64,000 nucleotides of DNA, taken from assembly GCA_030841085.1 (NCBI GenBank), contig JAVEDP010000021.1, positions 124,001 to 188,000 of the forward strand, given 5' to 3'. Under the pieces are notes generated by a model, which was given only the letters and a program-made list of their open reading frames with translations, was not told the origin of the DNA and ran no database searches. Below, piece after piece: positions 1 to 64,000 of this stretch; position 1 is the first letter of the stretch, and every line of letters begins with the position of its first letter. Position numbers and translations under genes: made by a program. The DNA is from Pyrinomonadaceae bacterium. GTDB lineage: Bacteria > Acidobacteriota > Blastocatellia > Pyrinomonadales > Pyrinomonadaceae.

Positions 1-1
1 A

Positions 2-142
2 ACGCTCGAGACTGTCGCCAGGATCGCGGAGACCGGAGTTGACTACATCTCAGTTGGTGCGCTGACGCATTCGGCGAAAGTTTTTGATGTCAGTTTGAAA
101 TTTGATCAGATCAAAGCAGCGCCAAACCGGGTGAACAACTAA
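2..142 (+). CDS. nadC: nicotinate-nucleotide pyrophosphorylase, 3' end only
   Basis: Only the last 46 codons are inside the window; the gene begins to the left. The peptide includes [11 protein letters not shown] and ends DVSLKF plus a short tail, which is the C-terminal barrel strand and phosphate-binding region of quinolinate phosphoribosyltransferase. The enzyme joins quinolinate and PRPP to give nicotinate mononucleotide, CO2 and pyrophosphate in the cytoplasm. The TAA stop (140-142) touches the ATG of nadA at 143, so the two genes are surely co-transcribed and probably translationally coupled. The identification rests on the conserved SVGALTHS motif and on the nadA-nadB context. Confidence 0.9.
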
Positions 143-1189
143 ATGATTTCTGAGACCAACCCCGAAAAGATGTATCAGGCAATGCAGGCGAAGCTCGCCA
201 ACGTCGTGCCGGACTTTGAACTAAAGATCAAGGCGGAACTGGCGGCGGAAATCAATCGCCTGAAGGCCGAGAAAAATGCAGTTATTCTCGGGCACAATTA
301 TATGGAGGCGGCGCTGTTCAATTCCGTGCCGGATTTCGTTGGCGACTCGCTTGAACTCGCGCGCAAGGCCGCGCAAACCGACAAGGACATCATTGTGTTT
401 TGTGGCGTCAAATTTATGGCTGAGACAGCGAAGATCCTCAATCCGAGCAAGACCGTCTTATTGCCTTCCGAAAAGGCCGGCTGTTCGCTGGCTGCCAGCA
501 TCACCGCGGCCGACGTGCGCGAACTGAAGCGAAAGTTCCCCGGCGTGCCGGTTGTCACTTACGTCAACACCTATGCTGACGTGAAGGCCGAATCAGATAT
601 CTGTTGCACGTCCGGCAACGCGCGCGCGGTTGTAGAATCGCTAAATACGGAAACTGTCATCTTCATTCCGGACGAGTACCTGGCGAAAAATGTCGCAAAG
701 GAAACCGGCAAACACATTATTTTCCCAACTATGGATCCGCGGAAGAAGTTTGACGGAGATTTGGACTACCAGATGATCGGCTGGCTGGGCAGGTGTGAAG
801 TGCACGACAAGTTTACTGTCGAAGATATCGATAATGTCCGGAAGCAGTTTCCGGACGTCACGATTCTCGCGCATCCTGAGTGTAGTCCTGAAGTAGTCGC
901 CGCATCAGATTTCTCAGGAAGCACCGGCGCGATGATCAGGTTCGTCGAAAATAGCTCTGCGCCTCATTATCTGCTGCTGACTGAATGCGCCATGGGCGAC
1001 AACATCGCCGCCGCTAACCCTGACAAAGACATGCTGCGTCTTTGCAGTGTCAGATGCCCTCACATGAATCAGATCACGCTTGAAGACACGCTCGAGTCGC
1101 TGAGAAAAACCCAGTATGTGATCGATCTGCCTGAAGAGATTTTGCAAAAGGCCGCCCGGTCCGTTGAAAGAATGATAGCCATCGGCTGA
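143..1189 (+). CDS. nadA: quinolinate synthase A
   Basis: 348 residues, a normal length for NadA. It condenses iminoaspartate with dihydroxyacetone phosphate to quinolinate and carries one oxygen-sensitive 4Fe-4S cluster. The three expected cluster cysteines are visible: C87 in VFCGVKFMAE, C218 in GRCEVHDKF and C305 in RCPHMNQ. The GHNYME segment near residue 50 and the HPECSPEV segment near 245 are also typical. It starts directly at the nadC stop and is followed 23 bases later by nadB, which makes its iminoaspartate substrate, so the operon holds the complete aspartate-to-NaMN route. Confidence 0.97.
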   Translation: MISETNPEKMYQAMQAKLANVVPDFELKIKAELAAEINRLKAEKNAVILGHNYMEAALFNSVPDFVGDSLELARKAAQTDKDIIVFCGVKFMAETAKILNPSKTVLLPSEKAGCSLAASITAADVRELKRKFPGVPVVTYVNTYADVKAESDICCTSGNARAVVESLNTETVIFIPDEYLAKNVAKETGKHIIFPTMDPRKKFDGDLDYQMIGWLGRCEVHDKFTVEDIDNVRKQFPDVTILAHPECSPEVVAASDFSGSTGAMIRFVENSSAPHYLLLTECAMGDNIAAANPDKDMLRLCSVRCPHMNQITLEDTLESLRKTQYVIDLPEEILQKAARSVERMIAIG

Positions 1190-1212
1190 GCCATGATGAA
1201 GGAAGAATCCTT

Positions 1213-2817
1213 TTGAACAGGACCGATGTCTTAATCATCGGTTGCGGCATCGCCGGCGCTACCGCCGCGCTGCGGCTGGCGCGTAATCCCAATCGGCTGG
1301 TCACCATTGTTACGCGTGCGCGCGATGCTCACGAATCAAATACGCTTTACGCACAGGGTGGCATAGTTGGTCGTGGCGCCGGGGACACTCCGGAGCTGCT
1401 GCTTGGCGATATCTTGCAAGCTGGCGCCGGCGTTAGCTCTCCCAAAGCCGCTCGTATTCTTTCCGAGGAAGGCCCAACACTGCTCCATGAGGTGCTGGAA
1501 GAGCTGGCGCAGGTTGCGTTTGATCAAGACGCTAATGGCCAGCCGCTTTTTACTCAGGAAGCTGCGCATTCACGACGCCGAATCCTTCATGTTGGCGATG
1601 GCACCGGCAGAGCCATCATGAACGGCCTGATTACAGCGTTGAGCCACTGTCCAAATGTAACGATCGAATCGCAGATGACCGCGGTTGATCTGATCACTTT
1701 CCCGCATCATTCGCGCAACCCGCTGGACAATTACGAAGGCATCACCTGCCACGGCGCTTACATGTTCGACCGCCAGGAACGAACTGTGCACCGCTGCCTG
1801 GCAACCACAACGGTACTGGCTACCGGTGGCTTGGGACGCATTTATCGCAACACCACCAATCCGCTGGGCGCGCGCGGCGATGGCCTGGCGATGGCTAACC
1901 GCGCCGGCGCGCGTATCACCAATGCGGAATACGTTCAGTTTCATCCGACGGCGCTGGCTTTACCCGGCGCTGAAGGTTTCCTGATCAGCGAAGCAGTTCG
2001 CGGCGAAGGCGGTGTCTTGATTACGCCCGAGGGCCAACCGTTCATGATGAGTTACGCGCCCGAATGGGGCGACCTCGCGCCGCGCGATGTCGTCGCGCGC
2101 GCTATTCATCATGAGATGGAACGTAATGGCTACTCGTATGTGCTGCTCGATATTGCCTCGAGAATGCCGGCGGACAGTATTCGCGAGCGGTTTCCAAATA
2201 TTTACAGCCGCTGTCTAAAAGCCGGCCTCGACATCACGCGCGAGCCGATTCCAGTCGTTCCCGCCGCCCACTACTTTTGCGGTGGCGTGTTGGTAGACGA
2301 GTGGGGCCGTTCCAGCGTTGATCGCCTGTACGGAGTTGGCGAAGTGAGTTGCACCGGCGTCCACGGCGCCAACCGTTTAGCTTCGACTTCGCTGTTGGAA
2401 GGCTTGGTCTGGGGAAATCGCGCGGCAGAACATATCGAACAGTTGTTGGACCAGCAGAACCTCGTGCGGGCTGAGTTTGACAACGTGCCGCCTTGGGATG
2501 AAAGCGGGCTGGTTGCGGATGCTGACCCGGCGCTGATACAGGGCGACATGCAGACCATTCAAAACATTATGTGGCACTACGTAGGATTGGTGCGCAGTGC
2601 GGAACGAATCTCACGAGCCATCCGCGAGCTGCGCCACCTATGGAATGAGATTGAAACCTTTTATCGAACTACCAAACTTGACGACGGTTTAATTGGACTA
2701 CGCAACGCCGTGGAAGTCGCGTTGATTGTGGCGCAGGCAGCGCTGCACAACCGGCAAAGCCGCGGTTGCCATTACCGGCAGGATTCAGTTGCAGTCGAAG
2801 GCGATCGCTTGATTTAG
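1213..2817 (+). CDS. nadB: L-aspartate oxidase
   Basis: 534 residues. This FAD flavoprotein oxidises L-aspartate to iminoaspartate for NadA. The dinucleotide-binding motif IIGCGIAGATAALRLA sits at residues 9-24, HANRLAS-like (GVHGANRLASTSLLEG) near 390 holds the flavin, and the C-terminal helical domain with REL repeats (SRAIRELRHLW) is present. The start is TTG: the ATGs at 1193 and 1196 are in another frame and stop at once, while AAGGAAGAA at 1198-1206 is a good ribosome site for TTG 1213. Last gene of the nadC-nadA-nadB operon; a terminator follows. Confidence 0.96.
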   Translation: MNRTDVLIIGCGIAGATAALRLARNPNRLVTIVTRARDAHESNTLYAQGGIVGRGAGDTPELLLGDILQAGAGVSSPKAARILSEEGPTLLHEVLEELAQVAFDQDANGQPLFTQEAAHSRRRILHVGDGTGRAIMNGLITALSHCPNVTIESQMTAVDLITFPHHSRNPLDNYEGITCHGAYMFDRQERTVHRCLATTTVLATGGLGRIYRNTTNPLGARGDGLAMANRAGARITNAEYVQFHPTALALPGAEGFLISEAVRGEGGVLITPEGQPFMMSYAPEWGDLAPRDVVARAIHHEMERNGYSYVLLDIASRMPADSIRERFPNIYSRCLKAGLDITREPIPVVPAAHYFCGGVLVDEWGRSSVDRLYGVGEVSCTGVHGANRLASTSLLEGLVWGNRAAEHIEQLLDQQNLVRAEFDNVPPWDESGLVADADPALIQGDMQTIQNIMWHYVGLVRSAERISRAIRELRHLWNEIETFYRTTKLDDGLIGLRNAVEVALIVAQAALHNRQSRGCHYRQDSVAVEGDRLI

Positions 2818-2840
2818 ACGATTAGCGAATAGGCAAAGAA

Positions 2841-2876
2841 AAACCGGGTGACCCTTAATTTAAGGTCACCCGGTTT
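2841..2876. terminator. bidirectional intrinsic terminator between nadB and the TonB receptor
   Basis: A perfect 13-bp stem, AAACCGGGTGACC (2841-2853) against GGTCACCCGGTTT (2864-2876), encloses a loop that can itself pair TTAA with TTAA. A-rich sequence precedes it and T-rich sequence (TTTCTTCTTGTTTTC) follows it, so it should work for nadB on + and, less strongly, for the receptor gene on -, whose stop is at 2899. Confidence 0.85.
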
Positions 2877-2898
2877 CTTCTTGTTTTCTAGTGAAGAA

Positions 2899-5800
2899 CT
2901 AGAAGTGGAAACGCACCGCGAATTGAATCTGTCGTTCGCGATACTTGTTGCTGTCCGTGCTCGAGACGGCGCCAAAGGATGGCGAATAACACAATCCGTT
3001 GGCATCGTTTGTAACTATTCCGTTAGTGACTGCGCAACTGTTTGCCGACGGCGATGCAAAATAAGTACCGGTTTGGCCAAACACCTGCGTGCGATTGAAT
3101 AGGTTAAACGCCTCTCCGAGAACTTCAAGATTGTATCTTTCAGAGAAATTGATCCTCTTTGAAAGGCGCAAATCCATATTCTTGATTGCCGGTAGTCGAA
3201 AAGCGTTACGCGGTAAAATGAAAACACGATTGCTGCCATTTTGCCCGTTTAGGTTCGCCGGACCAGTCGCATTGTATGGCTGGCCGCTGTAGATGACATA
3301 GATGGGAGAAATCGACCATCCGTTCAGCACATAATCTCCAAACGAATTCTCCGCTCCTTTGTAGACATGCGGGGCATACACAGCACTGAATACGAATTTA
3401 TGGCGCGTGTCGAAGTTGCTTGGCCCGAAGTCGTAAGCTTTACGCTGGAAGATGTCCACCGGCTGATTAAAGATGCTCGTGGTAATCAGCGAGTTTTGTC
3501 CAGTATCTGTCGCTTTCGACCAGGTATAACTCGACTGGAACTGCAGTCCGCGGGTAAAGCGACGGTTAACTTGCAGAACCAGCGCGCTGTATTCCGACTT
3601 TACGGAACTCTCTTCTCGAAGCATCGAAGGCAGATTTGGATTCGCCTTGGCATATAACGGTATCGTAAACGATCGTCCGTTTAAGGGCCCGCCATAAACG
3701 TTGAACGTCCTGGTTGCGCCCGTTGGCGCAAAGTTGACGTCGACAAAGGTCGGCAAGTCATAACCTCTCGCCCCCACGAACGAGGCTGATGCGACTGTGT
3801 TCTTGGCAATTTCCCGCTCCAGAATCAAATCGTATTGAACGATCTTCGGTGTCTGGAAATTTCTCTGGAAAAAGAAAATGGTACCAGCCGAAGGCGAAGT
3901 CGTGGTCGGCAAGACGTTCGGGAAAACTGGCGCACACGGCGTGGTAGCAGTGGCGACGACCGGGAAGCAATTGGTGATTGCTGTCGCCGCAAGACTAACA
4001 GTTCCCTGTCCGCCGGGATTACCAGTCTGCAGAAGGTTATTCCAAATATGTCCTCCGAGTATGCGACCGTAGTAAACACCAAAGCCGCCGCGGACAGACG
4101 TTTTACCATCGCCGTTAATGTCGTATGCAAAACCTACTCGCGGCCCAAAGTTGTTTTTGTCACTCGGCATGGTTGAGGTTGCTTGGGTCAGCGTTCTTCC
4201 ATCACCCGGTATAGCGGTGCTGCCCGGGGAAGAGACGTTGTTAAAGGTCAGGCCGGTATTGGGGAGAATGGCTGCAGGCAGTTTTTGATATTCGTAACGC
4301 ATGCCGGAATTCAAGGTGAACCGCGGCGTGACGCGAGTGTCAAGCTGAGCAAAGAAGCTGTATTCATCTTCGCTGAACTTTATGCCCTGAATGCCGAGAC
4401 CTTGAACATAGTTGCTCGTATAGCAACGGCCTCGCAGGCGGGTGGTGGTAGAGCATGTCGTCGTCGCGGCCAGCGGCGTTACCCAATTGACGTAATCAAT
4501 TACGAAGTCACTGATGTTGTTGTACGAGTAAGAGCCGGCTTCGGAACCCCGGTTGAGAATTTCGTCGGTGACATGATTGAAGTCGGCGCCAAACTTCAAG
4601 GTGTGAATGCCCTTTGTCCAGGTTACCGTGTCGGCGATCTGAATACGACGCTCATCTGGATACTTGATGCGCTCGAAGTTAGTCGTAGTGCCGAACGTTA
4701 AACCATTAGTCAAAAATACTTGGGGTGAACGTGCACCCAGTGCCGTTGTTGCGGTTTGGGGCTCGCCTGGAAGGGTGTCCTGGCTCGTAGCAAATTCAAG
4801 ATCCTTAGAGTATTGAAACCGCGCCTCGTTCAGCAGGTTCGGAGTTAGTGTCGACTGAAAGCGTGAATTAATAGTGTCGACTTGGACAAAATCATCGCCG
4901 AAGCTATGTCGCGCGTTCGTGTTGGTGGCTTGCGTTTGCAGTCCAGCCGGAGAGGCCCAGCGCAAACGATTGTAAGAAAGCGTGAACAGATTATTGCTGT
5001 TAACCTGCCAGTCAAACTTCGGAAAGATTATTTTTTGGTCACCGCGGCGCGGGGTCTCGCCGGTCAATGAGGTAAGAAACGCCAGGGTGCTATCCAGTTG
5101 AGTGGCACTTACTTTGGTTAAGATAGCCGTGCGCGCCGTGCCCGCCACCGCCAGGGTGTTCAGGTAACCCGGTGCGAAGAAAACAGCCAGACCGGGGAAG
5201 TTTCGTTTTTGTTGGTCGTAGCTGAAGAAGAAAAACGCTTTGTTCTTAACGATTGGCCCGCCGATGTTGCCCCCGAATTGATGGCGAATGTCCAACGGCT
5301 TGATTCCCACGGGTGTAGAGACGCCATCGATTAAGACGCTCTTAACAGCGCGAGGATTTCGCGCGCCAAATTTGTTGTTGCGATAGTACTCAAAGAGATC
5401 ACCATGAAACTCGTTCGTGCCGCTCTTGGTAACTGAGTTGACCACGGCACCGGCCGAGCGTCCGTATTCAGCCGAGTAGTTAGAAGAGTTCACCTGAAAC
5501 TCGCGAACTGCAGACTGGCTGACGACGTAGGGGATGCGCGTGCGGCCACGTTCTTCCGATTGGAACGATTGATTGTTGTCGCCGCCATCCACTGTGCTGT
5601 TATTCAGCAAACCTGAAACGCCACGAAAACTAATCAGTCCGAATGGACCATCGGGAACCGACGCCGGCGTTAAGAGCACGAAGTCGGTAACGCGGCGACC
5701 GTTGACGGGCAGCTCGTTAATGGATGTCTGGTTGACGTTGGTGGAAAACTCCTGCGAGTTGGTATTGATTACCGGCGCTTCTGCCGTAATCTCAACACTC

Positions 5801-6150
5801 GCCGTGGTTCCAGCGACACCCAGCGGAACATTCAGCGAGGTAACCTGTCCAACCTCAACGACAACTTTTTCCTGAACAAAATCGGCGAAGCCGGCAACCG
5901 CAACCTTGATGGAGTATGTTCCCGGATCAAGGTTGGCAACACGAAAGCCGCCATCGGAGTCGCTCGTCGCTGTTGCTTCTTTGTTGGTTCCCACATTGGT
6001 TACCGTCACAGCGGCATTGGGAATCGATGCTCCTTGCGGGTCGGTGACCTTGCCGCTGATACCGCCAGTCAACGTTGACTGTGCGAACGCGATCGCGCTG
6101 AACGCGAGTATCGAGAAAATAACTAGGGGTAGTCGTACAAATTTCGACAT
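2899..6150 (-). CDS. Oar-like TonB-dependent outer-membrane receptor with carboxypeptidase-regulatory domain
   Basis: 1083 residues from ATG 6150. An ATG at 6168 is in frame, but AAGGAG lies just before 6150 with ideal spacing and the protein then begins with a clean signal peptide (MSKFVRLPLVIFSILAF, cleavage after AIAFA). Residues about 25-110 form a CarboxypepD_reg-like Ig fold (GKVTDPQGASIPNAAVTV, LDPGTYSIKV), then a plug-like region (ELPVNGRRVTDFVLL, GRSAGAVVNSVTKSGTNEFHG) and a long beta-barrel ending in FAVRFHF with the usual terminal Phe. Such proteins are multiplied in Acidobacteriota and are thought to import large ligands such as glycans or peptides. The substrate cannot be told; no SusD partner is adjacent. 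Confidence 0.93.
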   Translation of the reverse strand: MSKFVRLPLVIFSILAFSAIAFAQSTLTGGISGKVTDPQGASIPNAAVTVTNVGTNKEATATSDSDGGFRVANLDPGTYSIKVAVAGFADFVQEKVVVEVGQVTSLNVPLGVAGTTASVEITAEAPVINTNSQEFSTNVNQTSINELPVNGRRVTDFVLLTPASVPDGPFGLISFRGVSGLLNNSTVDGGDNNQSFQSEERGRTRIPYVVSQSAVREFQVNSSNYSAEYGRSAGAVVNSVTKSGTNEFHGDLFEYYRNNKFGARNPRAVKSVLIDGVSTPVGIKPLDIRHQFGGNIGGPIVKNKAFFFFSYDQQKRNFPGLAVFFAPGYLNTLAVAGTARTAILTKVSATQLDSTLAFLTSLTGETPRRGDQKIIFPKFDWQVNSNNLFTLSYNRLRWASPAGLQTQATNTNARHSFGDDFVQVDTINSRFQSTLTPNLLNEARFQYSKDLEFATSQDTLPGEPQTATTALGARSPQVFLTNGLTFGTTTNFERIKYPDERRIQIADTVTWTKGIHTLKFGADFNHVTDEILNRGSEAGSYSYNNISDFVIDYVNWVTPLAATTTCSTTTRLRGRCYTSNYVQGLGIQGIKFSEDEYSFFAQLDTRVTPRFTLNSGMRYEYQKLPAAILPNTGLTFNNVSSPGSTAIPGDGRTLTQATSTMPSDKNNFGPRVGFAYDINGDGKTSVRGGFGVYYGRILGGHIWNNLLQTGNPGGQGTVSLAATAITNCFPVVATATTPCAPVFPNVLPTTTSPSAGTIFFFQRNFQTPKIVQYDLILEREIAKNTVASASFVGARGYDLPTFVDVNFAPTGATRTFNVYGGPLNGRSFTIPLYAKANPNLPSMLREESSVKSEYSALVLQVNRRFTRGLQFQSSYTWSKATDTGQNSLITTSIFNQPVDIFQRKAYDFGPSNFDTRHKFVFSAVYAPHVYKGAENSFGDYVLNGWSISPIYVIYSGQPYNATGPANLNGQNGSNRVFILPRNAFRLPAIKNMDLRLSKRINFSERYNLEVLGEAFNLFNRTQVFGQTGTYFASPSANSCAVTNGIVTNDANGLCYSPSFGAVSSTDSNKYRERQIQFAVRFHF

Positions 6151-6570
6151 GGGGAACTCCTTAAGCATGAGTTGACGTTGAAGAATGTGCGCAGCCGATT
6201 TGGGCGCAGGTTGATGTCTTGAAAATAGAGAGCAAATTGAAGTTATGCAAAACTAGAAGGAAACGATCAGTAGACCCGACTAGAGGCAAGCTTTTAACAT
6301 GCCTCAAGCAACTTTCGCAAGCTTAATACGCGTTAAAGTCGCGTTAAAATACATAATCGAAATTTCGTATTCAGAGAAGACCCGCCTGGGCATGTCTTGA
6401 TCGCATTCCTGTTCGCAAAATGCATGCCGAATTGAGGCGCAAGGCAGCTTCCACAGAACTCGTCACTTTTCAAGGCTTATCTGAAAACCTGGTTACACGA
6501 CTGTCTTATACTTGGCCGAGAATTTGGATCAATATTGGAAAATCAGGAAATTGCCGTTTGGGCGGAACGC
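6151..6570. other. 420-base gap holding the receptor's upstream region
   Basis: No convincing gene. The part next to 6150 holds the AAGGAG ribosome site and must hold the promoter of the receptor gene. An imperfect direct repeat of CGCGTTAAA (about 6329 and 6340) and two AAGCTT hexamers (about 6290 and 6319) are the only structures I noticed. The small plus-strand ORF across 6420-6680 runs into thiolase codons on the other strand and has no family signature, so I leave it out. Confidence 0.5.
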
Positions 6571-7758
6571 CTAACCAGCGAAGCGCTCAACGATCATGGC
6601 AATACCCTGGCCGCCACCGATGCACGCGGTCGCAAGACCATATCGACCGGAGCGGCGCTGCAATTCATGAAGCAGCGTGAGCACCAGACGCGTGCCGGTT
6701 GCGCCTAACGGGTGACCCAGCGCGATTGCTCCGCCGTTGACGTTCGTGCGCGAACGATCCAAACCTAATTCCTTTTCCACGGCAAGATACTGACCGGCGA
6801 AAGCCTCATTCACTTCAATCAGATCGATGTCGGACAGTTCGAGCCCGGCTTTCTTCAAAGCCTGGCGTGTAGCAGGCACTGGGCCAATGCCCATTATTTC
6901 AGGCTCGACGCCGGCATAAGCCCAACTCACGATGCGACCCATTGGCTTTTTGTCCGTCTGCTGCAAATACTCTTCGCCGCAGATGACCAGCGCCGCCGCA
7001 CCATCAACAATTCCTGAAGCGTTACCAGCAGTTACAAAACCGTCTTTCGCGAACGCTGGGCGTAACTTGGCCAGCACGTCCATTGTGGTCTCCGGTCGCA
7101 GGTGATCGTCGTGGTCAAAAATAAAACTCGACTTGCGCGATTTAACTTCGACCGGAACGATCTCGTCGGCAAAGTATCCAGCGTCGCTGGCCCGCTTCGC
7201 TTCCTGTTGCGAACGCAAGGCGTACTGGTCCTGCTCTTCGCGTGAAATGGAAAACTTGCGCGCCAAGTTCTCGGCGGTGCCGGCCATCGGCGTGTTGCAG
7301 TACGTATCGAGCAGGGCCACCATTAGACTGTCTTCCAGTTTGCCTTCGCCCAACGCAAAGCCCGAGCGCGCACCACGAATGACATGCGGCGCCTGCGACA
7401 TCGATTCCATACCGCCGACCAACGCCGTCTGCGCTTCACCAAGCTGAATCATGTGGGCGCCTGAAATAATTGATTGAATGCCGCTGCCGCATAAGCGATT
7501 GACAGTAAGCGCCGGACGATCGAAAGGCACGCCTGCTTTGAGCGCCACATGACGGGCTCCATAGATTGCGTCGCCCGAAGTTTGCAACGCATTTCCAAAA
7601 ACCGTGTGATCGATCTCTTCCGGTGTAACGCCGGTCGTTTCCAAAGCAGCTTTTGCCGCCGTCGCACCAAGATCGATTGCCGAAATATCTTTCAGCGCGC
7701 CCACATATTCGCCCATCGGCGTTCGCTTGCCGCCCAATATGAAAACATTTGTGCCCAT
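6571..7758 (-). CDS. acetyl-CoA C-acetyltransferase (thiolase)
   Basis: 395 residues, the full length of a biosynthetic or degradative type II thiolase. It interconverts two acetyl-CoA with acetoacetyl-CoA and CoA, or cleaves 3-ketoacyl-CoA. The nucleophile C90 lies in [10 protein letters not shown], the [10 protein letters not shown] histidine is about H349, and the second active cysteine about C379 lies in [10 protein letters not shown]. No beta-oxidation or PHB partner is next to it, so its exact path (atoB, phaA or fadA role) is open. It stands alone between the receptor gene and the RDD gene, all on the minus strand. Confidence 0.93.
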
Positions 7759-7873
7759 CTCAATAAACCAACCCTTCCATAGTTTCGAATTTCGCGCAGA
7801 TTAGAAACGGAAAGGTTAGCAAAGAATTGATTCCGGAATCAATTTGGCAAGCATCGTGCGACGAGAAGCAGTT

Positions 7874-8695
7874 TCATTCTGAAAATCTGTGGTGGGCGCG
7901 ATAGCGATGTAATAGTTCTTCGAGAAAGCCTTCGTAGGTAAAGGTAGCGAGATCGTAAGTGGGGCGAATCTTGTACATCAGCGGCAATGAAACGCGCCAG
8001 GCCATCCACTGTCGCGGTACTTCCGACAAATCCCAACGGCGGCGCAGGAAAGTTTCCACAACTTCGATTTCACGCTCGGTGAGGCTGTTGAGGTCGCCGG
8101 AAAAATCAACCGGTTGGAAAGATCTGCGCAAAGCGACGTCACTGACCGAGGATTCAAACACTTGAGTGAATGCAGGCGCTTCAGCTTCGCGCTCGCGCAC
8201 CACAACTGTGCCCGCAATCATGTCGCCAACGCGCTGGTCCGAAGAACTAACAAAAACTGAGATGAGTCCAATCGAATAAAAAGGCGCGGGCATCATGTCG
8301 AAAGTGCGCAGCAAATTTCTGACTGCCGCTTCCCAAAAAGTTATCGGCCGGCCGTCCTCGCGAATCACGCGAAGCTTGAGCCAGCGCTTGCCGGGCGTTT
8401 GCCCATTCCAGATCCACTCGAAGAAAGCGAAGTAGCCGGACAGAATCAAAAAGAGGACCACCAGCAGCGCGGCCAGCACCCATTTTGGCGCGTTCGAAAG
8501 GTGCTCGCCGAGGCTTGAGTAGTTTGCAACCAACGTGAACGCGATGATCATTAGGACGAGAGCGAGCATCTGCAACGCATGATCAATCGCACAAGCCAGA
8601 AAACGGTTGCCGATCGAAGCAAGCGCAAAGTGAAGCGGCACGCGCTCCGGCGTTTCGATTACGAGGACGTCTTCAGTGGCGAGTGCAGCGGACAT
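7874..8695 (-). CDS. RDD-family integral membrane protein
   Basis: 273 residues. The N-terminal half carries the RDD signature (NRFLACAIDHALQ, residues about 31-43) followed by three hydrophobic spans (about 42-62, 75-95 and 140-155) and the typical GKRWLKLRVIREDGRPI connecting segment. The C-terminal 110 residues are soluble, rich in charged residues and end in a helical YEGFLEELLHRYRAHH stretch. RDD proteins sit in the inner membrane; some are linked to ion or metabolite transport, but no function can be assigned here. It follows an 8718-9711 toxin-antitoxin patch on the same strand. Confidence 0.85.
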   Translation of the reverse strand: MSAALATEDVLVIETPERVPLHFALASIGNRFLACAIDHALQMLALVLMIIAFTLVANYSSLGEHLSNAPKWVLAALLVVLFLILSGYFAFFEWIWNGQTPGKRWLKLRVIREDGRPITFWEAAVRNLLRTFDMMPAPFYSIGLISVFVSSSDQRVGDMIAGTVVVREREAEAPAFTQVFESSVSDVALRRSFQPVDFSGDLNSLTEREIEVVETFLRRRWDLSEVPRQWMAWRVSLPLMYKIRPTYDLATFTYEGFLEELLHRYRAHHRFSE

Positions 8696-8717
8696 TAAAA
8701 CCTAAAGCTCGAACGAT

Positions 8718-9089
8718 TCACGCGAGGGTCAATCCAAGACTTTGAAAGTGCGTAAAGTCTGACATGTTGCTTGTCGCAAGACTCGCGTCGCAACGCAATG
8801 CTACTGCCGCAATTTGGCAATCGGCGAGACTGCGTGATCGACGGCCGGTCGCATTAAATAGTTCGGCCGCTTGGTATGCATCTAGAGCGAGGAATGGTTC
8901 GGGTGCTGGAAAAAATACCTGGGCCAACTCCTTGTCCGCGGAAGCCAACGGCCCACAGAGAAATTCGCTCCAACTGATGGAGCTGATGCCCACGTCTTCC
9001 CCGCTGGTGAGCCATTTCTGTAATCGTGATGCTTCCGCAGAATTCGGCACGAGAGCTTGGATAAGAAAGTTGGTATCGAGATGAATCAT
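8718..9089 (-). CDS. PIN-domain ribonuclease toxin (VapC-like)
   Basis: 123 residues. The four acidic residues of a PIN nuclease are in place: D5 in MIHLDTNFLIQ, E42 in ISWSEFLCG, D in SLADCQIAAVAL near 91, and D in NMSDFTHF near 112. VapC toxins cut tRNA or rRNA when their antitoxin is lost. It lies 6 bases downstream of a ribbon-helix-helix-like antitoxin gene, the usual vapBC order. Length and motifs are complete, so it is probably functional; the RNA target is unknown. Confidence 0.88.
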   Translation of the reverse strand: MIHLDTNFLIQALVPNSAEASRLQKWLTSGEDVGISSISWSEFLCGPLASADKELAQVFFPAPEPFLALDAYQAAELFNATGRRSRSLADCQIAAVALRCDASLATSNMSDFTHFQSLGLTLA

Positions 9090-9095
9090 CCGCTT

Positions 9096-9350
9096 TTAGC
9101 GGCGCGCTTCACGGACTGCGTTTTGCCACTCGGCAGCTTTTGCAGAAGTTAGGTTAAGCCTGCTTTGCAACTCTTTGAAAGCTTCCCACCTGACTTCTTT
9201 GTTCGCTGAGCCATTCGCGGCGTTCGCTTGATCTACTGCTCGGCGAACAGCCTCTTCTTTTGAAACGCCCCAATTTTCGGCGAGCTGAGTCAGAAGATTC
9301 GCTGTGTTCGCGTCCAGTTCAAGTGATGTTTTGTTCCCATGGCTATTCAT
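9096..9350 (-). CDS. ribbon-helix-helix-like antitoxin (VapB role)
   Basis: 84 residues. The segment TSLELDANTANLLTQLAENWGVSKEEAVRRAVDQA (split: strand TSLELD, then two helices) is the layout of an RHH/CopG DNA-binding domain, followed by a charged tail that could wrap the toxin. It precedes the PIN toxin by 6 bases and would be co-transcribed with it and repress the pair. The family assignment is by fold layout only; a search with an RHH profile would settle it. Confidence 0.75.
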   Translation of the reverse strand: MNSHGNKTSLELDANTANLLTQLAENWGVSKEEAVRRAVDQANAANGSANKEVRWEAFKELQSRLNLTSAKAAEWQNAVREARR

Positions 9351-9426
9351 AGCGGAATGCTAGCATCGTATTCGGTGAGAAACAACGGCCCTTGCGCAAC
9401 GCGTGACTTGATGCAGGAACATGCAT

Positions 9427-9711
9427 TCACGGACTAGTGCTGGTGATATCAAACCCCAAAACTTCGGGCGTCTTTCCGGTCAATTGCATGTATAGAGCAT
9501 CAGGACAGAGCTCTAATTCAGCGTTCCACTGAATCGCTCGATGCTCTGCGACATGGACCTGCTCGAAGAAACTGTAGTCATTCCAAACTTCGAAAACTCC
9601 TTTACCAGCAAGACCCGATAAATCCACTTCTCCCTTTGCGCCATCTGAAAACTCCAGATAGAGCCGATAGTTTGGAAGGGCACGAACTTGTATCGGTCGA
9701 ATTAGCATCAA
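9427..9711 (-). CDS. DUF2442-type small protein
   Basis: 94 residues. RPIQVRALPNYRLYLEFSDG at the N-terminus, GEVDLSGLAGKGVFEVW and IQWNAELELCPDALYM are the conserved blocks of DUF2442, a small beta-rich family often found beside a DUF4160 partner and annotated as toxin-antitoxin-like. No DUF4160 gene is next to it here. It begins 4 bases after the tyrS stop, so it may be read through from tyrS. Function unknown. Confidence 0.75.
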   Translation of the reverse strand: MMLIRPIQVRALPNYRLYLEFSDGAKGEVDLSGLAGKGVFEVWNDYSFFEQVHVAEHRAIQWNAELELCPDALYMQLTGKTPEVLGFDITSTSP

Positions 9712-9715
9712 CTAG

Positions 9716-10993
9716 TTAGTCATCGCTGCCGTCTATTGGCATATTTTTGTCATATGCGCTCGGTCCAATAGCAGGCATTACTTGTACGAAGCGTTTCTTG
9801 CCAACTTGAAGAAGTACATGTTTGCCGACCTCTGTTAACTCAATTACGGCGTTTACATTCGTATGGCGTTCGCCATTTATGCGGATGGCGCCTTGTTGAA
9901 TTAATCGCCGTGCTTCTGCCATAGATGACGCTATGAAAGGCATTTCGACCAGCAACCGGGGCAATTTGTAGCGGCCATACGGCACAGCGCAAACTTCAAG
10001 TTCCGAAGGTGTCTCTTTGCGCTTGAAAACGCGATCAAATTCTTCTTCGGCTCTTTGCGCATCATCGGTCGAATGAAAATCAGCAATGATTAACTTCGCA
10101 AGCTCCGCCTTTATATCCCGGGGATTCCGTTCGCCCTTCTCGGTCTGATTTTTGAGGGCAGCTATTTGTTCCGTGGTTAGATCAGTCAGCAGTTCGTAAT
10201 ACCGCCACATCAGCTCATCGGAGATCGACATCACTTTGCCGAAGATTTCCGCCGGTGGTTCGTTGATGCCGATGTAGTTTCCCAAACTCTTCGACATCTT
10301 CTGCACGCCGTCGGTGCCTTCCAGCAAGGGCATGATCACGCAGACTTGCGCCTCCTGCTTGTACTCGCGTTGCAGGTTGCGACCCATCAGCAGATTAAAT
10401 TTTTGGTCCGTGCCGCCCAGCTCGACATCGGCTTCGAGCGCGACTGAATCGTATGCCTGCGTCAACGGATACAGCAGCTCGTGCAACGCAATTGGTTTTT
10501 CCTCGGCGAGGCGCTTGGCGAAATCATCGCGTTCCAGAATCTGTTTGACTGTCACGTGCGCAGCCAGCCGAATGAAGCCATCGGAACCAAGCTTGTCCAT
10601 CCATTCAGAATTGAACCGTATCTCGGTCTTTTCGCGATCGAGCAACTTGAATATTTGTTGTTTGTAAGTTTCCGCGTTGGCGTTGATTTCCTCACGCGTG
10701 AGTTGCGGCCGCGTCGCAGAATTGCCGGAAGGGTCGCCGATCAGCCCGGTGAAATCGCCGATTAAAAAAATAACCGTGTGGCCCAATTCCTGAAATGCAC
10801 GCAGCTCGCGAATGACAACTGTGTGCCCCAAATGAATATCAGGAGCCGTTGGATCGACACCGAGTTTCACGCGCAACGGCTTGCCTGTCTTCGCAGAGTT
10901 CTCAAGCTTGGCGCGCAACTCTTCCTTGCGAATGATCTCCGTGGTCCCTTTGCGCAGGTAGTCGAGCTGTTCATCAATCGTCATTGGTTCCAT
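9716..10993 (-). CDS. tyrS: tyrosyl-tRNA synthetase
   Basis: 425 residues. Class I synthetase that charges tRNA-Tyr. The HIGH-type motif is [10 protein letters not shown] near residue 50 and the KMSKS loop is QKMSKSLGN near 235. A C-terminal S4 RNA-binding domain ([17 protein letters not shown], about 355-375) closes the protein. The HLGHT form and the length resemble the TyrZ-like subgroup. The gene sits downstream of purN on the same strand with a 60-base gap. The last residues ([12 protein letters not shown]) are a short lineage-specific tail. Confidence 0.96.
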
Positions 10994-11055
10994 CGTAAAT
11001 CGGTCAGTCGCGAATCGTAAACAGAATAAGATGCACGCGCGTTGTGCCAGCGACT

Positions 11056-11661
11056 TTACTTCAGCACCACTCGTCTGCCAACAATCTCGTAAGCACCCCT
11101 GGCGACAACAGCAAGTGCCTCGGCGTACAGCTTGTGCTCTTCTTTCAGTATGCGCGCGGAAAGCGTCTCTTCGGTATCGTCTTCGAGGACGGGCACAATT
11201 TGTTGCGCAATGATTGGCCCGCCATCGAGCGTCTGGTCAACGAAATGTACGGTACACCCGGTGAACTTTGCGCCATGCTCGAGCGCTTGCCGCTGTGCGT
11301 CGAGTCCGGGAAAAGCCGGCAAGAGACTGGGGTGAATGTTCAAAATGCGATTGTGATAGACCGAAAGGAAATGAGTTGACAAGAGGCGCATGTAGCCGGC
11401 AAGACAAACGAAATCAACCTGGTGTTCCTGCAGCACAGTTACAAGTTCGCGATCGTGTTCGTCGCGCGAGCGGCCTCTTCTTTCAACAACTGCTGCCGTC
11501 AAATTTTGTGACTCGGCATGCGCGAGACCGGCGGCGTCTGCTTGGTCGCTGATAACCACCGCAATCTCTGCTTCCGGAACACGTCCGTCGCGAACCGCAG
11601 CGGCAAGCGCCAGCATGTTTGAGCCGCGCCCGGAAATTAGGATAGCAATCTTGATTTTCAC
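11056..11661 (-). CDS. purN: phosphoribosylglycinamide formyltransferase
   Basis: 201 residues. It formylates GAR with 10-formyl-THF in the third step of purine synthesis. The N-terminal [11 protein letters not shown] binds the phosphate, and the catalytic Asn, His and Asp are visible in [19 protein letters not shown] and DGGPIIAQ. The gene follows purM in the transcription direction with a 160-base gap that holds a large inverted repeat, and precedes tyrS. Confidence 0.96.
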
Positions 11662-11696
11662 TTCGGGTGGCGTTACTTGGATTCATTCTCATTTCT

Positions 11697-11793
11697 CTCT
11701 GTGCGTCCTTTGTGTTCTCTGTGCCTCGGTGGTGAGTCTTACGTACGGGATTACTCACCACGGAGACACAGAGAACACAGAGAACGCACAGAG
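11697..11793. repeat. long inverted repeat between purM and purN
   Basis: Arms of about 41 bases, 11697-11737 and 11753-11793, pair with few mismatches around a 15-base loop. The left arm reads CTCTGTGCGTCC... and ends GGTGGTGAGT; the right arm starts ACTCACCACGG. Inside each arm a 9-base unit (ACACAGAGA on one strand) is repeated. It sits within the purM-purN transcription unit, so it could act as an attenuator or mRNA-stabilising hairpin. The same wording occurs, as I recall, in many unrelated environmental genomes. Confidence 0.85.
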
Positions 11794-11820
11794 GCAATTC
11801 AAAACAGGCCACAGGCCGGA

Positions 11821-12855
11821 CTAGATTAACTTGACGCAGCGTTCCCCTTCGATTACGCGGCCAATTTCGTAAAACTGTTCGCTCCGGTCCTGGAAATGCG
11901 ATTTGATAACGCCAGCATCCGATTGCGAGATGACGATAACCATGCCTACGCCCATGTTGAAAGTTCGATACATCTCGTTCTCAGCGACATTACCGATCTT
12001 CTGCATAAGTTCGAAAATAGGAAGTACGGGCCAACTGCTTTTTTCAATCTCTACCGCCGTCCCCGACGGCAGGATGCGCGGAACATTGTCTGTCAATCCG
12101 CCACCCGTAATGTGCGCGAGACCTTTTATCATTCCTGAATCAAGCAAACCATCGAGCGGCTTCAGATAACTAACGTGCGGCTGCAACAGCGCCTCAGCAA
12201 CCGTCATCTTCAATTCATCAAGCCGCGTGTTCACATCGTGGCCCGCTACTTCGAAAAACAATTTGCGCGCGAGCGAGTAACCATTCGTGTGTAATCCAAC
12301 TGACGGCAATGCCAGCAAGATATCGCCCGCTACAATCTGTTTGCCGTCGATAATTTTGCTTTTGTCGACAACTCCAACGATGAAGCCGGCAACATCGTAT
12401 TCACCGTCAGCATAAAAGTCGGGCATCTCGGCCGTTTCGCCGCCGAGCAGGACACAACCATTTTCTTTTGCGCCCTGCGCTACACCTTCGACGATCGCCG
12501 CAACAACATCCGGCAGAAGCTTTCCGGTGGCGATGTAGTCGAGAAAAAAGAGTGGGCGCGCGCCCTGGACCAGAATGTCGTTGACGCAGTGGTTAACCAG
12601 ATCGCGGCCGACGGTATTGTGGACTCCGGCCAGAAATGCAATCTTCAGTTTCGTGCCGACGCCATCGGCCGAAGCAACCAGAACCGGTTGCTTCAGCTTG
12701 GGAAAGGCGCCGTCAAACATTCCCCCAAAGCTGCCAATCTCGGAAAGCGTTTGCGCGTTGAAGGTCTGTTTCGCGAGTTGCTTGATTCTGTCGGTGGCGC
12801 GAGTGGCGGCATCAATATCAACGCCGGCATCCGCATATGAAATTGGCTTTGTCAT
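11821..12855 (-). CDS. purM: phosphoribosylformylglycinamidine cyclo-ligase
   Basis: 344 residues from ATG 12855. An upstream in-frame start at 12921 would add 22 residues (with PPQTNSLLY) that are only the translation of a repeat element, and the family N-terminus is ISYADAGVDIDAATRATD, so I take 12855. PurM closes FGAM to AIR with ATP. ASADGVGTKLKIA, LGGETAEMPDFY and HITGGGLTDNVPRILP are the conserved blocks. It lies between a MBL-hydrolase gene and purN, within a minus-strand purine group. Confidence 0.95.
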   Translation of the reverse strand: MTKPISYADAGVDIDAATRATDRIKQLAKQTFNAQTLSEIGSFGGMFDGAFPKLKQPVLVASADGVGTKLKIAFLAGVHNTVGRDLVNHCVNDILVQGARPLFFLDYIATGKLLPDVVAAIVEGVAQGAKENGCVLLGGETAEMPDFYADGEYDVAGFIVGVVDKSKIIDGKQIVAGDILLALPSVGLHTNGYSLARKLFFEVAGHDVNTRLDELKMTVAEALLQPHVSYLKPLDGLLDSGMIKGLAHITGGGLTDNVPRILPSGTAVEIEKSSWPVLPIFELMQKIGNVAENEMYRTFNMGVGMVIVISQSDAGVIKSHFQDRSEQFYEIGRVIEGERCVKLI

Positions 12856-12879
12856 TTGGTTAGTAAATGGTAGATCAGC

Positions 12880-12955
12880 GTAAAGCAAACTGTTAGTTTG
12901 CGGTGGATAGTTAGCACTCACTTGGCAACCAACGCAAACTAACAGTTTGCTTTAC
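12880..12955. repeat. stop-codon element, copy A (76 bp, terminal inverted repeats)
   Basis: Ends in GTAAAGC on both strands; each 23-base terminal repeat holds the self-pairing core GCAAACTGTTAGTTTGC (stem GCAAACT/AGTTTGC, loop GTT). Interior about 30 bases. Lies in the gap between the MBL-hydrolase stop and the purM start, both minus strand. This is the only full copy whose ends do not form part of a coding sequence in my preferred annotation. Confidence 0.9.
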
Positions 12956-12987
12956 CATTTACGATTTACTATTTACGATTTACCGCT
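12956..12987. repeat. 7-base tandem repeat (ATTTACG unit)
   Basis: ATTTACG, ATTTACT, ATTTACG, ATTTACC follow one another directly after copy A of the stop-codon element and run into the stop codon of the MBL-hydrolase gene (TAA at 12969-12971 on the minus strand). A degenerate partner, TTAGTAAATGGTAGA, lies on the other side of copy A at about 12860-12873, so the element seems to be framed by an inverted pair of these repeats. Confidence 0.75.
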
Positions 12988-14123
12988 TTGGGAGGTGGTC
13001 CAAAGTCGCCATAGGCGATGAATCCGGAACGCGTGGAATCATCCTTCTGCCCGGCTCGCCCGGCCCACACGTCAACCGCGCCTTCTTTCGCTGTCTTGAT
13101 TACATAATCCTTCTCTTTGCCGCGTGTCGTAATCGTTATCTCGCCTTGCAGGTCAGTCCGGAACAACTTCGCGTTCGCCGCTTTCAATCTATCCAGCACC
13201 GCCTGCGAAGGGTGGCCATATCGATTCCACTCGCCGCAGGAGACGACAGCCACTTCCGGCTTCACGCGCTCGACGAAGTCCTGCGACGTTGCGTACTTTG
13301 AACCGTGATGACTGACTTTTAAGATCGTCGAGCGCAGGTTCATGTCCTTCGTCAGCATGCGGTGCTCGGTTTGCTCTTCAGCGTCGCCGGTCAAGAGCAT
13401 GGAGAAGTCGCCATAGTCCAGCCTGATGACAATCGAATTCGCATTTGGCAAGTTACCGCCAGTTTTCATCTGGTCTTTCGTAAACAATGGTTCGGTCGGC
13501 GCGAGCACCATCAGCCGAGCGCCGCCACCAATATCATATTTCGTGCCGGCTTGAGTTTTCTCATAGCTCGCACCGCTTTGCGTCACCGCATCCTTGTAGT
13601 CATCGTAAAATTTTGTGATTGAACTCGACTTGGCAGCCGGCTTTTTATCTTGGGCGGATTTCTTGTCTTGAGCAGGTTTCTTTTGAGCAACTTTCGGACC
13701 CTGTTTCACGGCCAGTGATTCGGGAACGTCGGGTTCAGTGCCGTTATCGATTACGCGCAAGACCTTGGTGCCTTTAATTACTTCGTCCGCGCCGCCAATG
13801 TGATCGGGATGCGGATGCGTGGCAATAAAGAAGTCGAGCTGCTGCACGTTGTAACGCTTCAACGCTTCGAGGACGACTTTGCCTTTGTTGGTGTCGCCGG
13901 CGTCAATCAGCACAGACGTCCCGGTAGGCGAGATAATCAGAATTGAATCGCCTTCAACTGGTCCAACATCGAGAATGTGTACCTGAAGTTCTTTGCCGGA
14001 TGGCGTAGGCGGTTTCGTTTTCCACCAGGGCAGGACATATTTCCAGCCGACGTAACCGGCCGGAATCAGCAGCAGAACCAAAACCGCGCTCGCGCATCCA
14101 CAGCCTTTTGTTGCTCGACTCAC
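12969..14123 (-). CDS. membrane-anchored ComEC/Rec2-type metallo-beta-lactamase-fold hydrolase
   Basis: 384 residues. One N-terminal membrane span (about 11-30, ASAVLVLLLIPAGYVGW) then a MBL domain: QVHILDVGPVEGDSILI, LIDAGD, the metal motif THPHPDHIGG near residue 106 and VSHHGSKYATS near 270. This is the soluble domain found at the C-terminus of ComEC, here as a separate anchored enzyme with a lysine- and serine-rich insert (about 130-165, KKPAQDKKSAQDKKPAAKSS). It probably faces the periplasm and acts on nucleic acids or another phosphodiester; substrate unproven. Its stop lies in a 7-base tandem repeat. Confidence 0.85.
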   Translation of the reverse strand: MSRATKGCGCASAVLVLLLIPAGYVGWKYVLPWWKTKPPTPSGKELQVHILDVGPVEGDSILIISPTGTSVLIDAGDTNKGKVVLEALKRYNVQQLDFFIATHPHPDHIGGADEVIKGTKVLRVIDNGTEPDVPESLAVKQGPKVAQKKPAQDKKSAQDKKPAAKSSSITKFYDDYKDAVTQSGASYEKTQAGTKYDIGGGARLMVLAPTEPLFTKDQMKTGGNLPNANSIVIRLDYGDFSMLLTGDAEEQTEHRMLTKDMNLRSTILKVSHHGSKYATSQDFVERVKPEVAVVSCGEWNRYGHPSQAVLDRLKAANAKLFRTDLQGEITITTRGKEKDYVIKTAKEGAVDVWAGRAGQKDDSTRSGFIAYGDFGPPPKAVNRK

Positions 14124-14143
14124 TGATCGTTCCTCGCAGAAAC

Positions 14144-14476
14144 CTAATTTATTTTTACCAGTACTTCTTCAGTTTCCAAAAACTCCATTGCTCTGGGAAG
14201 TGACTTCGCCAACACGCTTCGGAGGGTGGCGTTCGAAGTATTGCCGCAAGTAAGTAAAATTATCTTGGGAGGGGGACCCAGACTTTCAACTAAATGAACA
14301 AAGTCACGGTCTTTTGTGATGATCGTTGCTTGTCGTTCTCTTGCAACCAGGAAGATTTCACGGTCGCCAGCATCGCGGAGTCCCAAATCGCGAACCGCCA
14401 AGGCTGAAACTCCGAAGGTCAGCTGAAGCCACGGCGCCAACTTGGGTGACAGTTGTGCGTCAACCCAGAGAATCAT
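14144..14476 (-). CDS. DUF5615 PIN-like toxin candidate
   Basis: 110 residues. WVDAQLSPKLAPWLQ at the start (acidic D5), LRDAGDREIFLVAR in the middle and TIITKDRDFVHL near 55-66 are the conserved blocks of the DUF5615 PIN-like family (also called Mut7-C-like). Its GTG/ATG start overlaps the stop of the DUF433 gene by 4 bases (14473-14476), a tight two-gene unit. The pair DUF433 plus DUF5615 is widely seen and regarded as a toxin-antitoxin module. Confidence 0.85.
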   Translation of the reverse strand: MILWVDAQLSPKLAPWLQLTFGVSALAVRDLGLRDAGDREIFLVARERQATIITKDRDFVHLVESLGPPPKIILLTCGNTSNATLRSVLAKSLPRAMEFLETEEVLVKIN

Positions 14477-14697
14477 GCGGCCAGCACGGGATGATCTATT
14501 CTGCGCGCGGCATACTGCAAAGCGGCTTTGAGATCGTCTCGTTCCAGATCGGGCATTTCTTCGAGTATCTGCTCAGCACTGAGACCCGCTGCATACAAGT
14601 CCAGGATGTCAACGACTCTGATTCGCATTCCGCGAATGCAGGGGCGTCCACCGCATTGGTCTGGGTTGATTGTTATGCGATCCAGTAGTTCAATCAT
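14473..14697 (-). CDS. DUF433 antitoxin
   Basis: 74 residues. ITINPDQCGGRPCIRGMRIRVVDILDLYAAG and the following helix (split here: GGRPCIRGMRIRV, then LSAEQILEEMPDL, then DDLKAALQYAA) are the standard DUF433 winged-helix-like pattern. It precedes and overlaps the DUF5615 gene. It would bind the toxin and probably the promoter. The pair is inserted between purF and the MBL gene, in the purine group. Confidence 0.88.
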   Translation of the reverse strand: MIELLDRITINPDQCGGRPCIRGMRIRVVDILDLYAAGLSAEQILEEMPDLERDDLKAALQYAARRIDHPVLAA

Positions 14698-14713
14698 GAC
14701 ACTATCTTAGCAC

Positions 14714-16144
14714 CTAGTTCTCAGCGATTGCAGCTTCATGATCGCGCTCCCACATTGTCTCCGCCTCGCTGGTAATGCGCGTCGGATACTGTTCGTTCCA
14801 ACAGGCGACGCACGATGAATCGCGGCTAACTCCAATTGCCTTGACCATCCCTTCGAGCGAAAGATAACCAAGCGAGTCAGCTTCGATAAACTTGCGAATT
14901 TCTTCGATCGACATTTGCGCGGCGATCAAATCGGCCTTATTCGGCGTGTCGATGCCGTAGTAACACGGACTAATCGTCGGCGGACAACTGATGCGCATAT
15001 GCACTTCGCCGGCGCCGGCCTCGCGCACCATCCTGACGATTTTTTTGGAGGTCGTGCCGCGCACAATCGAATCGTCTATTAGCACTACCCGTTTGCCGGC
15101 GATCAACTCGCGCACCGGGTTCAATTTGATGCGCACGCCAAACGATCGGATCGATTGACGCGGTTCGATAAAGGTGCGGCCAACATAATGATTCCTCACC
15201 AGGCCAAAGCGAAAGCTAACGCCGCTTTGCGCGGAATAACCAATCGCGGCAACTGTCCCTGAATCCGGCACTGGCACTACCACATCCGCGTCCGCGGGTT
15301 GTTCGATGGCGAGTTGCGCGCCCATGCGGTGACGCGATTCGTTCACAGATTGGCCATAGATCAACGAATCCGGTCGCGCAAAATAGACGTGCTCAAACAA
15401 ACACATCGAGGCCTTCTGCACCGGCAACGGATGCGAAGATCGCAAGCCATCCTGATCGATGACCAACATCTCTCCAGGTTCGACGTCGCGAACATACTGC
15501 GCGTCGATTAAATCAAAAGCACACGTTTCGGAAGCAACCACCCAGGCGTCGCCCAAACGGCCCAGCGCCAGCGGACGAAAGCCGCGCGGGTCGCGAACCG
15601 CGATCAGTTCATTCGGTGTTAGAAACAACATCGAGAATGCGCCTTCAGTGTTGCGCAAGACTTCCGGAATCGCTTCGCGCACTGACGACGCCTTCGAGCG
15701 CGCTACGCCATGCAGAATTACTTCAGTGTCTGAAGTCGCAGAAAAGATCGCGCCTTCCTTTTCCAGTTTGCGTCGCTCTTCACGCGCGAACGGCAAATTG
15801 CCGTTGTGACAGATGGCGATCTGACCGTGCTGGCATGTAACTAAAAATGGTTGCGCTTCGCGAATTGAAACTTCCCCGGCGGTCGAATAGCGCACATGAC
15901 CAATAGCGCTGGCCCCCGGCAAGCGATCGAGCGTTGACTGATCAAACGCATCGGCCACATGGCCCATCGCGCGCTCAAGTCGCAGTTCCGTACCATTCGA
16001 CGCCGTGATGCCGCACGACTCCTGCCCGCGATGTTGCAGCGCGTACAATCCCAGATACGTCAGTCGCGCAGCATCGGCGTGCCCGTAGATGCCAAACACG
16101 CCACACTCGTCTCTGAATTTGTCCTGCGTCAGTTCGAACTGCAC
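14714..16144 (-). CDS. purF: amidophosphoribosyltransferase
   Basis: 476 residues. First committed step of purine synthesis: PRPP plus glutamine to phosphoribosylamine. The N-terminal nucleophile is C14 in RDECGVFGIYGH, exposed after removal of a 13-residue propeptide, as in the B. subtilis-type enzyme. HRGQESCGI and GHVRYSTAG follow, and the PRPP loop is VVLIDDSIVRGTTSKKIV near 350. C-terminal cysteines (ISCPPTISPCYYG, DSSCVACWN) fit the iron-sulfur form of the family. Head gene of the minus-strand purine group; divergent from cytochrome c at 16341. Confidence 0.97.
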   Translation of the reverse strand: MQFELTQDKFRDECGVFGIYGHADAARLTYLGLYALQHRGQESCGITASNGTELRLERAMGHVADAFDQSTLDRLPGASAIGHVRYSTAGEVSIREAQPFLVTCQHGQIAICHNGNLPFAREERRKLEKEGAIFSATSDTEVILHGVARSKASSVREAIPEVLRNTEGAFSMLFLTPNELIAVRDPRGFRPLALGRLGDAWVVASETCAFDLIDAQYVRDVEPGEMLVIDQDGLRSSHPLPVQKASMCLFEHVYFARPDSLIYGQSVNESRHRMGAQLAIEQPADADVVVPVPDSGTVAAIGYSAQSGVSFRFGLVRNHYVGRTFIEPRQSIRSFGVRIKLNPVRELIAGKRVVLIDDSIVRGTTSKKIVRMVREAGAGEVHMRISCPPTISPCYYGIDTPNKADLIAAQMSIEEIRKFIEADSLGYLSLEGMVKAIGVSRDSSCVACWNEQYPTRITSEAETMWERDHEAAIAEN

Positions 16145-16340
16145 TGGTTTTTACCTTTGGTCGAGAAAACTATTCATTTCCGAAAAACGAGCTTACTTTG
16201 CATTACCGCGCGATTCAACTCGCATACGCGATCCCCGGATACACAAAACATTCTCAGTTGGGTATCATGAGTTTAGAACCTAAGGCACGCGCCGAACTTT
16301 GTGCAGCAATAGTAAGCGGAAACCAGGGGGACTTAACTTC

Positions 16341-16697
16341 ATGAAACATGTTTTTTTCATTGTTTTGCTGGCAACGTTCGCAACAACTTATCCAAGTCTC
16401 CTCGCACCAACATCCCCGACGGCAAATGCCGGCGCTTTTCCTGCCGTAAATGCCGCGCAACTATACGCAAAACAATGCGCCTCGTGTCATGGCAAGGACG
16501 GCCAGGCAAAAACAATCAAGGGCAAACTAAAGCACGCGCGAAACCTGACGGACGCCGCGTGGCAGGAGAAAGTCAGCGACGAGCGCATCTTTAATTCCAT
16601 AATGAACGGCAAGGAAAAGATGCCGGCTTATGGAAAGAAACTTTCGCAGGAACAAATCGAGGCACTGGCCACTTACGTTCGCGCGCTTAAGAAATAG
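16341..16697 (+). CDS. small c-type cytochrome
   Basis: 118 residues from ATG 16341, chosen because AGGGGGAC lies about 8 bases upstream and a signal peptide then starts at once (MKHVFFIVLLATFATTYPSLL). An upstream ATG at 16299 would put 14 polar residues before it. The haem motif is CASCH in QLYAKQCASCHGKDGQ, and the axial Met is in EKMPAYGKKLS. One haem, class I cytochrome c, periplasmic. It has no oxidase or dehydrogenase neighbour, so its electron partner is unknown. Confidence 0.93.
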   Translation: MKHVFFIVLLATFATTYPSLLAPTSPTANAGAFPAVNAAQLYAKQCASCHGKDGQAKTIKGKLKHARNLTDAAWQEKVSDERIFNSIMNGKEKMPAYGKKLSQEQIEALATYVRALKK

Positions 16698-16749
16698 CGT
16701 GTACGTTGCGCAAATCTTTGATCGTTTCTGAGGGTGTTCGATTTCAAAA

Positions 16750-17253
16750 GTGAAACCTCCAAATACACTTCGCCGCCTAACTGTTTCGCTTCTGCGAGTG
16801 ATGCTGGTTGCGGCACTGCTGTTTTCGGGTTGGCTGATCTACTCAAAACTTCCGCACCGTTCAAACACCGACGCTCGCTCGTCGCACAATGAAACCTCGC
16901 TGCAGATCATGTTGCGGCCCGTCGGCATTAATGCCGCGGCTCTGGACATTCCGGTGGAACTATATCCGGTGGACATCGTCGCCGTGCGGCACGAATACTT
17001 TACCGAACGGCGCGCCGGTAAACGTTTCGATGATTTCCTGAACGAGCGCATGCAGGGGCGCCGTCCCGTCAACGCCAAACTTGATAAGGACGGTCAGGCA
17101 ACAATAGTTGTCACCGCCGGCAGCTGGTGGCTCAATGCTGTATTGCCGGGCGAAGAAGATTTAGAGTGGCGTCTACCGATTAATGTTGCGGGCAGTAAAC
17201 AGATTGTGGAACTCACCTCACAGAACGTCTACACGCGCACAAAAAGCTTTTGA
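16750..17253 (+). CDS. membrane-anchored hypothetical protein
   Basis: 167 residues from GTG 16750. A hydrophobic segment at about 11-31 (VSLLRVMLVAALLFSGWLIY) is an anchor or signal, followed by a mostly beta periplasmic part (IVVTAGSWWLNAVLPGEEDLEW). The GTG start follows the cytochrome gene by 52 bases, so the two may be co-transcribed. I do not recognise the family. The latter half, with a short Ig-like pattern of alternating strands, could be a small domain that holds a ligand, but nothing specific can be claimed. Confidence 0.7.
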   Translation: MKPPNTLRRLTVSLLRVMLVAALLFSGWLIYSKLPHRSNTDARSSHNETSLQIMLRPVGINAAALDIPVELYPVDIVAVRHEYFTERRAGKRFDDFLNERMQGRRPVNAKLDKDGQATIVVTAGSWWLNAVLPGEEDLEWRLPINVAGSKQIVELTSQNVYTRTKSF

Positions 17254-17263
17254 AATTCGTTCG

Positions 17264-17401
17264 TTGTCAGTGGTCAGTTGGCAGTTGTATCCGCAGGCCA
17301 AACTTGAATGATATTGACAATCCTTGCTTTAGCTGACAACTAAACACCGATCAACAAACAACGAAAAACTAACAACGGACAACTGACGACGGACAACCGA
17401 C
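17264..17401. repeat. inverted pair of 7-base tandem repeats (GTCAGTG / ACAACGG units)
   Basis: Left block (about 17265-17287): TGTCAGT, GGTCAGT, TGGCAGT. Right block (about 17371-17400): AACAACG, GACAACT, GACGACG, GACAACC. The blocks are roughly inverse complements. They fill the gap between the hypothetical gene and the dehydrogenase gene, whose ATG lies 7 bases after the right block. Confidence 0.75.
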
Positions 17402-17407
17402 CTACTG

Positions 17408-18361
17408 ATGAAAGCGCTTCGCGTAGAAAAGAAAAAGTTGGCCGTGCGCGAGGTTGAAAAGCCTGCGCGCGAAGACGAAGCACTCGTGCGCGTGCTGCTT
17501 TCAGGAATCTGCAATACAGACCTGGAAATCGCGCGCGGTTATGCCGGCTTCAAAGGAACGATCGGACACGAGTTTGTCGGCGTCGTTGAAGAAGCCGCTG
17601 ACACAACGCTTATCGGCCGGCGCGTCGTCGGGGAAATCAACGCCGGTTGCGGAGAATGCGCGCTTTGCAGCGCCGGTGACCCACGCCATTGCGCCACCCG
17701 AACCGTGCTGGGCATCGTTGGACGTGACGGCGCTCACGCCGAATTTCTCAAGCTGCCACAAACAAATCTTTTCAAGGTTCCGGATATCGTGCTTGATGAG
17801 CACGCGGTTTTCACTGAACCACTGGCTGCTGCTTGCGGCGTTTTGGAATGCGTCGAAACCAAACCAACCGATCGCGTGGCGGTGATCGGTGACGGCAAAC
17901 TCGGCCTGCTTTGCGCGCAAGTGCTCGCGCTAACAGGCGCCCAGGTTGTCTTGATTGGCAAGCATGCAGACAAGTTACGAATCGCCGAACGTCGCGGCAT
18001 TGAAACCGTTACCGCGAAGAGCGCAGCAAAGCGCAAACGCGAGTTTGACGTAGTGGTCGAAGCCTCCGGCTCGCCATCCGGATTTGCCGGCGCACTTCAG
18101 TTGTTGCGGCCGCGCGGTGTGCTGGTTTTGAAATCAACGTTTGAAGGCAAGGCCGAGTTCGTTCAGGCGCCGCTGGTCGTCGACGAGATAAGCATCGTGG
18201 GCTCGCGCTGCGGCCGTTTTCAACCCGCGCTCGATCTGCTCAAAAAGGGCGCTATCGATATCGACAGTTTGATAAGTGAAGAGTATCCGCTCACGCGCGG
18301 CGTGTATGCCATGGAACGCGCTGGGAAGAAAGGCGCCCTGAAAGTGTTTTTGCGGCCCTGA
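17408..18361 (+). CDS. zinc-dependent alcohol/polyol dehydrogenase (MDR family)
   Basis: 317 residues, short for the family. Catalytic zinc region GICNTDLE and GTIGHEFVGVV (C34, H55, E56), and structural zinc loop CGECALCSAGDPRHC near 83-97. The Rossmann motif is VIGDGKLGLLCAQV near 158. It oxidises an alcohol with NAD(P); threonine dehydrogenase and sorbitol dehydrogenase are relatives, but the substrate is not readable. The gene is flanked by 7-base repeat blocks on both sides, so it is probably transcribed by itself. Confidence 0.9.
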   Translation: MKALRVEKKKLAVREVEKPAREDEALVRVLLSGICNTDLEIARGYAGFKGTIGHEFVGVVEEAADTTLIGRRVVGEINAGCGECALCSAGDPRHCATRTVLGIVGRDGAHAEFLKLPQTNLFKVPDIVLDEHAVFTEPLAAACGVLECVETKPTDRVAVIGDGKLGLLCAQVLALTGAQVVLIGKHADKLRIAERRGIETVTAKSAAKRKREFDVVVEASGSPSGFAGALQLLRPRGVLVLKSTFEGKAEFVQAPLVVDEISIVGSRCGRFQPALDLLKKGAIDIDSLISEEYPLTRGVYAMERAGKKGALKVFLRP

Positions 18362-18737
18362 GTTTTAAAACGGAAGAGGCGCAGAAAGAGATTTGCCATT
18401 TTCCATTTGCCATTTTCCATTTGCCATTTTGCTATTGTCCATTTTCCATTTGCTATTTTCCATTAGACTCACGCCGCTGAGTTGGAACGCGCGCGGTTTG
18501 AGAAGAGGCACTGGTTTCAATGAAAAATGGTAAATGAGAAATGGCAAATGGAAAATCTTGGTTCGCTGCCTTCTGCCTCCTGCCTTCTGCCCTCTTCCGA
18601 CTCGCTTCGCTCGTTTCTTTGCTCCCTGATTCCCGTTTAGCTATACTTCACGCCTTCCCTTCTGCGGCCTGACGATTACCGGGTTTCTGGCGTTCCAAGA
18701 GGTCGCGACATGCAGTTTTTCTTGAAGGCGGTGCTTT
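18362..18737. repeat. 376-base gap filled with 7-base tandem repeats
   Basis: 18393-18463 holds TTGCCAT and TTTCCAT in alternation, about ten units. 18519-18556 holds the inverse (ATGGTAAATGAGAAATGGCAAATGGAAAAT). 18570-18597 holds a different 7-base unit, TGCCTTC, four times. CTCGCTTCGCTCG (18601-18613) is a small palindrome. The last 100 bases before HtrA carry AAGGCGG at about 18725 as its ribosome site. No gene seen. Confidence 0.8.
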
Positions 18738-20336
18738 ATGCTCGAATCTAATAACGATCAAACAACCGTGAACGAACGGACCATCCTGCGAAAGCTTCGG
18801 GTCTGGATTGTGGCGCTCGGGACTGCCTGCCTGTTGGCCGGCATGGGAATTGGCGCGATGCTTTCCGGCAAACCGACCGTGGCGCAGAACGAAATGCAGA
18901 TCGCGCGCGCGCCCGAGGCCTTGTCCGCCTCGTTTGCTGAAATTGCCCGGCGGGTCGAGCCTGCTGTGGTGAACATCGACACTATCGCTGCTGCTCCTGA
19001 GGTTAGCGAAAAAGAGAACGAGGACCCGGCAGACCTGCCTTCGAATAATCCTTTGTTTGATATGTTTCGACGACCATCGCGGCGACCATCGCATGGCGTC
19101 GGCAGCGGTTTCATCGTTAGTCCCAAGGGTTACATCCTCACGAATGAACACGTGGTCGAGGGTTCGTCGCGAATAATCGTGGGATTGCAAAACGGCCAAA
19201 CCTATCCGGCCAAGGTCGTTGGAATTGATGAAGAAACCGACGTAGCCGTAATAAAGATCGATGCGCCGCAGGATCTCCCGACAGTGACGCTGGGCGATTC
19301 AAATGCGGCACAAGTAGGCGACTGGGTGCTGGCAGTTGGCTCGCCTTTTGGGCTGGACCAAACGGTTACCGCCGGCATCATCTCTAAGAAGGAACGAGAA
19401 ACTCCATCCCCAGCGTCAAATTTTCAACGTTTCATCCAGACTGACGCGGCCATCAATCGCGGCAACAGCGGTGGTCCGTTGGTAAACATGCGCGGCGAAG
19501 TGATCGGAATTAATTCCCAGATCGCCACATCCACCGGAGACTATAACGGCATCGGCTTTGCGCTGCCCGCGTCCGAAGCAAACTTCGTCTATCGGCAGAT
19601 TGTGGACCAGGGCAAAGTGCGCCGCGGTTTCCTGGGCGTAACGCTTGATTCAGTCAAGGACGAATTCGCGCGCGTCTATAGTTTGCCCGAAGCAAAGGGC
19701 GCCATCATTCTCGACGTGCAACAAACAAAAGATGGCCAACCAACGCCGGCGGCGAAGGCAGGCTTGCAGTCAAACGACATCATCGTCGAGTTCAATGGCC
19801 AACCGATCGCAAACGCCCAGGACTTGATTCAAAAAGTCGCGGGCAGCCCGATCGGTCAATCTGTGGCCTTAACCTATCTTCGCGAACGTGACAACAAGTT
19901 TGAGAAGCACAGCGCCGACATTGTTCTGGGCGAGCGTCCCGGCCTGCAACAACTGCGCGACCCGGCGGATTCAACACCGCCCAAGCGCAAGGAGTCGGAT
20001 CCGAAGGGCAATGGCTTGCATCTCGGCATTACACTCGCCGAACTAACGCAAACGCTGAGCGCTGACAAGCATCTCGCCGGCGTGCGCGGTCTCTACGTTA
20101 AAGAGGTGGACCCCAGCGGACTGGCGGCGGAAGTAAGAGGTGTCAATGGACAGTCGACACTGATCGAAGGCGACGTGATCACGCGCATCAATCGTGTTCC
20201 GGTAACGGCACTGGCCGATTTCCAAAGGGTCATTAACTCTTTGAAACCGGGCGATCCGGTGGTAATGCAGGTGTCGCGCTACTCGCGAGACCTCGATCTC
20301 AGAACAACCAAAATCGTGCAGTTTACTTACCAATAA
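18738..20336 (+). CDS. HtrA/Deg-type serine protease with two PDZ domains
   Basis: 532 residues. N-terminal anchor at about 21-43 (LRVWIVALGTACLLAGMGIG), then a trypsin-like domain with H138 in LTNEHVV, Asp near 168 in DEETDVAVIK and S244 in RGNSGGPLV. First PDZ about 295-395 (RRGFLGVTLD), second about 420-530 (GLHLGITLAELT). The order matches DegP/DegQ periplasmic proteases that degrade or hold misfolded envelope proteins. It stands alone; no sigma-E or MucB-like gene is near. Confidence 0.95.
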   Translation: MLESNNDQTTVNERTILRKLRVWIVALGTACLLAGMGIGAMLSGKPTVAQNEMQIARAPEALSASFAEIARRVEPAVVNIDTIAAAPEVSEKENEDPADLPSNNPLFDMFRRPSRRPSHGVGSGFIVSPKGYILTNEHVVEGSSRIIVGLQNGQTYPAKVVGIDEETDVAVIKIDAPQDLPTVTLGDSNAAQVGDWVLAVGSPFGLDQTVTAGIISKKERETPSPASNFQRFIQTDAAINRGNSGGPLVNMRGEVIGINSQIATSTGDYNGIGFALPASEANFVYRQIVDQGKVRRGFLGVTLDSVKDEFARVYSLPEAKGAIILDVQQTKDGQPTPAAKAGLQSNDIIVEFNGQPIANAQDLIQKVAGSPIGQSVALTYLRERDNKFEKHSADIVLGERPGLQQLRDPADSTPPKRKESDPKGNGLHLGITLAELTQTLSADKHLAGVRGLYVKEVDPSGLAAEVRGVNGQSTLIEGDVITRINRVPVTALADFQRVINSLKPGDPVVMQVSRYSRDLDLRTTKIVQFTYQ

Positions 20337-20341
20337 GAACG

Positions 20342-20407
20342 TCTCAAGTTTCAAGTTTCAGGTTCCAAGTTTTCCAACCTGAAACTTGGAACTTGGAACT
20401 TGAAACT
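20342..20407. repeat. inverted pair of 7-base repeats (CAAGTTT / GAAACTT)
   Basis: CAAGTTT, CAAGTTT, CAGGTTC, CAAGTTT on the left; GAAACTT, GGAACTT, GGAACTT, GAAACT on the right, separated by a few bases. The whole can fold into one hairpin of about 28 bp. It lies 6 bases after the HtrA stop and ends 5 bases before the aldehyde dehydrogenase ATG, so it also covers that gene's ribosome site region. Confidence 0.85.
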
Positions 20408-20411
20408 GATT

Positions 20412-21983
20412 ATGGCCCAGGCAAAAAAAGCTCTCGCAAAAAATAATTCCCGGCAAGCATCACCGCGCCTGGTCCGCTCGTCCGTTAAGACCTACGACAA
20501 TTACATCGGCGGCAAGTGGGTACCGAGCGAATCAGGCGAGCACTTCGAAAACATCAACCCCGCGGATACCAACGACCTCATCGGGCGTTTCGCTTTGTCG
20601 ACCAGTAAAGATGTGAACACCGCGGTGAATGCCGCGCGTGAAGCTTTCGATGGTTGGCGCAATACGCCCGCTCCGCGGCGCGCGGAAATTCTTTTTCGGC
20701 TCGGTGAAATTCTGCTGGGAAACAAACCGCGCTTCACTGCCGACATGACGCGCGAGATGGGCAAGGTTTTGAAAGAAGCGGGCGGCGACGTGCAGGAAGC
20801 AATCGACTGCACTTATTACACGGCCGGTGAAGGCCGGCGTCTGCACGGCTTTACTACGCCTGCGGAGATGCCCGACAAGTTTGCGATGTGCGTACGGCAG
20901 CCGGTGGGACTCTGCGGGCTAATCACGCCGTGGAATTTTCCGATGGCGATTCCTTCATGGAAACTGATTCCAGCGCTGGTCTGTGGCAACACAGTGGTGC
21001 TCAAACCAGCCGAAGATACGCCGCTCTCAACTTACAACCTGGTCGAGGCTTGCGAACAGGCAGGCATTCCGCCGGGAGTCGTGAACCTCGTTACCGGCTA
21101 TGGTGAAAACGCGGGAGCGGCCATTACGAATCACTCGGCGTTGCGGCTTATTTCGTTTACTGGTTCAACTGAAACCGGGCGAACGGTTGCGTCCGCCTGT
21201 GCCGAACGCAATGCAATCTGTTCGCTTGAGATGGGCGGCAAGAACGTCATCATCGTCATGGAAGATGCCGACATCGACCTCGCGATCGAAGGCGCGGTCT
21301 GGGGCGCGTTTGGCACTTCCGGACAACGCTGCACCGCGTCGTCGCGGCTCGTGGTCCATAAAAAGATCTACAAGCAGTTCTGCAAAAAACTAGTCGAGCA
21401 TGCCAGGCGTTTGCGGATCGGCAACGGCGCAGATGCGAAAACTGACATGGGGCCGGTAATCAACGCCGACGCAGTCAAGAAAATCATGGGTTACATCGAT
21501 ATCGGTCAAAAGGAAGACGGCGCCAAGCTGGCGTGCGGCGGCAAACGGCTCACGCGCGGCGAGTATGCGCGCGGGTTCTTCATCGAACCGACAGTCTTTA
21601 CCGATGTCGCACCTGACATGCGGATTGCACAAGAGGAAATCTTCGGCCCGGTTACCACAGTCATTCCAACCAAATCGCTTGACGAGGCTGTGGAGATTGC
21701 CAACGGTGTTCGTTATGGCCTGTCCGCCGCGATTTATACTACCGACGTCAATCGCGCCTTTCGCGCCATGAACGACATGTACACCGGAATATTTTATGTA
21801 AACGCTTCGACGATTGGCGCTGAAGTGCACCTGCCGTTCGGCGGCACCAAGGCCACCGGTAACGGCCACCGCGAAGCGGGCACGCAGGTGCTGGACATTT
21901 TTTCCGAATGGAAATCCATCTATGTCGACTACAGCGGCAAACTGCAACGCGCGCAAATCGACATGATTGACGGCATGGGATAA
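20412..21983 (+). CDS. NAD(P)-dependent aldehyde dehydrogenase
   Basis: 523 residues from ATG 20412; an upstream TTG at 20400 lies inside the repeat. The catalytic Glu is in LEMGGKNV near 275 and the nucleophilic Cys in [10 protein letters not shown] near 305. [17 protein letters not shown] and [10 protein letters not shown] are also typical. The sequence style resembles alpha-ketoglutaric-semialdehyde and related dehydrogenases ([29 protein letters not shown]). Residues 1-30 are a basic extra tail. The alanine dehydrogenase gene follows on the same strand, suggesting amino-acid or amine breakdown, but the aldehyde is not identified. Confidence 0.93.
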
Positions 21984-21984
21984 G

Positions 21985-22114
21985 AAGTCAGAGGTCGGAG
22001 ATCAGAAGTCAGAGGTCAGAAAATCCGGCTCCGAATTCCTGACTTCTGATCTCTGACCTCCGATCTCTGATCTCTGATCCCTGACTTCTGACTTCTGACT
22101 TCTGATCTCTGACC
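21985..22114. repeat. inverted pair of 7-base tandem repeats (GARGTCA / CTGACTT)
   Basis: Left block 21986-22020: GAAGTCA, GAGGTCG, GAGATCA, GAAGTCA, GAGGTCA. Right block about 22039-22114: CTGACTT, CTGATCT, CTGACCT, CCGATCT and so on, about eleven units. The first five right units are the inverse of the left block, so a hairpin of 30 or more bp is possible. It separates the two dehydrogenase genes. Confidence 0.9.
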
Positions 22115-22130
22115 CTGGAGGACTCTGCAC

Positions 22131-23267
22131 GTGATTGTCGGCCTGCCGAAAGAAATTAAAGATAACGAATATCGAGTTGGTTTGACGCCAGCGGGCGTGC
22201 GCGCGCTAAGCGACGGCAATCATCGGGTCATCGTCGAACGTAACGCCGGTGAAGGCTCGGGATTTGATGATGCCCTTTATCAGCGGGCCGGTGCGGAAAT
22301 CATTGATTCAGCCGACGACGTCTGGGCCAAAGCGGACATGATCGTCAAGGTAAAAGAACCGATCGCGCCCGAATACCCGCGCATGCGCGAAGGCCAGTTG
22401 CTGTTTACTTACCTGCATCTTGCTCCCGATCGAAAACTTACCGAACAACTTATCCAGCGCAAGGTCACCGGCATTGCTTACGAGACGATCACCGATCGTC
22501 GTGGCGGGTTGCCGCTGCTGACGCCCATGTCTGAAGTCGCGGGCCGCATGGCCATTCAGGTTGGGGCGCATTATCTGGAAAAGATGGCCGGCGGTCGCGG
22601 CATCCTGTTGGGTGGCGTTCCCGGCGTGCCTGCTGCCCGAGTCGTAATTATCGGCGGCGGCGTAGTGGGAACAAACGCCGCGAAGATAGCGGTCGGCATG
22701 GGCGCGCACGTGACGATGATCGATAACAATCTCGAGCGGCTGCGCGAGTTGGACGATATTTTTCTGTCCAAGATTTCCACGCTCGCCTCCAGCGCGTACA
22801 TGATCCACGATGCTATTTCAAATGCCGATTTGATCGTTGGCGCGGTATTAGTTCCAGGCGCGGCCGCACCAATGTTGGTAACGCGAAATATGCTCAAAGA
22901 TGTGCCAAACGGCGCGGTGATAGTTGACGTGGCGGTGGACCAGGGCGGCTGCATCGAGACGACGCATCCGACCACGCACTCGAATCCTACTTATTACGTT
23001 GAAGGCGTGCTGCACTACTGCGTCGCCAACATGCCGGGCGCCGTGCCGCGCACCTCAACGTTCGCGCTGACGAATGCGACGCTGCCTTATGCTCTTAAGC
23101 TCGCGAATCTTGGTTTCCTCAACGCGATACGCAGCGACGCCGGATTAAAGGCGGGCGTGAACACTTACGCCGGTCATTGCACTTACGAAGCGGTGGCGCA
23201 GGCACAGCAGATACCGTATACCGGCCTGGACGCGCTGATCGAAGTTACCAGCGCCACCAGTGCTTGA
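22131..23267 (+). CDS. ald: alanine dehydrogenase
   Basis: 378 residues from GTG 22131, with GGAGGA about 9 bases upstream (CTGGAGGACTCTGCAC). It interconverts L-alanine and pyruvate with NAD and ammonia. [21 protein letters not shown] at the start (shown in two parts: [21 protein letters not shown]), the catalytic His in [15 protein letters not shown] and the Rossmann motif [16 protein letters not shown] near 170 are all as expected. The size and motifs are those of Ald rather than the membrane PntA relative. Confidence 0.96.
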
Positions 23268-23569
23268 TAGAAAATTACTTTTCAAAGTCGTGGCACAGAC
23301 TTTAGTCTGTGGCTCCGGTACAGGCACAGACTGAAGTCTATGCTACTAGAGGCGACCCGAGCGTGGGGTCGCCTCTTCTTATTACCGTCGCTGACTTACG
23401 GCTATGCCGTCTCCCGTGCGGTAAGGCTATGCCTTACCGATAGTCTCCACCCCAAATAAATTTCGCGAGGCTGAGCCTCGCGAAGGTTTCAATAAGTGGC
23501 GACGGAAAGGCAGAGCCTTTCCGCACGGAACGCGGCAAAGCCGCAAATCAATTTCATTGTGAAAAGGGA
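23268..23569. repeat. 302-base gap made of palindromic repeats
   Basis: In order: CACAGACTTTAGTCTGTG (23294-23311) and a diverged copy at 23323-23346; ACGGCTATGCCGT (23398-23410); CGGTAAGGCTATGCCTTACCG (23419-23439); a 23-base palindrome TTCGCGAGGCT/AGCCTCGCGAA (23462-23484); CGGAAAGGCAGAGCCTTTCC plus G (23503-23523); GCGGCAAAGCCGC (23532-23544). Each is two arms round a 1-3 base centre. Both flanking genes, ald and the receiver, end towards this gap. Confidence 0.88.
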
Positions 23570-24001
23570 TTAATTGGCTCGCGCGCGCGCCAACAACTTC
23601 TCGATACAGCTAACCAGGTCTTCACCGGCGACAGGTTTCGACAGAAACGCGTCAACCTGTTCTCCTTCGTTTGGCTCTTTCTGTTCCAAAGCGCTCAACA
23701 AAATCACCGGCAAGTGCGCCAGCGTCTGGCTGTTGCGAATAAAGCGGCAAAGCTCGTGGCCGCTGAGGTTCGGCATCATCGCGTCAGTGACCACGACATC
23801 GACCGGGGACGAGAGCGCGATCTTCATGGCTTCCAAGCCATCAGCGGCCGGCACGACGGTGTACCCGGCACGCTCAAGTATGACTTGCAGAAAGCGTCGC
23901 AGTGCGCGGTCATCTTCGGCGAGCAACACGCGCGCGCCGGGTGTTTGCACCTGTTGCCGGACGCTAGTTGATTCTGTTACTGAAATCTTCTTCTGGGCCA
24001 T
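23570..24001 (-). CDS. stand-alone response regulator receiver protein
   Basis: 143 residues, a single CheY-like receiver with a 25-residue N-terminal tail. VLLAEDDRALRRFLQ carries the acidic pocket, the phospho-acceptor Asp is in DVVVTDAMMPNLSG near 77, and LLSALEQKE and FLSKPV give the conserved Ser/Thr and Lys. There is no output domain and no kinase nearby, so it must act by protein contact or as a phosphorelay part. The start region is followed upstream by a terminator and a small ORF. Confidence 0.9.
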   Translation of the reverse strand: MAQKKISVTESTSVRQQVQTPGARVLLAEDDRALRRFLQVILERAGYTVVPAADGLEAMKIALSSPVDVVVTDAMMPNLSGHELCRFIRNSQTLAHLPVILLSALEQKEPNEGEQVDAFLSKPVAGEDLVSCIEKLLARARAN

Positions 24002-24154
24002 TTGACTAACTTGGAACTTTGCCGGGGAGGTAAGGATTTAAGAAAGCCGCGCGCTAAGCGTTCAGCCAAATTCAGAATAAGACCGCCTTGAGCGGGTTGT
24101 CAACGGTTTCAATTTTCGGTAGTGCTGTAAATCTGTGGTGCTGGTTTGGAGAGA

Positions 24155-24183
24155 AAAAAGGCAGGCGGTTCCCCTGCCTTTTT
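24155..24183. terminator. intrinsic terminator after the 67-aa ORF
   Basis: AAAAAGGCAGG (24155-24165) pairs with CCTGCCTTTTT (24173-24183) round a 7-base loop. Read on the minus strand it ends in a T run, and it begins 21 bases after the stop codon of the small ORF at 24204. It could also stop plus-strand transcripts coming from the left. Confidence 0.8.
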
Positions 24184-24203
24184 CATTTTGGCTGAGACTT
24201 AGA

Positions 24204-24407
24204 CTATCTCTCGTATAGCCGGAGCCGTTCGAGCCATTGTGTAGGAACGCCGAAGCACAAACCATTAGGTTCAATCCTCGTGATTTGATGCGTGATGCCA
24301 AGACGCTCGATGTGAGCGCTCCAATCACTCGGTTTTCTGTTGGTTCCCAAGAATATCTCTCCCATGTATCGAACTGTTTGAATAGTAGTTCTGGAATAAT
24401 TACTCAT
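24204..24407 (-). CDS. small hypothetical protein, 67 residues
   Basis: From ATG 24407 with AGAGGAAA about 10 bases upstream; a longer frame to 24479 exists but has no better start. The product reads MSNYSRTTIQTVRYMGEIFL and continues with TNRKPSDWSAHIERL and PNGLCFGVPTQWLERLRL. No family recognised. What supports it is the intrinsic terminator 21 bases after the stop, and its divergent arrangement with the DUF4760-like gene. It is one of three unrecognised short genes that form an accessory patch at 24.2-25.7 kb. Confidence 0.5.
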   Translation of the reverse strand: MSNYSRTTIQTVRYMGEIFLGTNRKPSDWSAHIERLGITHQITRIEPNGLCFGVPTQWLERLRLYER

Positions 24408-24514
24408 GATAATTTGAAATTTCCTCTCTCGTATTAGTAGGTCTCGTGACCCTGTTCTGCCGATGCACCAAAGTACCACACAGATAGGTCAGAAGATATA
24501 ATGCGCTCTCAAGT

Positions 24515-24597
24515 TTCGGCTCGCCTCGACCCTACTTCTACCCGGCCAGGTAGAACTGGGGACAAGTTGCGAATCCTGAAGCGGCAGGCGAGCCGAA
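24515..24597 (+). ncRNA. foldable leader upstream of the DUF4760-like gene
   Basis: A 12-bp outer stem, TTCGGCTCGCCT (24515-24526) with AGGCGAGCCGAA (24586-24597), encloses a hairpin TCTACC (24537-24542) with GGTAGA (24549-24554) and 30 unpaired bases. It ends 50 bases before the ATG at 24648. It could be a 5' UTR structure or a small RNA. It does not resemble any riboswitch I know. Confidence 0.35.
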
Positions 24598-24647
24598 TTA
24601 ACTATTCAGGACCCCAACGAGCGTACATGCGGTACAGGGAGAGAGAT

Positions 24648-25376
24648 ATGACTCAAGACAACAACAAGGTTGATGAAGGAGTATCGGTAATCCGTAGGCG
24701 CAAAGAAAGGAGGGAGCAGAAGAGTACCACTAACCGGTCAAACCGGATATTAGAGAGCCTCCGAGTGTGGCTAACGGCAGGAGGACTTATCGTATCTGCT
24801 GTGGCTCTGGTGTGCGCTGCATATGGAATTAACGAACAGCACACGTGGAACCGCCGTCATTTTGCAGTAGAGATGATACGAGAGTGGAACAACCAATCCA
24901 GCAGCCACAAAGCAGCAATCGAGAATGCCTATCCCCAATTGTTTCGCGACGAGGGGCCACAGCAATCTCGGCCACGTATCAGCAACGACGAGGCGCGGCG
25001 CATATATTTTTCGACGAAAGATGAGGAGATTAAAAAGAAGGATGAAGACTCGCTGAAGAACACTAGTGGAGATCCGACGAAGACTGTAGACCCCACGCGG
25101 TGGGAGACTAGAAACCATTGCATAGCTCTGCTCAATTATTTCGAGTTCGTGGCATCGGCGTGGGAGAATCAGGTTGCTGACCGCAAGATGGTGGAGGATT
25201 CGTTTAAGAAAACGATTCTTCGTTGGCATCATGATCTGGAAGAATTCATGAATGTGATGAAGACCACCAGAGGATATGAACCGTGGCCACCCCTTCAGCG
25301 TGTAGTGACAAAGTGGAAGGCTGACGACGAACAACTCAAGGAGGCTCCACCGACAGGAGCATTTGGGGGCAAATAG
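24648..25376 (+). CDS. DUF4760-like protein with one membrane span
   Basis: 242 residues from ATG 24648, selected because GGGAGAGAG precedes it; an earlier ATG at 24501 would translate the structured leader. The first 35 residues are basic and polar, then a span at about 43-62 (VWLTAGGLIVSAVALVCAAYG). The soluble part has the pattern of DUF4760: EMIREWNNQSS, RNHCIALLNYFEFVASAWE and a FKKTILRWHHDLEEFM helix. The family is unstudied. Base composition looks a little more AT-rich than the neighbours, and the gene sits among unrecognised short genes, so it is probably accessory. Confidence 0.7.
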   Translation: MTQDNNKVDEGVSVIRRRKERREQKSTTNRSNRILESLRVWLTAGGLIVSAVALVCAAYGINEQHTWNRRHFAVEMIREWNNQSSSHKAAIENAYPQLFRDEGPQQSRPRISNDEARRIYFSTKDEEIKKKDEDSLKNTSGDPTKTVDPTRWETRNHCIALLNYFEFVASAWENQVADRKMVEDSFKKTILRWHHDLEEFMNVMKTTRGYEPWPPLQRVVTKWKADDEQLKEAPPTGAFGGK

Positions 25377-25433
25377 GCAGCACGATCATTCGTAGAGTTA
25401 ATCCAGCAACAAATTAACGGAGCACTGAACGTC

Positions 25434-25658
25434 ATGGCGGCCTATTTTGTTAGATACAACTGTCCGCACTGCGAGGAGCTACACGAAGTCCACAGCTATA
25501 TCTTTAGTGACGATCCAGACCTTGCGGGTTACCCGATATGTGAAGCGTATTTTGAGGAGCAGTTCCTCAAGTACCGTGAAGGAATCCGATGCCCAACTAC
25601 GAAAGCGCCAATCAAGTTAGGCAGCGATCAGTTTGTCCTCGAACATGTTCCGAGCTAA
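25434..25658 (+). CDS. small Cys-containing hypothetical protein, 74 residues
   Basis: The product begins MAAYFVRYNCPHCEELHEVH, with a CxxC knuckle at residues 10-13, and has two further cysteines in YPICEAYFEE and IRCPTTKAP. Four cysteines could hold one zinc ion, but the second pair is widely spaced, so this is uncertain. Start ATG 25434; ACGGAGCAC about 10 bases upstream is a weak ribosome site. It follows the DUF4760-like gene by 57 bases and may be in the same transcript. No family recognised. Confidence 0.55.
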   Translation: MAAYFVRYNCPHCEELHEVHSYIFSDDPDLAGYPICEAYFEEQFLKYREGIRCPTTKAPIKLGSDQFVLEHVPS

Positions 25659-26009
25659 TCGTAACTGACTCTGTTTCCTATGTTCTGCAAGACCCGTTCC
25701 GCTAAGAGATGTTCAGCACAACAGATTTACAGCACTACCAAAATTTCCTGTGTTGCCCAATCTGGATTGTCATGTCCACTCCTTCTCGGAACTCTGAGAC
25801 CGAGTAACGCGAAGCGATCTCATTAGCACCGTGGCTTAAGCCCGGTGGTTAAGCTTTACAAAATGATCCCTTAAACCGTTTCCAACGGTTTCTCTTGATC
25901 CTTCTTGCCAACAAAACCGTTAGAAACGGTTCCTCGTCAATTCTAATTTGCTATCACCGGGCTGAAGCCGCGGTGCTAATGAGATCGCTTCGCGTACCCG
26001 GCCGGTCGG
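25659..26009. repeat. 351-base gap with a nested inverted repeat
   Basis: Outer arms: AGCGATCTCATTAGCACCG (about 25813-25831) and its inverse CGGTGCTAATGAGATCGCT (25971-25989), together with GTGGCTTAAGCCCGGTG and CACCGGGCTGAAGCCGC inside them. Between the arms two AACCGTTTCCAACGGTT-like palindromes face each other (25874-25891 and about 25915-25933). No gene seen. The right arm lies 20 bases from the asnB stop. Confidence 0.8.
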
Positions 26010-27947
26010 TTAATCCATAAACTCTCGCTGCCAAAGCTCGAGCGTCAATAACTGAAACACCTGAAGATTGTAATCCTCACGACCGGAAAGGTTCGCATCA
26101 ATGATGCGGCGCACTTCGGCTGGTCTAAATAACCCGCGGCGGTTGATTGTTTCTTCTGACAAAAGATCGTCAACCATTGGACGCAGCGGACCGCGCAACC
26201 AGGAACGAATCGGCGCCCCAAAGCCTGCTTTCTTTCGCCACACAACATCGTGCGGCAAGAATTTTTCCAGCGCGCGCTTGAGAATATATTTCCGTTTGAA
26301 CCCGCGCAGTTTGAGTTCCGGCGGCATGCGCGCAGTAAGCTCAATCATCTTGCGGTTGAGGAACGGCACGCGCACCTCCAGATTTGCCGCCATCGAAGTT
26401 TTGTCGGTAGTTATTAAATTCAGGCAAGGCAGAAAAGTTTTTAGATCGACGTAAAGCAAACGGTTCAGCGGCGCGGTGTTTTTCACGCGCGCAAAGTAAC
26501 GACGATGCGCGGCATAAGCATCGAATTCGCGCGTCGAGGCACACATATCGTCCGAATAAAGCCGCTGCTTCATGTCATCAGTAAAGTAAGTTCCGTATCC
26601 CAGGTATCGTTCTTCAAAATCCAGACCCGCACTGCGCGCAAACTTTTTAGCGTTACGCAATGGCGCCGTCAAACGACCCGGCAGTCCACCCGGCAACGTG
26701 CGTTCAATCGTCTTCATCAGCGGCCGGCGCAACATGCCGGGCACCGGATCAAATGCGCCGGCAATCTTCATGGCGAGCTGGCGTGGATAGCCCGCAAAAA
26801 CTTCATCACCGCCCATCCCCGACAGCATCACGCGCAAGGTTTCGCGCGCCGCCTGCGAAACCAGGTAGCTCGGGATGGCCATGTCTATCGCCGGCTCGTC
26901 CATGTGATAGACCAGTTTCGGCAGCAACTCGGCGACCGCCGGGTGCAGCATGATCTCGTGATAACCGGTGTCCAGATGCTTGTTAACGCGGCGCGCCCAT
27001 TCGACGTCGTCCGGGATGATGTCGTAGCGCAGGTCTTCGGATTCGATGCCGACCGTATAGGTGGAAACTCTACGCCCGTTGCTGTGACGCTTCATCATCG
27101 CGACGATTCCTGACGAATCGATCCCACCTGAAAGAAACGATCCGAGCGGCACGTCGGCAACCATCTCCATGTTGACTACCTCGTCCAGCGTTTCAAGCAC
27201 GCGGTCCTGCCACCACGCTTCGCTGCGTCCTTCGTCAACTTCGTCAAACGAGACGTCCCACCATTCGTCGATCTTGATTTGGTCCTGCTGAAATGTAAGC
27301 GCGTGGGCCGGCGGTAATGTCTTGACTCCGCGAAACAAGGTGTTCGGATCGGGCGCCCACAGGAAGGTCAGAAACTGGTGCAGCGCTTCGGGGTCAAGCG
27401 CGCGCTCCACCAAACCGGTCGCCAATATCGCTTTAACTTCCGACGCGAAAATTAACAAACCCGGTTTCGCACCGGCTGCAGGTTCATAGAAATAATAAAG
27501 CGGCTTGATGCCGACGTGATCGCGCGCGACTGTCAGCTTGCGTTCGTGATTGTCCCAAACCGCGAAGTGGAACATGCCGTTAAGACGCGGCAGACATTGC
27601 TTGCCCCACTCGGCAAATGCAGTCAGGAGAACTTCGGTGTCGGTCTCAGTTTGAAAGACATGGCCCTTGCCTTTGAGTTCGTTACGCAACTCGCGATAGT
27701 TATAGATCTCCCCGCCATAGGTGAGCACGTAACGGCCATCAGCAGAAAGCATTGGCTGGTGGCCGGCTGAGCTGGTATCGATGATTGCGAGACGGCGATG
27801 ACCGAGACACGCGCGCCGGCCCGTGCTATCGATTGCTTCCGAAGTCCAAACGCCTTCATCGTCGCGACCGCGATGCTCAATCGTTCTGAGCATCGCCGCA
27901 ACGCGTTGTTCCGGCTCGAGACTGATTAATCCGGCAATGCCGCACAT
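26010..27947 (-). CDS. asnB: AsnB-type glutamine amidotransferase (first copy)
   Basis: 645 residues from ATG 27947; an upstream start at 27974 would bury the N-terminal nucleophile. C2 in MCGIAGLISLE is the glutaminase Cys, RRLAIIDTSSAGHQPM follows, and the synthetase part has the PP-loop LSGGIDSSGIVAMM near 260. Class II asparagine synthetase fold. As two copies of the same length lie in one polysaccharide locus, I think they amidate sugar acids or similar groups rather than free aspartate, as known for some O-antigen clusters. This is inference; true asparagine synthesis is not excluded. Confidence 0.9.
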   Translation of the reverse strand: MCGIAGLISLEPEQRVAAMLRTIEHRGRDDEGVWTSEAIDSTGRRACLGHRRLAIIDTSSAGHQPMLSADGRYVLTYGGEIYNYRELRNELKGKGHVFQTETDTEVLLTAFAEWGKQCLPRLNGMFHFAVWDNHERKLTVARDHVGIKPLYYFYEPAAGAKPGLLIFASEVKAILATGLVERALDPEALHQFLTFLWAPDPNTLFRGVKTLPPAHALTFQQDQIKIDEWWDVSFDEVDEGRSEAWWQDRVLETLDEVVNMEMVADVPLGSFLSGGIDSSGIVAMMKRHSNGRRVSTYTVGIESEDLRYDIIPDDVEWARRVNKHLDTGYHEIMLHPAVAELLPKLVYHMDEPAIDMAIPSYLVSQAARETLRVMLSGMGGDEVFAGYPRQLAMKIAGAFDPVPGMLRRPLMKTIERTLPGGLPGRLTAPLRNAKKFARSAGLDFEERYLGYGTYFTDDMKQRLYSDDMCASTREFDAYAAHRRYFARVKNTAPLNRLLYVDLKTFLPCLNLITTDKTSMAANLEVRVPFLNRKMIELTARMPPELKLRGFKRKYILKRALEKFLPHDVVWRKKAGFGAPIRSWLRGPLRPMVDDLLSEETINRRGLFRPAEVRRIIDANLSGREDYNLQVFQLLTLELWQREFMD

Positions 27948-27954
27948 AAGAAAA

Positions 27955-28075
27955 GTCCAAAGTCCAATGTCCAATGTCCAATGTCCAAAACGCGATTTCC
28001 GGGGGCGGTAGTCCAGTAACTAGCTGGACTCTGAACTTTGGACTTTGGACTTTGGACTTTGGACTTTTTCGGGTT
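27955..28075. repeat. inverted pair of 7-base repeats (GTCCAAT / TTTGGAC)
   Basis: Left block 27957-27993: GTCCAAA, GTCCAAT three times, GTCCAAA. Right block 28036-28070: TTTGGAC four times and more. The left block lies just upstream of the asnB start; the right block is inside the last codons of the next gene, whose tail (EKVQSPKSKVQSSESS) is its translation. Confidence 0.9.
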
Positions 28076-30212
28076 GTCCCGTTCGAAGCGAATCCCGGAT
28101 GCGAAACGTCGCTCGCGTCGTGGCTTCGAGCTCCGCAAGTGTAATCGGAGCAGGCTTGCCCTCAGCGATAACGGCGCAGGCGACGCGTATTTCCTCTGCC
28201 TGGCCCTTGTCTTGCTGGCGCAGCGTTTCCTTTTTCTCGCGACCACCGGCATAAAGTCTTGCGCTGCGAAAATCTTCAATGACGAAAGTTTTTCCTTCGC
28301 CGAAAATTTCGATGTGCTCTTTCTGGAGTGTTGCGTCACCTTCAGCGAGATAGGCAACCACGCCGTTTGAGCCATCAGCGAATTGCAACGTAATAAAGAT
28401 CGAGTCCTCGCTAATGATGTTGCCCTGATCGCCGCCAACAGCCTGCGCGAATACGGTCGTGGGAGCCGCGCCGGTAAGAAACTGCATCAGGTCGATGAAA
28501 TGACAAACCTCGCCAATGATCCGTCCGCCACCTTCGTTCGGATCCTGTGTCCAGTGGTCGCGCGGAATTCGCCCGGCATTCACGCGGTATAGAATCGAAA
28601 GCGGCGACTGGCGATTCTGAAAAACTTCCTTCGCACTGACGGCGAGCGCTGAAAAGCGCCGGTTGAAACCAACCAACAACTGCCCTGCAGAACGCTCGGC
28701 CGCATCGACGACGCTATCAAGTTCCGCATCGTTAAGAGCCAATGGTTTCTCTACAAACACGTGCTTCCCGCGCTCGAGTGCCTGCGTCGCCAACGCAGCA
28801 TGCGATCCGTGGCGCGTCGCGATAACGATCAGGTTCGCCGCTTCGTCATCAATCACAGTCTGAGCATCGGAAACAAACCTCGCGAAGCCGTATTTCGTTC
28901 CCACGTCGCGCGCCGAAACGCCCGACGCGGACGCAATTGAACAAAACTCAGCGCCTGCTGCCTTGAAGTTTGGCAACAGAACTTTTTGCGCATAGCCGCC
29001 GGCGCCAATCAAACCAATGCCAACGCGCCCTACCGCGGTGGCCGCTTTTTTAGTTAGAACTGCATTTTCAATGTGGCGGCCCACTTCTCTTTCAATGTCG
29101 TAGGTGAGCAGCACCGCCAGATATTTTTCAATTGAATTGCCGGAGATCAGTTGGTAAGCGCCGCGCGCATCGTCGATGCGAAAGCGATGCGTGATCAATT
29201 GCTTGACATCAATTCGATGCGAGGCCATCAAGTCGAGGAACGCTTCGATGTTTCGCCCTTCGGTCCAACGCACGTAAGCCAGCGGATAGTCATGGCCATG
29301 CTCTTCGTATTCGGGATCGTGCCTGCCCGGACCGTAAGACAGGGACACTTTCAGAGTAAGTTCGCGCTGGTAGTAAACATTGCGCGGGACGTTCATCCCG
29401 ACCAAACCAACCGCCACGACGCGGCCTTTCAAGCGCGAAATTTCACCAGCCAGTTCAATTGGTTCGTTAGCCGTGGTCGCGGCGGCAACGATGCAGGCGT
29501 CGGCGCCGCGTCCTTTGGACCAGGCTAGCACCTGCTCTTTCGCAGACGTTGGAACACAGCCACCCTCGGCTCCTGAATCGCGCGCGAGTTTGACGCGTGC
29601 CTCATCGACGTCGACTCCAAAAACGCGACAGCCGTTCGCTTTTAGGAGTTGCACGGTAAGCTGGCCCACAAGACCAAGGCCAATCACTACCACAGATTCG
29701 CCGAGCGTTGGCTCGGCAAGCCGCACCCCTTGCAAGGCAATCGCGCCAACGGTCCCGAACGCCGCTTCTTCAAAACTCAATTCGTCAGGCAAACGAACGC
29801 ATAAGTTTCGCGGCACTGAAATAACTTCCGCGTGCGACGCATAGTCAGTGCCGGCACAAGCGACCCGATCGCCGGCGCGAAACTCCGTGACGTCCGGGGC
29901 CGCTTCAATCACGATGCCGGCAGCGCTATAACCGACGGCGTGCGACTGATCCAGTTTGTCACGCACACCTTCAAGCGCCTGCGAGATGCCTTCCGTCTTG
30001 ACCTTCTCCCAAACTCTTCCGATCAGCTCTGGCCGCTCTCGCGCTTTACCTAACAGATTTTTTTTGCCCAACTCGGTCAGCGCGCGCTCGGTTCCTGCGC
30101 TGATCAAGGACGCTGCAGTGCGAACCAGTACACGGCCCGGTTGCAATATCGGCACAGGCACGTCGGCAACAGTGGCTTCGCCGGTTCGTAAGTTTTGCAA
30201 GAGCTGCTTCAT
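28020..30212 (-). CDS. bi-domain oxidoreductase: Zn-type dehydrogenase fused to Gfo/Idh/MocA
   Basis: 730 residues. Residues about 1-370 are a medium-chain dehydrogenase (LISAGTERALTELG, GLGLVGQLTVQLLKANGC) lacking the classic zinc cysteine cluster; residues about 395-715 are a Gfo/Idh/MocA oxidoreductase (GLIGAGGYAQKVLLPNF, EKPLALND, GEVCHFIDLMQFL). This fusion is a regular member of polysaccharide loci that also hold heparinase-like and asnB genes; its sugar substrate is not known. It is likely to modify a nucleotide sugar or glycan through a keto intermediate. The C-terminal 16 residues are encoded by 7-base repeats. Confidence 0.9.
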   Translation of the reverse strand: MKQLLQNLRTGEATVADVPVPILQPGRVLVRTAASLISAGTERALTELGKKNLLGKARERPELIGRVWEKVKTEGISQALEGVRDKLDQSHAVGYSAAGIVIEAAPDVTEFRAGDRVACAGTDYASHAEVISVPRNLCVRLPDELSFEEAAFGTVGAIALQGVRLAEPTLGESVVVIGLGLVGQLTVQLLKANGCRVFGVDVDEARVKLARDSGAEGGCVPTSAKEQVLAWSKGRGADACIVAAATTANEPIELAGEISRLKGRVVAVGLVGMNVPRNVYYQRELTLKVSLSYGPGRHDPEYEEHGHDYPLAYVRWTEGRNIEAFLDLMASHRIDVKQLITHRFRIDDARGAYQLISGNSIEKYLAVLLTYDIEREVGRHIENAVLTKKAATAVGRVGIGLIGAGGYAQKVLLPNFKAAGAEFCSIASASGVSARDVGTKYGFARFVSDAQTVIDDEAANLIVIATRHGSHAALATQALERGKHVFVEKPLALNDAELDSVVDAAERSAGQLLVGFNRRFSALAVSAKEVFQNRQSPLSILYRVNAGRIPRDHWTQDPNEGGGRIIGEVCHFIDLMQFLTGAAPTTVFAQAVGGDQGNIISEDSIFITLQFADGSNGVVAYLAEGDATLQKEHIEIFGEGKTFVIEDFRSARLYAGGREKKETLRQQDKGQAEEIRVACAVIAEGKPAPITLAELEATTRATFRIRDSLRTGQPEKVQSPKSKVQSSESS

Positions 30213-30248
30213 CTGTTTTCCTGCGAAAACGTTTACTAATCGCCAAAT

Positions 30249-30386
30249 TTAGCCGTGGATTTTCGCGGAAGAACGCGGATCAGATCCGAGCAGAAAGACA
30301 ATTCAAGTAGATATTCGGTGCTCGCAGTCCGTGGATCTTGATTTGATTTTTCAGATCCGCGTTCATCTGCGTGAATCCGCGGCTAA
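30249..30386. repeat. inverted repeat flanking a 72-base spacer
   Basis: Arm 1, 30249-30281, begins TTAGCCGTGGATTTTCGCGG and ends ACGCGGATC; arm 2, 30354-30386, is GATCCGCG... ending GAATCCGCGGCTAA. About 26 of 33 positions pair. Arm 2 overlaps the end of the glycosyltransferase gene, writing its last residues LAADSRR and the TGA stop. The wording (CGCAGATGAACGCGGAT on the minus strand) recurs in many unrelated genomes, from memory. Confidence 0.8.
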
Positions 30387-31550
30387 CGTTTGTTCTATCA
30401 AATTCGAAACCCACTCAGCGCGCGCGTCCCAGGTTCCATTCGAAACTGCCGACTGCCTTGCTCGCGCCGCGGTGGGATCGTTTTCCCCTAATGCTTCTCC
30501 AACTAAACGAAACCAATCATCATGGCTGCGCGCAATGCGCAACACGTCGCTCATCGATTCGTATTCGGGCAACGGCGAAATAACTACCGGCAGTCCCGTC
30601 GCCAAATACTCGCGCACCTTGATTGCCGAACCGTAACTAGTAAACGAATGCGCAGTGTCCCACGGCAACACGCAGACATCAAAACCGGCGGCATAGTGTG
30701 GCAACTGCTGATAAGGCACGGGCGGCAGAAAATGCGTGTTTGGCAAAGCTTCAATCTCGACACCGCGTGACTTGTTGCCGATGAAGATCCACTGCCAGTC
30801 GGGCCGCAATCGTGCTGCGCGCTTGATCAATTCCTGATCGATCAGCCAGGGCTCGATCGCGCCAAAGTAACCCAGGCGCGGACGCGAAATGCGCGCTACT
30901 GCCTCCGCGATTTCGAGCTTGCCCGCGCCGACAGGTGACCAGTGTTCAAAATCAACCGCTTGTTCGAGGAGGAAGGATCGTTCACGACCACGCTCGGCTT
31001 CCGCCAACAGTTTTTGTCCGGAATAGAGCACGATGTCTGCCTTATCGATGGCGCGTTCGTGCAGTTTCCTGATCGTCGCCACGTCAGTCGCATGGTCCAT
31101 CAGGTTCGCATCATACTTGTCTGACACCTGATAGATCACTAGTTGCTCATCAAACTCACCAATCATGTCCGCCGCCGTAGGAATTGCTATCCAAAGAATT
31201 GGTCGCGTGAGACCGCCGCGACGCGCGAGCCGTCCGATCTGCATAGCCAGTAATTTCCGATTGACAGCGCGTGCTGCGCTAGTGCCAAAGAACGGAATGA
31301 CCGCCGGCGAAACAACGGTGACACCTTCCGGAGTAGACCGCGCAAGACGAGCATAGGAACGCAACTTGCGCGCAATGCGCGGCAGCAAGTCTTTGTTCGC
31401 AAGACCCGGCAGGCCCATTGAAATCGAGTTTACAAAAAGCACTCGATTGCCGGCTTTGGCAAACCGCCGCATCAAGTGGTACTTCGAGTGTGGATGGTGA
31501 TACCACCAGTCCTCACCACCAAAACAAATAATCGAATGTCCTTGAATCAC
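30363..31550 (-). CDS. GT4-like glycosyltransferase
   Basis: 395 residues if GTG 31550 is used; a longer frame to 31604 would overlap the start of the divergent membrane gene at 31577, and the homology-like sequence (IICFGGEDWWYHHPHSKYHL) begins right after 31550. Two Rossmann halves: SDKYDAN and SGQKLLAEAE in the first, PRLGYFGAIEPWLD-like and VREYLATGLPVVISPLPEYE in the second, with the E-x7-E type donor motif. Similar to TuaH-style enzymes that transfer a sugar from a nucleotide donor at the inner membrane. Donor and acceptor unknown. C-terminus written by a repeat. Confidence 0.85.
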   Translation of the reverse strand: MIQGHSIICFGGEDWWYHHPHSKYHLMRRFAKAGNRVLFVNSISMGLPGLANKDLLPRIARKLRSYARLARSTPEGVTVVSPAVIPFFGTSAARAVNRKLLAMQIGRLARRGGLTRPILWIAIPTAADMIGEFDEQLVIYQVSDKYDANLMDHATDVATIRKLHERAIDKADIVLYSGQKLLAEAERGRERSFLLEQAVDFEHWSPVGAGKLEIAEAVARISRPRLGYFGAIEPWLIDQELIKRAARLRPDWQWIFIGNKSRGVEIEALPNTHFLPPVPYQQLPHYAAGFDVCVLPWDTAHSFTSYGSAIKVREYLATGLPVVISPLPEYESMSDVLRIARSHDDWFRLVGEALGENDPTAARARQSAVSNGTWDARAEWVSNLIEQTLAADSRR

Positions 31551-31576
31551 TTTGGGTCTGTATAATCCGCGGCGTA

Positions 31577-32971
31577 ATGAAGCACGACAATCGCGACGCC
31601 GCAAAACTGAAAATCAGTGATACTTCGCAACGTTCCGTGGCACGTCGTAATCTTCTAATTCTTATCCTGATCTTTTGCACGGCGCTGGGTGTCAGGCTGC
31701 TAAATTGGCAGGCCGCGCGCCATGAAGCCTTTGCGGTCCAAACCAAAGTTGCGCTGAATTACAAACATTTGGCCGCTTTGATTCGCGCGAATGGCGTCGG
31801 TTCGCTTTACGATGCCTCGTCTTCAACCAGCGATCCTGATTTGCTGGGACACCCGCCCGGTTATCCAATTCTGCTCTCGTTCATCTATCGCGTCGCTCCC
31901 GATTCAGATACAGCGACACAGCTTTTGCAAATGGTGCTCGACTCGCTGTCGGTGATCGTCATTGTGCTGATCGCTTTTGAACTGTTTCCTGTTGCGGTCG
32001 GCGTTATTGCCGGGTTCCTGTCCGCGCTGGCGCCGCAGTTTAGTTGGAATTCCATCCTGCTTTTGCCGGACTCGCTTGCCGCACTGCCGATACTGCTGGC
32101 GATATTGCTGATAACTAAAACTCTTCGGCGAACAAGTCCTGCAAGCGAGCGATCTTCTATGGTTTCAATCTTCGCAGCGGGCGCGCTGATCGGCGTTTCC
32201 GTTTGGTTGCGTGCTAACTCGCTCTTGCTCGGACCTTTTTTGGCGTTGCTGTTTCTCGTTGTCCGCAAACGCGGCGCCCGATTGCGTCCCGCTGTCGTGC
32301 TGCTCTGCGGCGCTTTACTAATCATTGCGCCGATCACGATTCGCAATGCGATCGTGTATGGCAAGTTTATTCCCGTATCGCTGGGAGCCGGTCAAACGCT
32401 CATCGAAGGCATTGCAGATTACAACAGCGATGGCAGTCTTGGCATGCCGCAAACGGATATGGAACTGATTCGCGCTGAAGCCGAAACTGCGCACCGCCCC
32501 GAATATGCCAATTCTCTCTTCACGCCGGATGGAATCGAACGCGATCGCGCTCGGCTGGCGCGCGGCTTTGCAGTTATTCGAGCGCATCCCATCTGGTTCG
32601 CCGGAGTCATGATACGAAGAGCAGCGTCGATGCTGCGCCTCGAGCGAACGCCGCTACGATTGTCAACAACCAACTCGGGAACTTGGCAGCCGCTCGTTCA
32701 ATGGCCGTTGCGCGCCGTGCAAAAGATCTTTATCACCGCGATCTTCCTGCCGCTGTTTTTGATCGGCGCCGGCGTTTTGGTCTACCGGCGCCAATTTCAA
32801 AGCCTGGCGCTCTTGTTGATAGTTCCCTGTTATTACTTTTGTACGCAGTCAGCCCTGCACACTGAATATCGCTACGTCCTGGTTATTCATTACTTTCTTT
32901 TTGTACTGGCAGCAGTTGCGATCTATTCGATCGCCCAGTTCGTCGTAAAGCAAACCGTTAGTTTGCGATGA
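31577..32971 (+). CDS. GT-C fold membrane glycosyltransferase (GT39/PMT-like)
   Basis: 464 residues, about ten membrane spans. After a first span (LLILILIFCTALGVRLL), LLGHPPGYPILLSFIYRV is the extracytoplasmic loop typical of PMT/ArnT-type enzymes, and IRNAIVYGKFIPVSLGAG follows later spans. Such enzymes use polyprenyl-linked sugars and act on the periplasmic side. It is divergent from the GT4 gene with only 26 bases between starts. Its last nine residues, VVKQTVSLR, are the translation of the left end of stop-codon element copy B, read in a different frame from the other copies, so the original end has been altered. Confidence 0.85.
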   Translation: MKHDNRDAAKLKISDTSQRSVARRNLLILILIFCTALGVRLLNWQAARHEAFAVQTKVALNYKHLAALIRANGVGSLYDASSSTSDPDLLGHPPGYPILLSFIYRVAPDSDTATQLLQMVLDSLSVIVIVLIAFELFPVAVGVIAGFLSALAPQFSWNSILLLPDSLAALPILLAILLITKTLRRTSPASERSSMVSIFAAGALIGVSVWLRANSLLLGPFLALLFLVVRKRGARLRPAVVLLCGALLIIAPITIRNAIVYGKFIPVSLGAGQTLIEGIADYNSDGSLGMPQTDMELIRAEAETAHRPEYANSLFTPDGIERDRARLARGFAVIRAHPIWFAGVMIRRAASMLRLERTPLRLSTTNSGTWQPLVQWPLRAVQKIFITAIFLPLFLIGAGVLVYRRQFQSLALLLIVPCYYFCTQSALHTEYRYVLVIHYFLFVLAAVAIYSIAQFVVKQTVSLR

Positions 32972-33029
32972 TTCGCTAGCACTCAAACTAAAAGCTCACC
33001 TACCAACGCAAACTAACAGTTTGCTTTAC
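32945..33029. repeat. stop-codon element, copy B (85 bp)
   Basis: Left terminal repeat 32945-32967 with one change (GCAAACCGTTAGTTTGC), right repeat 33007-33029 (GCAAACTAACAGTTTGC then TTTAC). The left end lies inside the end of the GT-C gene; here the frame differs, so the element's TAA is skipped and translation stops at TGA 32969-32971 just beyond the terminal repeat. Confidence 0.9.
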
Positions 33030-33054
33030 CCCTCCTCTATGGAACATGGGTCAT

Positions 33055-33245
33055 AGTCCGCGAAGCGGACGCCTGATAGTAGCCCACCAGTTCACTGCTG
33101 GGATCAGCAACAGGCCGATGGAGCAGTCCGTGAAACGGACGGCTGAAGGCGACGTAAACTCTTAATCGATAGTCGTCCGTTTCACGGACTCACGATTCTG
33201 AACATTTGAGCCCAGCGATAAATCGCTGGGCTACTCTCATCCATC
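33055..33245. repeat. palindromes of the GTCCGYGAARCGGAC family
   Basis: GTCCGCGAAGCGGAC (33056-33070), GTCCGTGAAACGGAC (33127-33141), CGTCCGTTTCACGGAC (about 33174-33189) and TCCGCTACGCGGA (33244-33256) share arms, two in each orientation. Between them lies AGCCCAGCGATAAATCGCTG (33210-33229, extending to GGCT). Together with copy B they fill the gap between two convergent genes. Confidence 0.85.
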
Positions 33246-33247
33246 CG

Positions 33248-34327
33248 CTACGCGGACTGATCAATGCCCAATACCCTCGCCACCGCTTGTAAATTCTCTT
33301 CCGCCTCGCGCCGGTATTGCGCCGCCCACGGATTCGGATCTTCCCAAATTGGGTACAACAACACCGCCTGCAACTGATTGACTAACTGGTCCACATCACC
33401 AAAATCATAAAGCAGCATGCCGCGCGTCTCGCCGGCGCGCGTTGCAATCACCGGCAAGCCGGCCCACAACGCCTCAACGCGCGAGATGCCATAACTTTCA
33501 TCGGCGAAGCCACGCACAAATACTTCGCTGCGTTTCAGGATTTCATTTATTTCAGGGTTCGGAACTTCTTTAAGCACGGTTATCCAGTCGCGCTGCCATA
33601 ACACTTCATCGCGATATGCCTCGTCGCAAACGAAGCCGCCATCCAACAACAGCAAGCCAATATCTTTATGAGTCCGCTCGCGCAGCTCTTCAACCGCCGC
33701 GGCCACATCCTTGAAACCATAGCTCGGAAAGAAGACGCCGATTGAACAAACTCGATTCTCATGGGCGAGGTACGCGTTGATATTTTTTTCGGTCGTGCTT
33801 GATGGCTTCACGCGGTCGTCGGCTGGTGCCGACGGCAGCAAACAAGGAATAACTGTGATTGGCTGGCGCACCTTGATCTCCTGCTGCAGCCAGCGCCGCA
33901 GTTCTTCACTAACGACGACAAAATGATCGACCGCCTTGACGGCGCGATGAAAGCGCCGGCGTTTGAGCGATCCAAACTCGGGATAACGTTTCGGCAGCGA
34001 ACCATCGAGAATGTTTTTGAACCACTCGAAACCGAGAAGGCGTTTGAGCATGAGCCACACTGGAACTAACAGTGGATTCGGGTATTCAAGATGAAAATGA
34101 GACGCATCAAGAATGCGCGCGTTTCGTCCTTCGGAAAGCAAAGCCCAAAACGTCCCCAGTCTCCGGTGAGCGATGAAGCGAATACTTTTGTCATCCGGCT
34201 TCGCGCCGCCGTAAGTCCACACCCGCACGTTCGGACCGCGCAGGCCCGCCACCAATGCCTTCATGTAAATAGCGACGCCACCATAAGGCGGCGGCAGTGG
34301 TCCAAAGAGTATAATTCGCCTGCTCAT
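33248..34327 (-). CDS. GT4-family glycosyltransferase
   Basis: 359 residues. It opens with LFGPLPPPYGGVAIYMKAL, the glycine-rich N-terminal loop of GT4 enzymes. IGVFFPSYGFKDVAAAVEEL is the inter-domain phosphate-binding part, and EVFVRGFADESYGISRVEAL with GLPVIATRAGETRG is the donor-binding E-x7-E region. It retains configuration and uses a nucleotide sugar; linkage unknown. Divergent from the GT2 gene, with 37 bases between the starts. The right-hand palindrome of the GTCCGC family overlaps its last codons. Confidence 0.9.
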   Translation of the reverse strand: MSRRIILFGPLPPPYGGVAIYMKALVAGLRGPNVRVWTYGGAKPDDKSIRFIAHRRLGTFWALLSEGRNARILDASHFHLEYPNPLLVPVWLMLKRLLGFEWFKNILDGSLPKRYPEFGSLKRRRFHRAVKAVDHFVVVSEELRRWLQQEIKVRQPITVIPCLLPSAPADDRVKPSSTTEKNINAYLAHENRVCSIGVFFPSYGFKDVAAAVEELRERTHKDIGLLLLDGGFVCDEAYRDEVLWQRDWITVLKEVPNPEINEILKRSEVFVRGFADESYGISRVEALWAGLPVIATRAGETRGMLLYDFGDVDQLVNQLQAVLLYPIWEDPNPWAAQYRREAEENLQAVARVLGIDQSA

Positions 34328-34364
34328 TATCGCTTGAAGGCAATGACTGTAAGATAACTAAAAA

Positions 34365-35351
34365 ATGATAGCAACCGAGATTCAGGAAGAGACTGAACAG
34401 ACCTTTAACGGCGAGCATGCGTCAGTTTCAGTGGTCGTGCCTTCCTACAATCATGCGGCGTTTGTTGAAGCGACCCTGCGCTCGATCATGACGCAGACAC
34501 TGCAGCCGGCAAAGTTGCTGGTGATCGATGATGGTTCGGGCGACAACTCGCCGCAAGTAATCGAACGCGTCCTTAATGATTGTTCTTTCCCTTCTGAACT
34601 TATCGCAAGGGGTAATCGTGGTTTGTCCGCAACTTTGAACGAAGGCTTTCGGCGAACTCACGGCGATTACTTCGCGTATCTCGGTTCCGACGATTTATGG
34701 CTGCCTGACTTTCTCAAGGCGCGGGTCGGTCTGCTTGCAGAACGGCCTGCTGCCGTGCTCGCTTACGGCCATGCCTATTTTGTCGATGAACAGAACGCGA
34801 TCATCGATTCCACTGCCGACTGGGCCCACTACGTCGATGGCGATGTGCGCGAGATGCTGTTGCAGACAACGGCGCCGATGAGTCCGACGGTCCTGTATCG
34901 CCGCGACACCCTCGAGCACGAGCGTTGGAATGAAGAGTCGAAACTGGAAGACTACGAGCTGTATTTGCGGTTGAGCGCGACGGGCGAGTTCGCTTTCGAC
35001 CGCCGGATCTTGTCGGCATGGCGGCGGCATGGTGGAAATGTCAGTTGGGATCAGGGCCTGATGCTTGAAGAGCAGTTGCGGGCGCAGCGCGATGCGGCAC
35101 TGCGATTTGGTTTCTCAAAAGAACAGGTTGAAGAACTGCAAAGGACGACGCGGTTTACACGCGCGGAAGATTTTCTGCGAGTGGGCCAGAAGTCAAAGGC
35201 GCTGAGTTTGATAATGAATAACCTGCGTGGCGCTAATTCTCCCCGCGCCACCGCGCGAATGTTCCTGCGATTACTTTTGCCGCATAGTATTCTGCGCCGG
35301 CGTGCACGCAACCGGCAGCGCGCCGCGCACAAGCGGTACGGAAACTTGTAA
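34365..35351 (+). CDS. GT2-family glycosyltransferase
   Basis: 328 residues. GT-A fold: SVSVVVPSYNHAAFVEATL at 20-38, VIDDGSGDNSPQVIE near 57, and the metal-binding DxD-like region YLGSDDLWLP near 106, followed by EDYELYLRL. It inverts configuration from a UDP- or GDP-sugar. The C-terminal 60 residues are helical and basic. Its stop codon TAA (35349-35351) is bases 2-4 of the left end of stop-codon element copy C. Confidence 0.92.
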   Translation: MIATEIQEETEQTFNGEHASVSVVVPSYNHAAFVEATLRSIMTQTLQPAKLLVIDDGSGDNSPQVIERVLNDCSFPSELIARGNRGLSATLNEGFRRTHGDYFAYLGSDDLWLPDFLKARVGLLAERPAAVLAYGHAYFVDEQNAIIDSTADWAHYVDGDVREMLLQTTAPMSPTVLYRRDTLEHERWNEESKLEDYELYLRLSATGEFAFDRRILSAWRRHGGNVSWDQGLMLEEQLRAQRDAALRFGFSKEQVEELQRTTRFTRAEDFLRVGQKSKALSLIMNNLRGANSPRATARMFLRLLLPHSILRRRARNRQRAAHKRYGNL

Positions 35352-35678
35352 AGCAAACTGTTAGTTTGCGGTGGTGGGTATGGCTTGACTCAAATGTCAG
35401 AGGCCACGTCAGGTTCGGCTTTGCCGCCTGATGTGCGGCGGTGGCTATGCCCCGCCGACAGCGGACAGATAACTCTGGGGCTATGCCCCCGGTTGGCTTA
35501 ACGTTGCGGATTTTGTTGGGCCGACGGCCGCACCAAGGGCGTAGCCCAAAATGAAAAAGGCATCTGTACGGCGGGGCATAGCCGCCGCCGCACATCAGGC
35601 GGCAAAGCCGAAGCTAACGGGCTCCTGATACTTGAATCAGCTGATTATCCACCAACGCAAACTAACAGTTTGCTTTAC
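35348..35678. repeat. stop-codon element, copy C, interrupted by another inverted repeat
   Basis: The outer ends are GTAAAGC at 35348 and its inverse ending at 35678, each followed by the GCAAACTGTTAGTTTGC core. Instead of about 40 interior bases there are 285, because a second inverted repeat sits inside: arms 35414-35456 (CGGCTTTGCCGCCTGATGTG...) and 35569-35610 (its inverse, ending GGCGGCAAAGCCG) around about 110 bases. The TAA of the GT2 gene and the TAA of the methyltransferase gene are both supplied by the outer ends. Confidence 0.9.
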
Positions 35679-36535
35679 TCAAGCACGAAACCAAAAACGT
35701 CTTGATGATTGTCCCAGCCTCTCTCTTTAAAGTAGACCTCGCGCAAGCTGCCCAATTCTCGCACGAGTAATCGAATCCATTCGGGAGAAGTCAGCGATAC
35801 TCCCCAGTTTCGCTCTCCCGCGTAATCGGCGAACCCATAACCGTCTTGCGCGTAGTCGCGCACGAGGCGCTCGATCTGCTCTTCAGGAATCGAGTAGTCA
35901 AACTCCCGCCGTGATACCCGCTGCGCTGCAAAGTCTCCATGGGTCGTAAAGACAACCAATCCAGCTGGCGCCAGGTGACGAACGAATAAGCGCAACAGGG
36001 CAACGATGTCGCGTTCGTTCAGGTGTGTCGCGAGCGAGCCACACCAAATCAAGTCAAACTTTTTCGCGAGGTCTACTTCGTCGAGATTAACTGAAGAAAA
36101 CGCGGGCTGCGCGCCGAACGTACGTACGCAGAACTGCACCGGTCCGGTTTGAATTTCACAAGCCGTAATTTCCGCCTCGGGAAACCGCTGGGCCAGGAAT
36201 CGCAGGACCCTACCACTGCCGCAGGGCAAATCAAGAATCGTCCGCACGTTTGTCAACTTTGATTGCGCCAACCCGGAATCAATGCAACTAATCGCAGACA
36301 GGCCAACCTTAAAGTAATGCGCGCCGTCGCCGTCATACATCGTGTCGTTGAAATAAATCTTGCCGCTGACTTTACTAAGGAGAGCGCGTTCAGTTTCGGT
36401 AAGTGCAGGATCGGAAAGGAGGCGCTGCTTTTGCAGCCGCGGACGAGGTGGCATCGATCTTACCCAACGACGCACCGCGCCAAGGTAAGGACGCAAGGAA
36501 TGAGGAACGACACGCTTGATTTGGTTAATGTTCAT
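35675..36535 (-). CDS. SAM-dependent methyltransferase
   Basis: 286 residues from ATG 36535; a TTG at 36562 would add residues written by a palindromic repeat. The SAM motif is TILDLPCGSGRVLRFL near 100, followed by ITACEIQTGPVQFC and the acidic FDLIWCGSLATHL (motif II). Class I fold with a 75-residue N-terminal helical part. In a glycosyltransferase locus it probably methylates a sugar or caps the chain, but the acceptor is unknown. Stop TAA (35675-35677) comes from the right end of stop-codon element copy C. Confidence 0.87.
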   Translation of the reverse strand: MNINQIKRVVPHSLRPYLGAVRRWVRSMPPRPRLQKQRLLSDPALTETERALLSKVSGKIYFNDTMYDGDGAHYFKVGLSAISCIDSGLAQSKLTNVRTILDLPCGSGRVLRFLAQRFPEAEITACEIQTGPVQFCVRTFGAQPAFSSVNLDEVDLAKKFDLIWCGSLATHLNERDIVALLRLFVRHLAPAGLVVFTTHGDFAAQRVSRREFDYSIPEEQIERLVRDYAQDGYGFADYAGERNWGVSLTSPEWIRLLVRELGSLREVYFKERGWDNHQDVFGFVLE

Positions 36536-36678
36536 CCGCAAGTTATGCAGTTCGGAATGCAAGCTTCAGCTTGCGTTTTCGGTTGAGACCCAAAAACCTG
36601 CAGCCTAAAGGCTGGACTCTGAACCACTAGCCTCAATCTGCCTCAGCCAATTTCCGGTAGTGCCCCGTTTTGTATTGG
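36536..36678. repeat. palindromes upstream of the methyltransferase gene
   Basis: GCAAGCTTCAGCTTGC (36559-36574) and CAGCCTAAAGGCTG (36601-36614) are small hairpins with a 2-4 base centre. The same kind, GCAAGCTAAAGCTTGT and CAACCTTCAGGTTG, appears at 42545-42590 in reverse order, so the two loci carry related repeat pairs on the two sides of the central exporter genes. Confidence 0.75.
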
Positions 36679-36795
36679 TCACGACTCATTAGCGTGGAAG
36701 GTCGTTATGATCCGGTACATGTACCAAACAAACAGCAACAATAGGATTAGCAGTTGTGCCGCTACCACAAGCGCGATGGTGGTCTTCCGTTGCAT
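36679..36795 (-). CDS. possible 38-residue single-span membrane protein
   Basis: ATG 36795 to TGA 36679. The product is MQRKTTIALVVAAQLLILLL and then LFVWYMYRIITTFHANES: a basic start, one hydrophobic span of about 20 residues and a polar tail, exactly the form of small membrane proteins. No clear ribosome site (AAGTAGC about 9 bases upstream). It lies between the methyltransferase and exporter genes and is too short for standard gene callers. It could also be chance. Confidence 0.35.
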   Translation of the reverse strand: MQRKTTIALVVAAQLLILLLLFVWYMYRIITTFHANES

Positions 36796-36949
36796 TACAG
36801 CTACTTAATATCCGTGTTCCTTGACGGCAGTGTTTCCGGGTCTTTAGACTGCGCGGCCTTTATTCGAAGCAACATAAGCCGCCTATGCTGTCCGATGCAA
36901 ATGGAGACCGCGCGCGCGACTGGCCCAGCGTGAGTTAAGATAGGGCTTG

Positions 36950-37876
36950 ATGGATTTACAGACTAGCAAAGCCCCGAGTCCCAAGCTGCCGCACACAGCA
37001 CTCGACCGAGTGGTCCCACATTCTGAATCAGATTGGAATGACGCCGCAGCCCCTGCTGCGGAAAGGCACGCGCTCATAAAGTCGGAAGCGGCAGGCGTCC
37101 AACTCAATCTCGGCGAGCTGTGGCACTATCGCGAACTGCTCTACTTCCTCACGCTTCGAGACATCAAGGTCCGTTACAAGCAAACATTGATGGGTGTGGC
37201 CTGGGTGATCATTCAACCGTTGCTGACGGTCCTAATCTTTACCCTTGTCTTCAACCGCTTTGTTCGTCTTGAGACCGGCTCGCTCCCTTATCCGCTCTTC
37301 GCTCTTTCCGGTTTGCTGCTGTGGCTGTTTTTCGCGAATGCCGTTACCAACAGCACCCACAGCCTGGTAAGCAACGCTAATCTAATCACCAAAGTATATT
37401 TTCCGCGCATGTTTATTCCGGCAGCTTCAGTGGGCGCCGGTCTGGTTGATCTGAGCGTGGCTTTCCTGCTGCTGGTTGCCTTGTGTTTTTACTACGGCGT
37501 CGCCTTAACTTTGCAAATCCTGCTGCTCCCGATTTTCGTCTTGATGATGGCCTTGCTGGCGCTGGGTGTTGGCTTGTTCGCCGCGGCAGTTACGGTCAAG
37601 TATCGCGATCTGCGTCATGCGCTGCCGTTCATCATTCAGCTTTGGATGTTTGCCTCGCCTGTCATCTATCCAACCAGCGTCGTGCCGCAAAAATGGAAAT
37701 GGCTGGTCACCATTAATCCGGTCGCTGGAATCATTGAAGGCTTCCGCGCTGCAATCACGGGACAGCACTTCGATTGGATACATATTTTTATTTCACTCGT
37801 CATTACCCTGGCGGTGCTGGCAAGCGCAATTTACGTTTTTCGGCGCTTTGAAGACACGTTCGCTGACGTTGTTTAA
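36950..37876 (+). CDS. ABC-2 polysaccharide exporter, membrane subunit (Wzm/KpsM type)
   Basis: 308 residues from ATG 36950. After a 45-residue soluble start, the ABC-2 pattern appears: ELLYFLTLRDIKVRYKQTLM, GVAWVIIQPLLTVLIFTLVF, five or six spans, and the conserved SPVIYPTSVVP and NPVAGIIEGFRAAI loops near 235-265. It forms the channel for a lipid-linked polysaccharide across the inner membrane. The ATPase gene follows after 10 bases. The GTG/TTG just before ATG 36950 (TTG at 36947) is ignored as GATAGGG fits the ATG. Confidence 0.94.
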   Translation: MDLQTSKAPSPKLPHTALDRVVPHSESDWNDAAAPAAERHALIKSEAAGVQLNLGELWHYRELLYFLTLRDIKVRYKQTLMGVAWVIIQPLLTVLIFTLVFNRFVRLETGSLPYPLFALSGLLLWLFFANAVTNSTHSLVSNANLITKVYFPRMFIPAASVGAGLVDLSVAFLLLVALCFYYGVALTLQILLLPIFVLMMALLALGVGLFAAAVTVKYRDLRHALPFIIQLWMFASPVIYPTSVVPQKWKWLVTINPVAGIIEGFRAAITGQHFDWIHIFISLVITLAVLASAIYVFRRFEDTFADVV

Positions 37877-37886
37877 ATTCGCAAAC

Positions 37887-39203
37887 ATGAACACCGCAAT
37901 CAAAATCAATCAGGTCAGCAAGCGTTACCGGATTGGGGGACTGCATCCGGGATACATGACTTTCCGTGAAATGCTCGGCGGCCTGGTAACGGCGCCGTTC
38001 AGAAAACTCAAAAGCGGTAACGGTTCGCAAACGTTATGGGCGTTGAGTGACATCAACCTCGAGATTGGACAGGGTGAACTGGTAGGGATCATTGGGCACA
38101 ACGGCGCGGGCAAATCGACATTGCTGAAGATACTTTCGCGCGTGACAAAACCAACGACCGGCGAGGTCGAACTATTCGGGCGCATCGGCAGTCTGCTGGA
38201 AGTTGGCACGGGTTTTCATCCTGATCTCACTGGTCGCGAAAATATTTTTCTGAGCGGTGCAATCCTGGGAATGCGACGCAAGGAAATTGAGCGCAAGTTT
38301 GACGAGATCGTGGCGTTTTCGGAATTGGAAAAGTTCATTGAAACTTCGGTCAAGTGGTACTCCTCGGGCATGTACGTGCGTTTGGCGTTTTCGGTGGCGG
38401 CGCATCTCGAGCCGGAGATCCTGATGATGGACGAAGTTTTGGCGGTGGGAGACGCGGCTTTCCAACACAAGTGTCTCGATAAGATGAACGCCATACGTCA
38501 ACAGGGCCGCACGATTCTGTTCGTCTCGCATGACATGGCGGCGATAACGCGATTGTGCCGGCGGGTAGTGTTACTCGAAAATGGCGTGGTTAGCTTTGAC
38601 GGCGAGGCGCGTGAGGTGGTCAAACGTTACCTCAGTTCCAGTTTGAAAACGGGCGCACTCAAGGAATGGACCAACCAACATGATGCTCCCGGTGATCAGG
38701 TGGCACGGTTGAGGAGAGTGCGCGTTCGCACGAGCGATGGCGTCACAACCGCGGTTGTAGATATCCGGCAACCATTCGGCATTGAAATCGCTTACGATGT
38801 TTTGGCTGAGGGCCATGCGCTCGTGCCGGTCGTCGAATTTTATAACGAAGAAGGCACCGAACTTTTCAGCACCCATGACACGTCGTCGAACTGGCGCCGC
38901 CAGCCACGGCCCCCCGGAACCTACACCAGCACCGTTCAAATTCCCGGCAACCTGCTCGCTGAAGGAAGTTTGGTGGGCCATGTCTCAATCATGTCGCACT
39001 TTCCCGCGACCGTGCTTCACGCTCAGGAGCGCAACGCTGTTGCGTTTCAAGTTGTTGACGGCCCGGCGGGAGATTCCGCGCGCGGTGATTACATTGGCCC
39101 AATGCCCGGCGTCATTCGGCCGCTGCTGCAATGGACCACTGAAACGAACGAACTAAGTCCAAAGTCCAATGTCCAAAGTCCAACGTCCGCGGGCAACTCT
39201 TGA
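37887..39203 (+). CDS. ABC polysaccharide exporter ATPase with C-terminal glycan-binding domain (Wzt type)
   Basis: 438 residues from ATG 37887; the frame is open further upstream, but only inside the permease gene. Walker A GHNGAGKST near 73, signature YSSGMYVRLAFS near 158, Walker B EILMMDEVLAVGD near 178, switch His in LFVSHD. Residues about 265-420 form a beta-sandwich like the Wzt C-terminal domain that recognises the non-reducing end of the finished chain, which suggests export of a capped polymer (the methyltransferase could set the cap). The last 15 residues (SPKSNVQSPTSAGNS) are written by a 7-base repeat. Confidence 0.93.
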   Translation: MNTAIKINQVSKRYRIGGLHPGYMTFREMLGGLVTAPFRKLKSGNGSQTLWALSDINLEIGQGELVGIIGHNGAGKSTLLKILSRVTKPTTGEVELFGRIGSLLEVGTGFHPDLTGRENIFLSGAILGMRRKEIERKFDEIVAFSELEKFIETSVKWYSSGMYVRLAFSVAAHLEPEILMMDEVLAVGDAAFQHKCLDKMNAIRQQGRTILFVSHDMAAITRLCRRVVLLENGVVSFDGEAREVVKRYLSSSLKTGALKEWTNQHDAPGDQVARLRRVRVRTSDGVTTAVVDIRQPFGIEIAYDVLAEGHALVPVVEFYNEEGTELFSTHDTSSNWRRQPRPPGTYTSTVQIPGNLLAEGSLVGHVSIMSHFPATVLHAQERNAVAFQVVDGPAGDSARGDYIGPMPGVIRPLLQWTTETNELSPKSNVQSPTSAGNS

Positions 39204-39235
39204 GTTTTGAACTTTGCAGTTGGACCTTGGACTTG
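39155..39235. repeat. 7-base repeats (GTCCAAA unit) at the Wzt/glycosyltransferase junction
   Basis: GTCCAAA, GTCCAAT, GTCCAAA, GTCCAAC from 39157 on, and a degenerate inverse (TTTGCAGTTGGACCTTGGAC) at about 39213-39232. The left block is inside the end of the exporter ATPase gene, the right block in the start of the next gene. It is the same family as at 27955-28075. Confidence 0.85.
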
Positions 39236-40462
39236 AATAAACAACCGTTGCGCTCGCTAAAGCAGATTCTTCAAGAAAATTTATCGCTCTCCTCCAAACT
39301 ATTTTTGCGAGGACTCCTTGCCGCGCCTCGTCTGGCCAGAAAATCCAAGCCTGTAACGGACACCGGCAGTCGCAAGCGAGACTGGCCGCGCATCATTGTC
39401 TTCGATGAACGCGTTCCCAGCCCCGATCGCGATGCCGGCAGCCTGCGAATGTTCCTGATACTCAAGACGCTCGCCGAATGGTGCCAGGTCGTCTTCGTCC
39501 CGTTTAACCGGCCGCAAAGCGCCGACTATGAAAGCGCGCTATGGAAGGAAGGCATCGAAACCGCCGATGCGGTCGACTATCGAAAGCTGCTCAAAAATAA
39601 AAATGTTAAAGCAGCGATTGTCAGCCGGCCCAGCATGGGAGCGGCCCTGATTCATCGCATTCGTCGCGTCAACCCGCGCGTGTCAATCATTTTTGACATG
39701 GTCGATACTCACTTTCTCAGGTACCAACGTGAGTACGAGATCTCAGGAGAGGCGGCAGTGCTCGCGGAAGCAGAGCGCTACCGAAAGCTCGAGAGAAAAC
39801 TGGCGCAGCAAAGCGATCTTGTTTGGTCCGCTTCGTCGGAAGACAAGGGAGTCATGGAGCGCGAGGTTCCCGGTAAACGAATTGAAGTAGTGCCTACGAT
39901 CCACGAGCTCCGCGATCACGGCGAAGCGTTTACCGCGCGTGCGGATTTGCTGTTCATCGGCAACCTGGCCCATCGACCAAACGAGGATGCGGTACTCTTT
40001 TTCATGAACGAGGTTTATCCGCAGATTCGAGAGCTTCTTCCGAATGTTCGCCTGGATATCATCGGCGACAACCCTTCGCGCGCTATCACTGCATATGATT
40101 CAGACGACGTGCGCGTAAGAGGATACGTACCCGACGTCGAGCCTTACCTGGAGAAGCGGCGGGTGTTCGTTGCCCCATTGCGATTCGGCGCCGGTATAAA
40201 AGGCAAAGTAGGGGAGGCGATGGCGCATGGCATTCCTGTAGTTACGACTTCGATCGGCGCGGAGGGCTTTGGGCTGACACACCGACTGGACGTGATGATT
40301 GCGGACGATCCGCAGTCTTTCGCGAAGGCGGTGGCGGAACTTTACTCGCAACGGGAGTTGTGGGAAACGATCGCGCGCAAAGCGCGGCAGCGTATCGAAA
40401 AACACTTCACTCCCGAGGTGATTGCGAAAACAATCAACAACTCGCTCCGCGATCTGATGTAA
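39200..40462 (+). CDS. glycosyltransferase, GT4-like, start uncertain
   Basis: 420 residues if TTG 39200 is used, overlapping the ATPase stop by 4 bases; but residues 1-12 (SFELCSWTLDL) are the translation of a repeat, and another TTG at 39233 may be the true start. No ATG exists near. IIVFDERVPSPDRDAGSLR opens the first half, ADLLFIGNLAHRPNEDAV the second, and PLRFGAGIKGKVGEAMAHG with GIPVVTTSIGAEGF is the donor site. Similar to GT4 enzymes with a DxD-less fold. Stop TAA (40460-40462) comes from stop-codon element copy D. Confidence 0.88.
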   Translation: MSFELCSWTLDLNKQPLRSLKQILQENLSLSSKLFLRGLLAAPRLARKSKPVTDTGSRKRDWPRIIVFDERVPSPDRDAGSLRMFLILKTLAEWCQVVFVPFNRPQSADYESALWKEGIETADAVDYRKLLKNKNVKAAIVSRPSMGAALIHRIRRVNPRVSIIFDMVDTHFLRYQREYEISGEAAVLAEAERYRKLERKLAQQSDLVWSASSEDKGVMEREVPGKRIEVVPTIHELRDHGEAFTARADLLFIGNLAHRPNEDAVLFFMNEVYPQIRELLPNVRLDIIGDNPSRAITAYDSDDVRVRGYVPDVEPYLEKRRVFVAPLRFGAGIKGKVGEAMAHGIPVVTTSIGAEGFGLTHRLDVMIADDPQSFAKAVAELYSQRELWETIARKARQRIEKHFTPEVIAKTINNSLRDLM

Positions 40463-40542
40463 AGCAAACTGTTAGTTTGCGGCGGTGGGTTGACACTGAC
40501 TTGAGCGGTAACCACACACCGCAAACTAACAGTTTGCTTTAC
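40459..40542. repeat. stop-codon element, copy D (84 bp), shared by two convergent genes
   Basis: The cleanest copy. GTAAAGC at 40459 and its inverse GCTTTAC ending at 40542; terminal repeats of 24 bases are perfect. Bases 2-4 of the left end are the TAA of the glycosyltransferase (40460-40462); bases 2-4 of the right end are the TAA of the second asnB (40539-40541, minus strand). Both genes therefore end exactly at the element. Confidence 0.93.
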
Positions 40543-42476
40543 GCTTCGATCCAACGCTCGTACCAGAGGCTGACATTTAAGAGCGCCCAGAGATGAAAAC
40601 TCCAGTCGTGTTTTCCCTGCCGGTGTTCGTCAATCAAGCGCGCGACAAACGTGTAGTCAAACAAATTTCGACTGCGCATTGAAGAGTTCATGATCATCGC
40701 GCCCAGCGCTTCACCGCCATCACCGCGAAACCATTCGCGTATTGGCGCGCCAAAGCCACGCTTGGGCCGGTACAACAAATCGGCCGGTAAAACTTTTTCC
40801 AATGCGCGCTTCAGAATATATTTCCCGTTCGCACCCCTGATTTTTAAATCCACCGGCAGACCCATCGCGTATTCAACCAGATGATGATCGAGAAACGGCA
40901 CGCGCGCCTCAACCGACGTTGCCATCGTCATTTTGTCTACTCGCATCAGCAGTAACTCAGGCAAACGCACCTTGAGCTCAAGGTACGACATGCGCGCGGC
41001 AAAATCCGCCTCGGGCCGCGCTTTGGCAATATGCTGGAGGTGATTCTCGACTGCTTGGTATGACGAAAGGCCGTCCACGCGCTGGCTTAATTCGCTCGAT
41101 AGAACCCGGCGCTTAAACTCTTCATCAAACACGATTGCGCCGCCCCAAAACAACGCTTCATCGGCGCCTAACCGCCGCACCAACTCTATCGCCGTGCGTT
41201 TATTGAATGAGGTTTCCAACAGCGGCTTTGCCAGCGTCGTTAACGAATGACGGAGCGAAACGGGAAGCTGTTCCGCACGGCGCCAAAACTGTTCGTAAAT
41301 TCGTACGTACTTTCTAAACCAGTCGTAACCGGCAAATATTTCGTCGGCGCCTTCGCCCACCTGCACAACGATTGTTCCACTTTCGCGCGCGAGTTTTGAG
41401 ACATAATAAAGCGGCACGCAAACCGGATCTGCCAGCGGCTCGTCCTGATGAAAAATGAGTTCCGGAAGAAATTGCTGCATGTCGCGCTGGCCTATGATTA
41501 CTTCGTGATGATCCGTTGCGAAGCGTTCCGCGACAGCTCGCGCACTGTCGAGCTCGTTGAGTTCGTCGTTGTCTTCGAAGCCTACGGTGTAAGTGCGCAC
41601 GGGTTGAGACATCAGTTCCGACATCAACGCCACGTTCGCTGAAGAATCCACGCCGCCGGAAAGAAACACGCCAAAGGGCACATCCGACATCATGCGTTTG
41701 CTAATCGAGTCTCGCAGCAGGCGCAGGATTTCTTCGCTGTGTTCCGCTTCGCTGCGACCGGCGGAGTTTTCCGCAGCCTGTTCGGGAGGCAGCGCGTCCC
41801 AATACTGTTTTAGTTCGACGGATCCATCGCGCTTAATGATCAGGAGATGTCCGGCGGGCAATTTTTGAATGTCGCGAAAGAGCGTTTGCGGCGCCGGCGT
41901 GGTCAGGAAAGTCAGATAATGATAGAGCGATTCTTCATCAATCTCGGGTGTTACCGCCGGGTGGCGCAGGATGGACTTGATTTCCGACGCGAAGATAAAA
42001 CGCCCGCCCCGAGTGTGGAAGTAAAGCGGCTTGACACCGACGCGATCGCGCGCCAATACAAGCTGCTCGCGCCGGGCATCCCACAAGGCAATGGCGTAGT
42101 CGCCTTCAAGTTCATTTACGAAATCCAGGCCACGCTCTTCGTAAAGATGCAGGATGGTTTCCGAGTCAGTGTGAGAAGAATAATGATGGCCACGTTGCTC
42201 GAGGCCCTCGCGCAGACGCGCGTGGTTGTAAATTTCGCCGTTGAAAACCAGCCAGACATCTTTCGTACAGCCATGCATTGGCTGGTTGCCGGCCCGCGAA
42301 AGATCGATGATTGAGAGGCGGCGAAAACCAAGGCCGCCGCGCCCTTCGTCAAAAATCAGCGAGCCCTTATCATCCGGCCCGCGATGCGTCAGCTCGTCGC
42401 GCATACGCTCGACGAGCGGCAGTTCAACCCGCCCTTCGCTGGCGCCGTATTCCCAGATGCCGCAGATGCCACACAT
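40539..42476 (-). CDS. asnB: AsnB-type glutamine amidotransferase (second copy)
   Basis: 645 residues. C2 in MCGICGIWEYG is the glutaminase nucleophile, LTHRGPDDKG and RRLSIIDLSRAGNQPM follow, and the PP-loop is VFLSGGVDSSANVAL near 258. The C-terminal ILKRALEKVLPADLLYRPKR block parallels the first copy, but the two are clearly diverged. It is transcribed with the heparinase-type gene. See the first copy for the argument that such enzymes in glycan loci may amidate uronic acids. Stop codon from element copy D. Confidence 0.9.
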   Translation of the reverse strand: MCGICGIWEYGASEGRVELPLVERMRDELTHRGPDDKGSLIFDEGRGGLGFRRLSIIDLSRAGNQPMHGCTKDVWLVFNGEIYNHARLREGLEQRGHHYSSHTDSETILHLYEERGLDFVNELEGDYAIALWDARREQLVLARDRVGVKPLYFHTRGGRFIFASEIKSILRHPAVTPEIDEESLYHYLTFLTTPAPQTLFRDIQKLPAGHLLIIKRDGSVELKQYWDALPPEQAAENSAGRSEAEHSEEILRLLRDSISKRMMSDVPFGVFLSGGVDSSANVALMSELMSQPVRTYTVGFEDNDELNELDSARAVAERFATDHHEVIIGQRDMQQFLPELIFHQDEPLADPVCVPLYYVSKLARESGTIVVQVGEGADEIFAGYDWFRKYVRIYEQFWRRAEQLPVSLRHSLTTLAKPLLETSFNKRTAIELVRRLGADEALFWGGAIVFDEEFKRRVLSSELSQRVDGLSSYQAVENHLQHIAKARPEADFAARMSYLELKVRLPELLLMRVDKMTMATSVEARVPFLDHHLVEYAMGLPVDLKIRGANGKYILKRALEKVLPADLLYRPKRGFGAPIREWFRGDGGEALGAMIMNSSMRSRNLFDYTFVARLIDEHRQGKHDWSFHLWALLNVSLWYERWIEA

Positions 42477-42482
42477 AAAATA

Positions 42483-42597
42483 GAGGTCAGAGGTCAGAAG
42501 TCAGACGTCAGGAGTCAGGAGTCAGAATACAAGTAGTTCAGAGTCCAACCTTCAGGTTGCTCTTGCGTTGTTAAGAAGCAAGCTAAAGCTTGTACTC
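42483..42597. repeat. 7-base tandem repeat (GAGGTCA unit) and two palindromes
   Basis: 42484-42527: GAGGTCA, GAGGTCA, GAAGTCA, GACGTCA, GGAGTCA, GGAGTCA, the same unit as at 21985-22114 but without an inverted partner. Then CAACCTTCAGGTTG (42547-42560) and GCAAGCTAAAGCTTGT (42579-42594). They fill the gap between the heparinase-type stop and asnB start. Confidence 0.85.
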
Positions 42598-42612
42598 TCA
42601 ACTTCTTGAGCT

Positions 42613-44739
42613 TTACCCAAGCCTAAGAAAATTAATTCGCCCGTTCGGATCGTCACCGGAGCAAACCGGTACGATGGCCCAGCGAAGTTTTAAAGGCACC
42701 TTGCTTCTGGTTTTCCAACAGGCCGAAAAAGATTCGAGCCTGGAACCATAATGCTGCGAAGTGAACTGCGTTTCCAATTCCGACGGCTGATCTAGATCGA
42801 GCGAGCCGACAAGCAAGGCTGAGCCGGTCAGCTCGTCGCGAGCCAGCACAAATCTTCTGTCAAGATGCTTGACGTCAAGTCCGGGAGCGAAATGAAAACG
42901 CGCGGCGACTTCGTGTTCACCTGCGCCCGAGATTTCATCTTCAATTAACCACCAACGTTCACTCTTATTAAACGTAACAGTGCGTCGATGTGTTGCCGGC
43001 TCGATCAAACGCTCGTAGCCGGAGTGCTCCGCGACGATGCGATCCTGCTCCGCCGTGCATTCCCAGTCCAGGACCTTAACGCGCGCTTCAGCTCCAATAA
43101 CAAACGGCGCATCTTCGCGAATCGTATTGTGCTCGACGCCGTCGAGCTGCACCGTTGAATGATAGGCCGTCGAGCGAAAGCGATGCCGCTCGTGCAAGTC
43201 GGCCGTGTAAACGTAGGTGCCTGGATCGACAATGAAGGCGCGGCCGCAGGCAGACACTTCAATACTTAACGCATCGTTGTGACGGTGCGAAGCGGGTCTG
43301 TTTTTATTCGGACCGTTTGCATTGAATAACAAGTAGAGATCATCGTGGCGCAAGACGTACGTGCCCGCATCGGGGAATCCAGCTGAGGAAACCTCTGTAG
43401 ATGCCGTCGCAAGCTGTTCGTAGTTTTGCAGACCTTCCCTTCCCAAAAACCAAAGCAACTCGGGCGGCGTCTCGAGTTGCGCTGACTTGAATTGCGAATT
43501 CTGAAAGACCGCCGCGCCGAGCGCCAACAGATACGCGTGATCGTTTGCGCTGTGCGAAACCAACGGTAATACCTGACCGCCGTCGGTGTCACCAATCAGC
43601 GGCGCGGCCCCGTCAGGTCGCAAGAATGCCCGAAGGTAGACCAGCATCGAACGCAGCTTGTCCCAATACTTGTCCGCAATCGGAATCCCGTTCGCGCGAC
43701 ACAGGATGAACGAGTAAAGAAACAGTTCGAGGAGGAACCGGTGATAGCCGGTTGAGCCTTCATAATGCGCGCCGTCGGGTAAGACTTGTTTGTCCATCTC
43801 GCGCAACATTTCAGTCAAGGCCCATTCACGCCACTCCTTCGCGGCGCTCAGTTCCGGCAGCATGACGCCCAGCCACAACAGGCCCGTAACGTCGGACAAA
43901 TAGTGGTTGCTGGTTGCCACGTAAGAAAACTCGAGGTTGCGTTTGATGTGCGCCCCGTGCTGGTCAAACATTTTGAGCAACAACGCCAGTCGCGCTTCAT
44001 TGAGACTGGGCGAAGTGCGAAATAATGAAAGCACCGCCAGCAAATTCATGGCGCGCAGCGCAACTTCCATTGCACATGACCAGTTTGCGCCGCGGCCGAC
44101 TGGATTTTGTTCGTGCCAACTCTCGACTTGCTTAAAAAACTCGGCAGCGAATTCCTCTTCTTTGGTCATTGCGAAGGCGCGACCCAGAGTGACCAGGTGG
44201 CCGAGACGATTGAGTTCCCACAACACCCGTATGTCCGAGCCGTCGTTGTGCCACAAGGAAATGTCCGCGTGATATTCGAGTGGCCAGATTCTGCCGGAGA
44301 GTGGATCGCGCTGCCAGTCGATCGGATTTCCGAAATCCTTCAAGCCAAGACCCAACAAGGACCAGCGTTGCTCTTTCGTAATTCGCCACGCCGCTTCGAT
44401 CACCTGGCGTGAATCGTCAGGAAAAATGTCGCGCGTCTCAGTCGCAGCGGCACGTGCGATTTCAAAACCGGGCAGGAAACTGGGCGTGTCCCGAGTTCGA
44501 AAATGCTCGAGCAGATCGGATGAAGAGAGTTTTTGGGACTCCGGCAGCAAGCGCGCGGGTTGAGACGCGAGTTCCGGAAGCGCCGCTCGCTCGCGACGGC
44601 GTGCAGCGGTTGCGCGCCCGCGGCGAAAGCCTTCGCGCACCGCCTGCGCAAAACTTATGTTGCCGCCCAACACGCCGCGAACGCCTTTCGCGATAGTTGA
44701 ACGAGACGACTTGTTAGGGTCTTCGGAAGAGTTTGGCAA
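42613..44739 (-). CDS. heparinase II/III-family protein
   Basis: 708 residues from TTG 44739 (no ATG is near; the start is uncertain and could be slightly downstream). An alpha/alpha toroid-like half (about 120-400: WPLEYHADISLWHNDGSD, NWSCAMEVALRAMNLL, SNHYLSDVTGLLWLG, GAHYEGSTGYHRF) is followed by a beta-sandwich half (about 480-690: ASHRHNDALSIEVSACGR, VDPGTYVYTAD). Tyr and His for lyase chemistry are plausible in YEGSTGYHRF and SHRHND. Such proteins in biosynthetic loci probably edit or release the growing uronic-acid chain. No signal peptide is seen, so it would be cytoplasmic; this is odd for a degrading enzyme. Confidence 0.88.
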   Translation of the reverse strand: MPNSSEDPNKSSRSTIAKGVRGVLGGNISFAQAVREGFRRGRATAARRRERAALPELASQPARLLPESQKLSSSDLLEHFRTRDTPSFLPGFEIARAAATETRDIFPDDSRQVIEAAWRITKEQRWSLLGLGLKDFGNPIDWQRDPLSGRIWPLEYHADISLWHNDGSDIRVLWELNRLGHLVTLGRAFAMTKEEEFAAEFFKQVESWHEQNPVGRGANWSCAMEVALRAMNLLAVLSLFRTSPSLNEARLALLLKMFDQHGAHIKRNLEFSYVATSNHYLSDVTGLLWLGVMLPELSAAKEWREWALTEMLREMDKQVLPDGAHYEGSTGYHRFLLELFLYSFILCRANGIPIADKYWDKLRSMLVYLRAFLRPDGAAPLIGDTDGGQVLPLVSHSANDHAYLLALGAAVFQNSQFKSAQLETPPELLWFLGREGLQNYEQLATASTEVSSAGFPDAGTYVLRHDDLYLLFNANGPNKNRPASHRHNDALSIEVSACGRAFIVDPGTYVYTADLHERHRFRSTAYHSTVQLDGVEHNTIREDAPFVIGAEARVKVLDWECTAEQDRIVAEHSGYERLIEPATHRRTVTFNKSERWWLIEDEISGAGEHEVAARFHFAPGLDVKHLDRRFVLARDELTGSALLVGSLDLDQPSELETQFTSQHYGSRLESFSACWKTRSKVPLKLRWAIVPVCSGDDPNGRINFLRLG

Positions 44740-44789
44740 TTGCGTTAGTGTCGTCCACGCATCTACGCGACCGGAATAGCATCACATTT

Positions 44790-44836
44790 GCGGCGTCAAG
44801 CCGCCGTGCTGCAAAGCGGCGTCAAGCCGCCGCAGT
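44790..44836. repeat. palindromic repeat of the GGCGTCAAGCCGCC family
   Basis: GCGGCGTCAAGCCGCCGTGC and then GGCGTCAAGCCGCCGC in direct order between wecB and the heparinase-type gene. The same 30-base wording stands at 54765-54795 and inverted at 54672-54706. Confidence 0.85.
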
Positions 44837-44868
44837 CCAAAAGTTTCCGCGGGCTCAAAGCGAACACG

Positions 44869-45954
44869 TCACAGCGCCGCGAGTATGCGCTCCGCAGTGT
44901 GCCCATCCCAGAGCGGAATGCTAACAGGTGCGCGTGGCGTTTCCGCAAGCGCGGCTGACGCGGCCGCAATAATCCGCGCCGTATCAGTGCCCACGATTTT
45001 GTTTGTTCCCATCGTCACCGTAATCGGGCGCTCGGTGTTTTCGCGCAACGTCAAACACGGGATGCCGAGCACGGTAGTCTCTTCCTGAATGCCGCCCGAA
45101 TCGGTCAACACCAAACGCGCGCCGCTGTAGAGATTAAGAAAGTCGAGATACCCGAGCGGTTCGATCAAGCGCAAGCCTTTCATTTTCTCAATTCGTTCGT
45201 AAAGACCCAGGCCGGCAATTGTTGTTCGCGTTCGGGGATGAACTGGAAAAACAATCGGTAGCGTTTCGGTGATGGGTTCAAGCGCCGCGAGAATTCTGCT
45301 GAACACGATCGGGTCATCAACGTTTGCCGGTCTATGTAAGGTCAGCACGCCGTAACTTTTTTCGGTCAACCCCAATTGGTCCCTGATTGCCGACTCGCGC
45401 GAACGTTCAAGGTTCTGGTAGAGCGAATCAATCATGACGTTGCCCACCAGACGGATTCGCTCCGGCAAGATGCCTTCCGCGCGCAGGTTGTCATCGGCAT
45501 CGGCGGATGGGGTTAACAAAAGATCTGCGATTCGATCTGTTTCCACGCGATTAGTTTCTTCCGGCATGGACCAGTCATAGCTGCGCAAACCGGCTTCGAC
45601 GTGCGCGACTTTTGCATCTAATTTCTTTGCCGCGCGCGCGCAGGCTAGCGTGGAATTTACATCGCCGACGACGATTACCCAATCGGGCTTTTCCTTCGCA
45701 ACTACCGGAGCGAAGCGCTCTTCGACCGCTGTTATTTGCTGGTCGCGTGGCGCCGAACCAACTCCCAGATGAATATCCGGCGGCGGCAGATCGAGGTCGC
45801 GAAAAAACGTCTCAGACATGTCGGCGTCGTAATGCTGGCCGGTATGAATGAGAAGCGGCGCAAACTCGCGTTCGCGCCGCTTCATTGCCGCGACAATCGG
45901 CGCCACCTTCATAAAGTTAGGCCGCGCGCCGACAACGTTGATTATCTTAAGCAC
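44869..45954 (-). CDS. wecB: UDP-N-acetylglucosamine 2-epimerase
   Basis: 361 residues from GTG 45954. It converts UDP-GlcNAc to UDP-ManNAc. IINVVGARPNFMKVAPI opens the protein, HVEAGLRSYD, HRPANVDDP and the catalytic-site block LTDSGGIQEETTVLGIPCLTLR near 280 are all intact. The GTG overlaps the TAG stop of the dead toxin gene by one base, so wecB translation may depend on ribosomes from upstream. With the dehydrogenase at 46645 it gives UDP-ManNAcA, a sugar acid used in capsules and enterobacterial common antigen. Confidence 0.95.
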   Translation of the reverse strand: MLKIINVVGARPNFMKVAPIVAAMKRREREFAPLLIHTGQHYDADMSETFFRDLDLPPPDIHLGVGSAPRDQQITAVEERFAPVVAKEKPDWVIVVGDVNSTLACARAAKKLDAKVAHVEAGLRSYDWSMPEETNRVETDRIADLLLTPSADADDNLRAEGILPERIRLVGNVMIDSLYQNLERSRESAIRDQLGLTEKSYGVLTLHRPANVDDPIVFSRILAALEPITETLPIVFPVHPRTRTTIAGLGLYERIEKMKGLRLIEPLGYLDFLNLYSGARLVLTDSGGIQEETTVLGIPCLTLRENTERPITVTMGTNKIVGTDTARIIAAASAALAETPRAPVSIPLWDGHTAERILAAL

Positions 45955-46220
45955 TAATCATAAGCCTTGCTACGATGTCTGGCTGCAACAATTTCGACTT
46001 GCCGATCCGCATCATTAATGGAGTAAATGACTCGATATTCGCCGATCCGTATTCGCCAGCGGTTGACGGCTCCTACAAGCTTTCTGCAACCGGCGGGTCG
46101 CGGATCTGCAGCAAGTAAGCGGATTGACTGCACAACGCGGACTCGTATGGTTTCGTCAAGAGCGCGAATTTATTTTTGTGCCGAACGGTTTACACCAACG
46201 GTGTAGGCCGCATCACTCAT
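45954..46220 (-). pseudogene. RelE/ParE-type toxin, broken by an in-frame stop
   Basis: Read from ATG 46220, which overlaps the antitoxin end by 8 bases, the frame gives MSDAAYTVGVNRSAQK, then TAA at 46170-46172, then IRALDETIRVRVVQSIRLLA, DPRPAGCRKL, NRWRIRIGEYRVIYSI and ends RHRSKAYD with TAG at 45954-45956. This is the full RelE/ParE pattern with one nonsense codon at position 17 and no frameshift. The toxin is therefore probably inactive, though the neighbour antitoxin is intact. A TAA in the first third of a toxin gene is what loss under selection would leave. Confidence 0.8.
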
Positions 46221-46410
46221 TCAAGAGCCCTTCCGCTTGCAATTCGGCTTCAAACTCCTCGAGAGGTTTTGTCGGTTCTCCATTGCGGCTGTCCGCGAGA
46301 ATATTGTCGTAAATGTCTTCCCAGAGTTCTCCCCACTCTTTTAGATCCAATTGCACCGCCACCCTTGTACCTTGGGCGTCAGTAACGAATTGAATTCCCG
46401 GTATTGCCAT
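46213..46410 (-). CDS. antitoxin of a RelBE-like pair
   Basis: 65 residues from ATG 46410, which has GGAGG 8 bases upstream; a longer frame to 46491 exists but reads over the remnant of another gene. IQFVTDAQGTRVAVQLDLKE and then EWGELWEDIYDNIL is the pattern of small acidic antitoxins partnered with RelE toxins (strand-turn-strand, helix). The tail KPLEEFEAELQAEGLLNE would bind the toxin. Intact, but its toxin is broken. Confidence 0.75.
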   Translation of the reverse strand: MAIPGIQFVTDAQGTRVAVQLDLKEWGELWEDIYDNILADSRNGEPTKPLEEFEAELQAEGLLNE

Positions 46411-46438
46411 CGCGCGGCCTCCTTCCATCGAGGTAAGG

Positions 46439-46632
46439 TCAATTACTCGAACAACAGAAACGAATGACATTCGGATCCTGCCCGTGGTCAAAGTGGCAAC
46501 GAACGGCCTCTATAAGCTGCTCTCGAAGCCCTGCCAAGTCTTCGGCCTCGGTGAAGATCGACTCTACAAGGGCGCGTGCCGTATACCGCCCTCAGGTGCG
46601 CTGTCCCCAACAAAAATCAAGTCGTCCCTCAA
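46439..46632 (-). pseudogene. frameshifted remnant of a small HicB-like protein
   Basis: Frame 1 from a TTG at 46632 reads LRDDLIFVGDSAPEGG and soon stops at TAG. One base out of frame, the sequence continues as YTARALVESIFTEAEDLAGL, REQLIEAVRCHFDHGQDPNV and IRF, ending at TGA 46439-46441. Joined, they give the well-known pattern of small proteins with an EGGYTARALGxSIFTEADT-type block followed by a CHFD helix. One missing base after GGCGG explains the break. It sits directly after the sugar dehydrogenase stop. Confidence 0.65.
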
Positions 46633-46644
46633 GACAATTCTATC

Positions 46645-47982
46645 CTACAAGCGGATAATTCGCGCGCTGCTTGCGCGTCTGACATCTCCATTCAAAGCAT
46701 TGCGCGTATCAACTATTAACGAGGTCAACTGCGTCACGCGGCTGTAATCAATGTCGCTGTGATCGGTAACAATGATGACGCAATCCGAGTCACGTAGTTC
46801 GGCGTCATTCAGCTCCACCGAAGCAAGTGGTTCGCCGCCGCCTTCGGTGTGCGCGTCGTCAAAGTGGACTTCTTTTACAAACGGATCGTGGTAACTCACA
46901 ACGGCGCCCTTGGCCCGCAGGCGATCGATGATCGAAAGCGCCGGACTCTCGCGCACGTCGTCGATGTCTTTTTTGTAAGCCACGCCCAGCAGTAAAACAC
47001 GCGAACCCTTCATCGACTTGCTTTCGTCGTTTAGTCCGTCGGCAACCAGTTGGACCACGTGCTCCGGCATGCGCGAATTAACTTCTTCCGCCAGTCCAAT
47101 AAAGCGTGAATCGAATCCATGTTGCCTTGCTTTCCACGAAAGGTAATGGGGATCGAGCGGAATGCAATGGCCGCCAATTCCCGGCCCCGGATAAAACGCC
47201 ATGAAGCCAAATGGTTTGGTGGCCGCTGCGCGAATCACTTCCCAGGTGTCGATGTTGAGCGCATAGCAAAGCCGCGCCATTTCGTTTGCCATGCCGATGT
47301 TTACTGCACGAAAAGTGTTTTCCAGCAGTTTGGCAGTCTCGGCAACGCGCGCCGAACTGACAGCATGCACTTCACGAACGATTTGCGAATAAAGAAACGC
47401 GGCCACGTCGGTTGAGTCAGGAGTGACTCCGCCAACCACTTTCGGAATGTTGTGCGTTTGGAATTGTGGATTGCCCGGATCGACTCGTTCCGGCGAGAAG
47501 GCCAGCAGAAAATCTTCGTCAAGTTTCAGTCCGGTCTCTTCAAACATCGGCAACAACACTTCATCGGTAGTGCCGGGGTAGGTAGTCGATTCGAGAATAA
47601 TGAGCTGGCCATGATGCAGACGCTGTTTGATCTCATTGGCGGCGGCAAGAATGTAAGAGACGTCGGGCTCCTTGGTCTTGCGCAAAGGCGTCGGCACGCA
47701 AATGATGACAGCATCGCAATCCTGAAGTTGATCAAAGTCGGTGGTCGCACTGAGACGCTTGCCGTCAACAAGTTCCTTGATGACTGACCCGGGCACATCA
47801 CCAATGTATGAATCGCCGGCATTGATCTGCGCGGCTTTATGCGAATCAACTTCGAAACCAATAGCTTGAAATCCAGCGCGTGCGAACTCTGTAAGCAAAG
47901 GCAGGCCGACATACCCCAGGCCAACCACGCCAACGTGGACACGTTTTTCTTTTATCGAGGCAGTTATTTGTTCCTTAACCAT
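46645..47982 (-). CDS. nucleotide sugar dehydrogenase (UDP-ManNAc/GlcNAc 6-dehydrogenase, WbpA/WecC type)
   Basis: 445 residues, start ATG 47982 with GAGGAAAAA upstream. VGVVGLGYVGLPLLTEFARA at 18-37 binds NAD, IICVPTPLRKTKEPDVS is the N-terminal domain signature, STTYPGTTDEVLLP follows, and the catalytic Cys is in GPGIGGHCIPLDPHYLSW near 270. VLLLGVAYKKDIDDVRESPA is the C-terminal UDP-binding part. It oxidises the C6 alcohol of a UDP-HexNAc to a uronic acid. The choice between GlcNAc and ManNAc is not readable, but wecB downstream favours ManNAc. Confidence 0.93.
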   Translation of the reverse strand: MVKEQITASIKEKRVHVGVVGLGYVGLPLLTEFARAGFQAIGFEVDSHKAAQINAGDSYIGDVPGSVIKELVDGKRLSATTDFDQLQDCDAVIICVPTPLRKTKEPDVSYILAAANEIKQRLHHGQLIILESTTYPGTTDEVLLPMFEETGLKLDEDFLLAFSPERVDPGNPQFQTHNIPKVVGGVTPDSTDVAAFLYSQIVREVHAVSSARVAETAKLLENTFRAVNIGMANEMARLCYALNIDTWEVIRAAATKPFGFMAFYPGPGIGGHCIPLDPHYLSWKARQHGFDSRFIGLAEEVNSRMPEHVVQLVADGLNDESKSMKGSRVLLLGVAYKKDIDDVRESPALSIIDRLRAKGAVVSYHDPFVKEVHFDDAHTEGGGEPLASVELNDAELRDSDCVIIVTDHSDIDYSRVTQLTSLIVDTRNALNGDVRRASSARIIRL

Positions 47983-48059
47983 CTAATCAGTTTTTCCTCG
48001 GAAGCAAGCGAGCAGATGCGCCATTCGTTTTCGCAGCGGCACCCACAGAGCTCGCCTCT

Positions 48060-48698
48060 TTACTGTTTACTTTTGAGACTATTGCCCAGCCAATTGAACG
48101 GCTTATCGATGTTGAAGTAGTAGCTGACTTCCTGCTCAGTCTTGGGGTCCGTAACCGTCATTTTATCGTAATGATGAGTCTTCTCCTCAATCAACGCCTG
48201 AGCGATCGGCCGCACTCCCATAAAGTTGAATAAAGCGTATTCCTCATCCGTCGAGATAACGACGAACGCTGTTTCCATCGTCTTCCCGTCACCCGAGTCG
48301 CTGATGGACTTTAGCAATTTCTGAAAAATATTTTTGTGATAGTCGGCTTTGTCCGCATGCCCAAGTTCTCGATTCGCCACATAGGCGCCAAAGTGCGCGT
48401 TGATTTCAAGGTAGTTGGTAGCGAGAAGTTTTTCGCTGGAGATCAGGGCTTGGTCATATTGCTTGTTATTCAAAGCAGCGAACATTGCTTTTCGCGTTTC
48501 GCGGTCGCTGCCGTACGGGCTGTATTGCTTTGTTTCGGTGTAAGCCAAACGCAGCTCCTGAAAGTTTACGGCCGCATCCTGTTTCTTCACTCGTTCAAGC
48601 AGAACCTCGTACGGAACTTTGTTGACAGGCTGCTGGGCCAAACCAGCGGCTTGCAGCAAAAGCAGGGAGAAAATTATGAAGACGATTTTTCTAAACAT
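48060..48698 (-). CDS. secreted DUF4919-like protein
   Basis: 212 residues from ATG 48698, chosen since the product then starts with a signal peptide (MFRKIVFIIFSLLLLQAAGL, cleavage after LAQ). VPYEVLLERVKKQDAAVNFQ, RLAYTETKQYSPYG and EINAHFGAYVANRELG form helical repeats like a short TPR, and DEEYALFNFMGVRPIAQ with KTEQEVSYYFNIDKPFNWL is the conserved end of DUF4919. Function unknown; probably periplasmic. It stands at the edge of the polysaccharide locus, but nothing links it to that job. Confidence 0.75.
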   Translation of the reverse strand: MFRKIVFIIFSLLLLQAAGLAQQPVNKVPYEVLLERVKKQDAAVNFQELRLAYTETKQYSPYGSDRETRKAMFAALNNKQYDQALISSEKLLATNYLEINAHFGAYVANRELGHADKADYHKNIFQKLLKSISDSGDGKTMETAFVVISTDEEYALFNFMGVRPIAQALIEEKTHHYDKMTVTDPKTEQEVSYYFNIDKPFNWLGNSLKSKQ

Positions 48699-48863
48699 AT
48701 CGGCGGACGACGCACTCAACTCAGGAGACAATAGTAAAACTTAATCGCGATTCAATCTCAGCAAGACTATTGAGCGTTGCGAGGAGTGTCAAGGAGGGGT
48801 TTTCCGCCAAGCTTGACGAGGAAGGTGGTAAGATTAGCAAACAGCTTGTGAGGAACAGCGACT

Positions 48864-49142
48864 CTGGCTATCATCGATCTCATTAGAGAGAAAGTTCGGG
48901 AGGGCGAATACGAGTTTGTAATCCCACATTTCTTTGAAGAGATGGCGAATGACGACTTACTGTTTGCCGACATTGAGAGAGCAATTGCCACTGGCCGTAT
49001 CCGGAGAAGGTTCAAGCGCGATCCACGTGGCACTCGCTACGAGATAGTAGGGATAGCTATTGACGATCGACAGCTGGCGATAATCTGTCGCCTCAAAGAG
49101 ACTGGGAAACTTCTCTTCATAACCACCTACGCGTTGGATTAA
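48864..49142 (+). CDS. DUF4258-type protein without a canonical start codon
   Basis: The conserved frame is LAIIDLIREKVREGEYEFVI and then PHFFEEMANDDLLFADIERA, IATGRIRRRFKRDPRGTRYE, IVGIAIDD and so on to TAA 49142. An ATG occurs only at 48942, in the middle of the conserved part. The frame is open from 48852 (after TGA 48849-48851), with CTG 48864 behind GAGGAAC and no ATG, GTG or TTG. So it starts at a rare codon or its start has been lost. DUF4258 proteins are small nuclease-like toxins of the RelE/BrnT kind; the YgiT-type gene after it fits a pair. Confidence 0.55.
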   Translation: MAIIDLIREKVREGEYEFVIPHFFEEMANDDLLFADIERAIATGRIRRRFKRDPRGTRYEIVGIAIDDRQLAIICRLKETGKLLFITTYALD

Positions 49143-49146
49143 ATCC

Positions 49147-49419
49147 ATGAACAACAAAAAACCACCTTACGACTACGGCAAATGCCAGGTATGCGGAGAG
49201 CAGATGGAAGAGAAAAAGATTAACCAGGACTTCTGGCTAAAGGGAAAGTTGATTGTGATTGAGTCCGTGCCCGCGGGCGTCTGTGCTCAATGCGGCGAGA
49301 AGATTGTTAAGGCAGAAGTTGGCCGGCAACTGGCAACGCTAATCGCCAATCTTAGACGCCTGCCAAAGAAACGAACTATCAGCGTTCCTGTACTGAAATA
49401 TGCGAAGGAAGTGGCGTGA
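49147..49419 (+). CDS. YgiT-type zinc-finger antitoxin (short MqsA-like)
   Basis: 90 residues. Zinc pairs C16xxC19 in YDYGKCQVCGEQMEEKK and a second in VPAGVCAQCGEKIV near 56-59, the YgiT/MqsA N-terminal domain; the helix-turn-helix half of full MqsA is missing, which is usual for partners of DUF4258 proteins. It starts 4 bases after the DUF4258 stop. It would block the toxin; whether it binds DNA is unclear. Confidence 0.85.
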   Translation: MNNKKPPYDYGKCQVCGEQMEEKKINQDFWLKGKLIVIESVPAGVCAQCGEKIVKAEVGRQLATLIANLRRLPKKRTISVPVLKYAKEVA

Positions 49420-49496
49420 TTCAGCTATTAATTTCCCGCCTTCGCGACTCCACCCGTTTTCTTTATATCAACTCCTGACACCCAGACATACGATCC

Positions 49497-51002
49497 ATGA
49501 GCCAAGTGGCTGACACTTCTTCCCCGAAACTAATCCGCGGCCTGGGCCTGCTCGACGCCAGCATGATCGTCGTCGGGTCGATGATTGGTTCGGGGATTTT
49601 TATCACCTCGGCTGAGTCGGCGCGGCTGGTAGCATCGCCCGGCTGGTTGCTCGTTGCCTGGGCGCTGGCCGGCCTGCTCACCATTACCGGCGCACTCTGC
49701 TGCGCCGAGCTGGCGGCGATGATGCCGCACGCAGGCGGCCAGTACGTATTCCTGCGCGAAGCGTATGGACCACCCGCCGGCTTTCTTTTTGGCTGGTCGC
49801 TGTTACTGGTCATACAAACCGGAACTATCGCGGCGGTTGCCGTTGCATTTGCGCGCTTCATGGGCGTGCTCGCACCGCAAATCTCGGAATCAAATTACAT
49901 CGTCGCGCCGGTACATCTGTTCGGCAGTTACGCCCTTAGTCTGTCGACTGCACAACTGGTCGCGATCGTTCTGATCCTCTTGTTGAGTGCGACCAACACG
50001 CGCGGGTTAAAAACCGGCAAGCTCATTCAGAATACTTTTACCTTGACGAAAACTGCCGCACTCGCTGGTCTCATTCTGGTTGGCTTGTTGTTGGGTTGGA
50101 ACAGCAACAGCGCTGCTTATACTTCCAGTTGGTGGCATCCCGCCGCAAACGGCTGGAATCCGCAGGTGGTCCAACCCGGCCTGACGGCGACCGGCACGAG
50201 CGCGGTGCTAATGGTATTGGGCTTGGCGATGGTTGGGCCACTGTTTGCGCAATCGGCATGGAACAATGTGACGTTCACCGGGAGCGAAATCCGCGAGCCG
50301 GGCCGAAACTTGCCGCGGGCCCTGCTCATCGGCTGTCTGGCGGTGGTAGCTCTTTATCTTCTCGCCAACGTCGCATATATCGTGACGCTGCCGCTCGCGA
50401 CAATTCAGAAACCGCCGAACAGCGTTGCGACTGCGACGATGCAGGCTGTCTTTAATCGGGCGGGCACGATCGTGATGGCCGTGGCGATCATGATCTCAAC
50501 GTTCGGCTGTAACAACGGCTTGATTCTCGCCGGCGCGCGCGTCTATTACGCGATGGCACGCGACAATCTTTTCTTCAAACGGGTGGGCCGGTTGAATCGA
50601 CTGCACGTACCTGCAGTCGCGCTGGTCGTGCAGGGAGTTTGGGCGGCGTTTTTGACTCTGCCGCGAACGATGACAAACGATCCGCATACGGGCGCAGTCA
50701 CTTATGGCAACGTATACACACAGTTGCTCGAATACATAGTCTCCGCTGATCTGGTTTTTTACGCGCTGATGGTGGGAGCGGTGATCATCATGCGGCGCAA
50801 GTCTCCGGCGCTCGATCGCCCTTACCGCACTTTGGGTTACCCGGTCGTACCACTTATTTATATTTCGCTCGCGCTGTTGCTGGTGATCGATCTCGCGTTG
50901 TTGAAGGCGCAAACATCCGGCATCGGTTATCTGTTGGTACTAACGGGAATTCCGGTTTACTTCATCTGGCGCAAGCGCGCGGTAAAGAAAGAGCGGGGGT
51001 AA
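49497..51002 (+). CDS. APC-family amino acid permease
   Basis: 501 residues, about 12 membrane spans. GLLDASMIVVGSMIGSGIFI near 18-37 holds the conserved glycine-rich unwound helix of LeuT-fold antiporters; MPHAGGQYVFLREAYGP is the second hallmark. Hydrophobic spans follow to the end. Similar to LAT-type exchangers; the substrate cannot be read. Alone, not in an operon. The end, AVKKERG and TAA, is formed by the left arm of a repeat (AGAGCGGGGGTAAACCCGCC), so its stop codon is also supplied by a repeat. Confidence 0.92.
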   Translation: MSQVADTSSPKLIRGLGLLDASMIVVGSMIGSGIFITSAESARLVASPGWLLVAWALAGLLTITGALCCAELAAMMPHAGGQYVFLREAYGPPAGFLFGWSLLLVIQTGTIAAVAVAFARFMGVLAPQISESNYIVAPVHLFGSYALSLSTAQLVAIVLILLLSATNTRGLKTGKLIQNTFTLTKTAALAGLILVGLLLGWNSNSAAYTSSWWHPAANGWNPQVVQPGLTATGTSAVLMVLGLAMVGPLFAQSAWNNVTFTGSEIREPGRNLPRALLIGCLAVVALYLLANVAYIVTLPLATIQKPPNSVATATMQAVFNRAGTIVMAVAIMISTFGCNNGLILAGARVYYAMARDNLFFKRVGRLNRLHVPAVALVVQGVWAAFLTLPRTMTNDPHTGAVTYGNVYTQLLEYIVSADLVFYALMVGAVIIMRRKSPALDRPYRTLGYPVVPLIYISLALLLVIDLALLKAQTSGIGYLLVLTGIPVYFIWRKRAVKKERG

Positions 51003-51127
51003 ACCCGCCTTCCCAACCACGAACTGATCAAAGTTGCCTCAAATTTGTAATCTGAAAGCCACTCAAGGCGAGACCGTGAGCGACGGGTAAGCTCGTGGTT
51101 GGGAAGGTGGGTTTACCCCCGCTCTTA
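50991..51127. repeat. inverted repeat of the GAGCGGGGGTAAACCC family
   Basis: Left arm 50991-51022 starts GAGCGGGGGTAAACCCGCCT and runs on to TTCCCAACCACGA; right arm 51094-51125 is the inverse. GGGTAAACCC and GGGTTTACCC are the small palindromic cores. Spacer about 70 bases with another short palindrome, GCTCGTGGTT/AACCACGA. It lies between the permease and polymerase genes, which converge here. Confidence 0.88.
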
Positions 51128-51160
51128 GCCGCGCTACTTGCAGTCTTGGTAGCTGAGAAC

Positions 51161-52942
51161 TTACTTAACCCACTCGTCCGCGATCTCGGTTTCCACTTTG
51201 ACCGGCACAGTCTTCACATACTCTTCACCCGCGACGCGCATCGTGCGCTCTACTTTTTCCGCAATCTCTTCCGCCTGATCAGCGTCGGCTTCGACTACGA
51301 TCTCGTCGTGAATAATGTTAACGATCTGCGCGTTTGTGCTGCGCAACTCATCGTTCAGTAGCCGCAGCGCGCGCTTGAGAATGTCAGCACTGGTTCCCTG
51401 GATTGGCGTGTTCTTGCCGTTGCGTTTGGTCATGGAAATCTGTTGGCGGTCCTGTTCGTCATAACGGAAACGAACCAAACGACCGGATGCAGTTCGCGCC
51501 TGACGCTCGCGTACGGCGCGATTCGCGGCTTCGTGAAGATAGGTGTCGAGCTGACGATAAGTGCCGAAATATTTGCGCAAAACGTTCTCAGCTTCCCCCA
51601 CGCTCAAGCCAGTCATAATGGAAAAACGTTGCGCGCCGATCCCATAGACCACCCCGAAATTGAGCCGCTTGGCAAAATCGCGCTGTTCTTTTGTGACCTG
51701 GTCCAACGGCGTATTGAAAACTTCGGCAGCCGTCACGCGATGCAGATCAGCGCCGGAATTAAACGCCTTGATAAAGCCCTGGTCGCCGGAAAACTCGGCC
51801 AGGATGCGCAGCTCGATCTGCGAATAGTCGGCAATGATCAGTTTTCTGCCCTCGGGATAACCGGAAAAGCAGCGCCGATATTCAACCGCGTGCGGCACCT
51901 GCTGAATATTGGGATTGGTGCATGAGAATCTTCCCGTCGGCGCGCCGATCTGTCGAAAGTCCGCGTGCAGCCGTCCGGTTGTCGGGTTGATCAAGTCGAT
52001 CATGTTCTGACCGTAACTCGTCAACGCCTTCTGCACCGTTCGATATTCCAGCAACGTCGCAACCACCGGATACTCGGCGGCCAATGGTTGCAGTTTCCAG
52101 TTGCGCGTTGAATCCGGCACAGGGATGCCAAGGCGATTCAGTGCGGCGGTTAGCTGCTGATGCGAATCCAGATTGATATCGTCGCGCTGCGGTCCACCAA
52201 ACAGCGAGCCCTGCGAAGATTCCTCCGCCAGAATGTCCTGCAACTCGTCCGCTAGCTGTTCTCTTCTCTTCTCAATTAGCGACAACTGTTCGAGCCAACG
52301 ATCCTTATGCATGTAAAACCCTGCCAGCTCGATGTCTGCAACGGTAGTCACACATTCAAACTCGAGCTGCGCACAGGCGACCAGCGAATCGCTGCGCAGT
52401 CGTTCAATCAACTTTTCGCGCAACGGCAAAAGAATCGCGGCGTCGCGCGCTGCATATTCGAGTTGAGCCTCGGACAACTCAAAATTCCAGTTGCTAAGTC
52501 GTTCGGTTTTATCGACCGCTTCGTTCAAGTAACGCGAGGCAACCGTTTCCAGTCCGTGACGTTCCTCAATGTCCCCGGCACTGACAATTTGGCTGGCAAG
52601 CAATGTGTCAAACAATCCGCCCAGATCAACACCGAGTGTGTGCTTAATAAACTTCGCGTCAAATTTTGCGTTGTGCGCGATCTTGATGGGACGAGCGGCT
52701 TCCAACAGCCGTTTCAGCGGATCGAGCGCTTCATTTTTCTTGAGATCGCCGTTTGCGAAAGCATCGAGGTCAACCACCTCTACACCCGCCGGCGTTGCGA
52801 GCTGAATCAGCCGCAAGCGGCCAACGTAGGGGTCGAGCTCGGTGGTTTCCGTGTCGAGCCCAATCACCTGATGCGCAGACAAAGCGTTAACCGCCCGGCG
52901 CAGTTCTTCCGCATTCTTGATGACTCGATAACGCGTACTCAT
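51161..52942 (-). CDS. Pol I-like protein: 3'-5' exonuclease plus DNA polymerase, no 5' nuclease
   Basis: 593 residues. Exonuclease motif I is VIGLDTETTELDP near 25, motif II in KIAHNAKFDAKFI near 92, and motif III in YAARDAAILLPL near 168, so proofreading is probably active. Polymerase motif A is DYSQIELRILAEFSGD near 370, motif B RDFAKRLNFGVVYGIG near 420 and motif C IIHDEIVVEAD near 550. E. coli Pol I has 928 residues because of its N-terminal 5' nuclease, which is absent here. Such short forms are known in several phyla and may serve repair, with a separate Pol I elsewhere. Start ATG 52942. Confidence 0.93.
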   Translation of the reverse strand: MSTRYRVIKNAEELRRAVNALSAHQVIGLDTETTELDPYVGRLRLIQLATPAGVEVVDLDAFANGDLKKNEALDPLKRLLEAARPIKIAHNAKFDAKFIKHTLGVDLGGLFDTLLASQIVSAGDIEERHGLETVASRYLNEAVDKTERLSNWNFELSEAQLEYAARDAAILLPLREKLIERLRSDSLVACAQLEFECVTTVADIELAGFYMHKDRWLEQLSLIEKRREQLADELQDILAEESSQGSLFGGPQRDDINLDSHQQLTAALNRLGIPVPDSTRNWKLQPLAAEYPVVATLLEYRTVQKALTSYGQNMIDLINPTTGRLHADFRQIGAPTGRFSCTNPNIQQVPHAVEYRRCFSGYPEGRKLIIADYSQIELRILAEFSGDQGFIKAFNSGADLHRVTAAEVFNTPLDQVTKEQRDFAKRLNFGVVYGIGAQRFSIMTGLSVGEAENVLRKYFGTYRQLDTYLHEAANRAVRERQARTASGRLVRFRYDEQDRQQISMTKRNGKNTPIQGTSADILKRALRLLNDELRSTNAQIVNIIHDEIVVEADADQAEEIAEKVERTMRVAGEEYVKTVPVKVETEIADEWVK

Positions 52943-52952
52943 GGTTGTGTTA

Positions 52953-53039
52953 GCACAGACTTAAGTCTGTGCTTTCGTTAGTGGCATAGACTTCAGTCTG
53001 TGGTTTCGTTAGGTGCCACAGACTAAAGTCTATGCCACT
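52953..53039. repeat. three CACAGACTTAAGTCTGTG-family palindromes
   Basis: GCACAGACTTAAGTCTGTGC (52953-52972) is perfect; GTGGCATAGACTTCAGTCTG (from 52981) and TGCCACAGACTAAAGTCTAT (from 53014) are variants, the third inverted relative to the second. The same family occurs at 23290-23346. They lie between the polymerase start and the ribE stop. Confidence 0.88.
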
Positions 53040-53081
53040 ACCTCTGTGCCACTTCACTCTCTTCTAATCTGCTTTGTGAGT

Positions 53082-53690
53082 TTACTGTTGCGGAGTGGTT
53101 TCCGCGAAACGCAGGATGCGTTCGACGTATTTGGCGATCATGTCGGCTTCGAGATTCACTTCATCACCTGGTTTGAGTTGAGAAAAGTTTGTCACTTCCC
53201 AGGTTTTCGGGATGATGGCTACTTCAAAATAATTATCAGTCAACGCCGAAACGGTGAGGCTGATGCCTTCCACCGCGACCGAGCCTTTGAAGACGAGATA
53301 ACGTGCCATGTCCTTTGGATATTCAATACGAACCGTCCATGAACCTTCGTGATCGACAACACTCACAAACTTTCCGCGCGCATCGACGTGACCCTGAACG
53401 ATGTGACCGCCGAGCCGGGTTACGGGTGTAACCGCGCGCTCGAGATTTACAGCGCTGCCCGGTTGCAAACGACCAAGCGTGGATCGCTCAAGCGTTTCGC
53501 GCGAAACATCAGCAGCAAACGAATCCGGACGAATGTCGAGCGCGGTCAGACATACACCATTCACAGCAATTGAATCGCCGTGATTTGTATTCTCAATAAC
53601 GATACGCGCCTCGATCGTAATGTAGGCGTTTTCGCCACGCGCCTCGACGCTGCGCACGCTGCCAAGTTCTTCAATGATTCCAGTAAACAC
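53082..53690 (-). CDS. ribE: riboflavin synthase, alpha chain
   Basis: 202 residues from GTG 53690; the frame is open further up, but the family starts with FTGIIEELGSV. Two similar lumazine-binding barrels, the first opening FTGIIEELGSVRSVE, the second GHIVQGHVDARGKFVSV near 98, are followed by a C-terminal helix (IAKYVERILRFAE) for trimer formation. It dismutates two 6,7-dimethyl-8-ribityllumazine to riboflavin. CLTALD and GISLTVSAL are conserved. No other rib gene is adjacent. The tail after the helix (ETTPQQ) is short. Confidence 0.94.
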   Translation of the reverse strand: MFTGIIEELGSVRSVEARGENAYITIEARIVIENTNHGDSIAVNGVCLTALDIRPDSFAADVSRETLERSTLGRLQPGSAVNLERAVTPVTRLGGHIVQGHVDARGKFVSVVDHEGSWTVRIEYPKDMARYLVFKGSVAVEGISLTVSALTDNYFEVAIIPKTWEVTNFSQLKPGDEVNLEADMIAKYVERILRFAETTPQQ

Positions 53691-53696
53691 TTCTTT

Positions 53697-53731
53697 GAAT
53701 TTCGGATTGCGAATTGCGAATTTCGGATTTC
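53697..53731. repeat. 7-base tandem repeat (GAATTGC unit) upstream of ribE
   Basis: GAATTTC, GGATTGC, GAATTGC, GAATTTC, GGATTTC in a row, between the 39-residue ORF and the ribE GTG; they cover most of the ribE leader, so could affect its translation. No inverted partner seen. Confidence 0.85.
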
Positions 53732-53851
53732 TCAGATTATCCGTCTTACCATCAAGACGATTAGTAAAATGAAAAGTCCCACCAATGCGGGTGCAAATGA
53801 GAACAGCATCATCCACAGCGGTTCGCGCTTAAATGAAAACTCGATAAACAT
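53732..53851 (-). CDS. probable 39-residue single-span membrane protein upstream of ribE
   Basis: ATG 53851 to TGA 53732. The product is MFIEFSFKREPLWMMLFSFA followed by PALVGLFILLIVLMVRRII: a polar start, one long span of about 22 residues and a basic end (VRRII), which predicts an inside C-terminus. Too short for usual gene callers. It ends 41 bases before the ribE start on the same strand. The topology is too regular for chance, I think, but no ribosome site is strong (TGATTC upstream). Confidence 0.5.
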   Translation of the reverse strand: MFIEFSFKREPLWMMLFSFAPALVGLFILLIVLMVRRII

Positions 53852-53858
53852 GAATCAT

Positions 53859-53993
53859 GAGCGGGGGCATGCCCGCCTTCCTAACCTCGAGACGATGTAA
53901 CTTGCAACTTGCTTCTTATATTACGCTCTTCGCAGATTCTGAAAAAATTCATTCGAAAAGCTCATGGTCAGGAAGGGGGCATGCCCCCGCTCT
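53859..53993. repeat. inverted repeat of the GCGGGGGCATGCCC family
   Basis: Left part 53859-53881 (GAGCGGGGGCATGCCCGCCT, then TCC); right part 53967-53993 (inverse, AGGAAGGGGGCATGCCCCCG, then CTC). The right part overlaps the last codons and stop of cmk. The same wording stands at the end of the sensor kinase gene (62991) and at 63113-63138. Confidence 0.9.
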
Positions 53994-54654
53994 TTTCTTG
54001 AACCGCCGCCATCATCTTTGCAAACACTTCATCAATTGATAAGCCCGTGGAATCAACGACGATCGCGTCATCGGCAACTTTCAGCGGCGAATCGGCACGC
54101 GTCTCGTCGCGGCGATCTCTTTCCGCCATCTCCGCAAAAGTCGACTCGAAGTTTGCGTGTCGATCTGCCGCACGTTCTTCGTTGAAGCGCCTTTCGGCAC
54201 GCTCCTGCGGCACAGCAGTCAGAAAAAACTTGATGTCCGCGTCAGGAAAAACCACGGTGCCGATGTCGCGCCCGTTCATCACCGCGCCGCGACGGCCCAA
54301 CTCACGCTGTCGCTGAACCATGGCGCGCCGGACCTGCGGAATCGCTGAAACAATCGACGACATTTCAGTTACTTCGTCGCTGCGAATCTCGTCTGTCACG
54401 TCGCGGCCTTCGAGTATCACCTTCAGCGCATCGGGGTCGCCGGCCAAGTCAATATCAATTCGCGCCGCCAAAGAACCAACCGCCAAATCATCGTTTGCAT
54501 TAACCTTGGACTCCATTACTGCCAGCGCCACCGCGCGATACATCGAGCCGGTATCGATGTAGAGCAGGTTTAAGGCGCGCGCCAGCATGCGACCAAGCGT
54601 CGATTTCCCGGCGCCCGATGGTCCATCGATGGCGATGATTAGATTGCTGTTCAT
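53968..54654 (-). CDS. cmk: cytidylate kinase
   Basis: 228 residues. It phosphorylates CMP and dCMP. P-loop IDGPSGAGKSTLGRMLA at 7-23, LYIDTGSMYRAVALAV near 35, VMNGRDIGTVVFPDADIKFF near 125 and RRFNEERAAD lid near 157, RDRRDETRADSPL and DDAIVVDSTGLS near the end. The final residues EKSGGMPPS are not part of the family; they translate the right half of a repeat (53967-53993), and the stop TGA lies in it as well. The sensor kinase at 59848 ends with the same words. Confidence 0.95.
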   Translation of the reverse strand: MNSNLIIAIDGPSGAGKSTLGRMLARALNLLYIDTGSMYRAVALAVMESKVNANDDLAVGSLAARIDIDLAGDPDALKVILEGRDVTDEIRSDEVTEMSSIVSAIPQVRRAMVQRQRELGRRGAVMNGRDIGTVVFPDADIKFFLTAVPQERAERRFNEERAADRHANFESTFAEMAERDRRDETRADSPLKVADDAIVVDSTGLSIDEVFAKMMAAVQEKSGGMPPS

Positions 54655-54660
54655 TTTGGA

Positions 54661-54812
54661 TTGCGGCGCTTGGCGCCGCTTTGTAGCACGGCGGCTTGAC
54701 GCCGCCTCAACGTTCCTAAGAAGTAGCGTGTTTTCTATTACGAACGACTTTGCTAACCAAAAACCGGCGTCAAGCCGCCGTGCTGCAAAGCGGCGTCAAC
54801 CCGCCGCACTCC
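54661..54812. repeat. inverted repeat of the GGCGTCAAGCCGCC family
   Basis: Left arm 54669-54706 (GGCGCCGCTTTGTAGCACGG, then CGGCTTGACGCCG), right arm about 54764-54801 (its inverse, one or two mismatches), spacer about 57 bases. A single direct-order copy lies at 44790. It fills the gap between hemW and cmk, both minus strand. Confidence 0.88.
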
Positions 54813-54816
54813 AAAT

Positions 54817-55953
54817 TCAGACAAACGCTGCAAACACTTCGTTAGACAGCAAGGCGCCGGCGCGCGTCAGCTTCAACAGATCGCCGTCAAACTCGATCAA
54901 CCCCGCGTGCTGGAAATTCTCCAGGTCGTCCGCATGTGCAACGCTCAGATCAACTCCAAACAATTCTTTGAACTCGCCAGTTCTAACTCCAGCCATCATG
55001 CGCATGCCGAGAAAGACAGCTTCAGCGCGCCGGTCGTCTTCGGTCAGCCTGCGATCTTCGACTAGCGGTGAAGCATTACGTTCCACCGTTGCCACATACT
55101 TTGCCAGATCGCGTTCATTGGCCCAGCGCCGCGACTCGCCGTCAAAAGAATGCGCGGAACAACCAAAGCCATAATACGGCGCGCCGGTCCAGTACTTGCT
55201 GTTGTGCCGCGACTCGAATCCCGGCAAACACAAATTCGATATCTCGTAATGTTCGTAACCAGCCGCGGCCGCGCGCTCGAGCATCACGCGATACATTTCG
55301 GCCGCCACATCTTCATCCGGCGTAGGTTGCAGGCCGTTTTTGATGTGTGTAGCGAGCGGGGTCCCTTCATGCACTTCAAGCAGGTAAAACGATAAGTGCT
55401 CCGGCCGCAGCGCGAACGCTTCACCAAGGTTTCGTTCCCACTGCTCTAAAGTTTGCCCCGGCAGACCGGCAATCAAATCAAAACTTACATTTTCGAATCC
55501 CGCCTCACGCAAAAGCGAAAACGTGCGACGCGTGTCGGCAACTGTATGTGAACGGCCCAGCCGGGCAAGCTCGCGATCATCAAACGTTTGCGCGCCAAAA
55601 CTCGCGCGATTAATTCCGAGTTCCCTGAACGCGGCCAGGGAATCCGGTGTAACCGTTCCCGGGTTGAGCTCCATGGTCACTTCGGCGTTTGGTGAAACGT
55701 CAAACCGCGTGCGCACCGAATTCATGAGCAATTGCAATTGCTGCGGCGAGAGCAGCGAAGGCGTGCCGCCGCCAAAGTAGATCGTGTCGACAACTTCCAG
55801 CTGAATGACTTCGCGCCATGTTGCAATCTCGGTGACGACGCTCGCAACGTAACGCTCCGCAACCGCAGACTCATACAAGCCCGTTGCAAAGTCGCAATAC
55901 GAACAGCGGGAACGGCAGAACGGAATGTGAATGTAAATACCGGCTGGCTTCAA
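54817..55953 (-). CDS. hemW: HemW-like radical SAM protein
   Basis: 378 residues. The cluster motif is CRSRCSYCDF at residues 13-22 (CxxxCxxC followed by Asp-Phe, as in HemW rather than the CxxxCxxCxC of HemN). YFGGGTPSLLSP near 58 and NPGTVTPDSLAAFRELGINR near 100 are SAM-binding parts, and FESRHNSKYWTGAPYYGFGC near 250 is a conserved later block. HemW is a haem chaperone; it was long annotated as oxygen-independent coproporphyrinogen oxidase. The C-terminus lacks the extra HemN domain. Alone in the gap-rich region. Confidence 0.92.
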   Translation of the reverse strand: MKPAGIYIHIPFCRSRCSYCDFATGLYESAVAERYVASVVTEIATWREVIQLEVVDTIYFGGGTPSLLSPQQLQLLMNSVRTRFDVSPNAEVTMELNPGTVTPDSLAAFRELGINRASFGAQTFDDRELARLGRSHTVADTRRTFSLLREAGFENVSFDLIAGLPGQTLEQWERNLGEAFALRPEHLSFYLLEVHEGTPLATHIKNGLQPTPDEDVAAEMYRVMLERAAAAGYEHYEISNLCLPGFESRHNSKYWTGAPYYGFGCSAHSFDGESRRWANERDLAKYVATVERNASPLVEDRRLTEDDRRAEAVFLGMRMMAGVRTGEFKELFGVDLSVAHADDLENFQHAGLIEFDGDLLKLTRAGALLSNEVFAAFV

Positions 55954-56277
55954 TGTGAGAAAATTATAACACGCATGCTTGACGCGACCTGACAGTGGTC
56001 CCTACGGAAAATGGCGCCCGCTAACTTCCCAACGTGAGAATGAAACTCGAATGCGGTGGCGAATTATTAGTCCGCATTTTTCAGATTCTAGCTGCGCAAC
56101 CTCTCAGGTCGGGAAGGGTGGCTTGCCCCCGCGCACGTTGAATGCCTGTCGATCTCGGCGGGGGCAAGCCACCCTTCCCGACCTGAGAGAGTTTGTATCT
56201 TGAAGGATTCAGACAGTGAGTGTTCTTATGATTCTGACCGTTTTGCTTTCCGAACCAACGCAAACTAACAGTTTGCT
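55954..56277. repeat. 324-base gap with a perfect 31-bp inverted repeat
   Basis: CTCTCAGGTCGGGAAGGGTG (56101 on) to CCCCCG at 56131 is repeated in exact inverse at 56159-56189, round 27 bases. The wording GGTGGCTTGCCCCCGC belongs with the other GGGGGC families. At 56259-56281 a single end of the stop-codon element follows. No gene seen. Confidence 0.88.
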
Positions 56278-56281
56278 TTAC
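56259..56281. repeat. stop-codon element, single end (copy E)
   Basis: CGCAAACTAACAGTTTGCTT then TAC; only the right end is present. Bases 2-4 on the minus strand form the TAA of the dipeptidase gene (56278-56280). The missing left end may have been lost or replaced by the 31-bp inverted repeat next to it. Confidence 0.9.
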
Positions 56282-57537
56282 TTAAGACGTTTCAAGCTGC
56301 CGTCGCCGCTAATGTTCTTGCTCATACTGTGCGCCACGCGTTCGGCTTCCGCGAACACACGCAGAAAGTTTTCGCCGAGTATCTTGCGAATATCTTTTTC
56401 GCTGTAACCCCGCTGCAAAAGTTCGTAAGTGATGTTCGGCAACATAGAAACGTCCTGCGCGCCTTCGGGAAAATCCATTGCCCCGTCAAAATCAGCGCCA
56501 AGACCAACGTGATCGATGCCCGCGACCTTAACAACGTAATCGATGTGATCGATCAGTTTGGAGATTGGCAAAGGCGGCAATGGGTTTGCCGCTTCGAGTT
56601 TGTCGCCTTCTTCAGCCAGCCTTTCCGGATCGTTCTTGTATTTTTCATTTAGCAAGTCCTGCTGAACTTTCAGACGTTTGTCGCGCGCCTCGCCTTGTGG
56701 GCCAACCGTGGCGGCGTCAAGGAAATAACTATAGAAATTCACCTGAATGACGCCGCCGCTTTTCGCTATTCGTCGCAACAGATCGTCGGGAATATTGCGC
56801 GGCACGTTGCTGAGGGCGCGCGCCGAAGAATGCGTGGCGATGATCGGCGCTTTGGAAACATCAAGCGCATCACTCATCGTTTCATCGGAAACGTGCGAAA
56901 CATCCACCAACATTCCCAAACGGTTCATCTCGCGCACGACGTCTTTACCAAATTCAGTAAGGCCGTGATGAGTGTTCTCGCCGCGCGCGGCATCGGCCCA
57001 ATCGTTGGTGTTATTCCAGGTCAACGTCATGTAGCGGACGCCCAGCCGGTGAAATTCACGCAGCGTCGCCAGCGAGTTCTCGATTGCATGTCCGCCTTCA
57101 ATGCCCATCAACGCTGCGATCTTCTGCTGTTTCTTGGCGCGGCGAATGTCTGCGGCAGAAGTCGCCAACATCAGATCGTTTGGATGGCGTTCGACGGCGC
57201 GATAGACCGAATCGATCATGTCCAGCGTGCGTCGGGCAGCGCCGCCATGCTCGACATACCAGGGTCGCACATACAGCGAAAAGAACTCCGCCGTCATGCC
57301 GCCCTGCTTCATCGACGCAATGCTGGTGCGATAAGGCACCGGCGGCGTGCCGCCGAGATCGTAATCATCATTCGTCATCGGCGTCGTCACATCGTTGTGC
57401 GTGTCGATGACGATTGCGCGGCGATGAATTGCCAACGCCTTCTGCCACAGCTTCTCGTCGCGAGGTTGTTGGGCGGAAACCGGCAAGATGCTGATTAAGC
57501 TGAGAAGTAATAGGCCAGCGGAAAAATAAATGTTCAT
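56278..57537 (-). CDS. membrane dipeptidase (M19, renal dipeptidase type)
   Basis: 419 residues. Signal peptide MNIYFSAGLLLLSLISILPV with cleavage near SAQQ. Metal-binding parts: VIDTHNDVTTPM near 45, ALMGIEGGHAIEN near 150 (bridging Glu), LVDVSHVSDETMSDA near 235 and IATHSSARALSNVPRN near 255; GLGADFDGAMDFPEG near 350 is the family's DFDG block. It cleaves dipeptides, often with D-residues, in the periplasm. Position after the signal peptide is normal. Stop codon comes from stop-codon element copy E. Confidence 0.94.
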   Translation of the reverse strand: MNIYFSAGLLLLSLISILPVSAQQPRDEKLWQKALAIHRRAIVIDTHNDVTTPMTNDDYDLGGTPPVPYRTSIASMKQGGMTAEFFSLYVRPWYVEHGGAARRTLDMIDSVYRAVERHPNDLMLATSAADIRRAKKQQKIAALMGIEGGHAIENSLATLREFHRLGVRYMTLTWNNTNDWADAARGENTHHGLTEFGKDVVREMNRLGMLVDVSHVSDETMSDALDVSKAPIIATHSSARALSNVPRNIPDDLLRRIAKSGGVIQVNFYSYFLDAATVGPQGEARDKRLKVQQDLLNEKYKNDPERLAEEGDKLEAANPLPPLPISKLIDHIDYVVKVAGIDHVGLGADFDGAMDFPEGAQDVSMLPNITYELLQRGYSEKDIRKILGENFLRVFAEAERVAHSMSKNISGDGSLKRLK

Positions 57538-57688
57538 AAGGTTATTCTCAACGACTTTGGCTCGTTGGAACGGGATGTTTATAGCACGCCTTGCCTTCGC
57601 GAGCGCTGTTCGCGCCAGAGATGATCATTGGGGGCGAGACGCCTGCGCTCCCAGCAAATAACTTGAGCGTCTACGCCGCATGCGCAAC

Positions 57689-58684
57689 TCAACAACTCCC
57701 GGCATAAGTCTCAAGAACGCGGTGAACATCTTTTTTGCGGATTTCTAGAATGACATAACTCTCATCCTCATAGCTGTCTTCCTCGGCGATGGCGAACGTC
57801 TTACCGTCCAGTTGCAGAATCCCAAAAGGCCGAGTGAGACCACCTTCCTTCATGTCACAGTCCGTCGGCGAGAATTGTGATGCCAGCAAAGTCAGATTTT
57901 TCTTGCCGTCTCGTAGGACCCAGGCGCCGAGCAGCGAGATATTGTCGCAGCCGGCATCGTTCGCTTCAGAGGGCCTTGGATATTCCTTGCTGACCTCAAA
58001 GTACAAAATCGATCGATCTTTACCCGCCAGTCGAGTTCGATAGAGATTCAAGATCGAGAGAGGTATTTTCGCTCTCCTTTTCGGCGGAGGTGTTTGCAAC
58101 AAGTAGTGCCGAGCTGCGGGTCCTTTAAGCCCGGCCTTCTCGGCCCGCTCGAATTCTGGTCCGATAAACTTCACCAGTTGCTTCCAGTCAGCAGAGGCAC
58201 TGGTGGGCTGCGTCATCGCGCGTGCTTCTTTTTTGTCGTTGAAGGCGATTCCGAGATTGCGTGGGCATTCGTTTTTCTCAGATTGCTGCGGATTTGGATA
58301 ATCGCTGAGCAAGCCCCAGACCTGCTGGCAATGCGAGCACACCTGAATGCTTTTGGAAATTTTTACAGTTTGTAGACCCTCCGCTGTCGTTAAGAGATGC
58401 CATTCACCGAGAGGCCTTACGGCGGATTCATACCAGGGGTGCGAGAGATCGGCGATTGTGTCTGGCTCATCGGGTTGCTGATCCGGTTGTTGACGATGCC
58501 AGGGATTGGTCCATTTTCGATTGGCATATTGAGCGAAGGGAACGATAACGCCATCGGGTCTAAAGATTCCAACGATGAATTTATCGTTTGTGCGAGTTTG
58601 CGCCGGGGCGCGCGCGGAATTGCTCCAACCGACGCTTGAAAGTGTAAGCGCCAATGAAGCCAGGGCCATAAGTTTTCTTGGCAT
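57689..58684 (-). CDS. secreted hypothetical protein, 331 residues
   Basis: ATG 58684 with GAGGAG upstream. Signal peptide MPRKLMALASLALTLSSVGW with cleavage near ARA. The mature part starts DKFIVGIFRPDGVIVPFAQY, where a beta pattern repeats later (LLGAWVLRDGKKNLTLLAS and FGILQLDGKTFAIAEEDSYE). A CSHCQQVWG knuckle near 118 with CPRNLG near 142 could form disulfides. It ends in a lone Cys (ETYAGSC). I do not recognise a family. It is probably periplasmic. The gene stands alone, with repeats downstream of its divergent neighbour. Confidence 0.8.
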   Translation of the reverse strand: MPRKLMALASLALTLSSVGWSNSARAPAQTRTNDKFIVGIFRPDGVIVPFAQYANRKWTNPWHRQQPDQQPDEPDTIADLSHPWYESAVRPLGEWHLLTTAEGLQTVKISKSIQVCSHCQQVWGLLSDYPNPQQSEKNECPRNLGIAFNDKKEARAMTQPTSASADWKQLVKFIGPEFERAEKAGLKGPAARHYLLQTPPPKRRAKIPLSILNLYRTRLAGKDRSILYFEVSKEYPRPSEANDAGCDNISLLGAWVLRDGKKNLTLLASQFSPTDCDMKEGGLTRPFGILQLDGKTFAIAEEDSYEDESYVILEIRKKDVHRVLETYAGSC

Positions 58685-59068
58685 AACGACTCCTCAGGTG
58701 GAACGTGCTTGAACGAGGCAAAGATATAATGAGTCTCAGCATCTGCCCAGATGAAGATTACCGTCGTAGTCGGGAGCAACCACTTGGTCCTAATAGGCTC
58801 TACTACTCAATGCAACTGTGGCGAGCCACCTTGAGGGACAAGCACTATGCCTCGCCAGCGGCTTCGCCGCCTTCCGTGCGGAAAGGCTCTGCCTTTCCGT
58901 ACGTTGCTTTTATTCAAGAGGCTACGCCTCGGTCGGAGGCATAGCCTCAAAACAATTGGAAAGCCACGGAAAGGCACAGCCTTTCCGCACGGAGGGCGGC
59001 GAAGCCGCGGAGGTAGATGTGGCATGCCACATTCACGTCAACAAGGTTTCACGTTATGATCCAACGCG
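58685..59068. repeat. 384-base gap with GGAAAGGC-family palindromes
   Basis: GCGGCTTCGCCGC (58859-58871), CGGAAAGGCTCTGCCTTTCC plus G (58879-58899), GAGGCTACGCCTC (58919-58931), GGAGGCATAGCCTC (58935-58948), CGGAAAGGCACAGCCTTTCC plus G (58968-58988) and GGCGGCGAAGCCGCGG (58995-59010). The outer ones are inverse copies of each other, so the whole forms one nested inverted repeat, and it is of the same family as at 23503. It lies between divergent genes, so promoters for both must be squeezed at its edges. Confidence 0.88.
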
Positions 59069-59848
59069 ATGTCCATCCTAATCGCCGAAGACAACGTGGC
59101 CCAGCGCCATTACCTGAAAGAAATTCTCGAAAAAGAATTTCCGACACACGCACCCGTTGTCGAGGCTGCGGACGGTGAAGAGACGGTTAAATTCGCACTC
59201 GAAGGCAAACCGGAACTCTGCATACTCGACATTCAAATGCCGAAACTTTCCGGCGTGAAGGCCGCGCGCGCGATCTGGCGCGACTTTCCCACGGCGCGCA
59301 TAATTTTCTGGACGCAGTTTCCACACGAGATCTACATCAACGAAATTCGCAAGATTGTGAAGTCAGTCGATCCGCCTCCCGCTTACGGCTTCATTCATAA
59401 GAACAATCCTGAGTCGCGTTTCCTGCGCTTCGTTGCAGCGGTGCTCGAAGACGGCGCGGACATGATCGATCCGGCGTTTAAAGATTCTTTCAAGCGGCCG
59501 CTGCTTACGGAGTTTGAATCCGAAGCGCTTTACTACCTGGCGCTCGGTCTTTCTAACTGGGCCATCGCGCGCAAGTGCGCGCTCAGCCTGCGCGGCGTCG
59601 AAAGCCGCCTGGCCACTCTCTATGAAAAACTTTTCATGTCGCTTGCCGAAGGCACTGAACACGAAGCTTACGAAAAGCTTGCCTACAACGTACGCACGCG
59701 TGCTTTCTTTGAAGCTTTGCGACGCGGCCTGCTGAATAACGATGAACTGGAAAAAGCCGCGCAAGAATTGGAAGCCTGGATCGACCGCGATCAAAAGAAA
59801 TTTACTGAAGAGCAAAAGCGCGAAGAGGCGAAAACGCGAAAACGTTAA
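59069..59848 (+). CDS. NarL-type response regulator with a long C-terminal helix
   Basis: 259 residues. Receiver domain 1-135: MSILIAEDNVAQRHYLKEIL with acidic pocket, phospho-acceptor D54 in CILDIQMPKLSG, and FIHKNNPESR with the conserved Lys. A LuxR-type helix-turn-helix follows at about 150-190 (EALYYLALGLSNWAIARKCA, LSLRGVESRLATLYEKL). A further 60 residues to the end are charged and helical (AAQELEAWIDRDQKK), longer than in NarL. The TAA stop overlaps the ATG of the sensor kinase by one base, so the two are a cognate pair. Confidence 0.92.
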   Translation: MSILIAEDNVAQRHYLKEILEKEFPTHAPVVEAADGEETVKFALEGKPELCILDIQMPKLSGVKAARAIWRDFPTARIIFWTQFPHEIYINEIRKIVKSVDPPPAYGFIHKNNPESRFLRFVAAVLEDGADMIDPAFKDSFKRPLLTEFESEALYYLALGLSNWAIARKCALSLRGVESRLATLYEKLFMSLAEGTEHEAYEKLAYNVRTRAFFEALRRGLLNNDELEKAAQELEAWIDRDQKKFTEEQKREEAKTRKR

Positions 59849-62800
59849 TGGTTTCTCAACGCTCATTGTTCCTTATCTTGCTGCTCTCTGCCTTTTGCCT
59901 GCTGCCTTCTGCCTTCTCTCAAAACGAAGTACCAGAACCCGCTGGTCAGCCGTCGCCATCTCCGTCACCTTCTCCATCGCCGCTGCCCTCGCCTTCACCG
60001 ACACCACTAACCGGTCTGCATCAATGGGGCGCGGTAACGCTGTTTCACGGCTTGCCATCGGATCGAGTGCGCGCGATCGCGCAAGGCCTGGACGGCATGA
60101 TGTGGTTCGGAACCGAAGCGGGTCTCGCCAGGTTCGATGGCCGCCGCATGCAAACGATCACCGACCCGCAAATGCCGCAAGGGCGAGTGCTATCGCTCCT
60201 GACGGATGCGAGCGGCGCGCTTTGGGTGGGAACTGACAGCGGCGCGGCGCGCATCTTGAACGGCAGAGTCGATGCAGTGAAAGAGGTTCAGGGCCAGACC
60301 ATCAACGCGATCATCGAACCGGAAGCCGGACGCCTGTTAATGGCCAGCGAACAAGGCATGGTCTATGAATGTCGCACGAACAGCGGGACATTCCAGGCCG
60401 GGGTCCCCGGCGGGGCAGCCCCGCTGGGGTGGAAAATAAAACAACTTCTGGAGAAGCCGCTTGAAAGTGCGGACAGAGATAAGCCCGGCGCCTTGCCGTT
60501 GACGAGTCTCACCGTTGCGCACGAAAAGTTGTTTGCTGGTTCAATGAGCCGTGGTTTGCTGGCGATCGAAAACAACTCGGCGACAGAGATGCAGGCGCGG
60601 CGGCCGGCTTTTTTTGTGCGGGCGCTAGCCACCGACGCGCGTGGCCAGTTGTGGGTCGGAACCAAAAGCCGGAAAGATCAGCAGGCATTGCATGCGGCGG
60701 ATGGCTTTTCAGAAATCACCAGCGCCGACGCGGTTACTGGAACGGTGGTGGCATTGCGTCCAGGCCGCGCGGACGACATGTGGGTTGGAACCGATGGTCG
60801 CGGCGTATTCTATTTTCCCGCTTCAAGGAAAAGTGTGAACCTCACTTTTGATGGCACTGAAGGCGGGCTGCGTTCGGATCACATTTTTTCGATCTTTGTC
60901 GACCGTGAAGATGTCGTTTGGTTTGGCACCGATCGCGGCGTTAGCCGTTACGATCCCAACTCGCCGCGAGTTGAAAATATCGGCGACAGTGCGGAAAGCA
61001 ATTTCGTGCGCACGCTGTATCAAGCGTCGAGCGGTCACGTTTTAGCCGGCACAAACCGCGGCTTGTTTGTTTACGATCCGAAAGCCGCGCGCTGGGATTC
61101 AATCAGCGACCTCTCGCGCAACATCATTTACTGCATCGCCGAAGACGATGCGGGCAGATTGCTAATTGGCTCGGCGGCGGGATTCTTCGTCGGCCCAAAA
61201 CTTACCCGCGACCTGCAACTAGAAACGCAAACTTTCGCGCGCCTCGAAACAAGTTCCGGCGCGGCTGATGCGACGGGCAGCATTCGCGCGATAGCGCGCT
61301 TTCGCGGCACTACTTACCTCGCCAGTTATGGCCGCGGTCTCGAACGCTTTGCAGACAATCGCGTGACGAGCGTCTGGCCCAACGACAGCAACAATAGTCG
61401 TGAAATCATCAGTCTCTTTGCCGACGGCGACCTAAGACTATTGCTTGGAACCAGCAAAGACGGCGTACTGAGTTTCGACGGCACACAGGCCAGCAGCGCG
61501 CCCGAGTTTGCAAAACTCAACAACAGCACCGTGCGCTCGATAACTGAAACCGCCGCGCAGACACTTTGGTTTGCTACCAGTCGCGGCGTTTTTCTTTGTC
61601 GCGCCGGCAACGATTGTGTGGCCGCGGCGGCTGGCTATGAAGCGCGTTTCCTGCAGCGCGCGCCAACCGAAAAAGACAGCGCCGTGTGGTGCGCGACGAC
61701 GGCAAGCGGCCTTCTGAAAATCGCGCTTGACGACAAGCTCAATGCGCCGCTTGTTTCGCAACTCGATGCCGAACAGGGCTTGCCTTCGCAGAATGCATTC
61801 GCTGTGCTGCCGCTGACGGGAGCGGATGGACGCGCAACGTTATTGGTCGGCACCAGCCGCGGAATTGCGCGTTTCGCGCCGGATACGTTCGCGCCGACGG
61901 TGTATGCCGCGCGCGTCATCAGCAAACGGGTCCACTCGCCGGCCGAGTTGCAGTCGGGCATTTATCTCGAATATCCGCAGAACGGTTTGTTGCTTGATGT
62001 TGCAGCAATCAGCAGCCGCACCTTTCCAGAACAGTTTCAATATGCGTTCACATTGACGAATGCAAAAGGCGAACTGGTCAAACAAAAAGTTTCGCACGAA
62101 TCGCAATTCGCGATGGAGAGTCTGGCACCCGGCAAATATCGCGTGACCGGGCGCGCTTTCAGCCGCGACCTTGTCTCATCCGAACCGCTGTCGTTTGAGT
62201 TGACGATTGCGAAGGCGCCGTTCCCCTGGACTTCAACGGCGCTCGCGATCCTTTTGACGCTGGCGTTGTTGGCCTTGTTCTGGGCCATCCAGGAGCGCCG
62301 CCGCATTGCCAGAACAAGCGCGGCATTGGTCAACGCGAATCGCGAGCTGGCCGATGCGCGTTTGAATCTCGCCAACGAAGCGGAGCGCGAACGACGCCGA
62401 ATTGCTCGTGACCTTCACGATCAAACGCTGGCTGACTTGCGACATTTGATGTTGATGAGCGATCAGTTAATCGCCGATGGGCGGCCAACTCCAGGCGCCG
62501 ATACGTTGCGCAGCGAGATAGAATCCATCTCGCAGGAAGTGCGCCGCATTTGCGAAGACCTTAGTCCGTCGGTGCTACAAAATGTTGGTTTTGCGGCGGC
62601 GCTTGAGTTTGCTTTATCACATGCGGTGCAGGACGCGCCGGCGGATCGAAAGTTTGAATATGAATTTGTCTGCGACGATGAGCTTGAAGAGCGGGTGCGA
62701 CTGGCGCCGAATGTGCAGATGCAAATTTATCGAATCGTGCAGGAGGCCTTGAACAACATTTGTCGTCACTCACGCGCAACCCATGTAAAGATGCAAGTCG

Positions 62801-63021
62801 GCGTTACGGCAAACAACGATTTTGAGTTGACGATTATGGACAACGGTCGCGAGTTTGACCCCGCGCAGGAAACGCGCAAGGAAGGTCGTGGCCTGGCGAA
62901 CATGCGCGCGCGCGCGAGCTTGATCGATGCTGAGATTAATTGGGAAAAGCAGGCCGGAGCCGGAACTGTTTTTAGTTTGCAACTAAAGAAGAGCGGGGGC
63001 ATGCCCCCTTCCCGACCTTGA
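59848..63021 (+). CDS. large propeller-type sensor histidine kinase
   Basis: 1057 residues. Signal peptide (MVSQRSLFLILLLSAFCLLP, SAFSQ) then a Pro-Ser linker (about 34-50), then about fourteen Reg_prop repeats over 55-680 (typical MMWFGTEAGLARFDG, LWVGTDSGAARI, VWFGTDRGVSRYD) that form two seven-bladed propellers, a Y_Y_Y domain (about 690-780), a membrane span at about 793-813, HisKA_3 with phospho-acceptor H857 in RRRIARDLHDQTLADL and an HATPase (ALNNICRHSRATHVKMQV, GRGLANMRARASLIDA). It would sense a periplasmic ligand, perhaps a glycan. The C-terminal KSGGMPPSRP is repeat-written, and the signal peptide overlaps a 7-base repeat. Confidence 0.93.
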   Translation: MVSQRSLFLILLLSAFCLLPSAFSQNEVPEPAGQPSPSPSPSPSPLPSPSPTPLTGLHQWGAVTLFHGLPSDRVRAIAQGLDGMMWFGTEAGLARFDGRRMQTITDPQMPQGRVLSLLTDASGALWVGTDSGAARILNGRVDAVKEVQGQTINAIIEPEAGRLLMASEQGMVYECRTNSGTFQAGVPGGAAPLGWKIKQLLEKPLESADRDKPGALPLTSLTVAHEKLFAGSMSRGLLAIENNSATEMQARRPAFFVRALATDARGQLWVGTKSRKDQQALHAADGFSEITSADAVTGTVVALRPGRADDMWVGTDGRGVFYFPASRKSVNLTFDGTEGGLRSDHIFSIFVDREDVVWFGTDRGVSRYDPNSPRVENIGDSAESNFVRTLYQASSGHVLAGTNRGLFVYDPKAARWDSISDLSRNIIYCIAEDDAGRLLIGSAAGFFVGPKLTRDLQLETQTFARLETSSGAADATGSIRAIARFRGTTYLASYGRGLERFADNRVTSVWPNDSNNSREIISLFADGDLRLLLGTSKDGVLSFDGTQASSAPEFAKLNNSTVRSITETAAQTLWFATSRGVFLCRAGNDCVAAAAGYEARFLQRAPTEKDSAVWCATTASGLLKIALDDKLNAPLVSQLDAEQGLPSQNAFAVLPLTGADGRATLLVGTSRGIARFAPDTFAPTVYAARVISKRVHSPAELQSGIYLEYPQNGLLLDVAAISSRTFPEQFQYAFTLTNAKGELVKQKVSHESQFAMESLAPGKYRVTGRAFSRDLVSSEPLSFELTIAKAPFPWTSTALAILLTLALLALFWAIQERRRIARTSAALVNANRELADARLNLANEAERERRRIARDLHDQTLADLRHLMLMSDQLIADGRPTPGADTLRSEIESISQEVRRICEDLSPSVLQNVGFAAALEFALSHAVQDAPADRKFEYEFVCDDELEERVRLAPNVQMQIYRIVQEALNNICRHSRATHVKMQVGVTANNDFELTIMDNGREFDPAQETRKEGRGLANMRARASLIDAEINWEKQAGAGTVFSLQLKKSGGMPPSRP
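59884..59917. repeat. 7-base tandem repeat (TGCCTTC unit) inside the kinase signal peptide
   Basis: From 59888: TGCCTTT, TGCCTGC, TGCCTTC, TGCCTTC, one after another. The reading gives LSAFCLLPSAF. The same unit is in the non-coding gap at 18570-18597, where it is not translated. So the hydrophobic core of this signal peptide seems to derive from a repeat. Confidence 0.8.
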
Positions 63022-63163
63022 GATCATGCTACTTGTACGGAAATCATATTGTACGGAAATCATATTTTTTAATGGCCTCAGGAAAAGAAAACGACCAACT
63101 CAAAAGGCTTGCGGTGAGGAAGGGGGCATGCCCCCGCTGATCTTTGGGTCAGACTAACCAAAA
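62991..63163. repeat. inverted GCATGCCCCC repeats and a 16-base duplication after the kinase gene
   Basis: GAGCGGGGGCATGCCCCCTT (from 62991) and its inverse AGGAAGGGGGCATGCCCCCG (63118-63137). Between them GTACGGAAATCATATT is present twice without a gap (63035-63050 and 63051-63066). The left part covers the last codons of the sensor kinase gene, and the whole lies upstream of psuG. Confidence 0.9.
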
Positions 63164-64000
63164 ATGGATAACACCCTCCTTATTTTGAGTCCTGAAATTG
63201 ACTCGGCGATTTCATCAAACAAGCCAATCGTTGCGCTGGAGTCAACGGTCATCGCGCATGGTTTGCCGCGACCGCAGAATCTCGAACTGGCGCGAAAGCT
63301 CGAGGAAATTATTCGCGCAGCAGGCGTTGTTCCGGCGACGATTGCTATCCTCGAGGGCAAACTGCAGGTTGGTCTATCAGAAGATCAAGTTCGCTTCATC
63401 GCTGAAAATGACGACATTAAGAAAATCAGTATTCGCGATCTGCCAATCGCGGTTGCACAAAAATGGAATGGCGCGACCACGGTGGCAACTACCAGTTGGA
63501 TTGCCCAGCGCGCCGGCATAAAGGTCTTTGCCACCGGTGGTATCGGTGGGGTACATCGCGGTCCGCTGCCGGATATTTCCGCCGACCTTCCGGCGCTCGC
63601 AACGACGCCAATTATTGTGGTTTGCTCGGGCGCCAAGATTGTTCTGGACCTGCCCGCGACGCGCGAATGGCTTGAGACCAACGGCATTACCGTCGTCGGC
63701 TATGGCTGCGATGAAATGCCTGCGTTTTATTCGCCGGCTAGTGGTTTGCCGGTTGACGTTTCGGTCAGTGGTCCATCCGAAGTCGCGCAGCTCTTTCGTG
63801 CTCAGCAAGATTTAAAGTTAGACCGCGCATTGTTGGTGACGGTTCCTGTGCCCGCAGAATTTGCGGTGCCGGCTGATGAGTTAAAGCGAACGCTTGATGC
63901 CGCGTTGCAGCAATCAGAAGAACAAGGCATCTCCGGAAGACAGCTAACACCGTTTCTGTTATCGCGGATGGCCGAAGGCAGTAAGGGCGCCACTCTCAGC
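63164..64000 (+). CDS. psuG: pseudouridine-5'-phosphate glycosidase, 5' part
   Basis: The first 279 codons are inside the window; the gene runs off the right end. From ATG 63164 the product reads IVALESTVIAHGLPRPQNLE near 22-41, IAILEGKLQVGLSEDQ, SIRDLPIAVAQKWNGATTVA, VFATGGIGGVHRG (metal-binding region) and VVCSGAKIVLDLPATREWLE, all hallmark blocks of PsuG. It splits pseudouridine 5'-phosphate into uracil and ribose 5-phosphate (or the reverse). A psuK-like kinase may follow outside. It follows the sensor kinase by 142 bases. Confidence 0.94.
   Translation, partial: MDNTLLILSPEIDSAISSNKPIVALESTVIAHGLPRPQNLELARKLEEIIRAAGVVPATIAILEGKLQVGLSEDQVRFIAENDDIKKISIRDLPIAVAQKWNGATTVATTSWIAQRAGIKVFATGGIGGVHRGPLPDISADLPALATTPIIVVCSGAKIVLDLPATREWLETNGITVVGYGCDEMPAFYSPASGLPVDVSVSGPSEVAQLFRAQQDLKLDRALLVTVPVPAEFAVPADELKRTLDAALQQSEEQGISGRQLTPFLLSRMAEGSKGATLS

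Follow-up and report, generated by a model that had tools for sequence, protein, structure and literature searches.

In a 4.69-Mb genome of 43 contigs from a Pyrinomonadaceae bacterium (G000), the gap between an aldehyde dehydrogenase gene and an alanine dehydrogenase gene is filled by two mirror-image arrays of a seven-base unit (21983-22116). Array coordinates refer to the + strand of the window, the 64-kb stretch of DNA analysed here (C19:124001-188000). The 5' arm (21983..22020) begins at the aldehyde dehydrogenase stop codon and is made of GARRTCR units (GAAGTCA, GAGGTCG and GAGATCA); the 3' arm (22039..22116) consists of the inverse units YGAYYTC (TGACTTC, TGATCTC and TGACCTC) and ends approximately 15 bp ahead of the alanine dehydrogenase GTG. 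Folded as RNA, the two arms together score z = -6.3 relative to shuffles. Short intergenic arrays with a seven-base unit, often in mirror-image pairs able to form hairpins, number in the hundreds in this genome. Heptamer repeats in bacteria have been on record for decades with no mechanism to explain them.

Seven-base arrays in the window and the genome

Period-seven tandem blocks had been described from this stretch at eleven or more loci, and every block named was recovered at its position when Tandem Repeats Finder was applied to the window. As recovered, the named blocks lie at 12951-12984, 17335-17397, 18391-18464, 18566-18595, 20344-20407, 21983-22114, 27952-28067, 39155-39188, 42482-42527, 53697-53731 and 59887-59917. 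Inverted pairs are present at five sites (17259/17335, 18387-18465/18519, 20337/20372, 21983/22039 and 27948/28022). At the third of these, AAGTTTC units (RGTTTCR in phase) at 20337..20373 are followed by the inverse unit GAAACTT/GGAACTT at 20372..20412, and the hairpin has an RNA fold z of -7.5 relative to shuffles. At the fifth, AAAGTCC/AATGTCC units occupy 27948..27995, 5' of a minus-strand asparagine synthase gene, with the inverse unit GGACTTT at 28022..28072 (z = -9.2 for the hairpin). The remaining two combine GTCAGTT (17259..17287) with AACTAAC/GACAACT/GACAACG (17335..17401), and ATTTGCC/ATTTTCC (18387..18465) with inverse units resembling GGAAAAT/GGCAAAT (18519..18556); this last pair is adjoined by a single TGCCTTC array (18563..18602). 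Other single arrays are AAAGTCC at 39148..39192, GAAGTCA at 42477..42531, immediately 5' of another asparagine synthase gene, encoded on the minus strand, GAATTTC (TTTCGAA) at 53693..53735 and TGCCTTC at 59886..59920, the last two with the same unit in the related genome G011. An array of TTTACGA/TTTACCA (12948..12988) has a degenerate partner arm, which is present in G011. The two asparagine synthase paralogues (26010-27974 and 40539-42476) each have a heptamer array directly at the 5' end, and the sequence flanking the second array (42530-42612) matches the region of the first site in G011, in inverse orientation.

A shift-match scan, in which 21-base windows with at least 18 matches at a given shift were counted as repeat segments, found 12 segments at period 7 in the 64 kb, eight at 14 and two at 21, with zero at every remaining period between 2 and 13 and next to nothing in order-3 Markov shuffles. 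The genome-wide peak at seven that had been proposed as a check is likewise present, with 104 period-7 segments in 864 kb of G000 as against no more than five for each of the other periods up to 13, a ceiling that includes one masked N run present in all. For a single unit, GAAGTCAGARGTCAGA, matches with no more than two mismatches numbered 162 + 143 across the genome, compared with 19 + 16 for the reversed control.

Inverted pairing, arm order and gene edges

Neighbouring arrays, defined as those less than 300 bp apart, are inverses of one another at a unit identity of at least 6/7 in 33 of 46 cases, where random draws of the same genome's units lead to an expectation of approximately 2.4. 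The proposal that blocks are paired beyond controls is thus borne out, although the statement that most of them have an inverse is too strong for the window, where this applies to about half of the sites; no inverse partner lies within 300 bp of the arrays at 12948, 18563, 39148, 42477, 53693 and 59886. Judged by eye, pairs built from the same unit have unrelated spacers, or loops, one word being common to about ten sites without common loops, so that whole pairs do not seem to have been copied around the genome; MITE-like copying of whole pairs was rejected on this ground.

At least 20 unit families exist in this one genome. Among 38 pairs from 20 families in approximately 1 Mb of it, a fixed arm order is kept by each family with more than one pair (7/7, 4/4, 4/4, 3/3, 3/3, 2/2 and 2/2), and the order in relatives and in other phyla is that of G000, with GAAGTCA the first arm in 11/11 pairs outside it. 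When 25 words differing pairwise by at least two letters were compared, the 5'-arm strand contained GT without AC in 16 and AC without GT in two (p = 0.0013), AG against CT stood at 13:1, and G exceeded C in 16 words, with the reverse in three. One common consensus word was rejected, since rotation-aligned units are only about 1 sd above shuffled letters in information; beyond the GT polarity, the families have no shared consensus. Any mechanism has to account for this uniformity of arm order across families and phyla, which is a quantitative regularity.

The median distance from an array to a predicted gene edge is 3 bp, with 99 of 133 lying within 20 bp, these distances being approximate because the edges were called by a crude ORF caller. 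Arrays occur in 72 co-directional, nine divergent and seven convergent gaps (88 in total), compared with 426, 112 and 85 respectively among all gaps of at least 30 bp, and are thus under-represented in the latter two classes. This deficit leaves room for either a transcript-level effect or promoter avoidance. Single arrays have the same outward polarity from genes in 26 of the 31 cases that could be oriented.

Inherited sites, changing words and parallels elsewhere

Over approximately 160 kb, C19 is for the most part collinear with C130, a contig of G011, at an identity that is mostly 80-90%; identity to G014 is mostly 65-75%. Of 81 orthologous gaps between G000 and G011, ten hold arrays in both genomes, four in G000 only, two in G011 only and 65 in neither (Fisher 3e-8); the corresponding numbers for G014 are four, one, zero and 22 (p = 2.8e-4). 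At window position 20337, an RGTTTCR-like unit is found in G000, G014 and G005, and RGTGTCR in both arms in G011, with the predicted hairpin kept in all four species. Replacement by a word from another family was rejected at this site, as the outgroups G014 and G005 point to a single word drifting in the two arms. C19:117168 has AAAGTCC-type units in both arms in G000 and G014, and TGTCAGT/AGTTGTC in G011. The direction of word change is provided by outgroups at two sites. Elsewhere, AAAGTCC at 27948 in G000 corresponds to GAGTTAT/CTCATCA in G011; the word at 21983 is common to G000, G011 and G005, with AGATGCT/ATCTAAC in G014; and sites orthologous to 42477 contain no array in G011 and an AAAGTCC array in G014. 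Array lengths also differ between species. Sites thus persist from one species to another, while a change of unit can affect the two arms in concert.

Array load, as counted for two unit families, ranges within the genus from 0-1 matches (G003, G004, G010 and G015) to over 100 (G000 and G014). In G015, practically no heptamer array was found in the 260 kb sampled; two orthologous sites there have shorter intergenic gaps, and the gap orthologous to 20337 is minimal, a few bases long and without an array. The genus provides dozens of inherited sites, together with genomes both with and without arrays, and through it slippage, template switching and RNA selection are separately testable.

Exact TGACTTC arrays are found in Cyanobacteria, Nitrospirae, Deltaproteobacteria, Bacteroidetes, Verrucomicrobia and Acidobacteria, and three TGACTTC units followed by TGA form an exact array in many phyla, the reversed control having few or no occurrences in ten diverse genomes. 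At loci in other phyla chosen by their heptamer array, the count for period 7 is 291, the next non-multiples being periods 8 and 9 with 24 and 16. The link drawn in the preliminary description to cyanobacterial heptamer repeats was therefore apt, and its suggestion of one process common to different units gains support from the uniform arm order and from the turnover of units at inherited sites. None of the window's named units is, presumably, identical to the STRR1-3 heptamers of Calothrix and Anabaena. The dominant word in G029, a genome of the same class, differs from that of G000: CTTCAGT arrays, the reversed word, gave more than 800 matches there, as against 33 for TGACTTC.

The novelty implied there was overstated. 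Inverted heptamer pairs have been published for Xanthomonas (PMC4692102) and Geobacter (PMC2700814), and heptamer stems in which the unit is replaced for Nostoc trnL introns (PMC4476775). An excess of heptanucleotide repeats in many bacteria, with slippage as the proposed cause, was described by Mrazek (2007), as reported in PMC4679880 and PMC4692102. By these reports, the long simple sequence repeats concerned are intergenic with a dominant unit length of 7, and the period-7 arrays here are likewise above chance and mostly intergenic, but differ from the repeats so described in their inverted pairs, fixed arm order, many unit families and turnover at orthologous sites. The inverted pairs in Xanthomonas are formed by GGGAATC (Rehm 2015, PMC4692102), one G-quadruplex unit in contrast to the at least 20 non-quadruplex units here; convergent pairs in which the G-rich strand points outward from genes are found in both, whereas the GGG tracts of a quadruplex-capable unit are absent from AAAGTCC, AAGTTTC and GAAGTCA. 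In the P6b stem of the Nostoc trnL intron, the 7-nt repeats TDNGATT or NNTGAGT belong to classes that replace each other at the site, and both words resemble 5'-arm units here (GCCGATT and TGAGTGC), although that system is a single locus within a group I intron rather than dozens of intergenic loci in 1 Mb (PMC4476775). The class 3 elements of Geobacter metallireducens comprise five tandem heptamers, MTYCTGA, a consensus that covers the window's TGACTTC, at sites mostly in pairs; they were interpreted as binding sites of a regulator (IHF/HU), without data on their evolution (PMC2700814). The TAACTGA arrays of Beggiatoaceae (PMC4679880) and the cyanobacterial STRR share the period of seven and the intergenic location, but are mostly direct, unpaired and of a single unit; where TAACTGA lies upstream of starts, its ACT is oriented as a 3' arm would have it. 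What is added here is an arm-order rule that holds across multiple families, the genome-wide persistence of sites with concerted change of both arms, and the lack of an RNA-pairing signal.

Candidate origins of the arrays

Selection at the RNA level should leave more G-U than A-C mismatches in stems read in the transcript sense. In 74 pairs between co-directional genes, these numbered 69 and 81 respectively (p = 0.37), compared with 30 and 17 in terminator-like hairpins of the same contigs, a control small enough that the test has moderate power. The lack of a G-U excess argues against selection on an RNA hairpin, and no Rfam family matched the window at gathering score. RNA pairing is apparently not what is conserved, although the hairpins may still affect mRNA, and it seems rather unlikely that the pairs are functional intercistronic stems that would end, process (through RNase III) or protect transcripts, with pairing selected and the word free. 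The strong predicted stems (z = -6.3, -7.5 and -9.2), their retention with different letters in up to four species and the enrichment of arrays between co-directional genes would suit such a role; against it, in addition to the mismatch counts, stand the presence of one arm only at about half of the window sites, the fold of 18386-18500 (5' arm only), which is worse than that of shuffles, the z of -1.7 at 42475-42612, and the near absence of arrays from the same-genus G015, with only a few bases in its gap orthologous to 20337. The wider caution is that covarying intergenic stems need not be functional RNAs.

The evidence instead favours a strand-symmetric DNA process, which would involve slippage within arms and template switching between them. 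We regard slippage in 7-nt steps combined with arm-to-arm template switching at inherited intergenic hairpins as the most likely explanation, with moderate confidence, because repeats are at period 7 only, pairing is in excess, loops are unrelated, sites persist, arms change in concert and G-U pairs are not enriched. Within an arm, where the period is fixed, slippage of the polymerase by one seven-base unit would both expand and homogenise the array. Between arms, the folded-back strand could serve as a template (template switching, or quasipalindrome correction), so that a new unit variant would be copied, in reverse complement, into the other arm, as the concerted change of the two arms suggests; template switching has been documented to make and maintain stems and to homogenise the arms of inverted repeats (PMC8794818, PMC8604942). 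The site at the gene edge is inherited, but the seven-letter word it holds drifts or gives way to another, and the pattern would be explicable without any present function. Unit variants are mirrored in register between the two arms weakly at best (mean z 0.37, Wilcoxon 0.006; combined permutation p 0.49), which counts against simple hairpin copying, as that predicts more. Inversion of the spacer would also be expected from template switching, and two informative loops are both in the original orientation; the same two loops led to the rejection of loop inversion by recombination between arms. The preference for a unit length of 7 is real and outside the reach of slippage and template switching, and the arm order (G-rich, with the AGT/GT unit in the 5' arm) and the sharing of words among sites are likewise real and not covered by them.

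Alternatively, a protein that binds DNA or RNA might recognise the arrays as tandem sites, a role that has been proposed for Geobacter (IHF/HU; PMC2700814) and Beggiatoaceae (S1/Csp/Csr; PMC4679880). Orientation is constant for each unit and outward from genes, single arrays included, and the 5' arm is G-rich; however, at least 20 unit families coexist in one genome, words differ at orthologous sites and nothing beyond the GT polarity is held in common, making this explanation doubtful. A dedicated DNA-copying or end-extending activity that writes repeats outward from gene edges in 7-nt steps, G-rich/AGT strand first, is a distinctly improbable conjecture; were it true, the arrays could be likened to head-to-head telomere repeats, and the same activity, with drifting words, might lie behind the heptamer arrays of Cyanobacteria, Xanthomonas, Geobacter and Acidobacteria.

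Three candidate genetic factors were considered. Loss of the hairpin nuclease SbcCD, which might let inverted arrays survive, is refuted as a general cause and has the slightest probability of the explanations considered, although it could be a modifier. Within the genus, SbcD is found only in the array-free G015 (191 bits), with none above cut-off in G000 and the array-rich members, but array-free G003, G004 and G010 also lack it, while SbcD is present in two cyanobacteria and in G026 and G029, all of which bear arrays; as a permissive factor, SbcCD loss fits G015 alone. Reverse transcriptase was rejected as the cause, having no match in array-bearing G005, G017, G022 and G026 and no covariation with arrays. 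Spread of array pairs as mobile elements by a transposase, such as a REP-associated Y1 transposase (RAYT), is largely refuted and very improbable. Among members of the genus, RAYT number does roughly track array load, and G010 and G015 are without either, yet ordinary REP inverted repeats are the usual neighbours of the RAYT genes of G000, G011, G014, G017 and G031, none of the 20 genes inspected has a heptamer array starting within approximately 900 bp, and loops are not common to pairs of one family. The heptamer pairs do not flank a cognate Y1 transposase as REP/BIME elements do, and RAYT was rejected as their mobiliser because its flanks carry REPs of their own and no heptamers.

G000 has 15 Y1_Tnp matches, and most of those inspected have different flanking inverted repeats; at C15:370600-372700, a RAYT gene lies between the REP-like repeats GAGCGCCGAAGGTGCGACAG and GCCACGCCCGTTAGGGCGTGG. 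A dispersed element of approximately 240 bp in the window (25763-26003), with inverted ends and cores AAACCGTTTCCAACGGTTT / AAACCGTTAGAAACGGTT, recurs at several other positions of G000 and G011 with 83-91% matches. Words similar to these cores flank RAYT genes in relatives, AAACCGTTTCAACGGTTT in G011 (L269) and CAACCGTTTCAACGGTTT in G014 (L273), which gives the element the appearance of a REP pair with a cognate transposase there. Two further repeats were observed in the window: a palindromic 31-bp tandem repeat with core GCACAGACTTAAGTCTGTGC that follows the end of one gene and precedes the next (52953-53035), and two copies of a 26-bp tandem repeat, GCGGCGTCAAGCCGCCGCACTCCAAA, at 44790-44841 and 54761-54815, apparently a separate repeat family.
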